A stretch of 38,734 nucleotides of DNA from the NCBI GenBank assembly GCA_937891825.1, contig CALAHN010000021.1:1-38734 (forward strand), given 5' to 3'. Source of the stretch: an uncultured Alphaproteobacteria bacterium. Lineage in GTDB: Bacteria; Pseudomonadota; Alphaproteobacteria; Bin95. Within the stretch, counting starts at the first letter, position 1; each line of letters begins with the position of its first letter. Shown piece by piece: positions 1 to 38,734 of this stretch. The translations under genes were made by a program, and so were the position numbers. A model generated the notes under the pieces. It did not search any database. It saw nothing but the letters and a program-made list of their open reading frames with translations, and had not been told where the DNA came from.

Positions 1-285
1 GTACGAAATAAGCGACATAATGCTATTTGGCCGTGCAGTTGAGCCAATCGGATACGACAGACGACTGCCCACCCTATCCACCGAGATGCCCAAACGTTAT
101 CCTAGGGGATATCAAGGCTTCAAGTGATATTTGCACATCAATCAGGAAACGCTGCATTTGCTATTGACACAAAGCGGCTCAAGAAATCACGATTTTTTTC
201 AATAATTTATGTGCTTTTAGTAATGTAAATTCGCACGCCGAATTTGTGCGACTGAAGTTGCGCGAGCACTGAGGCGCACAAGAAC
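1..285. other. non-coding stretch at left edge
   Basis: No convincing gene is visible. The stretch is clearly more AT-rich than the rest of the window, with a T-rich run near 192-198. It contains an inverted repeat TCGCAC-N9-GTGCGA (231-236 and 246-251). It lies downstream of the leftward LolA-like gene, so it may hold its 3' end and the promoter of a gene beyond the window. No T-run follows the repeat, so a terminator is not supported. Confidence 0.5.
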
Positions 286-312
286 ATGGCCGGCACACCT
301 ATGCTCGCGCCG

Positions 313-909
313 CTAGCGATCGACCACGAACAGGTTCTCGTCGAGATCGACATCGAACGCCCGATTGCTCAGCACGGTCTTCGTGTAGCGGCCTTCGGGA
401 TCGATGAAGCCCCAGCCGTGCAGGGTCCAGATCGGCTTCGTTCGCTCGAAATGCAGGATGACCTTGCCCTGATCGGGGTTCGTGCGGTCGCCGACGGCGA
501 AATAGGCGTTGGCGCCCTTCACCGCGATCTCCAGCACCTCGGCGTCGCCCGAAAGGCTGGCGTCCTTGCCGAAGATCAATTTCAAAGGCGTGGACTGCGT
601 CCCGGCGTTCACGATCGTCCCGTCGCCGCCGATAAAATCGACGCGGCTGCCGTTCGCGACCAGAAGATGGCTCAAGGGGGGATCGAACTCCATCCGCAGG
701 CGGCCGCCGACCCGATCGACGAACAGCCGGCCGGTGTTGATCTGGGCGACGTTCTGGAATTTGAAGTCCGCGGTCATGATCCCGATCTCTCGCAACGCAG
801 CTTCCGCCTGCGGGATCAAGGTCGGATCGCCTGGCTTGAAAGCCTGGGCGCCCACGGGCGCAGACCAAAGGGCGAGCGCCGTGAGCGCAAGGCCGAACAA
901 TCGTTTCAT
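313..909 (-). CDS. LolA-like outer-membrane lipoprotein carrier family protein
   Basis: A 198-residue exported protein. The first ~22 residues form a Sec signal peptide (MKRLFGLALTALALWSAPVGAQA) with cleavage likely after AQA. The mature part resembles the LolA/LolB fold: a segment near residues 45-50 about an acquired 'ADF.FQN' strand, then G.L.VDR.GGRLRMEFDPP, the usual strand pattern around a bound acyl chain, and a later W.L.G.GF.DPEGRYT.T.L strand pair. LolA ferries lipoproteins through the periplasm to LolB. Many alphaproteobacteria carry divergent paralogues of unknown cargo, and this may be one, since it is not next to ftsK or xthA as LolA often is. The start is supported by CAGGAG 11 bases upstream. 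It diverges from the RidA gene. Confidence 0.7.
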   Translation of the reverse strand: MKRLFGLALTALALWSAPVGAQAFKPGDPTLIPQAEAALREIGIMTADFKFQNVAQINTGRLFVDRVGGRLRMEFDPPLSHLLVANGSRVDFIGGDGTIVNAGTQSTPLKLIFGKDASLSGDAEVLEIAVKGANAYFAVGDRTNPDQGKVILHFERTKPIWTLHGWGFIDPEGRYTKTVLSNRAFDVDLDENLFVVDR

Positions 910-1063
910 TGTCGCAGATGCTCCTGAAATTTTGCCCGCAATACAGCAGACGGGTTTGAAACTCCAGCCAATGGACGCTGCGCCCCGGCACTTGCGCCGC
1001 TTTATCGATCCATGGCCTGCTGTAGTCTGCTAACTAGTTTTTTCAGAAGCAGGAGCCAGTCCC

Positions 1064-1423
1064 ATGACCATTCAGAGATTCGAGATTACCGAAGGCCCCG
1101 GCCCCCGCATGAGCCGCTGCGTCGTCAACGGCGACATGGTCTATGTCTGCGGCCTGACGGCGAGCGACACCTCCCAGGATATCAGCGGCCAGACCCAGCA
1201 GATTCTGGACAAGATCGACGGCTATCTCGCCAAGGGCGGCACGAGCAAGTCGAAGCTGCTGACCGCGCAGCTCTGGATTACGGACATGGCGAACTTCAAG
1301 GCGATGAATCAGGTCTGGAACGCCTGGGTCGACCCGGCCAATCCGCCGGTCCGGGCTTGCGTCAGGGCTGACCTGGCGCGGCCGGAAATTCTGGTCGAAA
1401 TCATGGTCACGGCGACGAAATAA
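1064..1423 (+). CDS. RidA/YjgF/UK114-family protein
   Basis: A 119-residue cytosolic protein of the RidA (reactive intermediate deaminase) superfamily, full length for a trimeric single-domain member. Family hallmarks are the early R.S..VVNGD.VYVCGLTA strand pair, the central helix with Q..QIL..ID..L...G..KS.L, and the C-terminal segment PPVRACVRADLARPEILVEI. The Arg in VRACV aligns with the arginine that binds the substrate carboxylate in RidA proteins. Family members hydrolyse enamine/imine intermediates made by PLP enzymes, but many paralogues have other or unknown roles. This one has the short N-terminus and CGLTA loop typical of YjgH/Rid subgroups outside archetypal RidA, so deaminase activity is inferred only. 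AGGAG lies about 9 bases before the ATG. Confidence 0.85.
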   Translation: MTIQRFEITEGPGPRMSRCVVNGDMVYVCGLTASDTSQDISGQTQQILDKIDGYLAKGGTSKSKLLTAQLWITDMANFKAMNQVWNAWVDPANPPVRACVRADLARPEILVEIMVTATK

Positions 1424-1432
1424 GCGCTGCTC

Positions 1433-2968
1433 TCAACCGGTCTCCGTTTGCAGCAAGGCGCGGAGATCGGTCTTGAGAATCTTGCCGTAATTGTTTTTCG
1501 GCAGGCTCTCGACAAAGCGATAGCGCTTCGGGCGCTTGAAGCCGGCGATCAGCGCGCGGCAATGGGCGTCGAGCGCCGCCTGATCGACGCCGCTGCCGGT
1601 CCGCGCCACGACAAAGGCCAGCACGTTCTCGCCCCACTCCTCGTCCGGCTCGCCGATTACCGAAACCTCGGCGACGCCTGGATGGGTCAGCAGCGCTTCC
1701 TCGACCTCGCGCGGATAGATGTTTGTGCCGCCGGAGATGATCAGGTCCTTGGAGCGATCGCGCAGCGTCAGGTAGCCGTCCGCGTCCAGGAATCCCACGT
1801 CGCCGGTGTGCAGCCAGCCATTGCGCAGCGTCGCCGCCGTCGCTTCGGGATTGCCCCAGTAACCGGCCATCACGACATCGCTGCGGGCGCAGATTTCGCC
1901 CAACTCGCCGACGGCGACCGGTTCGTCGTTCGCATCGGCCACCATGACCTCGACATTGATGAACGGACGACCGGCGGACGCGATCCTCTCCTCGTATCGC
2001 GGATGATCCTTCGCCGCGATATCGCCGCGCGGCAGGCAGGTGATGGTCATCGGGCATTCGCCCTGACCGTAAATCTGCACAAACACGTCCCCAAAGGCCG
2101 CCTGGGCCGCCTTGCAATCCTCCACATACATCGGACCGCCGCCATAGACGATGGTTTTCCAGTTCGACGTATCGGCATGGGCGCGGGCCGGATGCTCGAC
2201 CAGGCGCTTGACCATGGTCGGGGCCGCAAACATCGACGCGCCCGGCAGGCTGGGGAGCATGTCGAACAATTCCGGCGGATCGAACTTGCCGCTTTCGGGC
2301 ACGACCTGCCGGGCAGCCGCGGCGACGAACGGCAACCCGTAGAGGCCGCCGCCATGGGACATCGGCGCGCCGTGCAGCCAATGGTCGCCTGCCGCGACCG
2401 GATTGACATCGGCCAGATAAGCGAGCGTGCAGCCCATCAGGTTGCGGTTGGTGAGGATCGCCCCCTTCGGCCGCCCGGTCGTTCCGGAGGTATAAAACAG
2501 CCACGCCGGATCGTCCTGGGCGCGGGCGACCATGGGCAAGGGCTCCGCGGCCAGCATCGCCTTGTAGTCGGCGCCCGACGCGAGGATCAGCCGCTCGCAA
2601 TCCGGCAGATCGTCCATGACGCCGGCGAGCGCGTCCGCCAGATCGTCGGTCGCGAAGCAGATGCGCGCGCCCGAATTCTCCAGGATGTAGGCAAACTCCT
2701 TCGGATGCAGCTTCGCGTTGATCGGCACCGCCGTCAGCCCGGCGATCCAGCAGCCGAACAAAATTTCCTCGAACGCGACGGTGTTGGTCATGGCGAACCC
2801 GGCCCGGTCGCCGGGGCGCAGGCCGGCGGTTTCGGTCAGCCAGCGGGCGATCGCGCCGGACCTGGCCGCGAACGCGCGGTAGGTCGCATGGGGCTTCAAT
2901 CCGGTCATCAGCGCGATGTTGTCCGGACGGGACAGGGCGGCGCGGGCGAGCAAGCTGGCGATATTCAT
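1433..2968 (-). CDS. AMP-dependent acyl-CoA synthetase/ligase
   Basis: A 511-residue member of the ANL (acyl-adenylate-forming) superfamily. It would activate a carboxylic acid with ATP to an acyl-AMP and then to the acyl-CoA. Visible core motifs are the phosphate loop YTSGTTGRPKGA, the adenine-binding motif YGQGECPMT, the hinge GDVGFLDADGYLTLRDRSKD, and the C-terminal catalytic lysine in LPKNNYGKILKTDLR. The start at the ATG reading MNIASLLARAAL is preceded by GGAAGG at good spacing. A longer upstream frame exists but is Arg/Pro-rich and lacks homology-like features. The acyl substrate cannot be read from sequence. The synthetase is convergent with the RidA gene, only 9 bases apart, and no acyl-CoA dehydrogenase or thiolase is adjacent. 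Confidence 0.93.
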   Translation of the reverse strand: MNIASLLARAALSRPDNIALMTGLKPHATYRAFAARSGAIARWLTETAGLRPGDRAGFAMTNTVAFEEILFGCWIAGLTAVPINAKLHPKEFAYILENSGARICFATDDLADALAGVMDDLPDCERLILASGADYKAMLAAEPLPMVARAQDDPAWLFYTSGTTGRPKGAILTNRNLMGCTLAYLADVNPVAAGDHWLHGAPMSHGGGLYGLPFVAAAARQVVPESGKFDPPELFDMLPSLPGASMFAAPTMVKRLVEHPARAHADTSNWKTIVYGGGPMYVEDCKAAQAAFGDVFVQIYGQGECPMTITCLPRGDIAAKDHPRYEERIASAGRPFINVEVMVADANDEPVAVGELGEICARSDVVMAGYWGNPEATAATLRNGWLHTGDVGFLDADGYLTLRDRSKDLIISGGTNIYPREVEEALLTHPGVAEVSVIGEPDEEWGENVLAFVVARTGSGVDQAALDAHCRALIAGFKRPKRYRFVESLPKNNYGKILKTDLRALLQTETG

Positions 2969-3045
2969 AGGCGAGACCTTCCGAAAGCAGAACCGGCGCT
3001 CCAAGCGCGGGTTCCAGCCAGTATGGCAGGCTCGGGCGGCGCGCG

Positions 3046-3798
3046 TCAGTAGGGTTGTCGCATCTCGCCCTGGCCGATCGCGGCGGCCGGGATGGCCAGT
3101 CCCTGGGTCTTGTCGCTCGCGATATGCAGGCCGAAGATCATGCTGGCGCCGTCCCGCCGCCCGACGACGGGACCGCCTGAAAACCCCGCCGCCAGGGGGC
3201 AGGAATGGGCGAAGCGATCGGGTCCGACCCGCGTCGCCCGGCAATTTACCGCCCAGGCCGCGCGATGGGCGCGCCTGGCGCCGAACCCGCCGACCGCATA
3301 CGCCGCCCCCCGCAGCGCCGGAACCGGCGCCAGCGTCGGCACGGCGCCCAGGAGCGGCCGGTCGAGAGTCAACAGCGCCCAGTCGCTCGCCTGTCCCGGC
3401 CCGCGATCGGCGCGGTATGCGGCCGCGATGCGATAGGCCGTCACCCGGATGTGCTGGACATAATCCCCGCGGTCATAGCCGAGGAGCACATGCAGGGATG
3501 TCGGCCGAATCCAGGCCCGTGGGCGTTCGAGCCAGAGGCAGTGCGCGGCGGTCGCGACCGTCGTCGCGTCGAGCGCGAAGCCGGAGCAATGGCCGCCGAC
3601 TTCCCGATTGACCCGCAGCACCAGATCGCCCGCGCCAAGCACGGACTCCTCCGTCGCGGCGGCGGCAGGGAGGGAAGCCAAGAAAAGGGGGGCGCAGAAA
3701 AGTACAATCCATGTTAAAACCAGTCCCAGGGGGCGGTGCTGGGCGGCGCGCGTCAGTTGGAAGGAAATGGCGCTTGCAATGGGACGATTGAACGGCAT
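3046..3798 (-). CDS. secreted trypsin-like serine protease
   Basis: A 250-residue chymotrypsin-fold (S1/V8-like) protease. Residues ~22-48 form a Sec signal peptide ending in AAAA. The catalytic triad is readable: His86 in TAAHC, Asp139 in ASDWALLTL, and Ser207 in AAGFSGGPV. The nucleophile motif is GFSGGP instead of the common G(D/N)SGGP. Cys71/Cys87 and Cys186/Cys200 could form disulphides. It would act in the periplasm or outside the cell, and its substrate is unknown. The only plausible start is the ATG at 3798, because no ATG, GTG or TTG lies between it and the signal peptide. That gives an unusually long n-region of ~21 residues and puts the start inside the divergent Crp/Fnr gene. The ribosome site is weak. 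Confidence 0.8.
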   Translation of the reverse strand: MPFNRPIASAISFQLTRAAQHRPLGLVLTWIVLFCAPLFLASLPAAAATEESVLGAGDLVLRVNREVGGHCSGFALDATTVATAAHCLWLERPRAWIRPTSLHVLLGYDRGDYVQHIRVTAYRIAAAYRADRGPGQASDWALLTLDRPLLGAVPTLAPVPALRGAAYAVGGFGARRAHRAAWAVNCRATRVGPDRFAHSCPLAAGFSGGPVVGRRDGASMIFGLHIASDKTQGLAIPAAAIGQGEMRQPY

Positions 3799-4474
3799 CA
3801 AATTGCTGGAGACCTTGAACGCCGAGGAGCGCAACGCGCTTGAAAGCCGCTGCCAATGGCGTCGGTTTGGCAAAGGCGACGAAATTCTTGCGCGGAATTC
3901 CGACAATCGCGATCTTTCGTTGATTGTCGAAGGTTCGGTCGACGTCATCAACTACTCCTTGTCCGGCCGCCCGGTCGCTTACGGATCGCTCGGGATGGGG
4001 GACTATTTCGGCGAATTGTCGGCGATCGACGGGGAGCCGCGCTCTGCCTCGGTCCTGTCGGCCGGGAATACCACTATCGCGACGCTGCCGGCCAGCGTCT
4101 TCCTGGAACTGATCGCGTCGCGGCCGGAAATTGCATCCAAGGTGCTGCGCCGGATGGCCTCGATCATTCGCATCTGCGACGAGCGCATCATGGACCTGGC
4201 GACGCTGGGGGCCATGCAGCGCGTCATCGTCGAACTATGCCGCGCGGCGAAGCCCGACCCGATCACCAAGGACTCCTGGCTGATCTACCCGGCGCCGCCG
4301 CAGCGCGAGTTCGCCGCCCGCGCGTCCACGACGCGCGAAACCGTCGCCCGGGTGTTCGCGCAATTGGCGGCAGGCGGATTGATCCGCCGCAAGGGCCGCA
4401 CGCTGTACCTTGCCGACAAGACCCAGCTTGAACGGATGGCCCAGCGGATCAGCGGTCCTTCGCCCGGACAATAA
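3779..4474 (+). CDS. Crp/Fnr-family transcriptional regulator
   Basis: A 231-residue regulator. An N-terminal cyclic-nucleotide-binding beta-roll (residues ~5-125) includes the phosphate-cassette-like FGELSAIDGEPRSASV, with the Glu and Arg that contact ligand in cAMP receptors. It is followed by a long dimerisation helix (~125-160) and a C-terminal winged helix with the recognition helix in FAARASTTRETVARVFAQL. No N-terminal cysteine cluster is seen, so it is not an oxygen-sensing Fnr. The RSA motif fits a nucleotide-binding Crp-like protein, although the ligand is unproven. Two ATGs compete, at 3767 and 3779. GGAAGG at 3759-3764 is too close to the first and about 14 bases from the second. 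The 5' end overlaps the divergent protease gene by ~20 bases, so either gene could be regulated through the other's start region. Confidence 0.9.
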   Translation: MGRLNGIKLLETLNAEERNALESRCQWRRFGKGDEILARNSDNRDLSLIVEGSVDVINYSLSGRPVAYGSLGMGDYFGELSAIDGEPRSASVLSAGNTTIATLPASVFLELIASRPEIASKVLRRMASIIRICDERIMDLATLGAMQRVIVELCRAAKPDPITKDSWLIYPAPPQREFAARASTTRETVARVFAQLAAGGLIRRKGRTLYLADKTQLERMAQRISGPSPGQ

Positions 4475-4547
4475 GCCGACCGCTTGCCGCCGCCCTGGCG
4501 GAGGCCCATCTGTGTGCGACGAACGCCTGAAAGCGGAGACCGCGACA

Positions 4548-5087
4548 ATGGGACGTTTGCCCAAAGCCCCGATTGCCCTCCTGAGCGCGCTTGGCGCGGC
4601 CGCCTGCGCTGGCGATCGCATTTCCCATGTGAGCTATGACAGCTACAGCCGGGCGGACCTGGCCTATGCCGCCAGCCGCGGCCCCGTGCCCGTCCGCGTG
4701 CTCGGCGCGCCGGCGGCGGGCATTGAACCCACGGCGCTGACCGATCGGGTGATCGAAGCGATGACCGGCGCGAATTTCGGCACGCCCGTCGCCTACACGC
4801 CCTATGCCGGGACGACGGCCTCCGGCTATGTCATGGCGCTGCGGTTCGGCGCACGCGGCGACGCCCGCGCGCTCTGCGCCGATACGCCGCCGCCCGGCGG
4901 CATTGGCCCCGATTATCTCGCGGCCTTCTGCAAGGACGGCCGGGCGCTTTCCTACCTTGAGGGCGCGGTCGGCGAAACGAACATTCAAAGCGCCCGGTTC
5001 CACAACGCCATCGCCGGCGCCGCGAGCCAATTGCTGCCGATCCGGAACCCGGAACGGGACGATTGCCGCGGCCGCCGCTGCGATTGA
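4548..5087 (+). CDS. small hypothetical lipoprotein
   Basis: A 179-residue predicted lipoprotein of unknown function. The first ~21 residues form a lipoprotein signal with lipobox LGAAAC (acylated Cys21), followed by AGD. An Asp two residues after the cysteine could favour inner-membrane retention under the E. coli +2 rule only if it were at +2; here Ala is at +2, so outer-membrane sorting is more likely. The mature part is Ala/Gly-rich and contains three cysteines in the middle and two more near the C-terminus (DDCRGRRCD). No known domain was recognised. GGAG about 9 bases upstream sets the start. It follows the Crp/Fnr gene on the same strand by 73 bases and may be co-transcribed. Confidence 0.75.
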   Translation: MGRLPKAPIALLSALGAAACAGDRISHVSYDSYSRADLAYAASRGPVPVRVLGAPAAGIEPTALTDRVIEAMTGANFGTPVAYTPYAGTTASGYVMALRFGARGDARALCADTPPPGGIGPDYLAAFCKDGRALSYLEGAVGETNIQSARFHNAIAGAASQLLPIRNPERDDCRGRRCD

Positions 5088-5279
5088 CCGCCAAGGCGGG
5101 GTTGAGCATAGATCGCCCAAACCAAGCTTGAGCAAGGGCGGAGACCTTGACATTTCGGGATTTTTACACTAACTCGCACCTATTAAAACAGCGTCCACTT
5201 GATGCCGGTCGATAAAACCGTTTTGCGGACGCGATAGCGCGCTAGCGCTCAAACCGCACAGAAAGTCCTGAATCTACAC

Positions 5280-6872
5280 ATGAATTTTGATGAATTTGGC
5301 CTGTCAGACGCAATCTTGCAGGCCATCCGCGAGTCGGGTTACGAAACGCCGACTCCAATCCAGGCTCAAGCCATTCCCGTCGCCCTCATGGGCCGGGACA
5401 TCCTGGGGTGCGCGCAGACCGGCACCGGCAAGACGGCCTCCTTCGTACTGCCGATGATCGAAGCGCTCTCCACCGGCCGCAGCCGGGCGCGGATGCCGCG
5501 CGCGCTGATCCTGGAGCCGACGCGCGAACTCGCCGCGCAGGTCGCCGAGAACTTCGAGAAATACGGCAAGCACCTCAAGCTCACCCATGCGCTGCTGATC
5601 GGCGGCGAGTTCATGACCGAGCAATTGAAGACGCTGGAACGCGGCGTCGATGTGCTGATCGCCACCCCCGGCCGCCTGATCGACATGTACGAACGCGGCA
5701 AGATCATGATGTCCGACGTCAAGATTTTCGTAATCGACGAATCCGACCGCATGCTGGACATGGGCTTCATTCCCGATGTCGAGAAGATTGCGAGCCGCCT
5801 GCCGTCCTTGCGTCAGACCATGCTGTTCTCCGCGACCATGCCGCCGGAAATCAAGCGGCTGGCCGATCAGTTCCTGATGAACCCGAAAACGATCAGCGTC
5901 GCGCCGCCGGCCTCTCCGGCGGAAACGGTCGAACAACGGAAGATCTTTTGCCAGGCTCGGGACAAGCGCACCGTGCTCCGCCAGTTGATGCGGGCCGAGG
6001 AGATCGTCAACGCGATCGTCTTCTGCAATCGCAAGCGGGACATCGACGTGCTGGTTAAGTCGCTGGTGACGTCCGGCTTCAATGCGGCGGCGCTGCATGG
6101 CGACATGGCGCAGTATCTGCGCACCGAAACGCTCGCCAAGTTCAAGAGCGGCGAAATCGACATCCTGATAGCCAGCGATGTTGCGGCGCGCGGGCTGGAT
6201 ATCGTGACCGTCGGCCATGTCTTCAATTTCGACGTGCCCTATCACCCGGACGATTACGTGCATCGGATTGGCCGCACGGGCCGCGCCGGCCGCTCGGGCA
6301 AGTCGTTCACGCTCGTGACCGATGACGACGCGAAATCGATCGCCGGCATCGAGCGCTTGATCAAGCGTGACATTCCGGAACTCAAGCTCTCTGACGTCGC
6401 TGGCGGCCGGTCCGCCGAAGACGCCGGGCCGACCGAGGCCGCCGAGGACGAGCGCCCAAGCCGTCCGCGTCGGGAACGGTCCGCACGCAGCGGCGAGCGC
6501 AGCGAACGGGGCGAACGCGGCAAGCGCCGGTCCAGCAAGACCGCCGAAGCGGTCGAGGCCCCTGAAGCCGCTGAAGCCGAAGCTGCGCCGGAGCCTGTCG
6601 AAGCCGAAGCTGCGGCCCCGGTCGAACCGCCGGCGCCCCCTGCCCCGGCCAAGCCGGCCAGAGCGGCTAAACCTGCCCGCGCCGCACGCCCAAGCCCGCG
6701 CCGCGAGCAAAGCGACCGCCAGGACAGCCGCGATGCTCCGGCCCGCGGCCGCCAGGGCTTCCGGACCGAGCATCCAGCCGACATTCCCGGCCCGCAGTCC
6801 TTCGGCGAGGACAACACCCCCGCCTTCCTGCTGCGCCCGACGCGCAAGGTCGCGGCCAGCCAGGCCAGCTAA
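5280..6872 (+). CDS. DEAD-box ATP-dependent RNA helicase (RhlE-like)
   Basis: A 530-residue RNA helicase with both RecA domains. Seen in order: an F..FGL Q-motif region with TPTPIQAQAIP, motif I AQTGTGKT (45-52), Ia PTREL, Ib TPGR, motif II DESD (153-156) in place of the canonical DEAD, motif III SAT, motif V ASDVAARGLDI and motif VI HRIGRTGRAG. Residues ~375-530 form a disordered Arg/Glu/Ala/Pro-rich tail (RSGERSERGERGKRR, then A/E/P runs), usual for RNA-chaperone type helicases that act in ribosome assembly or mRNA decay. ATP-dependent unwinding of short RNA duplexes is inferred from the family. A 192-base upstream gap with several inverted repeats may be a structured leader. The ribosome site is weak. 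Transcription ends at a strong terminator downstream. Confidence 0.95.
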   Translation: MNFDEFGLSDAILQAIRESGYETPTPIQAQAIPVALMGRDILGCAQTGTGKTASFVLPMIEALSTGRSRARMPRALILEPTRELAAQVAENFEKYGKHLKLTHALLIGGEFMTEQLKTLERGVDVLIATPGRLIDMYERGKIMMSDVKIFVIDESDRMLDMGFIPDVEKIASRLPSLRQTMLFSATMPPEIKRLADQFLMNPKTISVAPPASPAETVEQRKIFCQARDKRTVLRQLMRAEEIVNAIVFCNRKRDIDVLVKSLVTSGFNAAALHGDMAQYLRTETLAKFKSGEIDILIASDVAARGLDIVTVGHVFNFDVPYHPDDYVHRIGRTGRAGRSGKSFTLVTDDDAKSIAGIERLIKRDIPELKLSDVAGGRSAEDAGPTEAAEDERPSRPRRERSARSGERSERGERGKRRSSKTAEAVEAPEAAEAEAAPEPVEAEAAAPVEPPAPPAPAKPARAAKPARAARPSPRREQSDRQDSRDAPARGRQGFRTEHPADIPGPQSFGEDNTPAFLLRPTRKVAASQAS

Positions 6873-6922
6873 GCTGGCCGGCAGCCTGAGCACGGCCTGA
6901 ACGGATTGATCCAAAAGCCTTT

Positions 6923-6956
6923 ATCCGCCCCTTGGCGACCCCGCCAAGGGGCGGAT
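6923..6956. terminator. perfect bidirectional rho-independent terminator
   Basis: A 15-bp perfect stem (arms 6923-6937 and 6942-6956) with the 4-base loop ACCC. On the plus strand it is followed by GGTTTTA, and on the minus strand by AAAGGCTTTT. It sits between the stops of the convergent helicase (6872) and SDR (6961) genes, so it can end both transcripts. Confidence 0.9.
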
Positions 6957-6960
6957 GGTT

Positions 6961-7731
6961 TTAGCGCCCCGCGGTCAGTTTCTGTTTCAGGGACGCCATG
7001 CTCTTGATCCAGCGTTCCGGATCGGCGGCTTTCTTCGCCCAATAGGCGCCTGCCGTAGGGTGGGTGTAGATCATGAACCGATCGTCGGCGATGCCGGCCA
7101 TGATCTGGGCCGCCGCTTCGTCAGCGGACAAGACCCCGTCCCGCACCGTTCCGGAATCCGGCGTATCGGCCGTCATGGCCGTCGCGACCCGTAGCGGACA
7201 CACGACCGCTACGCTGACGCCCTTCGGCCCCCATTCGACCGCGAGCCATTCCGCCAGCCCGACCGCGCCATGTTTCGTCGCCGTATAAACGGCCGAGTTC
7301 ATCTGCATCAGAATGCCCGCGGCCGAAGCGACATTGACCAGCTTGCCGCCGCCGCGCGCCGCCATGCCGGGGGCGACCGCCCTGGCCGCGAACAGATGCG
7401 CCATCACATGGACGCCCCATTGCTGCGCCCAATGCCCGTTGTCGTCGTCCCGGGGCGGTTTCGGACTGATGCCGGCGTTCGAGACGAACAGATCGACCGG
7501 CCCATAGGCAGCTTCAGCTTTCGCCGCCAGCGCCTGGATGGCGGCTTCGTCAGATACGTCGGTCGGACAGGCCAGGCCGCCGATCTCTTTCGCCCTTGCC
7601 GCCAGCGGCTCCGGTTGCAGGTCCGCCATCGCGACGCCTTTGGCGCCGGCGGCCATCAAGGCCTTCGCCACGGCGAACCCGATGCCGCCGGCGGCCCCGG
7701 TTACGACTGCGACTTTCCCTGAAACGTCCAT
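6961..7731 (-). CDS. short-chain dehydrogenase/reductase (SDR)
   Basis: A 256-residue classical SDR oxidoreductase. The cofactor motif TGAAGGIG is near residue 14. The Asp of MADLQPE at the end of beta-2 favours NAD(H) over NADP(H). NAGI follows, and the active-site Ser and YTATK (Tyr/Lys) are spaced 13 residues apart in ASAAGIL...YTATK. The C-terminus has a helical tail (YWAKKAADPERWIKSM) found in a subgroup of uncharacterised SDRs. Substrate is unknown. GGGGGAG 9 bases upstream supports the ATG. It is divergent from the beta-hydroxyacid dehydrogenase/Rieske operon across 176 bases. A shared catabolic pathway is therefore plausible, for example dehydrogenation of a diol or hydroxy product. 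Confidence 0.9.
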   Translation of the reverse strand: MDVSGKVAVVTGAAGGIGFAVAKALMAAGAKGVAMADLQPEPLAARAKEIGGLACPTDVSDEAAIQALAAKAEAAYGPVDLFVSNAGISPKPPRDDDNGHWAQQWGVHVMAHLFAARAVAPGMAARGGGKLVNVASAAGILMQMNSAVYTATKHGAVGLAEWLAVEWGPKGVSVAVVCPLRVATAMTADTPDSGTVRDGVLSADEAAAQIMAGIADDRFMIYTHPTAGAYWAKKAADPERWIKSMASLKQKLTAGR

Positions 7732-7780
7732 CCCGATTGTCTCCCCCGCATTGAAATTCAGTTCCCCGAACTTTCGACTG

Positions 7781-7794
7781 TCCGGCGCGCCGGA
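7781..7794. promoter_or_regulatory. 14-bp perfect palindrome in divergent promoter region
   Basis: TCCGGCGCGCCGGA is a perfect 14-bp palindrome midway between the divergent SDR and beta-hydroxyacid dehydrogenase starts. It could be an operator for a dimeric regulator of the catabolic genes. In GC-rich DNA such palindromes also arise by chance, so the call is tentative. Confidence 0.3.
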
Positions 7795-7907
7795 ACAAGC
7801 CCCCCGCGCCGACCGGCCGGCGCCAAGCGGGCATGCGGCGACGGCTTGCAATGTCCGGCCCCCTCCCATCCAATGGTCCAAACGACAAGACATTGGGGGA
7901 ATGCAGG

Positions 7908-8822
7908 ATGGCGGATGAAAACCGGGCCGGAACGATCGGAATCGTCGGCGTCGGCGTGATGGGCGGCGGCATGGCCCGCAACCTTTTGAAGGCCGGCCGC
8001 CGGCTCGTCGCTTTCGACACGGATGCCGGCCGCCTGAACGATATCGTGGCGCGGGGCGCCATTCGCGCCAGTTCCGCCCGCGAGGTCGCGGAACAGGCGG
8101 CGACGTTGATCTCGATGGTCGAGACGACGGCGCAGTCCGAAGCCGTCATTATGGGCGAGACTGGGTTTTTGCCGGCGCTCCGCCAGGGCGACCGGGTGCT
8201 CTCGACCGCGACCATCGACCCGAACGCGGTCAAGCGCTGGCATGGCGTGCTGGCCGCCAAGGGCGCGGAACTTCTGGATGCGCCGGTATCGGGCGGGGCG
8301 GAACGGGCCGACAAGGGCGATCTTTCCTCCATCGTCGGCGGCGACGCCGCGGCCCTGGAGGATGTGCGCCCGATCCTGGAAGCCTATTCCAGCCGGGTGT
8401 TTCATGTGGGCGGCGTCGGCCAGGGCCTGGCGATGAAGCATGTCAACAACATGATGATCCAGACCACGACAGCCGCCCTCGCCGAGGCTTTCGTCATGGG
8501 CGCCAAGGCGGGCCTCTCGACCCAGGACATGTATGATGTGCTCAGGGTTTCGACCGGCGCATCGACCGCGCTTGAAATGCGGGCGCCCCGCTTCCTGACC
8601 GGCAATTTCGAGCCCGGCGGCACAGTCGACATCACCGTCAAGGACCAGAGCCTGCAGACCGATTTCGCCCGCTCGCTCGGCGTGCCGATCTTCATGGCGA
8701 ATGTCAGCCTGCAGATTTACGAAATGGCGAAAGCGTCCGGTCTCGGCAAACGGGACGGCGCATCGATCGTCACCCTTTACGAAAAGCTCGCGGGCGTAAC
8801 CCTCGGCCCGCGTGAAGATTAA
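7908..8822 (+). CDS. beta-hydroxyacid dehydrogenase (3-hydroxyisobutyrate dehydrogenase family)
   Basis: A 304-residue NAD(P)-dependent dehydrogenase of the HIBADH/6PGDH family. It has the N-terminal Rossmann motif IGIVGVGVMGGGMARNLLK (cofactor), the substrate loop DAPVSGGAERADKGDLS, and the catalytic Lys in GQGLAMKHVNNMM. A helical C-terminal domain follows, as is normal. Members oxidise short beta-hydroxyacids such as 3-hydroxyisobutyrate, tartronate or related acids, and the substrate here is not determined. The ATG (MADENRAG) is preceded by GGGGGA. The gene ends 14 bases before the Rieske oxygenase alpha subunit and looks translationally grouped with it. The dehydrogenase probably acts on the same catabolic route. 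Confidence 0.92.
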   Translation: MADENRAGTIGIVGVGVMGGGMARNLLKAGRRLVAFDTDAGRLNDIVARGAIRASSAREVAEQAATLISMVETTAQSEAVIMGETGFLPALRQGDRVLSTATIDPNAVKRWHGVLAAKGAELLDAPVSGGAERADKGDLSSIVGGDAAALEDVRPILEAYSSRVFHVGGVGQGLAMKHVNNMMIQTTTAALAEAFVMGAKAGLSTQDMYDVLRVSTGASTALEMRAPRFLTGNFEPGGTVDITVKDQSLQTDFARSLGVPIFMANVSLQIYEMAKASGLGKRDGASIVTLYEKLAGVTLGPRED

Positions 8823-8836
8823 GGAGGCCATCCAGG

Positions 8837-10090
8837 ATGACCCTAGCCGTAGAAAATGCCCCGACCGAGCCATTCGTCTGGCCGGAGGAAGGCATCACCC
8901 GCATTCCCTACCGCCTGTTCGCGGACCCGGAAATTTATGCGATGGAGCAGGAGAAGATCTTCCGCGGGCCTGTCTGGAACTTCCTTTGCATGGAGTTCGA
9001 CATCCCTGAACCCGGCGACTTCAAGACGACCTTCGTCGGCGAAACGCCCGTGGTCGCGACCCGCGACCGCCACGGCGACGTCCATGCCATGGTCAACCGC
9101 TGCGCCCACAAGGGCGCGCTCGTCTGCCTGCAGAACAAGGGCAACGCGAAGTCGCTGACCTGCGTCTATCATTCCTGGAACTATGGCCTGGACGGCAAGC
9201 TGATCGGCCTCGCCTTCAAGAACGGCGTCGGCGGCAAGGGCGGCATGCCCGATGACTTCGACATGGCCGCCCACCGGCTGGAGCCGCTCCGCACGGAAGT
9301 GTTCTGCGGCATGGTCTTCGGCACCTTCTCCGAGGCGACGCCGCCGGTCGAGGATTATCTCGGCAAGACCATGGCGGATTTCGTCCGGCGCAATCTCGGC
9401 CGCAAGCTGAAGCCGCTCGGCATGCAAAGCCAGATCATCCACAATAACTGGAAGCTCTACGCCGAAAACCTGCGCGACGCCTACCACGCGACCTTGCTGC
9501 ACACGTTCTACACCACCTTCAAGGTGAACCGCCTGGACATGGATGGCGGCATCATCATTGCGCCCTCGAAGTGGCACCACATCTCCTACGCCAAGCGCGC
9601 GACCTTCGACGAGTCCGATGAATACAAGAAGGCGGAGGTGCATTCCGCCAAGTACGAATCCAAACTCGAAGGCCCGCAATTGCTGGCGACATGGGACGAG
9701 TTCGAGGACGGGATTACCCATTCGATCCAGGCGTTCTTCCCGAACCTCTGCATCCATTTCACGCTGAATTCGCTCTGCGTCCGCCATTTCCTGCCGCGCG
9801 GGCAGGACAAGACGGAACTGTTCTGGATCTATGTGGGCTACGAGGACGACACGCCGGAGGAAACCGAGAAGCGGGTGATGCAGGTGAACCTCACCGGCTC
9901 GGCCGGCCTCGTCTCGATGGAGGACGGCTGCATCAACAATTTCGTCCAGCGCGGCACCAAGGGCAGCGAGGACAAGCGGGCCTTCATGGAAATGGGCGGA
10001 CGCGACGCCGAATCCAGCGAGAATTCCCGCGCCACCGAAGCCGCCATCCGCGGCTTCTGGACGGGCTATCGCCAGATCATGGGCTTCTGA
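8837..10090 (+). CDS. aromatic ring-hydroxylating dioxygenase, alpha subunit (Rieske)
   Basis: A 417-residue catalytic large subunit of a Rieske non-haem iron oxygenase. The [2Fe-2S] ligands are Cys89-x-His91 and Cys109-xx-His112. The mononuclear iron site is DxxHxxxxH: Asp214 (bridging), His217 and His222, with Asp363 in MEDG as the carboxylate ligand. This is the same spacing as naphthalene dioxygenase. It would insert O2 into an aromatic ring using electrons from a reductase/ferredoxin. The substrate is unknown; the overall layout is that of benzoate/anthranilate/salicylate-type oxygenases. The beta subunit gene follows after 2 bases. No ferredoxin or reductase gene lies in the window, so electrons must come from elsewhere. 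GGAGG upstream supports the ATG. Confidence 0.95.
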   Translation: MTLAVENAPTEPFVWPEEGITRIPYRLFADPEIYAMEQEKIFRGPVWNFLCMEFDIPEPGDFKTTFVGETPVVATRDRHGDVHAMVNRCAHKGALVCLQNKGNAKSLTCVYHSWNYGLDGKLIGLAFKNGVGGKGGMPDDFDMAAHRLEPLRTEVFCGMVFGTFSEATPPVEDYLGKTMADFVRRNLGRKLKPLGMQSQIIHNNWKLYAENLRDAYHATLLHTFYTTFKVNRLDMDGGIIIAPSKWHHISYAKRATFDESDEYKKAEVHSAKYESKLEGPQLLATWDEFEDGITHSIQAFFPNLCIHFTLNSLCVRHFLPRGQDKTELFWIYVGYEDDTPEETEKRVMQVNLTGSAGLVSMEDGCINNFVQRGTKGSEDKRAFMEMGGRDAESSENSRATEAAIRGFWTGYRQIMGF

Positions 10091-10092
10091 TC

Positions 10093-10566
10093 ATGCTGGA
10101 ACCGGCTTTGCGCAAACGCCTCGACGACCTTCAGACCGACTATGCCCACGCCATCGACGACGACCGGCTGGAGGCCTGGCCAGGCTTCTTCCGGGAAGCG
10201 TGCGTCTACAAGATCGTCACGCGCGAGAACCATCAGGCTGGAATGCCGATGGGGATACTCTATTGCAACTCCCGCGGCATGTTGTCGGATCGGGTGCTGG
10301 CGCTCAGGACAGCGAATATCTACGAGCCGCACACCTATTGCCACATCCTCAGCCGCTCCCGCTACGAGGATGCCGGCGGCGGCTGCGTCGCCGGGCGAAC
10401 GAATTTTCAGGTGATCCGGACCATGGAGGACGGCGAGATGAGCTTGTTCGCCGCCGGGAAGTATCTCGACCGGATCGATATCTCGGGGCCGGAGCTGAAA
10501 TTCGCCGAACGCCTGATCGTCCTCGAATCCCGCCGCATCGACGTGCTGCTCGGCATTCCGCTTTGA
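10093..10566 (+). CDS. aromatic ring-hydroxylating dioxygenase, beta subunit
   Basis: A 157-residue small subunit with an NTF2-like cone fold, usual length for the family. Recognisable features are the N-terminal helix with DYAHAIDDDRLEAWPGFF, the VYKIVTREN strand, the segment around R.ANIYEPHTYCHILS, and the C-terminal KFAERLIVLESRRIDVLLGIPL, typical of benzoate/anthranilate-type beta subunits. It would form an alpha3beta3 hexamer with the preceding Rieske subunit and has a structural role. Its start is only 2 bases after the alpha stop, so translational coupling is expected. Confidence 0.93.
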   Translation: MLEPALRKRLDDLQTDYAHAIDDDRLEAWPGFFREACVYKIVTRENHQAGMPMGILYCNSRGMLSDRVLALRTANIYEPHTYCHILSRSRYEDAGGGCVAGRTNFQVIRTMEDGEMSLFAAGKYLDRIDISGPELKFAERLIVLESRRIDVLLGIPL

Positions 10567-10700
10567 TGGCGACGACGCCCGCCTGGGCGCGTCCAGGGCT
10601 GATCCAGATGGGCGACTTTGCCGTTTCTTCGGTGTTATGGCAAAAGGCAAGATTAAAACGGGCCCGAGGTCCCGCGTAATGTGGAGTTGCGGACGCTTCA

Positions 10701-12269
10701 ATGACCGAAGTCGATCCATCCGATGAACTGAAGCAGCTCCGCGCGCTGAACAGCTACATCAAGCGCACGGCCAACGAAGAGCTCCGGGAAGCGCAGCGCC
10801 TGCTCGCGACGGCAAAGCATATCGAACTGAAGAACGAGAAACTGGCGTCCGCGCTGACGGCGCTCCGTCGGGAGCACAATGCCCAGGCCAGGCAGTTTAC
10901 GGCCGTCCTGCAACAGCAGACCGATACCCAGGCCGCGTTGGCGGCCGCCCTTACCGAGAATTTCGGCGATCTCGCTGAACTGCAGTCGGCGGCGGCGGCG
11001 CTGAAGACCGCGAATCTTTCAAGGTGGGTCGAGGAAATCGGCCAGCTTCAGGCAAATATCCTCGGCAGAAACGATACGATCGCCAATTTGCGCGACCAGA
11101 TTGCGGGCTACCGTGAGCAATTGATAGCGTTCGCGCCGATGCGCCCCCTCATGCGCATCATGGAGTTCGGCAAGGCGATCGCCGACTCAATTCCGGATAC
11201 GGCCGACGGCCTGTACTTGCGCGGCATGCAACCCTTGGCGGCGCTGCCGCCGCTCGCCGGCCGGCCGCTGAAGCGGATCATCAACGATTGCATCGAAGCG
11301 CCGGACTTTGGCTGGCGTTCCGGCAAGATCGATTGGAACGATCAGAACCTCGACGCGATCAATCGCTATCTGTCATCCCTGCTCGCGGAAGTCGATTGCA
11401 TCTTCGCGATCAGCAAGGCGCTCGCCCAATCGCTTCAGGAGCGCTACACGGCGCCGATCGCCGTGTTGCCGAACTATCGAAATTTCGCCCCTCCGCCAGG
11501 ACCGAATGATTTCAGGGCCTCGCATGGCATACCGGACGACGCAATCGTCGTGTTGTCGGTCGGCATGCTCGCCTCGCCCGCATCCGTTGGCTTCGCCGCC
11601 GTTCTGGAAGCGCTCCGCCGGAACGGGCCGAACTGGCGACTTGTCTCCGTCGGCCGCATCGCCAGCAGCGAGTTGGAAGCCGAGATACTCGCGGCCGCCA
11701 AGTCCATGGACATGGCCGACCGCGTGCATCTCCTGCCGCCGGCGCCTTACCGCGAACTCGCAGCCTGCTGCGCCGCGTCCGACATCGGCGTCTACTGGAG
11801 CGATCCCGCCATCGGCAATATCAGCATCGCCCTGCCCAACCGGATCTTCGATTTCCTGGCTGGCGGCTTGCCATTCGTCTCGACCAGCATTCCCGATATC
11901 GCCGAAATAGTGACTGACCATAATTGCGGCCGGATCGTCGCGACCGCTACAGCGGACGCATGGTCCAAGGCCCTGCAGGCGATCCATGCCGACGCAGCGA
12001 CCTACCGGGCGGCCGCCGTGGCCGCGAACGCTGCCCTGACATGGTCGACACAGACCGAAACGATCCACAAGGCGTTTGCTCCCATCGACCATGCCGCATT
12101 TGTCGGCGTCAACGATCTGAGCTTGAACAATCGCGCCATCCGGATCGCCCTCGCGCTCCTGCAGCATGGCAAGCGCGTCACCTTCATGGGCAGCACGCTG
12201 AAACATGCCCAATGGCTACAGAAGGAGGGCATCGGCTGCGCTCAAATCAACGCCAAACCTTTGGCTTGA
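10701..12269 (+). CDS. coiled-coil GT-B glycosyltransferase with unusual domain order
   Basis: A 522-residue protein. Residues ~5-145 are a heptad-rich coiled coil (ELREAQRLL, KNEKLASALTALRREH, LRDQIAGYREQL). Residues ~150-255 look like the second half of a GT-B N-terminal domain: GLYLRGMQPLAALPPL, IINDCIEAPDF, then VDCIFAISKALAQSL. Residues ~260-455 look like a GT4-type C-terminal domain: VLPNYRNF, VVLSVGML, VHLLPPAPYRELAACCAASDIGV, and LPNRIFDFLAGGLPFVST at the donor site. The last ~50 residues (VNDLSLNNRAIRIALALLQHGKRVTFMG) resemble the first beta-alpha-beta of a GT-B N-terminal domain, which is missing at the front. It is either a circular permutation or a truncated tandem enzyme. It would transfer a sugar in envelope or capsule synthesis. 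A weak GGAG lies 14 bases upstream. Confidence 0.75.
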   Translation: MTEVDPSDELKQLRALNSYIKRTANEELREAQRLLATAKHIELKNEKLASALTALRREHNAQARQFTAVLQQQTDTQAALAAALTENFGDLAELQSAAAALKTANLSRWVEEIGQLQANILGRNDTIANLRDQIAGYREQLIAFAPMRPLMRIMEFGKAIADSIPDTADGLYLRGMQPLAALPPLAGRPLKRIINDCIEAPDFGWRSGKIDWNDQNLDAINRYLSSLLAEVDCIFAISKALAQSLQERYTAPIAVLPNYRNFAPPPGPNDFRASHGIPDDAIVVLSVGMLASPASVGFAAVLEALRRNGPNWRLVSVGRIASSELEAEILAAAKSMDMADRVHLLPPAPYRELAACCAASDIGVYWSDPAIGNISIALPNRIFDFLAGGLPFVSTSIPDIAEIVTDHNCGRIVATATADAWSKALQAIHADAATYRAAAVAANAALTWSTQTETIHKAFAPIDHAAFVGVNDLSLNNRAIRIALALLQHGKRVTFMGSTLKHAQWLQKEGIGCAQINAKPLA

Positions 12270-12284
12270 ACGCCGGCGCAGCCC

Positions 12285-13274
12285 TCACGCGATATCCGCC
12301 GGGTTGACCTCAAAGGCCAGCGGGGCGCCTTTGACGAACCGCTGGATGTTGTCGAGGAAGAGCGCGTCCCAGCGCGCGCGGCCGCCGTCGCCGCCGAACG
12401 ATGTATGCGGCGTCAGGCGGACCTGGGGATGCGACCAGAGCGGGTTGTCCTTCGGCAGCGGCTCCTCATGGAAGACATCGAGCACCGCGGTCGCCAATTG
12501 CCCCCGGTCGAGCGCCTTCAGCAACTCCGCGTCGTCGATCAACGCGCCGCGCGCGATATTGACCAGCACGGCGCCCGGCTTGATCGCCTCGAAGAACGCC
12601 TTGCCCGCGAAGCCGCGCGTCGCCTCGGTCAAGGAGCAGGCGAGGACGATCACGTCCGCGTCGGGCAGGAACCGCGGCAGATCGGCCATGGTCCCGGCCC
12701 GGTCGACAATGGCCGAGGTCGCGGGCGACCGGCGAACGACATCGATCGTCGTGCCGAACGCCTTCGCCCGCGTCGCCAGCGCCTCGCCGATCGGCCCGAA
12801 ACCGATGATGAGCCAGTTCATCCGGGAGAGTTCGCGGAAAGGCGTCAGCTTCCATTCACGGGCTGCCTGCTGCTTGCGCTGCAGGTCGATCGGATGCACG
12901 ACGCTCATCACCTGCGCCATCACATACTCGGCGATGGCCACGCCCTGGGCGCTGCTGTTACAGATCCGGATGCCCTTCTCCGACGCTTGCTTGTATACCG
13001 GGTTGTCGAGGCCGGCGTTAAAGGTCTGAACCACCTTGACCGACTTCAGGGCGAGCACAAGCTCAAAGGCTTTCCGGATCGCGCCGCCAGCGTTCAGGTG
13101 GTTCGACAGCCAGAGATAATCGACCGCGACTTCGCTCGGCGGAACCGCCTTGCCGCCAATCTGGAACTGTCCCTCCCGGTCGAACTGCAATACCTCGATA
13201 TCCAGGCCAAGCGCGTCCAGCCGGTCTTTGATATGGGCATAGGATTGATCGTACATCGCGACGGTCGCGGTCAT
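12285..13274 (-). CDS. D-isomer-specific 2-hydroxyacid dehydrogenase
   Basis: A 329-residue NAD(P)-dependent 2-hydroxyacid dehydrogenase. The inserted Rossmann domain has GFGPIG, lacking the usual second glycine spacing but typical of the GxGxxG variant. The catalytic triad residues are visible: Arg in NIARGALIDD, Glu in VFHEEPLP, and His in LTPHTSFGG. The R.SP motif after the second strand (VVRRSP) suggests NADP(H) preference. It would interconvert a 2-keto acid and a D-2-hydroxyacid; phosphoglycerate, glyoxylate/hydroxypyruvate and other substrates cannot be told apart. The ATG at 13274 (MTATVAMYD) was chosen because upstream sequence is Arg/Ala-rich and lacks protein-like features. It lies 134 bases downstream of the PhyH gene on the same strand and is convergent with the glycosyltransferase. 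Confidence 0.9.
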   Translation of the reverse strand: MTATVAMYDQSYAHIKDRLDALGLDIEVLQFDREGQFQIGGKAVPPSEVAVDYLWLSNHLNAGGAIRKAFELVLALKSVKVVQTFNAGLDNPVYKQASEKGIRICNSSAQGVAIAEYVMAQVMSVVHPIDLQRKQQAAREWKLTPFRELSRMNWLIIGFGPIGEALATRAKAFGTTIDVVRRSPATSAIVDRAGTMADLPRFLPDADVIVLACSLTEATRGFAGKAFFEAIKPGAVLVNIARGALIDDAELLKALDRGQLATAVLDVFHEEPLPKDNPLWSHPQVRLTPHTSFGGDGGRARWDALFLDNIQRFVKGAPLAFEVNPADIA

Positions 13275-13408
13275 GGCTGGCTTCCCCCAAGGATTGCATT
13301 CGCTTGCCGAGCTAAAAGGCGGACGCGCGAACGCCGCCACCGCCGCCGCCTCAAGATTTCGCGGCGCGGAAACCGCTTCGGCCGGACACGCCCTGAACGC
13401 CGCCGCCT

Positions 13409-14224
13409 TCAGCGCGCGATGCCGGTCGCCGCCATATAGAGATCGTAGGCCTTTGCATGAGCAGCGACGGCGGCCGGGCTTTCGGATGTTTTGAGGCGTG
13501 TTTCCGGGTGGAAATGGCCAAAGCGGTCCTCGCCTCGCACCAGCAGCGCGCTTGAGCGCGGCTCGCGTGTCGGTCTGACATGAGCCGGAATGTAGCTGAC
13601 GCCGACGCCGATCCGCCGGTCGCCGGCTCGGTTCGGGCCGGAGCAATGGGGCGTGTGGGTATGGTGCAGCGACATCGCGCCCGCGGGCACAGGGACCAGC
13701 ACGCCGTCATCGTCCCGGAAGCGCCCGTGGATGCCCTTGCCGAGTCGGATCAGATGATTGGGCTGCGGGTCTTCGATATGCGGCAGCAAACCTTCCCGAT
13801 AGACGCCGGGCGCCATGCGCATGCAGCCCGCAGCTTCGCTCGCGTCCGACAGCGCCACCCATGCCGTCACATGCTCCGCCGGCGCCAGGTGGAAATAGTC
13901 GTCGTCCTGATGCCAGACAATCAGGCCGTCGCTCGCCGGCTCCTTGATATGCATCGTCAGATGGTAGACCAGGATATCCGGACCGATGAGGTCCTCGACC
14001 GCGTCCAGCACGGCCGGGTGATGCACGATCGCGTCCGCCCAATCGAACAGGAGATAGGATTTCGATTTCTGCGGGAACGCCAGTTTCGCGCCGCTGCGCG
14101 CTTCATAGGATTCCAGGCTGGCGCGATATCGGGCGACTTCCGCATCCGACAGAACCGGCACGGGGCCGATGAAACCGTCGCGGCGATAGCGGTCAATCTC
14201 CAGTTGATCCAGGCGTTTAGGCAT
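13409..14224 (-). CDS. phytanoyl-CoA dioxygenase (PhyH) family protein
   Basis: A 271-residue Fe(II)/2-oxoglutarate-dependent dioxygenase of the PhyH family. The iron facial triad is visible as WHQDDDYF (His and Asp, HxD) and a later His in HHTHTPHCSGPN. It is followed by the Arg of GDRRIGVGVSYIP that binds 2-oxoglutarate. The N-terminus has the usual Y.RDGFIGP. Bacterial PhyH proteins hydroxylate diverse substrates (acyl-CoA, ectoine, phosphonates, natural products), so a specific reaction is not claimed. GGAGCG lies just upstream of the ATG. The dehydrogenase downstream could act on the 2-hydroxy product, a reasonable but unproven pairing. It diverges from the pirin gene. Confidence 0.92.
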   Translation of the reverse strand: MPKRLDQLEIDRYRRDGFIGPVPVLSDAEVARYRASLESYEARSGAKLAFPQKSKSYLLFDWADAIVHHPAVLDAVEDLIGPDILVYHLTMHIKEPASDGLIVWHQDDDYFHLAPAEHVTAWVALSDASEAAGCMRMAPGVYREGLLPHIEDPQPNHLIRLGKGIHGRFRDDDGVLVPVPAGAMSLHHTHTPHCSGPNRAGDRRIGVGVSYIPAHVRPTREPRSSALLVRGEDRFGHFHPETRLKTSESPAAVAAHAKAYDLYMAATGIAR

Positions 14225-14382
14225 GACGCGCTCCTTTCCAAAGTCGGCCAGGCGACCCTCCGGCCGCTCGAGAATACCACTTACGCCGGAGCGCCTCCAA
14301 GGCGCGCGGCGGAGCGGATTTCGCGCTGGATCGGCGCTGTGGCATAAAGGCGGACCTAGCGCCCGAATGAAGGACCGAACCC

Positions 14383-15216
14383 ATGCGCCGCCGCATCGCC
14401 GCCGTGATCGCCGGAGACCGCATCATCGACGATGGCGACATGCGCCTTTTCCGGGCCTTGCCGACCGAAGCGCTGGATGCGCTTGGACCCTTTGTCTTCA
14501 TCGATCACTACCGGTCCCGGAGCGCGCGCGGCATTGGCGACCGGCCGCATCCCCATGCGGGCATAGAAGTGATCAGCTATCTCCTGGAAGGCGGCGTGCA
14601 GCATCGGGACAGCATGGGCTTCCGGGACGCCATCGGCCCCGGCGACGCCCAATGGATCCGCGCCGGACGCGGCATCCTGCATGCCGAGCAGCCGACCGGA
14701 CCGCGCCACGGCCTGCAATTATGGACAAGCTTGCCGCCCGATCAGAAGTTCGCGGAGCCGGCCTACGCCTCCTGGCGGGCAGGCGACCTGCCGCGCCTCA
14801 CGTTCGAGGGCGCGGCCGCCGTCGTGCTGGCGGGATCGGCCGGCGGCGTCGAAGGGCCGATGCGCCTCGCGACCCCGACGACGTTCATCCACGTCCGGTT
14901 CGACGCCGATGTCGCGGTAGACCTGCCCCTCGATCCTGCGGACGAGCTTGGCGTCTATGTGCTGGAAGGCAGCGTCCGGATCGACGGCGGTGATACGCTT
15001 GAAGTCGGCGCGCTCGCGGTCCTGACGCCCGGCGAGACGCTCCATTGCGCGACGTCGGAATCGGCTGCGCAGATCGCAATCCTCGGCGGGCAGACGGCGG
15101 CGCGGCCGATCCTGTTTGGCGGCCCCTTTGTCATGGATAGCGTCGAGCGGCTGGCCCAGGCGCGCGCAGATTACATCGCGGGCAGGATGGGGCGGCTTGA
15201 AGGCGTGCCGTTCTGA
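14383..15216 (+). CDS. pirin family protein
   Basis: A 277-residue bicupin of the pirin family. The metal-binding N-terminal cupin keeps the ligand set: two His in RPHPHAGIEVISYLLEG, His in VQHRDSMG, and Glu in GRGILHAEQP. The C-terminal cupin (LGVYVLEGSVRIDGGDTLEVG) is present, so the length is normal. Some bacterial pirins (YhhW) have quercetin dioxygenase activity, and others act as redox-linked partners of other proteins. The role here is unknown. It is convergent with the sigma-54 activator gene, only 15 bases apart. Confidence 0.93.
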   Translation: MRRRIAAVIAGDRIIDDGDMRLFRALPTEALDALGPFVFIDHYRSRSARGIGDRPHPHAGIEVISYLLEGGVQHRDSMGFRDAIGPGDAQWIRAGRGILHAEQPTGPRHGLQLWTSLPPDQKFAEPAYASWRAGDLPRLTFEGAAAVVLAGSAGGVEGPMRLATPTTFIHVRFDADVAVDLPLDPADELGVYVLEGSVRIDGGDTLEVGALAVLTPGETLHCATSESAAQIAILGGQTAARPILFGGPFVMDSVERLAQARADYIAGRMGRLEGVPF

Positions 15217-15231
15217 ACGCAGCCGCAAGCG

Positions 15232-17172
15232 TTACTCGGCGCGCTCGCTGCGTTGCAGGCCCAGCCGGCGGATCCGGGAATACAGCGTCGTCGCCTTGAC
15301 GCCCAGCCGTTCGGCCGCCCCGTCCGCGCCCGACACCTTGCCGCCGGACGCTGCGAGCGCGGCCTTGATGTTCGCGATTTCGCGCGCCCGACGCTCCGCT
15401 TCCGTTTCGATCGCCGCCCCTTCGGCTGGCATGACGCGCGGCCGCCGCTTCAGCTCCAACTCCGCCGCGTCGGGCAGATCGAAGACGAGCTTGCCGCCGC
15501 GGGCGAGGATGACGGCGCGCTCGATGACGTTGCCAAGCTCCCGCGCATTGCCGGGCCAGGAATACGCCATGAGGTTCGCCACATTCGCCCGCGACAGGGC
15601 CGAGGCGGCCGCTATATTCAACTGACTGCATGCCAGTTTGAGGAAATGCGCCGCCAATGGCGCGATATCCTCCGGTCGATCGCGCAAGGGCGTCAGGAGA
15701 ATCGGGAAGACGTTCAGGCGAAAATACAGGTCCTCGCGAAATTGTCCCTTCGCGACGGCGTCGCCGAGATCGCGATTGGTCGCCGCGATGATCCGCACGT
15801 CGATGGCGCGGGTCTCCGCCTCGCCGATCCGCTCGAAGCTGCGCTCTTGCAGCACGCGCAATAGCTTGCCCTGAAGCTCCAGCGGGATCTCGCCGACCTC
15901 GTCCAGGAAGAGCGTGCCGCCGTCCGCCAGTTCGAACCGGCCGATCCGGTCCCTGAGCGCGCCGGTAAACGCGCCTTTGACATGGCCGAAGAACTCGCTC
16001 TCGAACAGATCGCGCGGGATGGCGGCGCAGTTCACCCGGATCAGGGGCCGGCCGGCGCGCGGACTGTCGGCATGGATCGCTTGCGCCACCAGTTCCTTGC
16101 CGGTGCCGCTTTCGCCGATGATCAACACGTTGGCGTTCGTCGGCGCCACAAGCTCGATCTGCCGCACCGTATCGGCGATCGCGGCGCTGACCCCGATGAT
16201 CTCGTGGTGATTGCGGCTGTTCCGGATTTCCTCCTGGAGATAAGCGTTCTCCATCTCCAGGCGCTGCCGCAGCCGCTCAACCTCGGTCAGCGCGTCCTGG
16301 AGCCGGCGTTCATTGTCCTTCCGCTCAGTGATGTCCCGGAAGATGATGACCGCGCCCAAGACCGACGCGCCCTCCAGAATCGGGTTCGAGGAATACTCGA
16401 CCCGGAGCGGACGGCCGTCCTTGTGCCAGAAGATTTCATCCTCGACGCGATTGACCTTGGCGTGGCGGAAAGCGTTGTAGATCGGGCATTCGGCGGCGGG
16501 ATAAGCCCGTCCGTCCGCGTGATGGTGATGGATCAGATCGTGCATGTTGCGCCCGATCAGGTCGTCGGCGCTCCAGCCCAGCATACGCTCCGCCGCCTCG
16601 TTGACGAAGGTCGTCAGGCCATCCGGATCGACGCCGTAGATGCCGTCGCCGGCCGAGGACAGGATCAGGTCGTTCAGCCGTTCCGTCTGCCGAAACAGGC
16701 GCTCCAGCCGGCTCCATTCCAGCAGGCCGCCCCGGACCAGGCCGTCGACCTCCTGGAACTGATTGCGCCGCGCCCTTTCCTCCAGATCGGCGGCGACAAA
16801 CACCAGCCGCAGGCCATCTTGCGTCTCGAACGCCCGCGCCTCGTATTCCAGTTGCAACTGGTGGCCGCGCGCATGGCGGCCCTCGATCCGCCGCGTCCAG
16901 GACGCGCCGCGGTCGACGACCTCTTCGGCGAAGACCAGCAATTGCGGGACGAAGCCAGGATGCAGGCGGGAGAATTTCAGCCCCGCGACATCCTCGACGC
17001 CGAACAGGCGGGCTGCGGCGGCATTCCCCGTCGCGACCAGGTCGGTCGCCGGATCGACAATCATGCAGGCGGCGGCGACCGCATCCGCGATCAGCCCGAG
17101 AAGCGCCTGGTCCGGGGTCGCTGCGGCTGCCGCATTTTTAGTCATTTTCGTAATTTGCATGTGCGAATGCAT
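15232..17172 (-). CDS. cynF: PAS-domain sigma-54-dependent activator of the cyn operon (CynF type)
   Basis: A 646-residue bacterial enhancer-binding protein. There are two PAS-like sensory domains (~20-130 and ~170-290, the second with His215-218...Cys229 and the PAC-like FRDITERK) and a coiled linker ([24 protein letters not shown]). The AAA+ domain has Walker A GESGTGKE (353-360), the sigma-54 loop GAFTGA and Walker [15 protein letters not shown]-terminal Fis-type helix-turn-helix ([19 protein letters not shown]) follows. It would drive sigma-54 RNA polymerase at the divergent cynA promoter. A cynF gene of this type is known from the cynFABDS cluster of Pseudomonas pseudoalcaligenes. Three in-frame ATGs (17172, 17160, 17145) lie within the large palindrome 17144-17185, none with a clear ribosome site, so the true start is unsure and autoregulation is likely. 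The sensed ligand is unknown. Confidence 0.88.
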
Positions 17173-17185
17173 AAATCACGAAAAT
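17144..17185. promoter_or_regulatory. candidate upstream activator palindrome for CynF
   Basis: A large imperfect inverted repeat. The left arm 17144-17160 begins ATTTTCGT and ends GCAT; the right arm 17167-17185 begins ATGC and ends ACGAAAAT. The outer 8 bases match perfectly and the inner parts match with a 2-base bulge. Its centre is about 145 bases upstream of the predicted cynA transcription start, a usual place for an enhancer-binding protein site. It also covers the candidate starts of cynF, so the protein could repress its own gene. Confidence 0.6.
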
Positions 17186-17245
17186 GCATAATTCAACAGG
17201 CTATGCGGGACGGCCCGCCGAAGGCGCCCTAAGCCGTTAAGTTTC

Positions 17246-17260
17246 AGTCAATATTTATTG
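17246..17260. promoter_or_regulatory. possible IHF bend site
   Basis: AGTCAATATTTATTG is an AT-rich patch between the activator palindrome and the -24/-12 promoter, about 50-63 bases before the predicted start. It partly matches the IHF consensus WATCAANNNNTTR. IHF commonly bends DNA at this place in sigma-54 promoters. The match is imperfect, so this is a weak call. Confidence 0.3.
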
Positions 17261-17282
17261 TCACGGCTGCGGCGGAGGAAAC

Positions 17283-17298
17283 TGGCACGCCTTGTGCA
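17283..17298 (+). promoter_or_regulatory. sigma-54 (-24/-12) promoter of cynA
   Basis: TGGCACG-N4-GTGCA (17283-17298) matches the RpoN consensus TGGCACG-N4-TTGCW at all but one base. The invariant GG (17284-17285) and GC (17296-17297) have the required 12-base phase. The predicted start is near 17309, leaving a leader of about 47 bases before the cynA ATG at 17356. Its place between a divergent sigma-54 activator and the cyn transport genes makes it very likely functional. Confidence 0.88.
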
Positions 17299-17355
17299 AT
17301 GCAGCAGGCACGCCTGGCGCGGACCAGCAAGCTTCGCAGAGACAAGGAGATGACG

Positions 17356-18747
17356 ATGACAGTTAAAAGCCTTGGAGACCCGTTTGACGGAGATGTCGAT
17401 CTGGTACACGGCGCCGCTTGCTCGTGCAGCGCCTGCGCTTCGGGACACGCGGTTCACGCCGCGCCGAAGCCTGACGCCCTGCCGCTATCCAATGAAGCGA
17501 TGCTGGAGCGCGCCGTCGAAAGCGCCGTCGTGCGTTCGGTCTTCGGCCAGAACGAATTCTCCCGCCGCTCATTCGCCAAATTGATGGGCGGCGCGACGAT
17601 GGCCGGCCTCATCGGCTCGGTGCTGCCGCTCGACAAGGCCAAGGCCGCGATCCTGGACAAGCTTGGCAAGCCGGAGAAGACCGACCTCAAGATCGGCTTC
17701 GTGCCGATCACCTGCGCCACGCCGATCATCATGGCGCAGCCGCTTGGCTTCTATGAACGCCATGGCCTGAATGCCTCCGTCATCAAGACGGCCGGCTGGG
17801 CGGTCGCGCGCGACAAGTCCCTGAACGGCGAATATGACGCCAGCCACATGCTGACGCCGATGCCGCTCGCCATGACCATGGGCGCTGGCTCGACGGCGAC
17901 GCCATACCTGATGCCGGCGGTCGAGAACATCAACGGCCAGGCCATCGTCCTCGCCAATCAGCACAAGGACAAGCGCGATCCCAAGCAGTGGAAGGGCTTC
18001 AAGTTCGGCGTGCCCTTCGAATACTCGATGCACAATTTCCTGCTGCGCTACTATGTGGCCGAACATGGCCTCGACCCCGATCAGGACATCCAGATCCGCG
18101 TCGTGCCGCCGCCGGAAATGGTCGCGAACCTGCGCGCCGGGAACCTGGACGGCTATCTCTCGCCGGATCCGTTCAACCAGCGCGCGGTCTGGGAGAAGAT
18201 CGGCTTCATCCACATCCTGACCAAGGATATCTGGGAAGGCCATCCCTGCTGCGCCTTCGCCTGCCCGGCCTCGCTCGCGACCGAGATGCCGAACACCTAT
18301 GGCGCGCTGCTGAAGTCGATCGTCGACGCGACGCAATATGCCTCGAAAGCCGAGAACCGCGTCGAGATCGCGGAAGCGATCAGCCCGACCAACTACCTGA
18401 ACCAGCCAGTTCCGGTCGTCACCCAGGTCCTGACCGGGCGCTTTGCCGACGGGCTTGGCAATGTCCTGAATGTGCCGGACCGGATCGATTTCGATCCCTT
18501 CCCCTGGCACTCCATGGGCGTCTGGATCCTGACCCAGATGAAGCGCTGGGGCTATGTCTCGGGCGACATCGACTACAAGGGCATCGCCGAACAGGTCTAT
18601 GTCGCGGGCGACACCGCCAAGATCATGAAGGACCTTGGCTACGAGCATCCGTCGACCACCTACAAGACCTATTCGATCATGGGCAAGACCTTCGATCCCA
18701 TGGACCCCGAGGGCTATGTGAAGTCCTTCCCGATCGGAAAGGGCTGA
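17356..18747 (+). CDS. cynA: cyanate/nitrate-type ABC transporter substrate-binding protein
   Basis: A 463-residue periplasmic binding protein of the NrtA/CmpA/CynA family. It has an N-terminal extension with a Cys-rich CSCSAC (Cys22, 24, 27) followed by His33/His36. A twin-arginine signal SRRSFAKLMGG comes next (Arg70-Arg71), with a hydrophobic stretch to ~95. The mature two-lobed fold starts at KIGFVPITCATPIIMAQPLGFYERHGL and includes GYLSPDPFNQRAVWEKIGFIHIL, as in nitrate/bicarbonate/cyanate binders. AAGGAG abuts the first ATG (17350), so the second ATG, 6 bases from it, is chosen. Tat export implies folding before export, perhaps with a bound metal. Cyanate is inferred from the linked cyanase; nitrate or bicarbonate is not excluded. 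Confidence 0.9.
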   Translation: MTVKSLGDPFDGDVDLVHGAACSCSACASGHAVHAAPKPDALPLSNEAMLERAVESAVVRSVFGQNEFSRRSFAKLMGGATMAGLIGSVLPLDKAKAAILDKLGKPEKTDLKIGFVPITCATPIIMAQPLGFYERHGLNASVIKTAGWAVARDKSLNGEYDASHMLTPMPLAMTMGAGSTATPYLMPAVENINGQAIVLANQHKDKRDPKQWKGFKFGVPFEYSMHNFLLRYYVAEHGLDPDQDIQIRVVPPPEMVANLRAGNLDGYLSPDPFNQRAVWEKIGFIHILTKDIWEGHPCCAFACPASLATEMPNTYGALLKSIVDATQYASKAENRVEIAEAISPTNYLNQPVPVVTQVLTGRFADGLGNVLNVPDRIDFDPFPWHSMGVWILTQMKRWGYVSGDIDYKGIAEQVYVAGDTAKIMKDLGYEHPSTTYKTYSIMGKTFDPMDPEGYVKSFPIGKG

Positions 18748-18752
18748 CCCCC

Positions 18753-19598
18753 ATGCCGGCGTTCAAAACCCTTCCGCTCAAGATCCAGGCGATGATGGTT
18801 TCGATCCTCATCCTGATCGCGGCGCTTGGGGTCTGGGAGTTGTCCATCACCGCGAATAGCGGCAGCAGCGGCGAACTCACCGAATATGAACGCCTGACCG
18901 GCGGCGGCGCGCCCAAGGCGGGCGTGCCGCCGCCGTCCAAGGTCTTCGTTAAGGCATGGGAGCAGCTTTCGAACCCATTCTACGACGCCGGCCCGAACGA
19001 CAAGGGCATCGGCATCCAGCTTGGCTACTCGATCTATCGGGTGCTGACGGGATATTTCCTGGCGGCCGCCATCGCGATTCCGCTGGGCTTCCTGATCGGC
19101 ATGTCGCCGCTGATGTACAAGGCGCTCGATCCGTTCATCCAGATCCTGAAGCCGATTTCGCCGCTCGCCTGGATGCCGCTCGCCCTGTTCGTGATCCAGG
19201 ACAGCCAGGCGTCGGCCATCTTCGTGATCTTCATCTGCTCGATCTGGCCGATGCTGATCAACACGGCGTTCGGCGTCGCCGGCGTCCGCAAGGACTGGGT
19301 CAACGTCGCCCGCACCCATGAACTCAGCCCGATCAAGACCGCGTTTCTGGTCATCCTGCCCGCGGCCGCGCCGACGATTCTGACCGGCATGCGGATTTCC
19401 ATCGGCATCGCCTGGCTGGTGATTGTGGCGGCGGAGATGCTCGTCGGCGGCACCGGCATTGGCTACTACGTCTGGAACGAGTGGAACAATCTCGATCTCA
19501 CCTCCGTCATCTTCTCGATCCTGATGATCGGCCTCGTCGGCATGGCGCTGGACGCTGTCTTCGCCTTCGCCCAACGCGCCGTCGCATTCAACGAATAG
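18753..19598 (+). CDS. cynB: ABC transporter permease, nitrate/cyanate family
   Basis: A 281-residue inner-membrane permease of the NrtB/SsuC/TauC family. One N-terminal helix (IQAMMVSILILIAALGVWEL) is followed by a periplasmic loop with PPPSKVF. About five more helices follow, including YRVLTGYFLAAAIAIPLGFLI. The cytoplasmic EAA-like loop ARTHELSPIKTAFLVILPAA contacts the ATPase. Final helices end with LDAVFAFAQRAVAFNE. The ATG is 5 bases after the cynA stop, and there is no strong ribosome site, which suggests translational coupling. It would form the channel for the anion delivered by CynA, powered by CynD. Confidence 0.92.
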   Translation: MPAFKTLPLKIQAMMVSILILIAALGVWELSITANSGSSGELTEYERLTGGGAPKAGVPPPSKVFVKAWEQLSNPFYDAGPNDKGIGIQLGYSIYRVLTGYFLAAAIAIPLGFLIGMSPLMYKALDPFIQILKPISPLAWMPLALFVIQDSQASAIFVIFICSIWPMLINTAFGVAGVRKDWVNVARTHELSPIKTAFLVILPAAAPTILTGMRISIGIAWLVIVAAEMLVGGTGIGYYVWNEWNNLDLTSVIFSILMIGLVGMALDAVFAFAQRAVAFNE

Positions 19599-19609
19599 GA
19601 GGCGAAACG

Positions 19610-20518
19610 ATGAGCAACGGATTTCTGTCGATCGAAGCCCTCGCGAAACGGTTCCCGGCCCAGAACGGCGAAGGCGAGCCGCTGACCGTCTTCGAGAACG
19701 TGAATTTCCGGATCGAGCGCGGCGAGTTCGTCTGCATCGTCGGCCATTCCGGCTGCGGCAAGTCGACGATCATGAATGTGCTGGCGGGCCTCGACGAGGC
19801 GACCGAGGGCGTCGTGATCATGAACGGCAAGGAAGTCAAAGGCCCGAGCCTCGACCGGGGCGTGGTGTTTCAGAATTACTCGCTGCTGCCGTGGCTGAGC
19901 GCCCTCCGGAACGTCACCTTCGCGGTCGAAGCCCGCAACCGGGCCTGGACCAAGGAACAGGTCCGGGCGCACTCCTACAAATATCTGGAGCTTGTCGGCC
20001 TGACCGGCGGCGCCGAACATCGCAAGCCGGCGCAGCTCTCGGGCGGCATGCGCCAGCGCGTCTCGATCGCGCGCGCCTTCGCCATCCAGCCGGAACTGCT
20101 GCTGCTCGACGAACCCTTCGGCGCGCTCGACGCGCTGACCCGCGGCACGATCCAGGACGAACTGCTGAAGATCTGGCAGGGCACCGACCAGACCGTGTTC
20201 ATGATCACCCATGACGTCGACGAGGCGATCTATCTGGCCGACCGGGTGCTGCTGATGACCAACGGCCCCTATGCCCGCGTCGCGGAATCGGTCGAGGTCG
20301 GCATCCCGCGGCCCCGCGCCCGCGATGAGATCGTCGAGCATCCGAACTACTACAAGGTCCGGAACCATCTCGTGCACTTCCTCGCCCGCCGCTCCAAGGA
20401 AATGGCGGGGCGCGAGCATGCGACGCCGACCGGCCGGCCCGAGACCGTCAGCTTCGACGATCCTGAAAAGGAACGACCGGCGCCGCCCCAGGCCGCGCTC
20501 TACGCCATCACCCGATAA
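19610..20518 (+). CDS. cynD: ABC transporter ATP-binding protein, nitrate/cyanate family
   Basis: A 302-residue ATPase subunit. It has Walker A GHSGCGKST (45-53), Q-loop VVFQNYSLLPWLS, signature LSGGMRQR (from 143), Walker B LLLLDEPFGALDA (Asp167) and switch His in MITHDVDEAIYLADR. The C-terminal ~40 residues after the core (HATPTGRPETVSF...) form a short low-complexity tail and not the NrtC binding-protein-like domain. It therefore matches the single-ATPase NrtD/CynD type. AGGAGG lies 7 bases before the ATG and 11 bases after the permease stop. It powers CynB. Confidence 0.94.
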   Translation: MSNGFLSIEALAKRFPAQNGEGEPLTVFENVNFRIERGEFVCIVGHSGCGKSTIMNVLAGLDEATEGVVIMNGKEVKGPSLDRGVVFQNYSLLPWLSALRNVTFAVEARNRAWTKEQVRAHSYKYLELVGLTGGAEHRKPAQLSGGMRQRVSIARAFAIQPELLLLDEPFGALDALTRGTIQDELLKIWQGTDQTVFMITHDVDEAIYLADRVLLMTNGPYARVAESVEVGIPRPRARDEIVEHPNYYKVRNHLVHFLARRSKEMAGREHATPTGRPETVSFDDPEKERPAPPQAALYAITR

Positions 20519-20559
20519 ATCCAAGAAACGCAACGAATGACTGCTTCCAGGAGGACGTT

Positions 20560-21030
20560 ATGAAACCGTCACGCTTTGTAGAACCGGCCATGGACAAGGA
20601 CGATGTGGCGGCCATGGTGCTGTCGGCAAAACGGCAAGCTGGCCTGAAATGGGAAAAGATCGCGGAGATGATCGGCATGTCGCCGGTCTTCACCCACTCC
20701 GCTTGCCTTGGCATGAACTCCATGCCCAAGGACAAGGCCGAACTGCTGGTCAGCAAGCTGGGCTTGCCCCAGGAAGCGGCGCTCGTCCTGGCCGAGCCGC
20801 CGACCAAGGTCTGGGAACAGGCCGTGCCGACCGACCCTTGCGTCTATCGCCTGTATGAAATCGTCGGCGTCTACGGCCCGACGATCAAGGATCTGGTCCA
20901 GGAAGAATTCGGCGACGGCATCATGTCCGCCATCGACTTTGAAATGTATCTGAGCCGCGTCAAGGACCCCAAGGGCGACCGGGTCAAGTTGGAAATGTCC
21001 GGAAAATTCCTGGCTTACAAGTCCTGGTAG
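20560..21030 (+). CDS. cynS: cyanate hydratase (cyanase)
   Basis: A 156-residue cyanase, the same length as the E. coli enzyme. It catalyses bicarbonate-dependent cyanate breakdown: carbamate forms and decays to ammonia and CO2. The N-terminal helical part reads [18 protein letters not shown], and the catalytic residues are intact: Arg97 and Glu100 in YRLYEIV and Ser123 in IMSAID (E. coli Arg96, Glu99, Ser122). The C-terminus ends GKFLAYKSW, as in the family. The enzyme is a homodecamer in the cytosol. AGGAGG precedes the ATG and the gene follows cynD by 41 bases, so it belongs to the sigma-54 operon. No carbonic anhydrase (cynT) gene is present in the window. Confidence 0.97.
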
Positions 21031-21038
21031 TCCGGCGC

Positions 21039-21506
21039 ATGTCCCGCCCGCCTTTCCCGCCGTTCACGGAAGCGACCGCTCGCCAGAAAGTGCGGATGGC
21101 GGAGGACGCCTGGAACGATCGCGACCCGGAGCGGGTGGCGCTCGCGTATACCGAAGACAGCCAATGGCGGAACCGGGGCGAGTTCATCCAGGGCCGCGCG
21201 GCCATCGTCGCGTTCCTGACCCGGAAGTGGGCGACGGAGCTGGACTACCGGCTGATCAAGGACCTGCATGCCTTCACGGACGCGCATATCGCCGTGCGCT
21301 TCCGCTATGAGTGGCGTGACGCGGCCGGGCAATGGCGGCGATCCTTCGGCAATGAGAACTGGGAATTCGACGGGGCCGGACTGATGCGGCGGCGCGAGGC
21401 CAGCATCAACGACGTTCTCATCAACGCGGCGGAGCGGCAGTTTCTCTGGCCCGCGCCCGGCCCGCGCCCCGCCGACATTCCCGACCTGCCGCGGACCCCG
21501 TTCTGA
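21039..21506 (+). CDS. NTF2-like DUF1348 family protein
   Basis: A 155-residue cytosolic protein of the nuclear transport factor 2-like superfamily, DUF1348 subgroup. It is recognised by [33 protein letters not shown], the following [24 protein letters not shown], and the late strand [14 protein letters not shown]. Full length for the family. No enzymatic function is established for DUF1348. The cone fold often binds small hydrophobic or anionic molecules. It begins 8 bases after the cyanase stop, which makes it part of the cyn operon and hints at a role linked to cyanate or its source. That link is inference. Confidence 0.85.
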
Positions 21507-21582
21507 GACTTCCGGCCGATGGACGGCGACGGCAAATCGGATCATTCTGCCGCTTCGGATCAGAGGGACGGCAGGAGCGGTT

Positions 21583-22410
21583 TTGCAGGCATTCCTTGAC
21601 GGAGTTCGCCACAGCCCAGGCGGCGTCGGCTATCGGGCGTTCGATCTTGCCGGCCCATGGGGCCTGGAGGACGATCCGGCGCGGACGACGCCCATCGTTT
21701 TTCAGCATGGCCTCGGATTGGACGGCCGAGCCTGGCTGCCGTGGATCCGGGCGCTTGCCGGCCGCGCGCCGATCGTCAGCATCGACATGCGCGGCCACGG
21801 CGCCTCGGTCGACCGTTGGCAGGCCCCAAGCCTGGAGATCGCCGATTATGCGGGCGACGTGCTTGATGTTCTGGACTGCCTTGAATTCGACCGCTGCCAC
21901 TTCGTCGGCGAAAGCTTCGGCGGCACGACCGGGCTCTATCTCGGCATTCATCATCCAGAGCGGTTCGCCAGCCTGACCGTCGTCTCGACGGGATGGCGCG
22001 GGGCGCTGGTCAACAATATCGCCGATTGGCCGTCCGTCCTGGAGAAGCCGGACGGGGTCAAGCGCTGGTCGGACATGATCACAGCCGGCAGTTTCGATCC
22101 CGCATCCGACGATCCGGCGCTGATCGCCTGGGCGGAGGCCCAGCAGGTCAAGCTCGCGCCCCAGGTCGTTTCAGCGATCGTCAAATGCCTGCGCGCCGCC
22201 GACCTCGGGCCCGATCTCGACCGGCTGACCATGCCGGTCCTGAACCTGACGGCCCACCGATCGCCCTTCGTCGATATGGCCCAGCATGCGGAACTGGCCA
22301 GGCGCCTGCCACGCTATGCCCAGGTTGATTTCCGTGCGGCCAAGCACCGCCTTTTCCTGACCCGGGCCGACGCCTGCGTCGACGCCATCATCCGGCATCT
22401 CGACTGGTGA
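21583..22410 (+). CDS. alpha/beta hydrolase
   Basis: A 275-residue alpha/beta-hydrolase fold protein. The oxyanion region is FQHGLGLDGRAW, the beta-4 turn is IDMRGHGAS, and the nucleophile elbow GESFGG holds the catalytic Ser. The acid is likely in the VLNLTAHRSPFVD region, and the catalytic His lies in AAKHRLFL. The start is TTG, preceded by AGGAG at 5 bases; the first in-frame ATG would lose the fold's first strands. It lies 76 bases after the DUF1348 gene on the same strand and may be the last gene of the cyn operon. The substrate (ester, lactone, amide or C-C bond) is not identifiable. Confidence 0.85.
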   Translation: MQAFLDGVRHSPGGVGYRAFDLAGPWGLEDDPARTTPIVFQHGLGLDGRAWLPWIRALAGRAPIVSIDMRGHGASVDRWQAPSLEIADYAGDVLDVLDCLEFDRCHFVGESFGGTTGLYLGIHHPERFASLTVVSTGWRGALVNNIADWPSVLEKPDGVKRWSDMITAGSFDPASDDPALIAWAEAQQVKLAPQVVSAIVKCLRAADLGPDLDRLTMPVLNLTAHRSPFVDMAQHAELARRLPRYAQVDFRAAKHRLFLTRADACVDAIIRHLDW

Positions 22411-22466
22411 GCCTTGCCGCCCTGTAGGCGCATGTCGAAACGCACAGCTTTTGCGCACCGCCTCGT

Positions 22467-22516
22467 AATAATCGCCTGATTATTGTGCGTTGCACCATTT
22501 TCTTGTTGCGACGCAA
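22467..22516. promoter_or_regulatory. two palindromes upstream of bdhA
   Basis: The first is a 7-bp perfect inverted repeat AATAATC-GCCT-GATTATT (22467-22484). The second is TTGC-GAC-GCAA (22506-22516), an 11-base palindrome resembling the TTGC-N3-GCAA/TGC-rich sites described for PhaR-type PHB regulators. Both are in the 204-base gap before the 3-hydroxybutyrate dehydrogenase gene, an AT-rich patch in GC-rich DNA. Operator function is inferred. Confidence 0.45.
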
Positions 22517-22614
22517 ATATTTCACTTGCATCGATTGAAATCCCGTCCACACATTCGGCGATCGAATTAAGGCGGGACGGCGGGCCGCCCGCGCAGCGCT
22601 GGAGGGTGCATGTC

Positions 22615-23400
22615 ATGGCGGATGGTTTGTGCGTAATCGTAACCGGCTCGACCAGCGGGATCGGGATGGGCGTCGCCCATTCCTTCGCCAAGGCGGGCGC
22701 CAAGGTCGCGCTCAACGGGCGGAAGTTGAACGACGCCGCGCAAAGCGTCCTGACCGAGTTTCAGGCCATGTATGGCGCGGAGAATATCGTCTTCGCCGGC
22801 GCGGACATCAGCGTCCCGGATCAGGTCAAGACGATGGTCGAGACCGCGACGGCGGCATTCGGCCGCGTCGATGTGCTGGTCCAGAACGCCGGCATCCAGC
22901 ACACGGCGTCGGTCGTCGATTTCCCTGCGGACAAATGGAGTCAGATCATCGACGTCAATCTGTCATCGGTCTTCCATGGCGCGCAGGCGGTGCTGCCGCT
23001 GATGCTGGCCCAGGGCTTTGGGCGGATCATCAATATCGCCTCGGTGCACGGCATGGTCGCCTCCAAGCAGAAAGCCGCCTATGTCGCCGCCAAGCACGGC
23101 GTAATCGGCCTCAGCAAGGTGATCGCGCTCGAGACGGCGGAAACGAACGTCACCTGCAATTGCATCTGCCCCGGCTGGGTGCTGACGCCGCTGGTCGAAA
23201 AGCAGATCCAGCAGCGCGCCGCCGACAATGGCACGACCTTCGCCATCGAGAAGCTGAAGCTGGTCTCGGAAAAGCAGCCTTCGATGGAGTTCACGACGCC
23301 CGAGCAGATCGGCGATCTCGCAGTCTTCCTGGCGTCGCCCTCGGCCGCCCAGTTGACCGGCCAGGCCATCGCCGTCGACGGCGGCTGGACGGCCCAATAG
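22615..23400 (+). CDS. bdhA: D-3-hydroxybutyrate dehydrogenase
   Basis: A 261-residue SDR closely matching the BdhA family. It oxidises D-3-hydroxybutyrate to acetoacetate with NAD+ in PHB and ketone-body use. The cofactor motif is TGSTSGIG and the catalytic Ser/Tyr/Lys lie in INIASVHGMVAS and YVAAKHG. Family-specific features include QNAGIQH, the lid segment CPGWVLTPLVEKQI, EKQPS and the C-terminal VDGGWTAQ. GGAGGG 8 bases upstream sets the start at 22615. It is followed by an acetoacetate decarboxylase-like gene and a patatin, making a compact three-gene operon for hydroxybutyrate/acetoacetate metabolism. Confidence 0.95.
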   Translation: MADGLCVIVTGSTSGIGMGVAHSFAKAGAKVALNGRKLNDAAQSVLTEFQAMYGAENIVFAGADISVPDQVKTMVETATAAFGRVDVLVQNAGIQHTASVVDFPADKWSQIIDVNLSSVFHGAQAVLPLMLAQGFGRIINIASVHGMVASKQKAAYVAAKHGVIGLSKVIALETAETNVTCNCICPGWVLTPLVEKQIQQRAADNGTTFAIEKLKLVSEKQPSMEFTTPEQIGDLAVFLASPSAAQLTGQAIAVDGGWTAQ

Positions 23401-23453
23401 TCCCGCAAAATCTGGGATCGCCTTGCAGAAACCGGTCATTGGAGGGGGTAGTC

Positions 23454-24200
23454 ATGCAGGTCAAGGATATTCTGAAGTCGCCGTCGATGCCGCTGATGAA
23501 CCCAAGCTATCCGTTTGGGCCCTACCGCTTCGTCGACCGGGAATATTTCGTCATTGTCTATGAATCCGATCCCGACGCCATCGCCGCGGCGGTGCCGGAG
23601 CCCTTGAAGCCGAACGGCTCGAACCGGGTCTTCTACGAATGGATCAACATGCCGGACTCCTCCGGCTTCGGGTCATATGAGGAGTCGGGCGCGGTCATTC
23701 CCTGCACCTTCAACGGCGAAGATGTGAACTACACCGCGATGATGTTCCTGAACGACGAGCCGCCGATTTCGGCAGGCCGCGAAATCTGGGGCTTCCCGAA
23801 GCGCTGGGGCGAACCGAAACTCTCCGTCAAGACGGACACGCTGACGGGCACGCTGGACTATTCCGGCGAACGGGTCGCTATGGGAACCATGGGCTACAAG
23901 CACGAAGGCTCGTTCAAGGATCCGCAGGACCGGGCGGCGATGATGGCGCTGACGCAGATCAACCTGAAGCTTCTGCCCGACGTCAATGGCAATCCGGCGA
24001 TCGCGCAACTGGTCGCCTACAATCTTGAGGATATTACGGTCAAAGGCTATTGGTCCGGGCCAGCGCGGCTTCATCTGGTGCCCCATGTCAACGCGCCCGT
24101 GGCGGACCTGCCGGTGCGCAAGATCATCGGCGGCCGGCACTTCATCGCCGACCTGACCTTGCCCTATGGCCGCGTCATCCACGATTACCTGAAGGATTGA
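23454..24200 (+). CDS. acetoacetate decarboxylase family protein
   Basis: A 248-residue member of the acetoacetate decarboxylase superfamily, similar in length to the clostridial enzyme. The active-site segment reads GREIWGFPKRWGEPKL: the Schiff-base Lys is kept (Lys116, matching Lys115 in Clostridium), but the neighbouring Lys is Arg (Arg117). Other family stretches include PFGPYRFVDREYF, FLNDEPPISAG and the C-terminal DLTLPYGRVIHDYL. It could decarboxylate acetoacetate to acetone and CO2, disposing of the product of the upstream dehydrogenase. Some superfamily members do other Schiff-base chemistry, so activity is inferred. GGAGGGGG precedes the ATG, 53 bases after bdhA. Confidence 0.92.
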   Translation: MQVKDILKSPSMPLMNPSYPFGPYRFVDREYFVIVYESDPDAIAAAVPEPLKPNGSNRVFYEWINMPDSSGFGSYEESGAVIPCTFNGEDVNYTAMMFLNDEPPISAGREIWGFPKRWGEPKLSVKTDTLTGTLDYSGERVAMGTMGYKHEGSFKDPQDRAAMMALTQINLKLLPDVNGNPAIAQLVAYNLEDITVKGYWSGPARLHLVPHVNAPVADLPVRKIIGGRHFIADLTLPYGRVIHDYLKD

Positions 24201-24204
24201 AGCT

Positions 24205-25236
24205 GTGGCCAAAGCCAGCAAAGCGACGAAACCGCGGTTGAACCTGGCGCTGCAGGGCGGAGGGTCGCACGGGGCTTTCACCTGGGGCGTGCTTGACCGG
24301 ATATTCGAACTCGACCTGTTTGAGATTGACGGCATCGTCGGCACCAGCGCCGGGGCCATGAACGCCGCCGTCGTCGCCTGCGGCCTCGCGAGCGGCGGGG
24401 CGGAGGGCGCCCGCGCCAAGATGCGGGAATTCTGGACCGCGATTTCCGCCGCCTCGAAGAAAGGCCCGATGCAGCCGAGCCTGATCGATCAGATGCTCTC
24501 GCCGGGCAACATGGATTTTTCGCCCATGTGGCTCGCGGCGGACGCGCTCTCGAAAATGTTCTCGCCCTATCAACTGAACCCGCTCAACCTGAATCCGCTG
24601 CGCGACACGCTATCCAGCGTCGTGGACTTCGATCTGGTCTGCCATACCGAGCGCGTGCGCCTGTTTCTGTGCGCGACCGATGTGATGAACGGCAAGATTC
24701 ATGTCTTCAAAGGCGATGAAATCTCCGTCGACGCCGTGCTAGCCTCGGCCTGCCTGCCCTTCCTGTTCCAGGCGGTTGAGATCGACGGTCACTTTTACTG
24801 GGACGGCGGATATATGGGCAACCCGCCGCTTTACCCGTTGATCTACAACACAAAGACCAGCGATATCCTGATCTGCCAGATCAACCCGATCGTTATCGAC
24901 GAACTGCCGACGACGGCGCAGGCGATCATGGACCGGATCAACACGTTGAGCTTCAATTCCTCCCTGATGCGGGAAATGCGCATCATCGACTTCATCTCGA
25001 AGCAGCTCGATAAGGGCCAGTTGCCGCCCGAGCACTACAAGAAGCTCAAGATCCACGTCGTCGAAGCCGAGATGGAGATGCGCAAGCTCGGCGCGTCGTC
25101 GAAACTGAACGCCAACTGGGATTTCCTGACCCACCTGTTCGAGATCGGTCGGGCCAAGGCCGACACATGGGTCACGGAACATTTTGATAAGGTCGGCCAC
25201 GAAAGCTCCGTCAATATCTCGGACAAGTACCTGTAA
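24205..25236 (+). CDS. patatin-like phospholipase family protein
   Basis: A 343-residue patatin-fold acyl hydrolase. The oxyanion motif is QGGGSHGAF (Gly18-Gly23), the nucleophile is Ser48 in GTSAGA, and the dyad Asp200 is in WDGGYMGNP. The C-terminal ~120 residues (helical, SSLMREMRIIDFISKQLDKG, then HLFEIGRAKADTW) match the DUF3734-type extension found in bacterial patatins near PHB genes. It starts at GTG, 4 bases after the decarboxylase stop, so it is clearly in the same operon. Substrate could be phospholipid or a PHB-related ester. The synteny supports a link to PHB granules, but this is unproven. Confidence 0.92.
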   Translation: MAKASKATKPRLNLALQGGGSHGAFTWGVLDRIFELDLFEIDGIVGTSAGAMNAAVVACGLASGGAEGARAKMREFWTAISAASKKGPMQPSLIDQMLSPGNMDFSPMWLAADALSKMFSPYQLNPLNLNPLRDTLSSVVDFDLVCHTERVRLFLCATDVMNGKIHVFKGDEISVDAVLASACLPFLFQAVEIDGHFYWDGGYMGNPPLYPLIYNTKTSDILICQINPIVIDELPTTAQAIMDRINTLSFNSSLMREMRIIDFISKQLDKGQLPPEHYKKLKIHVVEAEMEMRKLGASSKLNANWDFLTHLFEIGRAKADTWVTEHFDKVGHESSVNISDKYL

Positions 25237-25343
25237 CGGTGAGCCTTCCACCAACTTGGACACTAGCGTCATAGAAGAAGTTGAACGCCAAAGAACGCAA
25301 CGAACGTATGCGAAGCTATCCAACAATCCCGTAGCCGGGACGG

Positions 25344-25733
25344 CTACATCGACGCGGCACAGGCCTGCCGCGCCACGAAATACGAGATCGACCCCCGCGT
25401 GAGGGGCGCTAAATCGCGACCGGCACGTCGTCGCGGCGCAGCCGCGGCTTTAGCGCGAACCTGGGCAAGCGATTCACCGTCTGCCAAATATTTAAACCGC
25501 ATGGATTCGCAATCGAACACTCGCACTGAATACGATACCCCAGATGGGCCGTCTCGGCGCGTTGTCGCAATTATGAGCCCTGGCAAAACTTGTTCAAAAT
25601 CAAGTAGCATGTATTCCGCTTTTGGATCGCTAGGAACTGCAAGTGGCACCGACATAGTAAGCCGCTCGGCCACGCTCTGCGTTGCCACGGCGGTCAGTAC
25701 CCCCGCAATCAATATAGACTTCATTGGTCGCAT
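25344..25733 (-). CDS. small secreted protein of unknown function
   Basis: A 129-residue protein with a Sec signal peptide (MRPMKSILIAGVLTAVATQSVA, cleavage after SVA). The mature domain has two cysteines, in FDCESMRF and RQACAASM, which may pair. The shape (strand, VFDCE, Y.ADGESL...., then SISYFVARQAC) is that of small periplasmic proteins of unknown role. No known domain was recognised. AAGGAAG just upstream supports the ATG at 25733; an ATG at 25724 is an alternative. Its GC content is visibly lower than that of its neighbours, so recent acquisition is possible. A 6-bp inverted repeat GTAGCC-N5-GGCTAC (25331-25347) covers its stop codon and may help termination. Confidence 0.65.
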   Translation of the reverse strand: MRPMKSILIAGVLTAVATQSVAERLTMSVPLAVPSDPKAEYMLLDFEQVLPGLIIATTRRDGPSGVSYSVRVFDCESMRFKYLADGESLAQVRAKAAAAPRRRAGRDLAPLTRGSISYFVARQACAASM

Positions 25734-25772
25734 ACTTCTTCCTTCGCTATTCGAGTAAATTGGGAAAATCAT

Positions 25773-26054
25773 CGGAAGAGACTATCCCAGAAATCGCTCC
25801 GTGTTAGACTTGGATGTGATTCTGGCTTGATCGGTCTTTCCGGGCGGTGTCATCAATGAACCAACTTGGTTCCGCACAGTCACCGAGCCGGAACGCCTAT
25901 GCGTCGATATCTTGGCCGACATCACAAAGGCAGAGGGCGCCGCGCCGCTCTGAAGGCGCCCGGCGCAAGGCGCTCCGGGTAAGACTGGCGCGCCGGGCGG
26001 ACCGACGGTAGGCTTTCCGCTTTCAAAGCCGATGCTGAAGGATCGCCCTCTCCC
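25773..26054. other. intergenic gap with a possible gene remnant
   Basis: No complete gene is seen. On the plus strand, one reading frame between about 25834 and 25948 gives a short protein-like stretch (NEPTWFRTVTEPERLCVDIL...) ending at a TGA after APL. It has no start codon or ribosome site and may be the tail of a decayed gene. The rest should hold the promoter of the carboxyltransferase gene, although no clear elements were found. Confidence 0.3.
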
Positions 26055-27602
26055 ATGACCTGGCAAACTGAACTCGATGAACTCCGCCGCCGTGAGGCAT
26101 TCGTGGAACAGATGGGCGGGCCGGACAAGGTCAAGCGCCAGCATGACGGCGGACGGCTGACGGTGCGCGAGCGCATCGACGCGATGCTCGATGACGGCTC
26201 GTTCCATGAACTCGGCAAGGTCGCGGGCATGGCCCAGTATGACGGCCGGAACGATCTCGAAAGCTTCATGGCGTCCAACTTCGTCTTTGGGCGCGGGCGG
26301 GTGAACGGCCGTCAGGTCGTCGTCGGCGGCGACGATTTCACGGTGCGCGGCGGCTCGGCCGACGCCACCATCAAAGAAAAGCACATCATGTGCGAGCAGA
26401 TGGCCCATGACCTGCGCCTGCCCCTGATCCGCATCGTCGAAGGCTCCGGCGGCGGCGGTTCGGTCAAGACCATCGAAACCACCGGCCGCGCCAATGTGCC
26501 GGGCGTCAAGGGTTGGGAGTGGGTGGTCCGCAATCTCGGCACGGTGCCGCGGGTCGCGCTGGGCCTCGGCTCTGTCGCCGGCCTCGGAGCGGCGCATCTG
26601 ACGGCGGCGCATTATTCTGTGATGGTCAAGGAGATGTCCGCCCTTTTCGTCGCCGGCCCGCCGGTCGTGAAGCGGCTCGGACAGGATTTGACCAAACAGG
26701 AGCTTGGCGGCTGGAAGATCCAGCTTCGGTCCGGCGCCGTCGACGAGGCGGTCGATACCGAGGAGGAAGCGTTCGAGCATGCCCGGCGTTTCCTCTCCTA
26801 CCTGCCGCAGAACGTCTACGAATTGCCGGCGCGCCTTGATCCGACGGACGATCCCGACCGCCGCGACCCGGCGCTGATGGACGCCGTGCCGCGGGATATC
26901 CGCAAGGTCTACAAGATGCGGCCGATCGTTGAATCCGTCGTCGACACGGGCTCGTTCTTTGAAATGGGCAAGCTCTATGGGCGTTCGGTGATCACCGGCT
27001 TTGCCCGGGTCGACGGCTGGCCCGTCGCCGTGATGGCCAGCGATCCTTTCCACTTCGGCGGCGGCTGGACGGCGGACGCCTGCCGCAAGGTCGAGCGCTT
27101 CGTCGATACCGCCCAGACCTTCCACTTGCCGATGATCTATCTGGTTGACTGCCCCGGCTTCCTGATCGGGCTGGAAAGCGAGAAAGCCGGCACGATCAAG
27201 GAAGGCGCGCGGGCGATGGCGGCGATCTGGCAATCGACGATCCCCTGGTGCTCGATCCTGGTGCGGAACGTGTTCGGAGTTGCGGGCGCGGCGCATCAGA
27301 ACGGCTCCCGCTTTAACATGCGGTATGCTTGGCCGTCCGGCCGCTGGGGCTCGCTGCCGCTCGAGGGCGGCATTGAAGCCGCATATTCGGCCGATATAGC
27401 CGCCGCCCCCGACCCGAAAGCGAAACTCGCCGAAATCGAGGATCGGCTCGGCAAGCTCCGCTCGCCCTTCCGCTCGGCCGAGACCTTCTGGGTCGAGGAA
27501 ATCATCGATCCCCGGGATACCCGGAAGATGCTGGTCGATTTCGCGAACACGGCGGCGCCGCTACGGGAAACCGGGCCCTATCTGCACGCCATGCGCGGCT
27601 GA
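26055..27602 (+). CDS. acyl-CoA carboxylase, carboxyltransferase (beta) subunit
   Basis: A 515-residue carboxyltransferase of the propionyl-/methylcrotonyl-/geranyl-CoA carboxylase beta family, normal full length. Two crotonase-like halves are seen. The N-half has RLTVRERIDAMLDDGSF, GGDDFTVRGGS and IVEGSGGGGS. The C-half has GFARVDGWPVAVMASDP, FVDTAQTFHLPMIYLVDCPGFLIG and GARAMAAIWQSTIPW with oxyanion glycines. It would move CO2 from carboxybiotin to an acyl-CoA. No biotin carboxylase/biotin carrier gene is adjacent, so it must use a partner encoded elsewhere, or have a different role. The particular acyl-CoA is undetermined. The ATG is supported mainly by the conserved N-terminus, since the upstream ribosome site is weak. 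Confidence 0.92.
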   Translation: MTWQTELDELRRREAFVEQMGGPDKVKRQHDGGRLTVRERIDAMLDDGSFHELGKVAGMAQYDGRNDLESFMASNFVFGRGRVNGRQVVVGGDDFTVRGGSADATIKEKHIMCEQMAHDLRLPLIRIVEGSGGGGSVKTIETTGRANVPGVKGWEWVVRNLGTVPRVALGLGSVAGLGAAHLTAAHYSVMVKEMSALFVAGPPVVKRLGQDLTKQELGGWKIQLRSGAVDEAVDTEEEAFEHARRFLSYLPQNVYELPARLDPTDDPDRRDPALMDAVPRDIRKVYKMRPIVESVVDTGSFFEMGKLYGRSVITGFARVDGWPVAVMASDPFHFGGGWTADACRKVERFVDTAQTFHLPMIYLVDCPGFLIGLESEKAGTIKEGARAMAAIWQSTIPWCSILVRNVFGVAGAAHQNGSRFNMRYAWPSGRWGSLPLEGGIEAAYSADIAAAPDPKAKLAEIEDRLGKLRSPFRSAETFWVEEIIDPRDTRKMLVDFANTAAPLRETGPYLHAMRG

Positions 27603-27687
27603 CGCCGGTTGACGCGGCTGTGAGCGCCGGATGGCTGGAAAGTGCGCTAAGCTGACGGGACTTCTTGCCTGAGGGAGGCCCGTCAGC

Positions 27688-28398
27688 ATGATCGATCTCC
27701 AGACCTATCGCGCCGCGTTCGGGCAGCCGACCGCGACGCCTTTTGGCGTGAAGGCCCTGATCCTGCTGCAAATGGCGGGCGTCGAGCATCGGACCGTCTA
27801 CCAGGACGATCCGCGCAAGGCGCCAAAGGGCAAATTGCCGCTGATCGTCGACGACGGCGAAACCGTGGCGGACAGCACCTTCATTCGCCATCACCTGGAA
27901 CGGAAATATGGCGTCGACCTGGACGCCGGCCTGTCCGCCGAAGCGCGCGCCATCCCCCTCGCCTTCCAGCGGCTCGCGGAAGAAAGCCTTTACTGGTCGA
28001 TCGTCGCGGCCCGGTGGGTCGACCAAGCAAATTGGCCGACGCTCCGCGACAGGATTTTCCAGCCGATCCCCAAATTGGTTCGGCCGCTCATCGCCGGGCA
28101 TATCCGCAAGTCGCTCCTCCGCGACATGCGCGGCCATGGCGCCGGTCGCCACACGCTCGCCGAGCAATATCAGATCGGCGTCGATAATCTCCGGGCCATA
28201 TCCGATTGGCTGGGCGACAAGCCCTACATGCATGGACCGGAGCCAACCGCCGTCGACGCCAGCATCGGCGCCTTCGTCGCTAGCGTGGTCGGCGAACCGT
28301 TCGACACGCCCATCCGGAAAGCCGCCAGAGCAGCCCCAAACCTTGCCGCCTACGCGGATCGCATTTCGCAGAAGTACTACACTTCATATGAATATTAA
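27688..28398 (+). CDS. glutathione S-transferase family protein (Fax/metaxin-like)
   Basis: A 236-residue protein with a thioredoxin-like N-terminal domain and a helical C-terminal domain. The N-terminus (TPFGVKALILLQMAGVEHRTVY), followed by APKGKLPLIVDDGETVADSTFIRHHLE, is the pattern of the Fax/CDR-like GST subgroup. The cis-Pro is in KLPLI and the Asp-Ser pair that binds the glutathione gamma-Glu is in ADS. The helical domain ends with PTAVDASIGAFVASVV, the usual N-capping box. Activity toward any substrate is unknown. GGAGG 9 bases upstream fixes the ATG. It follows the carboxyltransferase by 85 bases on the same strand. Confidence 0.85.
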   Translation: MIDLQTYRAAFGQPTATPFGVKALILLQMAGVEHRTVYQDDPRKAPKGKLPLIVDDGETVADSTFIRHHLERKYGVDLDAGLSAEARAIPLAFQRLAEESLYWSIVAARWVDQANWPTLRDRIFQPIPKLVRPLIAGHIRKSLLRDMRGHGAGRHTLAEQYQIGVDNLRAISDWLGDKPYMHGPEPTAVDASIGAFVASVVGEPFDTPIRKAARAAPNLAAYADRISQKYYTSYEY

Positions 28399-28586
28399 CC
28401 ATTTCTATTGAAGATGGATTGTTTTGAACTGGAATTTCTTGATAACTACCAATGGCGTAATGCCTATTTGCTATAGTATTTGAGCGGTTATTTCTTAGTA
28501 TTCCCGGACAATCAATCAACCAATCGTCCGCTCTATGGTGATGCGGCCGTCGGCTGATTAAACCGTCTGTCCGCGGGAGAGCTAGT
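28399..28586. other. AT-rich intergenic region upstream of the RTX exoprotein
   Basis: This gap is much more AT-rich than the genes around it and should hold the exoprotein promoter. TATAGT near 28475 could be a -10 element but no matching -35 at proper spacing is convincing. No -24/-12 pattern and no clear operator was found. GGGAGAG lies 7 bases before the exoprotein ATG. Confidence 0.4.
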
Positions 28587-31500
28587 ATGGCCGGAGAAAC
28601 GCCAGTTACGATCGATGGCGCCCTGAATGACTGGGACATCAACGATCGCCTCGACCTGGCCGGCGGCGGCGTCGCCGGGTTCGAGATGTATGGCCGCGTC
28701 GAAGGCGGCGCGTTTGTCCTGGCGGCCAACGCCGGCGCGACTGCGATCGGGCCAAACACGACCTTCTGGCTGAACACCGACAACGACGCTGCGACCGGCT
28801 TCCAGGTCTTCGGCTTCGCGGCGGGGGCTGAATTCAATGTCAATATCGGCGCCGACGGCGTTCCTCGCCTCTATACCGGCGACGCGGGCGAGACCCTGGT
28901 TTCAGATGCATTGGAAGTCGGCCGCTCGGCCGACGGCGGCATCCTCGAAATCCGCATCCCGGCGGCGCTCCTGGCCGCGCCCGGCGGCGAGATCCCGACC
29001 GCGGCGACGGTCTATGCGGACATCAACAACCAGACGTTCATTCCGAACGACTACTCCAGCTTCGCCTACAAGCTGGAAGCGCCGACGCCGGCGGAGACCG
29101 TCGCTGACATCATTTTCGACGGCGAGCTTGGCGAATGGAGCACAGCCGACCGGTTGGACGGCGCCGCGGACGGCGTCGAAGGATTTGCAGTTTACGGCCG
29201 CGAGACCGCCGACCATTTCGTCATAGCGCTTGAAGCCGACACGGCGATCGGCGCCAACACGACGCTTTGGCTGAACACCGACAACAACAACGCGACGGGT
29301 TTCCAGGTCTTCGGCTTCGCCGCGGGCGCGGAATACAACATCAATATCGGCGCGGACGGCGTTCCCCGCCTCTTCACGGGCGCCGCCGGCGAAACGCCGG
29401 TCCAGGCGGACCTGACCTACGGCTTCAACGCGACGCGGCAGCGGATGGAAATCGCCATCGCCAAGACCGATCTCGCCGGCGCGCCAGACAGTCTCCGCCT
29501 GCATGTCGACGTGAACGACCAGGCCTATATCCCGAACGACTATTCCAGCTTCTCCTATGAGATCGCGCCCGAAACCGCGCCGCCGCCGCCGCCCACGACC
29601 GATGTCATCGACGGGACGACGCTGAACGGCGACCTTTCGGACTGGGCGGCCGCGGATCGTCTGGACGGCGCCGCCGACGGCGTCGCGGGCTTTGCCGTGC
29701 ACGGCCGCGCGAGCGCCGATCATTTCCTGTTCGCGATCGAAGCGGATGTCGAGATCGGGGCCAACACGACCATCTGGATCAATACCGACAACAACAACGC
29801 GACCGGCTTCCAGGTCTTCGGCTTCGCGGCCGGCGCGGAATACAACATCAACATCGGTCAGGACGGCGCGCCGCAATTGTTCACCGGCGCCGCCGGCCAG
29901 ACCGCGGTCAATGCGCCGGTCGCGTTCGGCTACAGCGCCGACGGCAAGACACTGGAGCTCGCCATCGCCAAGGCCGACCTCGCCGGCGCGCCCGACAGCG
30001 TGGAAATCCATGTCGACGTGAACGAGCAGGCCTATATCCCGAACGATTACAGCCAGTTCTCCTACCGGGTCGGCGACCTGGTGCTGCCGCCCGCGCCGCC
30101 GCCAGTCACGGACGCGACGGCGGACAAGCGGATCGCCATCGTCTATTCCGAGAGCAGCGCCGCGAACTACTTCAACGAAACGTCCTATGCGCAGCTCATC
30201 ATGAGCGCGCAGCACCAGGCGATGATGGCCGGCACGCCCTTCGACCTCCTGAACGAAGCCGACCTGACGAACGCCGACCTACTTGCAACCTACGACGCGA
30301 TCGTGTTCCCGAGCTTCGCCAACGTCCGGGCCGATCTTCGCGACGCCATCTCGAGCGCGCTGGAAACGGCGTCGAACGAACACGGCGTCGGCATGATCGC
30401 GGCCGGCAATCTCATGACCAATGATGAAAATGGCGCCGCCTTCGGGAGCGATCCCTACAGCGTCATGAAGTCCCTGCTCGGCGTCGACTTCAAGGGCTTC
30501 GGCCAGGCGACCGATGCGGTCATCCGGGCCGGCGCCGACCATGCCGGGAATGAAACCCTCGCCGAAGGCGCTACGGTTCAATCCTATGACGGCGACTTCT
30601 TCTACATGCACTTCGAGCCGGTCGTTAGCGCCGACACGGTCGCGACGCTGACCGCGGGCGGCGAAACCTACAATGCCGTGCTGGCGACCAATACCGGCGG
30701 GCTGAACGTGCATTTCGCCAACGAATCGGTCTTCGCCGACACCGACCTTGCCTGGCAGGCCATCGACTGGGCCGTCGAGCGGGGCGAAATCAGCATCGAT
30801 CTGAAACTGACCCGCAGCGACCTCATCGTCGCGTCGCGCAATGACATGGATCAGTCCCAGGAGATGTTTGAAGTCAACCCGGACGATGGCCGTCCGCCGA
30901 TCTATCAGACCCTGGTATCGCTCCTTGAAGAATGGAAGGCTGACTATAATTTCGTCGGGTCCTACTACATCAATGTCGGCGACAACCCGCCAGACCAGCA
31001 GACGGATTGGGCCGTCTCCGGCCCTTATTATCAACAGATCATGGCGCTCGGGAATGAAATCGGCACCCATTCCTTCACCCACCCCGAAGACACCAACACC
31101 CTGACGCCAGCTCAGATCCAGTTCGAGTTCGAGCAGTCGATGGCGGTGATCGAAGCGGAGCTCGGCATCGACATCACGGGCGCTGCGGTGCCCGGCGCGC
31201 CCGAGAGCCTGCAGACCGCGCAGCAGATCATCCAGTATTTCGACTATCTATCCGGCGGCTATTCCGGCGTCGGCGCCGGCTATCCGGGCGCGTTCGGCTT
31301 CCTCGGGCCCGACCAGACCGACAAGGTCTATCTGGCGCCGAATATTTCCTTCGACTTTACCCTGGTCGAGTTCCAGGACATGACGCCGGAGGAAGCCTCG
31401 GCCGCCTGGCAGGCCGAGTTCGACGATTTGACCGCCAACAGTTCGACCCCCATCGCCCTCTGGCCCTGGCACGACTACGGCCCGACCGAGCACGATGACG

Positions 31501-32843
31501 ATCCCGATGAGAACCCAGGCTCCTTCTATTCGGAGGAGATGTTCACGAACTTCATCCAGACCGCCTTCAACGCCGGCGCGGAATTCGTGACGCTGAACGA
31601 CCTTGCCGGCCGCATCAAGAGCTTCCAGTCCTCAAGCGTCACGGTCGACAAGGACGGGAACGAAATCACCGCGACCGTGACAGGCGAGGGCGTGGGCGCC
31701 ATGGCGCTCGATCTGGACCTGAACGGCGGCGAGGGCGTCATCCAGAGCGTCGCCGGCTGGTATGCCTATGACGCAGACTCCGTCTTCCTGCCCGATGCTG
31801 GCGGAACCTTCCAGATCACGGTCGGCGCGACCCAGGACGATGTCACGCACATCACGGGCCTCGACCAACGCATGACGCTGACATCCGTCACGGGCGACGG
31901 CGAAGACCTGACCATCGGCGTGGTCGGCGAGGGCGATATCGCCATCGATCTGACGGCGCTCAACGGGCGGTCCTTCGCTGTCTCCGGCGCTGACGTCAAA
32001 AGCATCGTCGGCGACATCCTCACGCTCACGACAAAGGGCGCCGGCGCGCACGCCATCGGCGTCGACGTCGGCGGCGACAGCAACTTCGCGCCGGTCGCCG
32101 ATGATGACGCGACCACCCTCAAGGCGAATGCGCCGACGAGCAACCTGACGTCGATCCTGCTGGATGGCGACGCTGACGCCAACGGAGATGCGCTGTCGAT
32201 CGTCTCGCTGGACGGGACCGGCGTGCAGGGCGTCCTCAGCCTGACGAATGGTCAGGTCGCCTACAATCCGGGCAATGCCTTTGCGACGCTGCAAACCGGC
32301 CAGACCGCTCAGGAGCAGTTCTCCTACACGATCAGCGACGGCAAGGGCGGAACCGCGACCGCGACGGCTACGCTCACCATCGAAGGCGTCGCGCCGGCCT
32401 ACAACCTGATCCAGGGCGGCAGCGGCAAGGACAAGCTGACCGGCACGAACGGCGCCGATCTCATCCTCGGCGGCGACGGCGACGATACCCTGAACGGCAG
32501 GTCGGGCGGAGACCGTCTGGAAGGCGGCGCCGGCAACGACAAGCTGACCGGCGGCGGCGGCGCGGACGTCCTGATCGGCGGCGCCGGCAACGATACGCTG
32601 AAAGGCGGCGGCGGCGCCGATCTCTTCACGTTCGACGCCTTCGGCTTTGGGGTCGACCGCATCACCGACTTCACGAACGGGACGGACAAGATCGATCTTT
32701 CCGGGCTTGGCCTCTCCGGCATCGACCACCTCTCGATCTCCCAGTCGTTCCTGACGACAGTGATCAACTTCGGCAATGGCGATCAAGTCCAGTTGAGCGG
32801 CATGCTGTCCATCTTCATCGGCGCCGACGACTTCATCTTCTAA
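28587..32843 (+). CDS. giant RTX exoprotein: three beta-sandwich repeats plus polysaccharide-deacetylase-like domain
   Basis: 1418 residues with no N-terminal signal. Layout: three tandem ~168-residue repeats (1-167, 168-336, 337-505), each with DWxxxDRLD, WLNTDNNNATGFQVFGF and YIPNDYSSF, resembling CBM9/DOMON-type carbohydrate-binding sandwiches, joined by Pro-rich linkers. A Rossmann/GATase-like region follows (~513-735, RIAIVYSESS, YDAIVFPSF). Next is a NodB-like deacetylase region (~740-1020) with the metal motif HSFTH (His828, His832), Asp753/Asp755 in NDMD and WPWHDYG. Beta-rich segments and a cadherin-like repeat (~1168-1270) precede eight RTX nonapeptides (1277-1345, such as GAGNDTLKG) and a C-terminal type I secretion-like end (ADDFIF). 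The order recalls Agd3-like (CE18) polysaccharide deacetylases. Likely secreted by a type I system, not present here, and active on an extracellular polysaccharide; this is inferred. Confidence 0.85.
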   Translation: MAGETPVTIDGALNDWDINDRLDLAGGGVAGFEMYGRVEGGAFVLAANAGATAIGPNTTFWLNTDNDAATGFQVFGFAAGAEFNVNIGADGVPRLYTGDAGETLVSDALEVGRSADGGILEIRIPAALLAAPGGEIPTAATVYADINNQTFIPNDYSSFAYKLEAPTPAETVADIIFDGELGEWSTADRLDGAADGVEGFAVYGRETADHFVIALEADTAIGANTTLWLNTDNNNATGFQVFGFAAGAEYNINIGADGVPRLFTGAAGETPVQADLTYGFNATRQRMEIAIAKTDLAGAPDSLRLHVDVNDQAYIPNDYSSFSYEIAPETAPPPPPTTDVIDGTTLNGDLSDWAAADRLDGAADGVAGFAVHGRASADHFLFAIEADVEIGANTTIWINTDNNNATGFQVFGFAAGAEYNINIGQDGAPQLFTGAAGQTAVNAPVAFGYSADGKTLELAIAKADLAGAPDSVEIHVDVNEQAYIPNDYSQFSYRVGDLVLPPAPPPVTDATADKRIAIVYSESSAANYFNETSYAQLIMSAQHQAMMAGTPFDLLNEADLTNADLLATYDAIVFPSFANVRADLRDAISSALETASNEHGVGMIAAGNLMTNDENGAAFGSDPYSVMKSLLGVDFKGFGQATDAVIRAGADHAGNETLAEGATVQSYDGDFFYMHFEPVVSADTVATLTAGGETYNAVLATNTGGLNVHFANESVFADTDLAWQAIDWAVERGEISIDLKLTRSDLIVASRNDMDQSQEMFEVNPDDGRPPIYQTLVSLLEEWKADYNFVGSYYINVGDNPPDQQTDWAVSGPYYQQIMALGNEIGTHSFTHPEDTNTLTPAQIQFEFEQSMAVIEAELGIDITGAAVPGAPESLQTAQQIIQYFDYLSGGYSGVGAGYPGAFGFLGPDQTDKVYLAPNISFDFTLVEFQDMTPEEASAAWQAEFDDLTANSSTPIALWPWHDYGPTEHDDDPDENPGSFYSEEMFTNFIQTAFNAGAEFVTLNDLAGRIKSFQSSSVTVDKDGNEITATVTGEGVGAMALDLDLNGGEGVIQSVAGWYAYDADSVFLPDAGGTFQITVGATQDDVTHITGLDQRMTLTSVTGDGEDLTIGVVGEGDIAIDLTALNGRSFAVSGADVKSIVGDILTLTTKGAGAHAIGVDVGGDSNFAPVADDDATTLKANAPTSNLTSILLDGDADANGDALSIVSLDGTGVQGVLSLTNGQVAYNPGNAFATLQTGQTAQEQFSYTISDGKGGTATATATLTIEGVAPAYNLIQGGSGKDKLTGTNGADLILGGDGDDTLNGRSGGDRLEGGAGNDKLTGGGGADVLIGGAGNDTLKGGGGADLFTFDAFGFGVDRITDFTNGTDKIDLSGLGLSGIDHLSISQSFLTTVINFGNGDQVQLSGMLSIFIGADDFIF
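28599..30080 (+). repeat. three tandem ~500-bp coding repeats in the exoprotein
   Basis: The stretch TTCCAGGTCTTCGGCTTCGC recurs at 28800, 29301 and 29808, giving periods of 501 and 507 bases (167 and 169 codons). The core from the NTD motif to the GRPxLFTG-like turn is nearly identical at protein level. Copies 2 and 3 are closest, and copy 1 is more diverged (NDAA for NNNA, EFNVN for EYNIN). This suggests internal duplication, with scope for copy-number change by recombination. Confidence 0.85.
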
Positions 32844-33001
32844 GCCGACCGCCGCTCGACCGCGCCGCCCCATGGCCATTTCGCCCGGCCGCCAAATCCA
32901 GTAGCCTCCGGATCGGACAGGATCCAGGGCGGATGCGGCGGCCGGGCGATCCGATCCTGGGTTCATGGAGAGCGGCCGAGCGGCCGGGAAAGAGGCTTCG
33001 G

Positions 33002-33316
33002 ATGATTGTCGACGTGCGGTGCTACACGATCGTTCCCCGCAAGATGAAGCAATATCTTGCGATCTTTGAAGAATATGGCTTGCCGGTGCAGAAACGCGCG
33101 GGCCTCAATCTTCTGGGCTACTTCGTCCATACCAGCGGCAGCCTCAACAAAGTGACCCATCTCTGGTCCTTCGAAAACCTCGGCGAGATGGAAAAAATCC
33201 GCGCCCGGCGGGATGGCGATCCGGCATGGGCCGACTATCAGGCGCGCACGGACGGCCTGGTCGCGGCCCAGGAGAACAGCCTGACGACGCCGGCCCCTTT
33301 CTCGCCGATTAAGTGA
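33002..33316 (+). CDS. NIPSNAP family protein
   Basis: A 104-residue single-domain NIPSNAP protein, a dimeric alpha/beta-barrel (ferredoxin-like) fold. Hallmarks are the opening DVRCYTIVPRKMKQYLAIFEE, the GYFVHTSGSLNKVTHLWSFENL strand pair, and R..GDPAWADY. Bacterial members have no settled function; some act in small-molecule catabolism. The ATG at 33002 is preceded by AAAGAGG at 6 bases. Its stop overlaps the GTG start of the MFS gene by 4 bases, so the two are co-translated and likely act on the same compound. Confidence 0.9.
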   Translation: MIVDVRCYTIVPRKMKQYLAIFEEYGLPVQKRAGLNLLGYFVHTSGSLNKVTHLWSFENLGEMEKIRARRDGDPAWADYQARTDGLVAAQENSLTTPAPFSPIK

Positions 33317-34608
33317 ACGACCGCCCGACCCGGTATTGGCCGCCGGCCAGGCCAGCGGCGGAACGGCCCGTCCATGCGGCGCCGGCGGCGGCCATGGCGG
33401 ACCCTGCGCCCGCGATGGCGAAACCGGCTGCGCCAGCCTCGCCGCCGAGCGGCAGGCCGCGCCAGCCATTCGGCGTGACCTTCTATTACGGCTGGGCGAT
33501 CGTCGCTTGCGCCTTTGCGACCATGGCGGTCGGCGTCAACGCGCGGACGGCGTTCTCGCTGCTCTATCCAGCGATCCTGGCGGAATTCGGCTGGTCGCGC
33601 GGCGAAACCGCCGGCGCTTTCGCCATGGGCTTCGTCTTCGCCGCTTTTCTCGGCCCCCTCTCTGGCCTGATGCTGAACCGCTTCGGCCCGCGCCTGGTGA
33701 TGCCGGCCGGGTCCGTGATGATGGCTGGCGGCTTCACTCTGACGACGGCCGTCACAGAGCCCTGGATGCTGTATCCCGCCTTTGGCGTTCTGGTTATCGG
33801 CGGCAGCACCATCCTTGGCTATATCGGCCATTCGGCGACCTTGCCGCTGTGGTTCGAGAAGCGGCGCGGCCTTGCGGTCGGCCTGGCGTTCTCCGGCGTC
33901 GGCATCGGCGCGGTCACGCTCTTGCCGCTGGCGGAGGCGATCATCGCCGATCAGGGCTGGCGGCAAGCCTGCTATACCATCGCCGCCATCGTGCTCCTGA
34001 TGCTGGTCCCCTTGAACCTGATCGTCCAACGCCGCCGGCCAAGCGACCTCGGCCTTGAACCCGACGGCGTTCCGCGCGCCCGACGCGCCGATGGGTCCGA
34101 GGACGATAGCCCGGCGCCAGAAGGCCCGACGCTCGCCGAAGCGGTCGCCCGGCCTGCGTTCTGGTTCTTCGCGCTCGCGGCTTTCGGCATGCTCTGGTGC
34201 TGGTATGCGGTGCAGGTCCACCAGACGCAATTCCTGCTGGACGTGGGCTTCACCAGCGGCGTCGCCGGCCTCGCGCTGGCGCTGGTATCGGCGGCCGGCG
34301 TCTTCGGGCAGATCAATGGCGGCTGGATGGCTGACCGCCTGGGCCGGGAGGCCGCATGGACCATCGGCTGCCTCGGCTTCATCGTCTGCTATGCCTGCCT
34401 GATCGGTTTGACCCGCTACCCGACGCCCATCCTGCTATGGACGATGGTCGCGGCGCAGGGACTGGTCGGATACGGGCTGACGGCGGTCTTCGCCTCCGCC
34501 CCGGCCGATATGTTCCAGGGCCGGAACTATTCGACGATCTTCGGCGTGCTCAGCGTCTTCTCATCGCTTGGCGGCGGGGCCGGCCCGTATTTTACGGGCT
34601 TGATCTAA
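33313..34608 (+). CDS. MFS transporter, truncated by an in-frame stop
   Basis: A 431-residue major facilitator of the monocarboxylate/oxalate-formate type, with ~11 transmembrane helices. Features: the first helix YYGWAIVACAFATMAVGV, the loop 2-3 motif LNRFGPR, the long loop PLWFEKRRGLAVGLAFSG, and the loop 8-9 motif GWMADRLGREAAW. Translation stops at TAA (34606-34608) just after GPYFTGLI, before helix 12. The same frame then continues for 37 sensible codons to a TGA at 34722 (see next entry). The start is GTG overlapping the NIPSNAP stop; a later ATG at 33394 avoids the Pro/Ala-rich N-terminus and is an alternative. The substrate is probably an organic acid (family inference). Function of the shortened protein is doubtful. 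Confidence 0.8.
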   Translation: MNDRPTRYWPPARPAAERPVHAAPAAAMADPAPAMAKPAAPASPPSGRPRQPFGVTFYYGWAIVACAFATMAVGVNARTAFSLLYPAILAEFGWSRGETAGAFAMGFVFAAFLGPLSGLMLNRFGPRLVMPAGSVMMAGGFTLTTAVTEPWMLYPAFGVLVIGGSTILGYIGHSATLPLWFEKRRGLAVGLAFSGVGIGAVTLLPLAEAIIADQGWRQACYTIAAIVLLMLVPLNLIVQRRRPSDLGLEPDGVPRARRADGSEDDSPAPEGPTLAEAVARPAFWFFALAAFGMLWCWYAVQVHQTQFLLDVGFTSGVAGLALALVSAAGVFGQINGGWMADRLGREAAWTIGCLGFIVCYACLIGLTRYPTPILLWTMVAAQGLVGYGLTAVFASAPADMFQGRNYSTIFGVLSVFSSLGGGAGPYFTGLI

Positions 34609-34722
34609 GATATCGACGGATCCTATGTCCGAGCCTTCGGGCTGGCGATCGCGTTCGCCGGGATCAGCATCGCCGCGATGTGGATCGCGGCGCCCCGGCG
34701 GTCCCGGCGGCGGCGAGCCTGA
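34609..34722 (+). pseudogene. detached last helix of the MFS transporter
   Basis: In the same frame as the MFS gene, right after its TAA, lie 37 codons reading DIDGSYVRAF, then a hydrophobic helix GLAIAFAGISIAAMWIAA, then the basic end PRRSRRRRA and TGA. This is a typical final helix and tail of this transporter family, where a residue such as Tyr precedes D..GSY. One base change (TAC or TAT to TAA) would explain the split. It could also be a sequencing error or a readthrough site. Confidence 0.8.
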
Positions 34723-34732
34723 TCGCGCCGCC

Positions 34733-34963
34733 TCACGCCTGTCGCCGCGCCGCCCAGCGGATCAACCGAACCGCCGGCCAGACCCAGACGAGGCCAGCGA
34801 CCGCGATAAAGCTGCCTTGCGCCAATTGATGATCCGGCAGCAATTCCGCGATCTGCACCGCCGCCGCCGCATAAAGCGCGAGGCCGAGGAGCAGGACCAA
34901 GCTTGCGGTCAGCACCCGGCCGTTCGGCTTCGCCGCCCGGCGCCGGGCGGAGACTTCGTTCAT
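34733..34963 (-). CDS. DUF2842 small inner-membrane protein
   Basis: A 76-residue protein with two transmembrane helices: [23 protein letters not shown] and [23 protein letters not shown]. The second helix carries the [12 protein letters not shown] pattern of DUF2842, a family found almost only in alphaproteobacteria and of unknown function. Its ATG overlaps the msrB stop (ATGA), so translation is coupled to the methionine sulfoxide reductase gene. Confidence 0.85.
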
Positions 34964-35379
34964 TCGGCCGGTCCGCCATCGTCTTTCGCGGGCTTGAAGT
35001 CCAGGGCGGCGGAATTCATGCAATAGCGCTCGCCCGTCGGCTCCGGGCCGTCCGGAAATACATGGCCCAGATGCGCGTCGCAACGGCTGCACAGCACTTC
35101 GTTGCGGACCATGAACCAGGAGCGGTCGGATTTGACCGCAACGGCATCCTTGGCCAGCGGCGCAAAATAGCTCGGCCAGCCGGTGCCGCTGTCATATTTG
35201 GTTTCCGACGAAAACAGGGGCTGTCCGCAACACACGCAGTCATAGCGGCCCTTGCGCTTCTCGTCCCAGGTCCGGCCGGTGAAGGCGCGCTCGGTGCCAT
35301 GCTGGCGCGTCACGTGAAATTCTTCGGCGGAAAGCTGGGCGCGCCACTCGGCGTCGCTCTTCACCACTTTGTCCGGCAT
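34960..35379 (-). CDS. msrB: peptide-methionine (R)-S-oxide reductase MsrB
   Basis: A 139-residue MsrB that reduces methionine-R-sulfoxide in oxidised proteins. The structural zinc is bound by two CxxC pairs, CVCC and CSRC. The catalytic Cys is in [13 protein letters not shown], and other family stretches are [19 protein letters not shown] and the N-terminal [15 protein letters not shown]. No signal peptide, so it is cytosolic. GGAGGA 7 bases upstream selects the ATG at 35379 over an in-frame TTG at 35394. The DUF2842 gene overlaps its 3' end. Confidence 0.97.
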
Positions 35380-35476
35380 GTCGTCATCCTCCAATTTCGT
35401 CTCCGCCTGAAATATAGGCGCGCGCGTCGGAAACGGCTATCGTTCAGGAAAGATCATTGAAGGAGCCGCCATCGCC

Positions 35477-36208
35477 ATGCGCAACGATCTCCATGAGCAA
35501 AAGGTCGACCTTGCCTGCGCCTTGCGGTGGGCGGAGAAGCTGGGCCTAAGCGAAGGCATCTGCAACCATTTCAGCCTGGCGATCGACCCGTCCGGCGAGA
35601 CCTTCCTGGTGAACCCGCAAGGCCTGCACTGGTCCGAGATCACGGCGAGCGACATCGTGCTTTGCGATGCGACAGGCCAGGTGCTGGAGGGCCGCCACAC
35701 GGTCGAGGATACGGCCTTCTTCATTCACAGCCGCCTTCACCTGAAGCACCCGAACGCCCGCGCCGTGCTGCATACGCACATGCCCTATGCGACATCGTTC
35801 ACGCTTCTGGAGAACTGCCGCCTGGAGATGGTCGAGCAGAATGCGCTCCGCTTCTACGATCGCATCGCCTATGACGACGACTATGGCGGCGTCGCTTTCT
35901 CCGGCGAGGAAGGCGACCGCATTGCGGATGCAATGCAGGGCAAAGACATCGGCTTCCTGGCCCATCACGGCGTCGTCGTCTGCGGCGGCGATATCGCAGC
36001 CGCGTTCGACGATCTCTATTACCTGGAGCGCGCCTGCCAGGTGCAGGCGCTGGCACGGTCCCAGGGCCTGCCCTTCCGCAAGATTCCGGATGCCGTCGTC
36101 AAGCGGACCGCTCGCGCGATCGCCGAGGACAATGGCGCTCAGCGGATCGGCCACTTTGCCTCGATCAAGCGCATGCTGGTCAAGGCGTCGCCGGATATCC
36201 TGAATTAG
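35477..36208 (+). CDS. class II aldolase/adducin family protein
   Basis: A 243-residue zinc-dependent aldolase-fold protein. The metal ligands are visible as HTHMPYAT (two His) and the later His in LAHHGVVVCG. The N-terminal GLSEGICNHFSLAID replaces the G.GN.S phosphate-binding loop of fuculose-phosphate aldolase, so phosphate sugars may not be the substrate. Asp/Glu after LEGRHTVEDTAFFIHSRL is the family's catalytic carboxylate region. It could cleave or decarboxylate a small hydroxy-keto compound, or be a non-aldolase relative. The ATG follows GGAGCC. It is convergent with the Asp-box protein gene. Confidence 0.92.
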   Translation: MRNDLHEQKVDLACALRWAEKLGLSEGICNHFSLAIDPSGETFLVNPQGLHWSEITASDIVLCDATGQVLEGRHTVEDTAFFIHSRLHLKHPNARAVLHTHMPYATSFTLLENCRLEMVEQNALRFYDRIAYDDDYGGVAFSGEEGDRIADAMQGKDIGFLAHHGVVVCGGDIAAAFDDLYYLERACQVQALARSQGLPFRKIPDAVVKRTARAIAEDNGAQRIGHFASIKRMLVKASPDILN

Positions 36209-36243
36209 ACCGCAAGGTCAGAGGATGAACGGCGCGCGCCCAC

Positions 36244-37296
36244 TTAGCTGCACGCAATCGAGTAAATGTCCTGAACGTCGCCCGGCAGCGGCATCTCGGA
36301 CCAGGTGGCGCCGCCGTCCTGGGTCCCGAAGATTTCGCCATTGTAGCGCGCCCCGATGATCACCTGATCCGGGTTCGATTTGCTGAGACCGACGGACATG
36401 ATCGTCCCGTGCACCTGCACCTTGTCGAAGCGGGTCCAGGTTTCGCCAGCGTCCTGGCTGCGATAGAGGCCGCCATCGTGGCTCGCGGCGGAAACGGACA
36501 AGGCCGCGAACAAGGTCTTCGGATCGTGGGGCGATACCCGGATGTCGCGGCCATAAGTGGTCGGCGAGAAGCGCTTGACCTCCATGTCCTGCCACGACTT
36601 GCCGGCGTCTTCCGTCTTGAAGAGGCCCATCCGGAGCGCAACGATGGGCGTATCCGGCCTGGCGGGCGCGATGGCGATGGCGTGACAGTCGAGCATGCCC
36701 TCGGCCTTCGTCTCCTTCTGGACGATGGAGCTCTCCAGATGCGGCAGCTTCGACAGTTCAACCATGTGATCGCTGGTGTCGGTCCAGGTCTGGCCGCCGT
36801 CGGTCGTGCGCATGGTGCCGGCTATTTCGCAGGCGGCGTAAATCTCGTTCGGCCGGCCGGGGCGCTGGACCATGCGCATGACGCGCGGCGCGAACGGACC
36901 CTTGCAGCGTTCCGGCATGCCGGGGTTCGGCAGCTTCGTCCAGCTTTTGCCGCGGTCGTCGGAGCGATACACGTCAATCGGCGCGCCGCCCGCATAGACC
37001 GTGTCCGGCTGGCCCTCGATCGCCAGGAAGCTCCATATCTGCTTGTCCGTGTCCGGAAACGCCGCCTTCGCGAAGGTTGCGCCGCTGTCATCGCTCCGCC
37101 ACACGCCGTTAGTCGTGCCCGCGAACACCACCTTCGGATCGTCGGGGTGAACATAGACCGTGTGCGCCGGATGCGCGCCGAACACATGCTCCCATGCGCC
37201 GCCGCTGGCGGCCCGGCGGAACACCCCGACCGCGCCCGTCGCGTCCGGACGCCCGACATACCCGGCGACGCCTGCAAAAATGTAGGATTCAGCCAT
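36244..37296 (-). CDS. Asp-box (BNR-repeat) beta-propeller protein
   Basis: A 350-residue cytosolic-looking protein (no signal peptide) built from at least six Asp-box turns: SDDSGATF, SDDRGKSW, TTDGGQTW, TEDAGKSW, SQDAGETW and TQDGGATW. The repeats fit a single sialidase/VPS10-like propeller. The catalytic residues of a sialidase (Arg triad, FRIP motif) are not seen, so an enzyme role is unlikely or unknown. GGGAG 8 bases upstream supports the ATG reading MAESYIFAG. It is divergent from a gene for a protein of unknown function across 146 bases, suggesting shared regulation. Confidence 0.85.
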   Translation of the reverse strand: MAESYIFAGVAGYVGRPDATGAVGVFRRAASGGAWEHVFGAHPAHTVYVHPDDPKVVFAGTTNGVWRSDDSGATFAKAAFPDTDKQIWSFLAIEGQPDTVYAGGAPIDVYRSDDRGKSWTKLPNPGMPERCKGPFAPRVMRMVQRPGRPNEIYAACEIAGTMRTTDGGQTWTDTSDHMVELSKLPHLESSIVQKETKAEGMLDCHAIAIAPARPDTPIVALRMGLFKTEDAGKSWQDMEVKRFSPTTYGRDIRVSPHDPKTLFAALSVSAASHDGGLYRSQDAGETWTRFDKVQVHGTIMSVGLSKSNPDQVIIGARYNGEIFGTQDGGATWSEMPLPGDVQDIYSIACS

Positions 37297-37442
37297 CGAA
37301 ATGCTCCCGCAAATGCATTGATCCAGTTCGCAGGAACCGTAGGTCCGCCGCCGCTGTCGGTCAATCGTCCCGGCGATAGACAAACCAACGGGCGCGCGGG
37401 TACGCTCAATCATACGATCTTCAACACAAGGAGGCTGCGTCC

Positions 37443-38021
37443 ATGACCGCCGATCCAAATCGCGTGCTCTGCTGCGGCGAAAATCCGTTCATCCGTATTT
37501 CGGAAACCGATGGCGGGCCGGAGACCACGGTCGCCAGCTTCTGGCGGAACGTCATGTCCCCCGTCGGCCCCGGCCATGTGCTGTACATGAAAAGCGAATT
37601 GACCGCCGACCGCTGGCGCATCTGGTCCGACAACATCGCCATGGCGCGCTGGCTGCAGGAGACCATTCAGGGCGTGCTCAATCCCGAACTGAAGGATACC
37701 TCGATCCCCGTCGAGGAAGCATCCTTCGAGAAAGACGGCGATCCCCACAAATTCTATACGGAATATGTCATCGGCAGCGACGCCGAAATCTCCCTCACCT
37801 GGTTCAATCTGGGCGACCCCCTGATGATCCACACCCAGCCTGGAACCGGCCCCGGCCAGCGCCCCTACGGCGTCAACACTGTCCTGATCCCAGCCGCCGG
37901 CACGCGGCTCGTCATGGACGGCGAGCAGGCGCGCGGCCAGGCCTGGGCCAGGGAACGCGAAGGCCGGCCGTTCAGCACCTCCGCTCTCGCTTTCGCCGAA
38001 AGCTGGACCGAGGCCCGCTAA
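37443..38021 (+). CDS. conserved-looking hypothetical protein
   Basis: A 192-residue protein with no signal peptide or transmembrane segment. It is rich in Trp and Gly (WRNVMSPVGPGHVLYMKSEL, WSDNIAMARWLQETI, LTWFNLGDPLMIHTQPGTGPG). The alternation of strands and turns suggests a beta-rich fold. No family was recognised. AAGGAGG about 9 bases upstream of the ATG and normal codon use support it as real. It is divergent from the Asp-box propeller gene and 13 bases from the convergent TonB gene. Confidence 0.8.
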   Translation: MTADPNRVLCCGENPFIRISETDGGPETTVASFWRNVMSPVGPGHVLYMKSELTADRWRIWSDNIAMARWLQETIQGVLNPELKDTSIPVEEASFEKDGDPHKFYTEYVIGSDAEISLTWFNLGDPLMIHTQPGTGPGQRPYGVNTVLIPAAGTRLVMDGEQARGQAWAREREGRPFSTSALAFAESWTEAR

Positions 38022-38034
38022 TTCGAGCGCGATG

Positions 38035-38734
38035 TCACCGGCCGCGGGTCAGTTCGAAGACGACCGGCGCGTCGATGACGCCAGCGACCGGCGCTCCGCC
38101 CCGCTGCGCGGGCTTGAAGCGCCAGCGGCGCACCGCTTCAAGGGCGGCTTCATCGAGCGCCCGATACCCGCTCGAGCTGCGGATCGTGACGCTCGATGGC
38201 GCGCCCTCGGCGGTGACCGCGACCCGAAGAAGCACGCGCCCTTCCATCCCCCGGCGCCGGGCGATCAACGGATAGTCCGGCGGCTGGTTCGAGAGGCCGC
38301 CGCCGGCATATGACGGCGGCTGCGTCGGTGCCGAAGCCGCGACGACCGCTGCGGCATCCGGCGCGCTGCTTCCGGCAGGGTTCGGCGCTGGCGCCGACTT
38401 CGTATCTTGCCCGGCCGCTTGCCGCTCAAGCCGCGGCTCCGATGGCAGCGGCCGCGCGACCGACAACGCCAGCGGACGCTTTGGCGGCGCTGGCGGCGGC
38501 GCGAGCGCGGCCGCTAGCAAGGTCCGCGGCGGCCCTGCAGTGCCTGTCGCAGGCGAACCGGCCGCAGGCGTGACCTGGGGCGGCGGCGCCGGGGCGGCCT
38601 CCTCCGCCGCATTCGTCCCCGCCAGCGCTCGCGGCTGGTCGGGCGCTGCGGCTCCAGTTTCAGCAGGGGCAATAGCAGACGCGGCGGGAACGGCGGCGGC
38701 GGACGCTGGCATGGGCCGCGCAGCCTGCGCCGGC
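38035..38734 (-). CDS. TonB family energy transducer, C-terminal part (runs off the window)
   Basis: Partial gene; the frame stays open to the window's right edge. The visible ~233 residues comprise a Pro/Ala-rich periplasmic spacer (PAPPPQ, LAPPPAPPKRP) and a C-terminal TonB domain: QPPDYPLIARRRGMEGRVLLRV, GAPSSVTIRSSSGYRALDEAALEAVRRWRFKPA. It would carry proton-motive energy from ExbBD to outer-membrane receptors. The N-terminal transmembrane anchor must lie beyond the window. An internal ATG at 38712 is inside the Pro-rich part and is probably not the start. Confidence 0.9.
   Translation of the reverse strand, partial: PAQAARPMPASAAAVPAASAIAPAETGAAAPDQPRALAGTNAAEEAAPAPPPQVTPAAGSPATGTAGPPRTLLAAALAPPPAPPKRPLALSVARPLPSEPRLERQAAGQDTKSAPAPNPAGSSAPDAAAVVAASAPTQPPSYAGGGLSNQPPDYPLIARRRGMEGRVLLRVAVTAEGAPSSVTIRSSSGYRALDEAALEAVRRWRFKPAQRGGAPVAGVIDAPVVFELTRGR

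Follow-up and report, generated by a model that had tools for sequence, protein, structure and literature searches.

A probable circularly permuted GT-B glycosyltransferase with an N-terminal coiled coil in an uncultured alphaproteobacterium

The window, the whole stretch of 38,734 nucleotides analysed here, carries on its plus strand (10701..12269) a gene that, with a probability of about 0.88, encodes a GT4-like GT-B glycosyltransferase with a circularly permuted domain and a coiled coil at its new N-terminus. The rearranged order is a stable inherited design and no broken gene.

The ORF is intact and comprises 522 aa; its layout was derived from the translation, Pfam and AF2. Residues 6-144 (10716..11132, +) form a coiled coil, as indicated by AF2 helices at 6-84 and 91-144 and by a hydrophobic periodicity that peaks at 3.57 residues and was equalled in strength by 0 of 2000 shuffles. 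AF2 and structural alignment place alpha3, beta4 and the remaining GT-B N-domain at residues 147-256 (11139..11468, +), the model from residue 148 onwards aligning to residue ~60 onwards of canonical GT4 chains. The GT-B C-domain with its LPNR-x-F-[DE] motif follows at residues 257-447 (11469..12041, +; PF13692/PF00534 and structural alignment), and AF2 adds a last helix, residues 448-458, with a 5-residue linker behind it (12042..12074, +). Judged by its position, this helix is presumably the C-terminal one that in GT-B folds usually packs against the N-domain. Residues 464-515 (12090..12245, +) correspond to a transplanted N-domain unit, beta1-alpha1-beta2-alpha2-beta3, according to AF2 strands, homology and a deletion test, and harbour a conserved N-x-R-x-x-R ... 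G motif (N476, R478, R481, G490). A short tail and the stop complete the translation (12246..12269, +).

PF13692 matched residues 283-431 (E 3e-12, 47.4 bits versus a cut-off of 27) and PF00534 likewise matched the C-domain (42.1 bits versus 26.4), that is, a C-terminal nucleotide-binding Rossmann domain is present. The N-domain model PF13439 matched at positions 122-164 of 170 only and stayed below its cut-off (15.3 bits versus 28.5): an N-domain in the usual order was not found, and what remains of it is split and swapped. NCBIfam returned weak, partial GT4 matches only, and an Rfam scan of the window gave no match. These data agree with the initial annotation, which had described a ~140-residue N-terminal coiled coil and a GT-B fold entered midway through its N-domain and continued by a complete C-domain; the entry lies at helix 3/strand 4. 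Its statement that the next gene follows within 15 bases also held. The neighbour, a 2-hydroxyacid dehydrogenase gene (12285-13646, minus strand), starts 15 bases past the stop and is convergent, so nothing of the glycosyltransferase continues downstream. GC3 is uniform at 0.76-0.80 in each of the three protein parts, and the C-terminus is therefore coding.

AF2 was run with four homologues (five-row alignment) and yielded a model with a mean pLDDT of 75.6 and a pTM of 0.62. Behind the two coil helices, helix 147-163 and strand 170-174 lead into the rest of the N-domain, the full C-domain and the last helix. The C-terminal piece comprises strand 464-469, helix 477-488, strand 492-497, helix 503-508 and strand 512-515, a beta-alpha-beta-alpha-beta unit with a pLDDT of 84-91 in its core. 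Residues 148-464 of the model aligned to ~60-380 of WaaG, PimB', PimA, BshA and HepE (Z 20-24 over ~290 residues), and the two-domain GT-B fold was recovered against many GT4 structures. All glycosyltransferases listed in this PDB comparison are unpermuted. The ~60 front residues of the solved GT4s named above match the C-terminal piece of the window protein in size and secondary structure.

When residues 461-522 were removed and AF2 was rerun with the same rows cut alike, the pLDDT of residues 161-200 fell from 87, 82, 82 and 82 to 55, 45, 64 and 59 (N-domain from about 83 to 56). Strand beta4 (170-174) was lost and helix 3 merged with the coil; the C-domain was unaffected, blocks 221-450 keeping their confidence. 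The sheet of a GT-B N-domain has the order 3-2-1-4-5-6-7, in which beta4 adjoins beta1. Loss of beta4 upon deletion is therefore expected if residues 464-469 are beta1. In silico, formation of the N-domain needs the moved piece, and from the deletion result we deduce that the strands of the model would pair as beta2-beta1-beta4. In a coiled-coil oligomer, the piece could instead complete the N-domain of an adjacent subunit. The length of the coiled coil hints at oligomers, and a monomer prediction cannot separate pairing within a chain from pairing between chains. However, the last helix and beta1 are only about five residues apart, and the domain is already formed, with good confidence, in the monomer model. 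We consider such a swap quite improbable.

By sequence, the segment 464-515 is the piece absent from the front. A leave-one-out profile of the other permuted proteins matched residues 466-504 of the window protein with an E value of 6.5e-6, and the next best of the 329 window ORFs reached only 6.9. Among 2000 shuffles of the C-terminus the best scored 5.8 bits, versus 27.5 bits for the real one. A second profile, built from ten unpermuted relatives only, aligned to the permuted proteins as two pieces in swapped order, with its positions ~80-418 falling on their front and its positions ~4-60 on their C-terminus (E 2.5e-9 to 1e-4 in A-type proteins, weak in B-type proteins). The window protein is B-type and divergent, and its C-terminus alone reached only E 4.1 against this profile, so that the argument for this protein depends on the family. 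In the reverse direction, a profile of permuted C-termini found the N-termini of unpermuted GT4s (E 2e-14, 8e-12 and 6e-11). An alignment of eight proteins, which share 18-30% identity with the window protein, revealed N476, R478, R481, L486 and G490 as invariant, and the R-x-x-R ... G pattern occurs also at the N-terminus of unpermuted relatives. That is, both pieces are homologous to an unpermuted relative in swapped order.

The C-terminal segment had initially been annotated as the first beta-alpha-beta of an N-domain. The leave-one-out match bears out this identity, but not the length: the transplanted piece exceeds the 25 residues named and runs to about residue 515, alpha2 and beta3 included. 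A Rossmann-like tail that is unrelated or due to chance and lies outside the fold would fit the weak similarity of the window protein, taken alone, to the unpermuted profile. It fits neither the leave-one-out match, which no shuffle came near, nor the dependence of the N-domain confidence on the segment, and is in our view extremely improbable.

The permuted order was present in ten complete proteins from seven genomes (the window counted), so independent genomes share one order and a conserved moved piece. Besides the window gene, we found three permuted genes in the alphaproteobacterium G054 (L033:7954-9525, L033:6464-7897 and L032:2925-4322), one complete gene in a Sneathiellales MAG (L051:301-1842), two in a Gammaproteobacteria MAG (L052:5740-7092 and L052:9607-10983), and one each in a Flavobacteriaceae MAG (L054:329-1630), the isolate Jannaschia sp. 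Os4 (L055:5518-6894) and genome G913 (L102:1231-2805, on a 4.37-Mb contig). The Flavobacteriaceae label is provisional, since MAG contigs may be misbinned. Two fronts from the same Sneathiellales MAG as L051 (L056 and L057) are cut by contig ends. Permuted proteins scored E 1e-111 or better in profile searches and matched to near the model end; unpermuted relatives scored E 1e-73 or worse, and their matches extended no further than position ~410 of 464. The family is rare, with one or two members per draw of ~300-400 genomes, the centre genome included. Single-protein scans of genome contigs and plasmids with the window protein detected no family member, nor did the family profile among viral contigs or an L054 query among phages; 14 genomes of the window organism's own order held no member besides the window gene. 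Plasmid matches from Ruegeria and Massilia were unpermuted and were rejected as family members. Beside the permuted gene of G913, L142:9725-11320 (-) encodes another coiled coil plus glycosyltransferase protein. Its C-terminus (AEVAIVDSSLRWHGNRIKRQLDAIVRANRPALYLGR) resembles a very divergent first beta-alpha-beta that lies beyond the reach of the profile.

In the G054/Sneathiellales orthologue pair, identity reaches 84% in the moved piece, against 75% in the rest of the N-domain and 70% in the C-domain; the values for coil, linker and tail are 43%, 42% and 10%. About two-thirds of the comparable four-fold sites differ in the same pair. At the level of coding sequence, this comparison shows strong purifying selection on the moved piece.

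The initial annotation had left the choice between a true circular permutation and a second GT domain lost by deletion. In the latter case, only the first beta-alpha-beta would be left of the second GT, and the front of the first GT would be gone. Such a remnant would yield the identical order, and duplication with trimming is the usual origin of a permutation. However, no two-GT homologue was recognised among the profile and homology matches examined, the order is common to proteins at 20-35% identity, which speaks against a recent truncation, and conservation is highest in the moved piece. We therefore regard a tandem remnant as very unlikely. A true permutation is favoured by the order shared in seven genomes, the swapped two-piece alignment, the purifying selection and the dependence of the AF2 N-domain on the piece.

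The permuted domain also appears as a unit within genomes. Two G054 genes, ~22.7 kb apart, share 1140 bp with 100% identity (L032:2946-4085 and L033:6680-7819), and both flanks of the block, coil and tail, differ between them. The block amounts to 380 codons and corresponds to residues 148-513 of the window protein, almost exactly the stretch from alpha3 to beta3. In Sneathiellales MAG.259, the two fronts (L056:6091-6453 and L057:6010-6372) are 98.9% identical over 363 bp to the contig ends and share the front boundary of the G054 block; the G054 and Sneathiellales species differ by ~20% in protein. Judged from these assemblies, the blocks show that it is the permuted domain which is copied, as one unit, and they suggest recent copying or gene conversion of the domain as a cassette. 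An assembly error over a repeat is the weaker explanation of the 1140-bp identity, given that the flanks differ. One of the two Sneathiellales fronts sits directly behind a sulfotransferase-like gene and is devoid of a coil.

In our best tree (43 sequences, with nine permuted rows as the identical G054 copy was counted once), the permuted proteins formed one side of a branch with a support of 80/82. This branch lies inside a group with the unpermuted L053, L004, L034 and L063 (support 100/98), and the window protein sits on a long branch (1.85). The first trees, with fewer rows, had kept A-type and B-type proteins apart, which hinted at two separate origins, although one clade was not rejected (p-AU 0.196). 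Against two origins, the single clade emerged once L102 and more unpermuted rows had been added. That the permutation arose once is the simpler reading of these trees, and we hold it with moderate confidence. The unpermuted near relative L063 (L063 / L075, Gammaproteobacteria MAG) lies in one cluster with the two permuted L052 genes.

Sugar transfer by the window protein is putative and should not be taken for granted. By alignment, the GT4 EX7E positions read I376/D384, that is, the motif was not found, and the basic residues that normally follow the first C-domain strand are missing. The nearest unpermuted relatives also lack the first Glu of EX7E, and this change is therefore a subfamily trait and no mark of function loss here; the basic residues are likewise absent from the unpermuted L004 and L063. 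The gene clusters of several members point to surface polysaccharides or glycans: that of G054 encodes a polysaccharide export protein, sulfotransferases and a capsule-synthesis protein, a second one a flippase, a GT2 and a methyltransferase, and a third one nucleotide-sugar epimerases, a DegT aminotransferase and a Gfo/Idh oxidoreductase. Downstream of the permuted gene in the Flavobacteriaceae MAG, L054:1913-3208 (+) encodes a methyltransferase-like protein whose long tail resembles a coiled coil and which may be a partner of the coil.

The neighbourhood of the window gene itself fails to reveal a function. The gene is an orphan between catabolic genes, preceded by a HIBADH-Rieske-small subunit block and followed by the convergent dehydrogenase gene. 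Sister species retain the HIBADH/Rieske/small-subunit stretch adjoining the site without a glycosyltransferase gene, and around 10560-12284 they also lack the dehydrogenase/PhyH pair behind it. These absences mark a point of gene gain or loss. Since its GC3 is like that of its neighbours and its branch is long, the window gene was probably acquired, either long ago or with rapid evolution since. Elsewhere in the window, 28587-32843 (+) encodes a protein of 1418 aa with a polysaccharide-deacetylase-like domain, bacterial Ig/cadherin-like domains and C-terminal RTX repeats.

A protein that is permuted and folded but catalytically dead in the window species, a scaffold or an inherited relic, would be consistent with the orphan position, the long branch and the replaced EX7E-type residues. 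Yet the ORF is intact with normal GC3 to its end, the invariant family residues are retained, and the unpermuted relatives are changed at the same positions. A non-catalytic role of the window gene is possible, and we consider loss of catalysis somewhat unlikely.

For the permuted glycosyltransferase, we propose that a break between beta3 and alpha3 of the N-domain opened the ancestral fold, that the first ~55 residues (beta1 to beta3) were relocated behind the C-terminal crossover helix via a 5-residue linker, and that the coiled coil was joined onto the new N-terminus at alpha3. The likely route would be a tandem duplication or fusion whose ends were both trimmed; a duplication-plus-trimming intermediate may thus have led to the permutation. 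Such a route would be easy because the GT-B C-terminal helix returns to the N-domain and places the termini side by side. Since the chain end would already lie against the N-domain, a linker of only five residues would do. The folded product would be an ordinary two-Rossmann GT-B built from two pieces of one chain, and would transfer sugar onto a growing surface glycan. The coil would extend alpha3 of the acceptor domain and probably oligomerises the enzyme or tethers it to a partner. With somewhat better than even confidence, we further suggest that these proteins are the first known natural family of circularly permuted GT-B enzymes, of one origin, in which the coil on alpha3 of the acceptor-binding domain couples the enzyme to partners and the permuted domain is exchanged between genes as a cassette.

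The relatives of the window protein are GT4 GT-B enzymes with an LPN[KR]-x-F-E motif, among them the unpermuted L034, L004, L063 and L053 and the solved HepE (4xso), PimB' (3oka), WaaG (2iv7) and BshA. They share with it the C-domain, the N-domain from alpha3 to beta7 and the crossover helix, whereas the window protein has beta1 to beta3 at the C-terminus and a coiled coil before alpha3. The nearest parallel is the relation of GH70 to GH13, in which a different fold is opened ahead of alpha3. GH70 glucansucrases, carbohydrate-active enzymes as well, are circularly permuted GH13 barrels with the same topological opening (N-alpha3-beta4 ... beta1-alpha1-beta2-alpha2-beta3-C; PMC11046441), but they are transglycosylases with an unrelated TIM-barrel fold. 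The Kdo transferases GT99/GT107/GT140 (WbbB, KpsC, KrkA) are likewise rearranged GT-B enzymes of surface-glycan synthesis (PMC9587256, PMC12887879), and WbbB also has a helical spacer adjoining its GT. Their descriptions set them apart: the N-domains are reduced and displaced, with inserted helices, and the word permutation is absent from both papers. No sequence relation to them came up in this analysis. The permuted GTPases YqeH, RsgA/CpgA and cpRAS are stable families with a natural permutation of a nucleotide-binding alpha/beta fold, but differ in their P-loop fold and function. Our search of the open-licence literature brought up no GT-B enzyme with a natural circular permutation.

The GT-B enzymes make up one of the largest enzyme groups, and annotation always assumes that the acceptor domain comes first. 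The permutation explains why Pfam scores such proteins as C-domain-only fragments. A stable permuted lineage means that the GT-B fold tolerates opening at beta3/alpha3, and it provides a natural template for grafting partners on alpha3 of the acceptor domain. The L052 genes and L063 form a natural pair for direct comparison; with a natural permutant and an unpermuted relative at hand, the folding order and domain closure of GT-B enzymes become testable.

Follow-up and report, generated by a model that had tools for sequence, protein, structure and literature searches.

A predicted type I-secreted polysaccharide deacetylase with a PelA-like core, three CBM9-like repeats and a genomic link to Pel synthesis

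The window, a stretch of 38,734 nucleotides from an uncultured alphaproteobacterium, encodes a 1418-residue exoprotein that joins repeated binding-type modules, a deacetylase-like core and an RTX tail. Which polysaccharide might such a protein act on, and on which side of the cell envelope? The reading that I hold to be probable is that it is a type I-secreted, metal-dependent de-N-acetylase that would act outside the cell on the Pel-type, GalNAc-rich exopolysaccharide that the cell itself makes.

Layout of the gene and its predicted export

The open reading frame originally proposed at 28587-32843, of 1418 codons on the + strand, stood in all respects. It matches its own genome at 100%, lies within a stop-free frame of 1433 residues and has a G+C content of 0.85 at codon position 3. 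A sigma-70 consensus was looked for upstream of the gene and not found. A phage or viral origin was rejected: viral contigs gave 58 pattern matches and 0 relatives by tblastn. The features are as follows.

28399..28586, no strand: A+T-rich stretch 5' of the gene, perhaps the promoter region (G+C 0.44 at 28400-28599)
28587..32843, + strand: whole gene of the 1418-residue exoprotein, start and end as first described
28602..29099, + strand: CBM9-like repeat 1 (55% identity with repeat 2 in alignment; fold taken from the repeat 2 model)
29103..29594, + strand: CBM9-like repeat 2 (AlphaFold2 model; CBM9 modules top in two structure comparisons)
29610..30101, + strand: CBM9-like repeat 3 (67% identity with repeat 2 in alignment)
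30123..30800, + strand: ThuA/GATase-like alpha/beta domain, boundaries approximate (VIA-align matches)
30801..31646, + strand: NodB-type carbohydrate esterase (deacetylase) domain, boundaries approximate (Polysacc_deac_1 above cut-off; hhalign to PelA)
30837..30851, + strand: motif 1, R751-N-D753-M-D755, conserved and aligned with PelA H-x-D-x-D
31068..31082, + strand: motif 2, H828-S-F-T-H832, proposed metal ligands (both His invariant, 11/11)
31467..31475, + strand: W961-H962-D963, with H962 the proposed catalytic acid (invariant, 11/11)
31647..32066, + strand: beta-rich C-terminal domain of the core (strands in the model; within the full-length PelA alignment)
32082..32384, + strand: cadherin/Big_9-like repeat (Big_9 and Cadherin_5 above cut-off)
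32403..32633, + strand: RTX calcium-binding nonapeptides (HemolysinCabind)
32634..32840, + strand: C-terminal region, putative type I secretion signal, present also in further RTX proteins of this genome

On the N-terminal side lie three repeats in tandem, each about 165 residues long. The preliminary description had called them CBM9/DOMON-like sandwiches, and an AlphaFold2 model of repeat 2 (pLDDT 81.0, pTM 0.81) agrees with that view. CBM9 modules were the top three Foldseek matches of this model (E 1.5e-3 to 4.8e-3, probability 1.00; no match at E <= 0.001) and the top three VIA-align matches (Z 9.6, 9.5 and 9.1); as modelled, the fold of the repeats is of the CBM9 type. Since a putative carbohydrate-binding protein (4jpq, Z 8.9) and chain C of ethylbenzene dehydrogenase (2ivf, Z 8.6) follow within about 1 Z unit, the label CBM9/DOMON-like is a fair one. 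A Pfam search of 10 repeats at E <= 1 matched no CBM9 model, and a PDB sequence search with the repeats gave no match whatever. In the plasmid collection, CBM9-like repeats are confined to proteins of the 1418-residue family (7 records).

At the other end of the protein, the cadherin-like repeat suspected from the outset (residues 1166-1266) scores above the Pfam cut-off with both Big_9 (48.6 bits) and Cadherin_5 (44.1 bits), and the RTX region does so with HemolysinCabind (56.9 bits). Eight nonapeptides, the number originally given, can be put in register by eye; a strict pattern counts six. The Peptidase_M10_C match extends to residue 1387, and further RTX proteins encoded by this genome match the stretch 1275-1418, up to or near the C terminus. 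No Sec signal peptide is evident by eye. The protein thus has the sequence features of an RTX type I substrate, and the secretion by this pathway that was first suggested is probable; the export route itself is predicted from sequence. The window's genome encodes a PrtD-type exporter (706.9 bits, cut-off 510.15), which is not adjacent to the 1418-residue gene. In plasmid relatives the RTX repeats are few.

The deacetylase core, PelA and CE18

The presence of a GATase-like domain, proposed earlier, was confirmed by VIA-align, which aligned it with GATase-like domains of GH42 enzymes (Z up to 15.7) and with ThuA (1t0b, Z 12.8). The NodB-like domain likewise holds, with 25.3 bits for Polysacc_deac_1 against a curated Pfam cut-off of 23.1, and 5 of 10 family members match this model at E <= 0.01. 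By this match and its metal-site residues, the protein is a member of the NodB/CE4-like polysaccharide deacetylase superfamily. Arg751, Asp753, Asp755, His828, His832, His962 and Asp963 are invariant in 11/11 family members, while residue 752 is Asn or Thr; among the invariant residues are His828, His832 and Asp753, on whose conservation the preliminary description had staked its reading. The metal site would consist of an Asp and the HxxxH motif, with a later catalytic His; within motif 1, I propose that Arg751 activates the base, that Asp753 is this base and that Asp755 is a metal ligand. One could imagine instead a non-catalytic matrix or adhesion protein in which a dead deacetylase fold binds polymer, as the several binding-type modules and the RTX tail would allow, and PelA homologues devoid of catalytic residues do exist in Rhodobacterales clusters (see below). 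Invariance of every predicted catalytic residue in all 11 members, at identities as low as about 41-42% where measured, makes this hardly credible.

The relationship of the core to known deacetylases was examined by structure and by profile comparison. The structure model of the core, built from five alignment rows, is of low confidence (pLDDT 59.8, pTM 0.53; pLDDT below 50 at motif 2 and beyond it). Most of its top-ranked matches in Foldseek are GATase-like domains belonging to other enzymes, and PelA is absent among the best 50. Agd3 is absent among the Foldseek and VIA-align matches listed, an absence that excludes nothing. The PelA of P. thermotolerans (9cgy) is the sole polysaccharide deacetylase among the 50 VIA-align matches listed; its alignment covers 427 residues (model 5-656, Z 15.2, rmsd 10.9 Å on a low-confidence model) and is by far the longest of those listed, the next longest having 233. 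Three glycoside hydrolases (8oug, 5gsl and 5gsm) also span the core model, with 223-233 residues aligned.

In full-length hhalign comparisons, the family profile aligned with that of nine PelA proteins over 378 columns, with a score of 45.3, an E-value of 2.4e-4 and a probability of only 43.6%; as controls, none of 100 column shuffles exceeded 30.8, and the reversed profile gave 27.2. RxDMD, HxxTH and WHD fall in register on the catalytic motifs of PelA, the Arg of the family standing at the His position of the PelA H526, D528, D530 motif and WHDYG being placed on YHMYS right after a four-column gap. Taken by itself, the deacetylase domain gives a PelA alignment of no more than 30 columns, and the beta-rich domain gives a weak result with no clear match. 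A PDB search with the family profile at E <= 5 recovered neither PelA nor Agd3 (6nwz), and one with the single sequence of the 1418-residue protein gave no PelA match.

The preliminary description had likened the core to CE18, the family of the fungal deacetylase Agd3. This is not without grounds. The same three domains come in identical order in CE18, and a profile of eight bacterial CE18 proteins (Moritella, three Deinococcus, Thermus, Burkholderia, Kocuria and Streptomyces) scores 34.6 over 64 columns, against a maximum of 25.8 in 60 shuffles. The GATase-like domain by itself even fits CE18 (34.0, 56 columns) better than PelA (17.4). Bacterial CE18 genes are likewise linked to GH114 and pel-like genes, according to PMC7229062, and pelF adjoins three CE18 loci in the gene neighbourhoods examined here. 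The D755-H828 distance is 73 residues, compared with 132 in Agd3; the corresponding CM1-CM2 spacing is about 90 in the Streptomyces CE18 protein, so that motif spacing by itself neither defines nor excludes a bacterial CE18.

Several observations nevertheless argue against a true, Agd3-type CE18 enzyme. A CM3-type arginine, whose place is between the histidines of CM2 and that of CM4, is absent: across residues 840-1010, column 1009 is the only one where half or more of the 11 rows carry Arg, and it stands after H962. According to PMC7229062, this arginine is found in most, not all, bacterial Agd3 homologues. Read in the register of Agd3, the base would fall on residue 752, an Asn or Thr in the family. 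Compared by itself with CE18, the deacetylase domain scores 19.6, which is noise level. Whereas the family profile recovered Agd3 no more than it did PelA, the Moritella CE18 protein used as query matches Agd3 at 2.3e-13; PMC7229062 names Agd3 homologues in Moritella, and the one concerned is presumed to be this separate 834-residue protein. Finally, the PelA profile gives the higher score over far more columns, with three motifs in register. CE18 membership was therefore rejected on the arginine, the better PelA fit and the noise-level deacetylase domain, and I regard it as quite improbable. Judged by profile alignment, the core sits closer to PelA (CE21), as what appears to be a separate branch with Arg in place of the PelA His.

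Linkage to Pel synthesis and the PelA homologues of Rhodobacterales

Gene neighbourhoods tie the family of the 1418-residue protein to Pel synthesis. PelG is encoded in 8 of the 9 relatives' genomes or plasmid records examined (the near-copies L019 and L020 were left out), and in 20 of the 385 genomes of the class sample. Against the link, the other 19 PelG-positive genomes of that sample contain no family member at E <= 1e-10; the samples behind these two counts have 385 genomes each and agree in the genomes listed. GH114 also occurs in 8/9 relatives, twice below cut-off. In MAG OFTM385, the closest relative, the family gene comes immediately after a row made up of a TPR gene, a GAF gene (PelD), a gene at the pelE position, PelF and PelG. 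On plasmids of Sulfitobacter, Cereibacter and Paracoccus, the family gene lies near galE and GH114, with pelF and pelG farther along where the retrieved stretch reaches them.

The polysaccharide had originally been left as self-made or foreign. Linkage to pel genes favours a self-made one; a foreign substrate is kept as a rival, in which a secreted deacetylase or esterase would scavenge or attack a competitor biofilm or an algal or fungal polymer. In the window the gene stands between GST and NIPSNAP genes in a catabolic row, not in a pel operon, and the genome has an apparent pel operon (PelG, GAF and PelF genes), an intact PelA, GH114 and the type I exporter, all elsewhere. Silicimonas algicola has the family gene yet gives no PelG and no GH114 match. 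Against this stand the prevalence of PelG among the relatives, the position of the closest relative's gene and the Rhodobacterales plasmids, where the gene accompanies a PelA without catalytic residues, and I consider action on a foreign polymer unlikely. Nor does the gene stand in for an absent PelA in the genome of the window, where contig C146 carries an intact one.

With the Moritella PelA as query, no match was obtained on the Rhodobacterales plasmids at E <= 1e-10. That these plasmids lack PelA was ruled out with the PelA of the window's genome as query, which finds a homologue lacking catalytic residues. In four plasmid clusters from three genera, the catalytic residues of this homologue are mostly gone (6/6 absent in Cereibacter and Paracoccus, 5/6 in two Sulfitobacter, by alignment) while the neighbouring enzyme of the 1418-residue family is intact; 9/9 other PelA proteins keep all six. 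Among the best-ranked literature matches, taken by title and the start of the abstract, neither a PelA without catalytic residues in Rhodobacterales nor an RTX or type I-secreted PelA-like deacetylase was found. As read from these alignments, deacetylation may have moved outside the cell in the Rhodobacterales clusters.

Proposed function and comparison with known systems

The features described above support the prediction of a probably secreted exopolysaccharide deacetylase that carries a metal site and three additional binding-type modules. In the mechanism proposed for action on Pel, the three CBM9-like modules, together with the GATase-like domain, would keep hold of the polymer while the NodB domain takes off acetyl groups, with a metal bound by Asp755, His828 and His832, Asp753 as base aided by Arg751, and His962 as acid; the RTX tail would be folded by calcium after export. 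In the window's genome the protein would be a second enzyme beside the intact periplasmic PelA, and in the Rhodobacterales relatives it would replace a PelA whose catalytic residues are gone.

A bolder hypothesis, which I advance tentatively and think somewhat more apt to fail than to hold, is that the Arg-x-Asp-x-Asp motif, the PelA-like core, the polymer-binding CBM9-like repeats and RTX export define a new carbohydrate esterase family that shifts maturation of Pel-like polymers from the periplasm to the extracellular matrix, PelA having been replaced in Rhodobacterales and left there as a partner devoid of catalysis that perhaps serves the export machinery as a structural component. If true, bacteria would have a counterpart to the way in which Agd3 deacetylates fungal galactosaminogalactan outside the cell. 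In Pseudomonas aeruginosa, PelA deacetylates Pel in the periplasm, and export through PelB follows (PMC12022489). A PelA relative that probably leaves the cell on its own, carries additional binding-type modules and has a catalytically defective PelA as neighbour would show that deacetylation can shift to the outside. Such a shift matters for the coupling of Pel export to deacetylation, for the reason why a dead PelA persists and for the origin of the cationic character of a Pel-type matrix. For work on environmental bacteria such as Cereibacter sphaeroides, the family supplies a candidate enzyme as well as candidate modules for polymer binding.

Among known systems, CBM9 modules (1i82, 7nwn) come closest in structure to the N-terminal repeats, level with a few related sandwich folds; in sequence, the modules and the repeats have no detectable similarity. 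The CE21 deacetylase PelA (Pseudomonas, 9cgy; PMC12022489) has the same order of GATase-like, deacetylase and beta-rich domains, a D-x-D motif with a basic residue two positions before, a similar spacing of motifs 1 and 2 (70, compared with 73 residues here) and linkage to pel genes. The 1418-residue protein differs from it in having Arg for His526, three CBM9-like repeats and no hydrolase domain, and, since it has an RTX tail and no evident Sec signal, in being probably extracellular where PelA is periplasmic. Agd3, a CE18 enzyme with CBM87 (Aspergillus fumigatus; bacterial homologues in PMC7229062), resembles it in three-domain order, in secretion and action on a GalNAc-rich polymer (predicted for the 1418-residue protein), in nearby GH114 genes in clusters and in the weak CE18 profile match of the GATase-like domain. 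By contrast, the base and metal Asp of Agd3 are adjacent (D377, D378), Agd3 has a 64-residue insertion and the CM3 arginine, and the deacetylase domain of the 1418-residue protein lacks a CE18 profile match. Compared by description, PelADA of Bacillus cereus, a CE26 enzyme with CBM114 (PMC13254593), differs in its membrane anchor in place of an RTX tail, its adjacent Asp pair and its late arginine, R458; it is nonetheless, like the protein proposed here, a stand-alone deacetylase for Pel that works outside the cytoplasm and is preceded by a binding domain of alpha/beta/alpha type.

Composition, predicted export and distribution of the RTX protein

The reading frame at 28587-32843 (+ strand, 1418 residues) was confirmed by an ORF check to be genuine and in the frame assigned to it in the preliminary description. 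Pfam supports much of the architecture proposed there: Polysacc_deac_1 matches residues 766-874 with 25.3 bits against a cut-off of 23.1, in agreement with a NodB-like deacetylase domain, and Big_9 and Cadherin_5 match residues 1166-1266, with RTX repeats downstream. When the full protein was compared with its own genome, every match except itself began at residue 1166 at the earliest, that is, within this cadherin-like and RTX part. RTX-type frames, several of them open for more than 1000 residues, occur on 23 contigs of the genome besides that of the window, and because they are so many the organism probably makes heavy use of type I secretion; a PrtD-type exporter is encoded on contig C55. 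The three N-terminal repeats had been described as CBM9/DOMON-like sandwiches. They gave neither a CBM9 match in Pfam nor a PDB match by sequence, but for a good model of one repeat (pLDDT 81.0) both programs rank CBM9 modules in the first three places among structural matches, although in the second program 4jpq and 2ivf lie within about 1 Z unit of them. In the plasmid collection this repeat occurs in seven records, the same seven that carry the deacetylase.

Relatives of the core (residues 513-1020), hereafter the RTX deacetylase family, were found in the alphaproteobacterial MAG OFTM385 (56% identity), in Silicimonas algicola, in two Moritella and on seven plasmids of Sulfitobacter, Cereibacter and Paracoccus. 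One more genome of the Moritella class carries a member (2 of 369 there, Moritella counted). In the window's class, the only member at E <= 1e-10 among 385 sampled genomes is the window's own, and a search of 60 relatives, this genome included, again found it there only. The family is rare and patchily distributed. Its alignment comprises 11 cores, with near-duplicates among them (two Moritella, two Cereibacter, two Sulfitobacter); R751, D753, D755, H828, H832, H962 and D963 are invariant in all 11, including the three residues (D753, H828, H832) of the metal site noticed earlier in NDMD and HSFTH.

Export seems, from the sequences, to differ among members. Judged by eye, eight of the 11 have an RTX-type tail and no Sec signal. 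Among these eight, six strict nonapeptides are present only in the window and OFTM385 proteins, the two covered by the Pfam RTX test; in each of the other six the strict pattern matches once or twice, and in each Sulfitobacter protein one of the two matches falls within the beta domain. Both Moritella members have a hydrophobic N terminus and a core that begins at residue 48, leaving no space for repeats; the last member looks by eye like a lipoprotein.

Association with pel genes and the state of PelA

In the window's genome, the end of contig C146 carries pelA and the first part of a pelB-position gene, and the start of contig C80 (L024:1-8939) carries TPR genes, a GAF (PelD) gene, a pelE-position gene, pelF and pelG; these appear to be one operon split by assembly. 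The reading frame of the TPR part that opens C80 seems to switch near base 1000-1500. A GH114 gene lies separately, on contig C129, and PelA itself is encoded as follows:

L036:8480-10759 (contig C146), PelA of the window's genome, without the hydrolase domain

The RTX deacetylase gene has a locus of its own. In G001, which belongs to the same genus, carboxyltransferase, GST, NIPSNAP and MFS genes follow the window's order, but the GST and NIPSNAP matches of this genome are 18 bases apart with no deacetylase, at the point where the window has a 4.3-kb gene. G001 possesses PelG and lacks any family member. Since the gene order is the same without the deacetylase, the gene was either gained in the window lineage or lost in G001. 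The stretch upstream of the gene is A+T-rich (G+C 0.44), as would be compatible with the gene having its own promoter, though a search there revealed no sigma-70 consensus. Elsewhere in the window, 36244-37458 (- strand) encodes a Sortilin/BNR-repeat protein that matched an F510_1955 family glycosylhydrolase model below cut-off.

Linkage to pel genes is seen in several relatives. On a single OFTM385 contig, what looks by eye like a galE gene stands with a small hydrolase that scores 81 bits against GH114 and with a PelA deacetylase whose motifs are intact; the contig also has a TPR gene at the PelB position, PelD, a pelE-position gene, PelF and PelG, and then the RTX deacetylase gene. On the Rhodobacterales plasmids galE lies downstream of the RTX deacetylase gene, preceded by glmS in Cereibacter; a GH114 gene is also downstream in Sulfitobacter and Cereibacter, and an export gene, pelF and pelG follow farther on where the fetched stretch extends that far. 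The GH114 match of Paracoccus is below cut-off and falls within a frame annotated galE; PelG there lies across the start of the record. With the near-copies L019 and L020 left out, PelG is present in eight of nine relatives' genomes or records and GH114 likewise in eight (two below the curated cut-off), Silicimonas matching neither. The class background for PelG is 20/385. When the window's genome is included, the comparison of 9/10 with 19/384 gives 1e-10 in a Fisher test. This value is only a guide, since the rows are not all unrelated and include plasmids; counted by genus, PelG is present in 6/7.

With PelA of the window's genome as query, homologues were detected in the clusters of Cereibacter, Paracoccus and Sulfitobacter. 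Four, from three genera, were aligned with nine other PelA, the copies behind L015, L019 and L020 being omitted:

PelA homologues that have lost catalytic residues (all annotated hypothetical protein)
L014:21827-23743, - strand
L016:21956-24250, - strand
L017:21939-24176, - strand
L018:19850-21754, - strand

All four have VVRPEG, TVAPEG or MLLAEG in place of HxDGDG and lack the YYH histidine. Both HxxxH histidines are missing from the Cereibacter and Paracoccus homologues; in the two Sulfitobacter homologues the region is partly deleted, with a histidine in the first column and none in the second. In two clusters, then, all six catalytic residues are lost, and in the other two five of the six. 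None of the six is missing from the nine other PelA, which include the Moritella and OFTM385 proteins and that of the window's genome. The RTX-family enzyme, predicted to be secreted, is the one deacetylase of this kind found intact on the four plasmids; for these strains the search covered the plasmids, so another PelA could be present on their chromosomes.

Two further observations concern these clusters. The homologue of Cereibacter sphaeroides EBL0706 (L015:21938-24000) is split by the annotation into two hypothetical genes, and its match likewise comes in two pieces, suggesting a frame break. After the PelA homologue on L016 comes a 441-residue gene (L016:20618-21943, - strand) for which Pfam gives nothing at E <= 0.01. 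It may encode an unrecognised component of the export machinery; a similarly sized gene occupies that position in the Paracoccus and Sulfitobacter clusters.

The proposed mechanism is that the polymer would leave the cell acetylated or partly acetylated, that the RTX enzyme, once exported as predicted, would fold with calcium outside the cell, and that its CBM9-like repeats would keep it on the polymer, which it would then deacetylate within the matrix. The RTX enzyme would supplement PelA in the window's organism and may take its place in Rhodobacterales.

Relationship to PelA and to CE18/Agd3

Earlier publications cover Agd3 homologues that bacteria encode close to GH114 and pel-like genes (PMC7229062), rearranged pel operons involving pelA (PMC7112194), CE21 (PMC12022489) and CE26 (PMC13254593). 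Among the best-ranked papers, judged by title and start of abstract, none concerned an RTX-type PelA relative or a Rhodobacterales PelA without catalytic residues.

Moritella sp. PE36 encodes three distinct proteins: a canonical PelA (E 8e-163 with the PelA structure 9cgy), a CE18 protein (2.3e-13 with Agd3) and a family member. Their coexistence shows that the family is separate from both. The three Pel/GAG-type loci of this strain are L034:109-2613 (- strand), L031:5036-7834 and L013:9860-12802, the last being the family member; the Agd3-like CE18 protein has an insertion.

The preliminary description had likened the core to CE18/Agd3. An hhalign comparison of the family with nine PelA gave an alignment of 378 columns (score 45.3, E 2.4e-4, probability 43.6), pairing SRNDMDQ with SHVDGDG, EIGTHSFTH with EIASHTFSH and WHDYG with YHMYS; with eight CE18 the alignment covers 64 columns (score 34.6, probability 8.9). 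Both scores are above chance, since the column-shuffle maxima stay below them (30.8 in 100 shuffles for PelA, 25.8 in 60 for CE18). Domain by domain, the profile picture looks mixed. The deacetylase domain alone scores 39.0 with PelA, in just 30 columns around motif 2 (H828-S-F-T-H832), and 19.6, no fit, with CE18; for the GATase-like domain the fit is to CE18 (34.0) and not to PelA (17.4), and neither gives more than a weak match with the beta domain. Because the deacetylase-domain alignment is confined to motif 2, the register of motifs 1 (R751-N-D753-M-D755) and 3 (W961-H962-D963) depends on the full-length alignment.

The family profile retrieved neither PelA nor Agd3 from the PDB at E <= 5. 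For the core model, of low confidence (pLDDT 59.8), 9cgy is the sole polysaccharide deacetylase among the 50 VIA-align matches listed, aligning 427 residues across the entire model (Z 15.2, rmsd 10.9 Å); three glycoside hydrolases in that list likewise span it (223 to 233 aligned residues). The remainder match mainly the GATase-like domain.

The catalytic roles of the motif residues in the window protein I infer by comparison with known enzymes. In PelA, D528 is the proposed base, D530, H600 and H604 the metal ligands and H761 the acid, and H526 is proposed to substitute for the arginine that CE4 and CE18 provide from another motif (PMC12022489). In Agd3 the base and ligand, D377 and D378, are adjacent, R613 is the arginine, and the motifs are set apart by an insertion of 64 residues (PMC7229062). 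The PelA register, which would place Arg751 at the position of PelA His526, appears better than that of Agd3, because the 11-core alignment has no arginine column between residue 840 and H962 and because the Agd3 register would make residue 752, an Asn or Thr, the base. In the window protein R-x-D-x-D stands 73 residues ahead of HxxTH, compared with 70 in PelA, 132 in Agd3 and about 90 in a Streptomyces CE18 protein.
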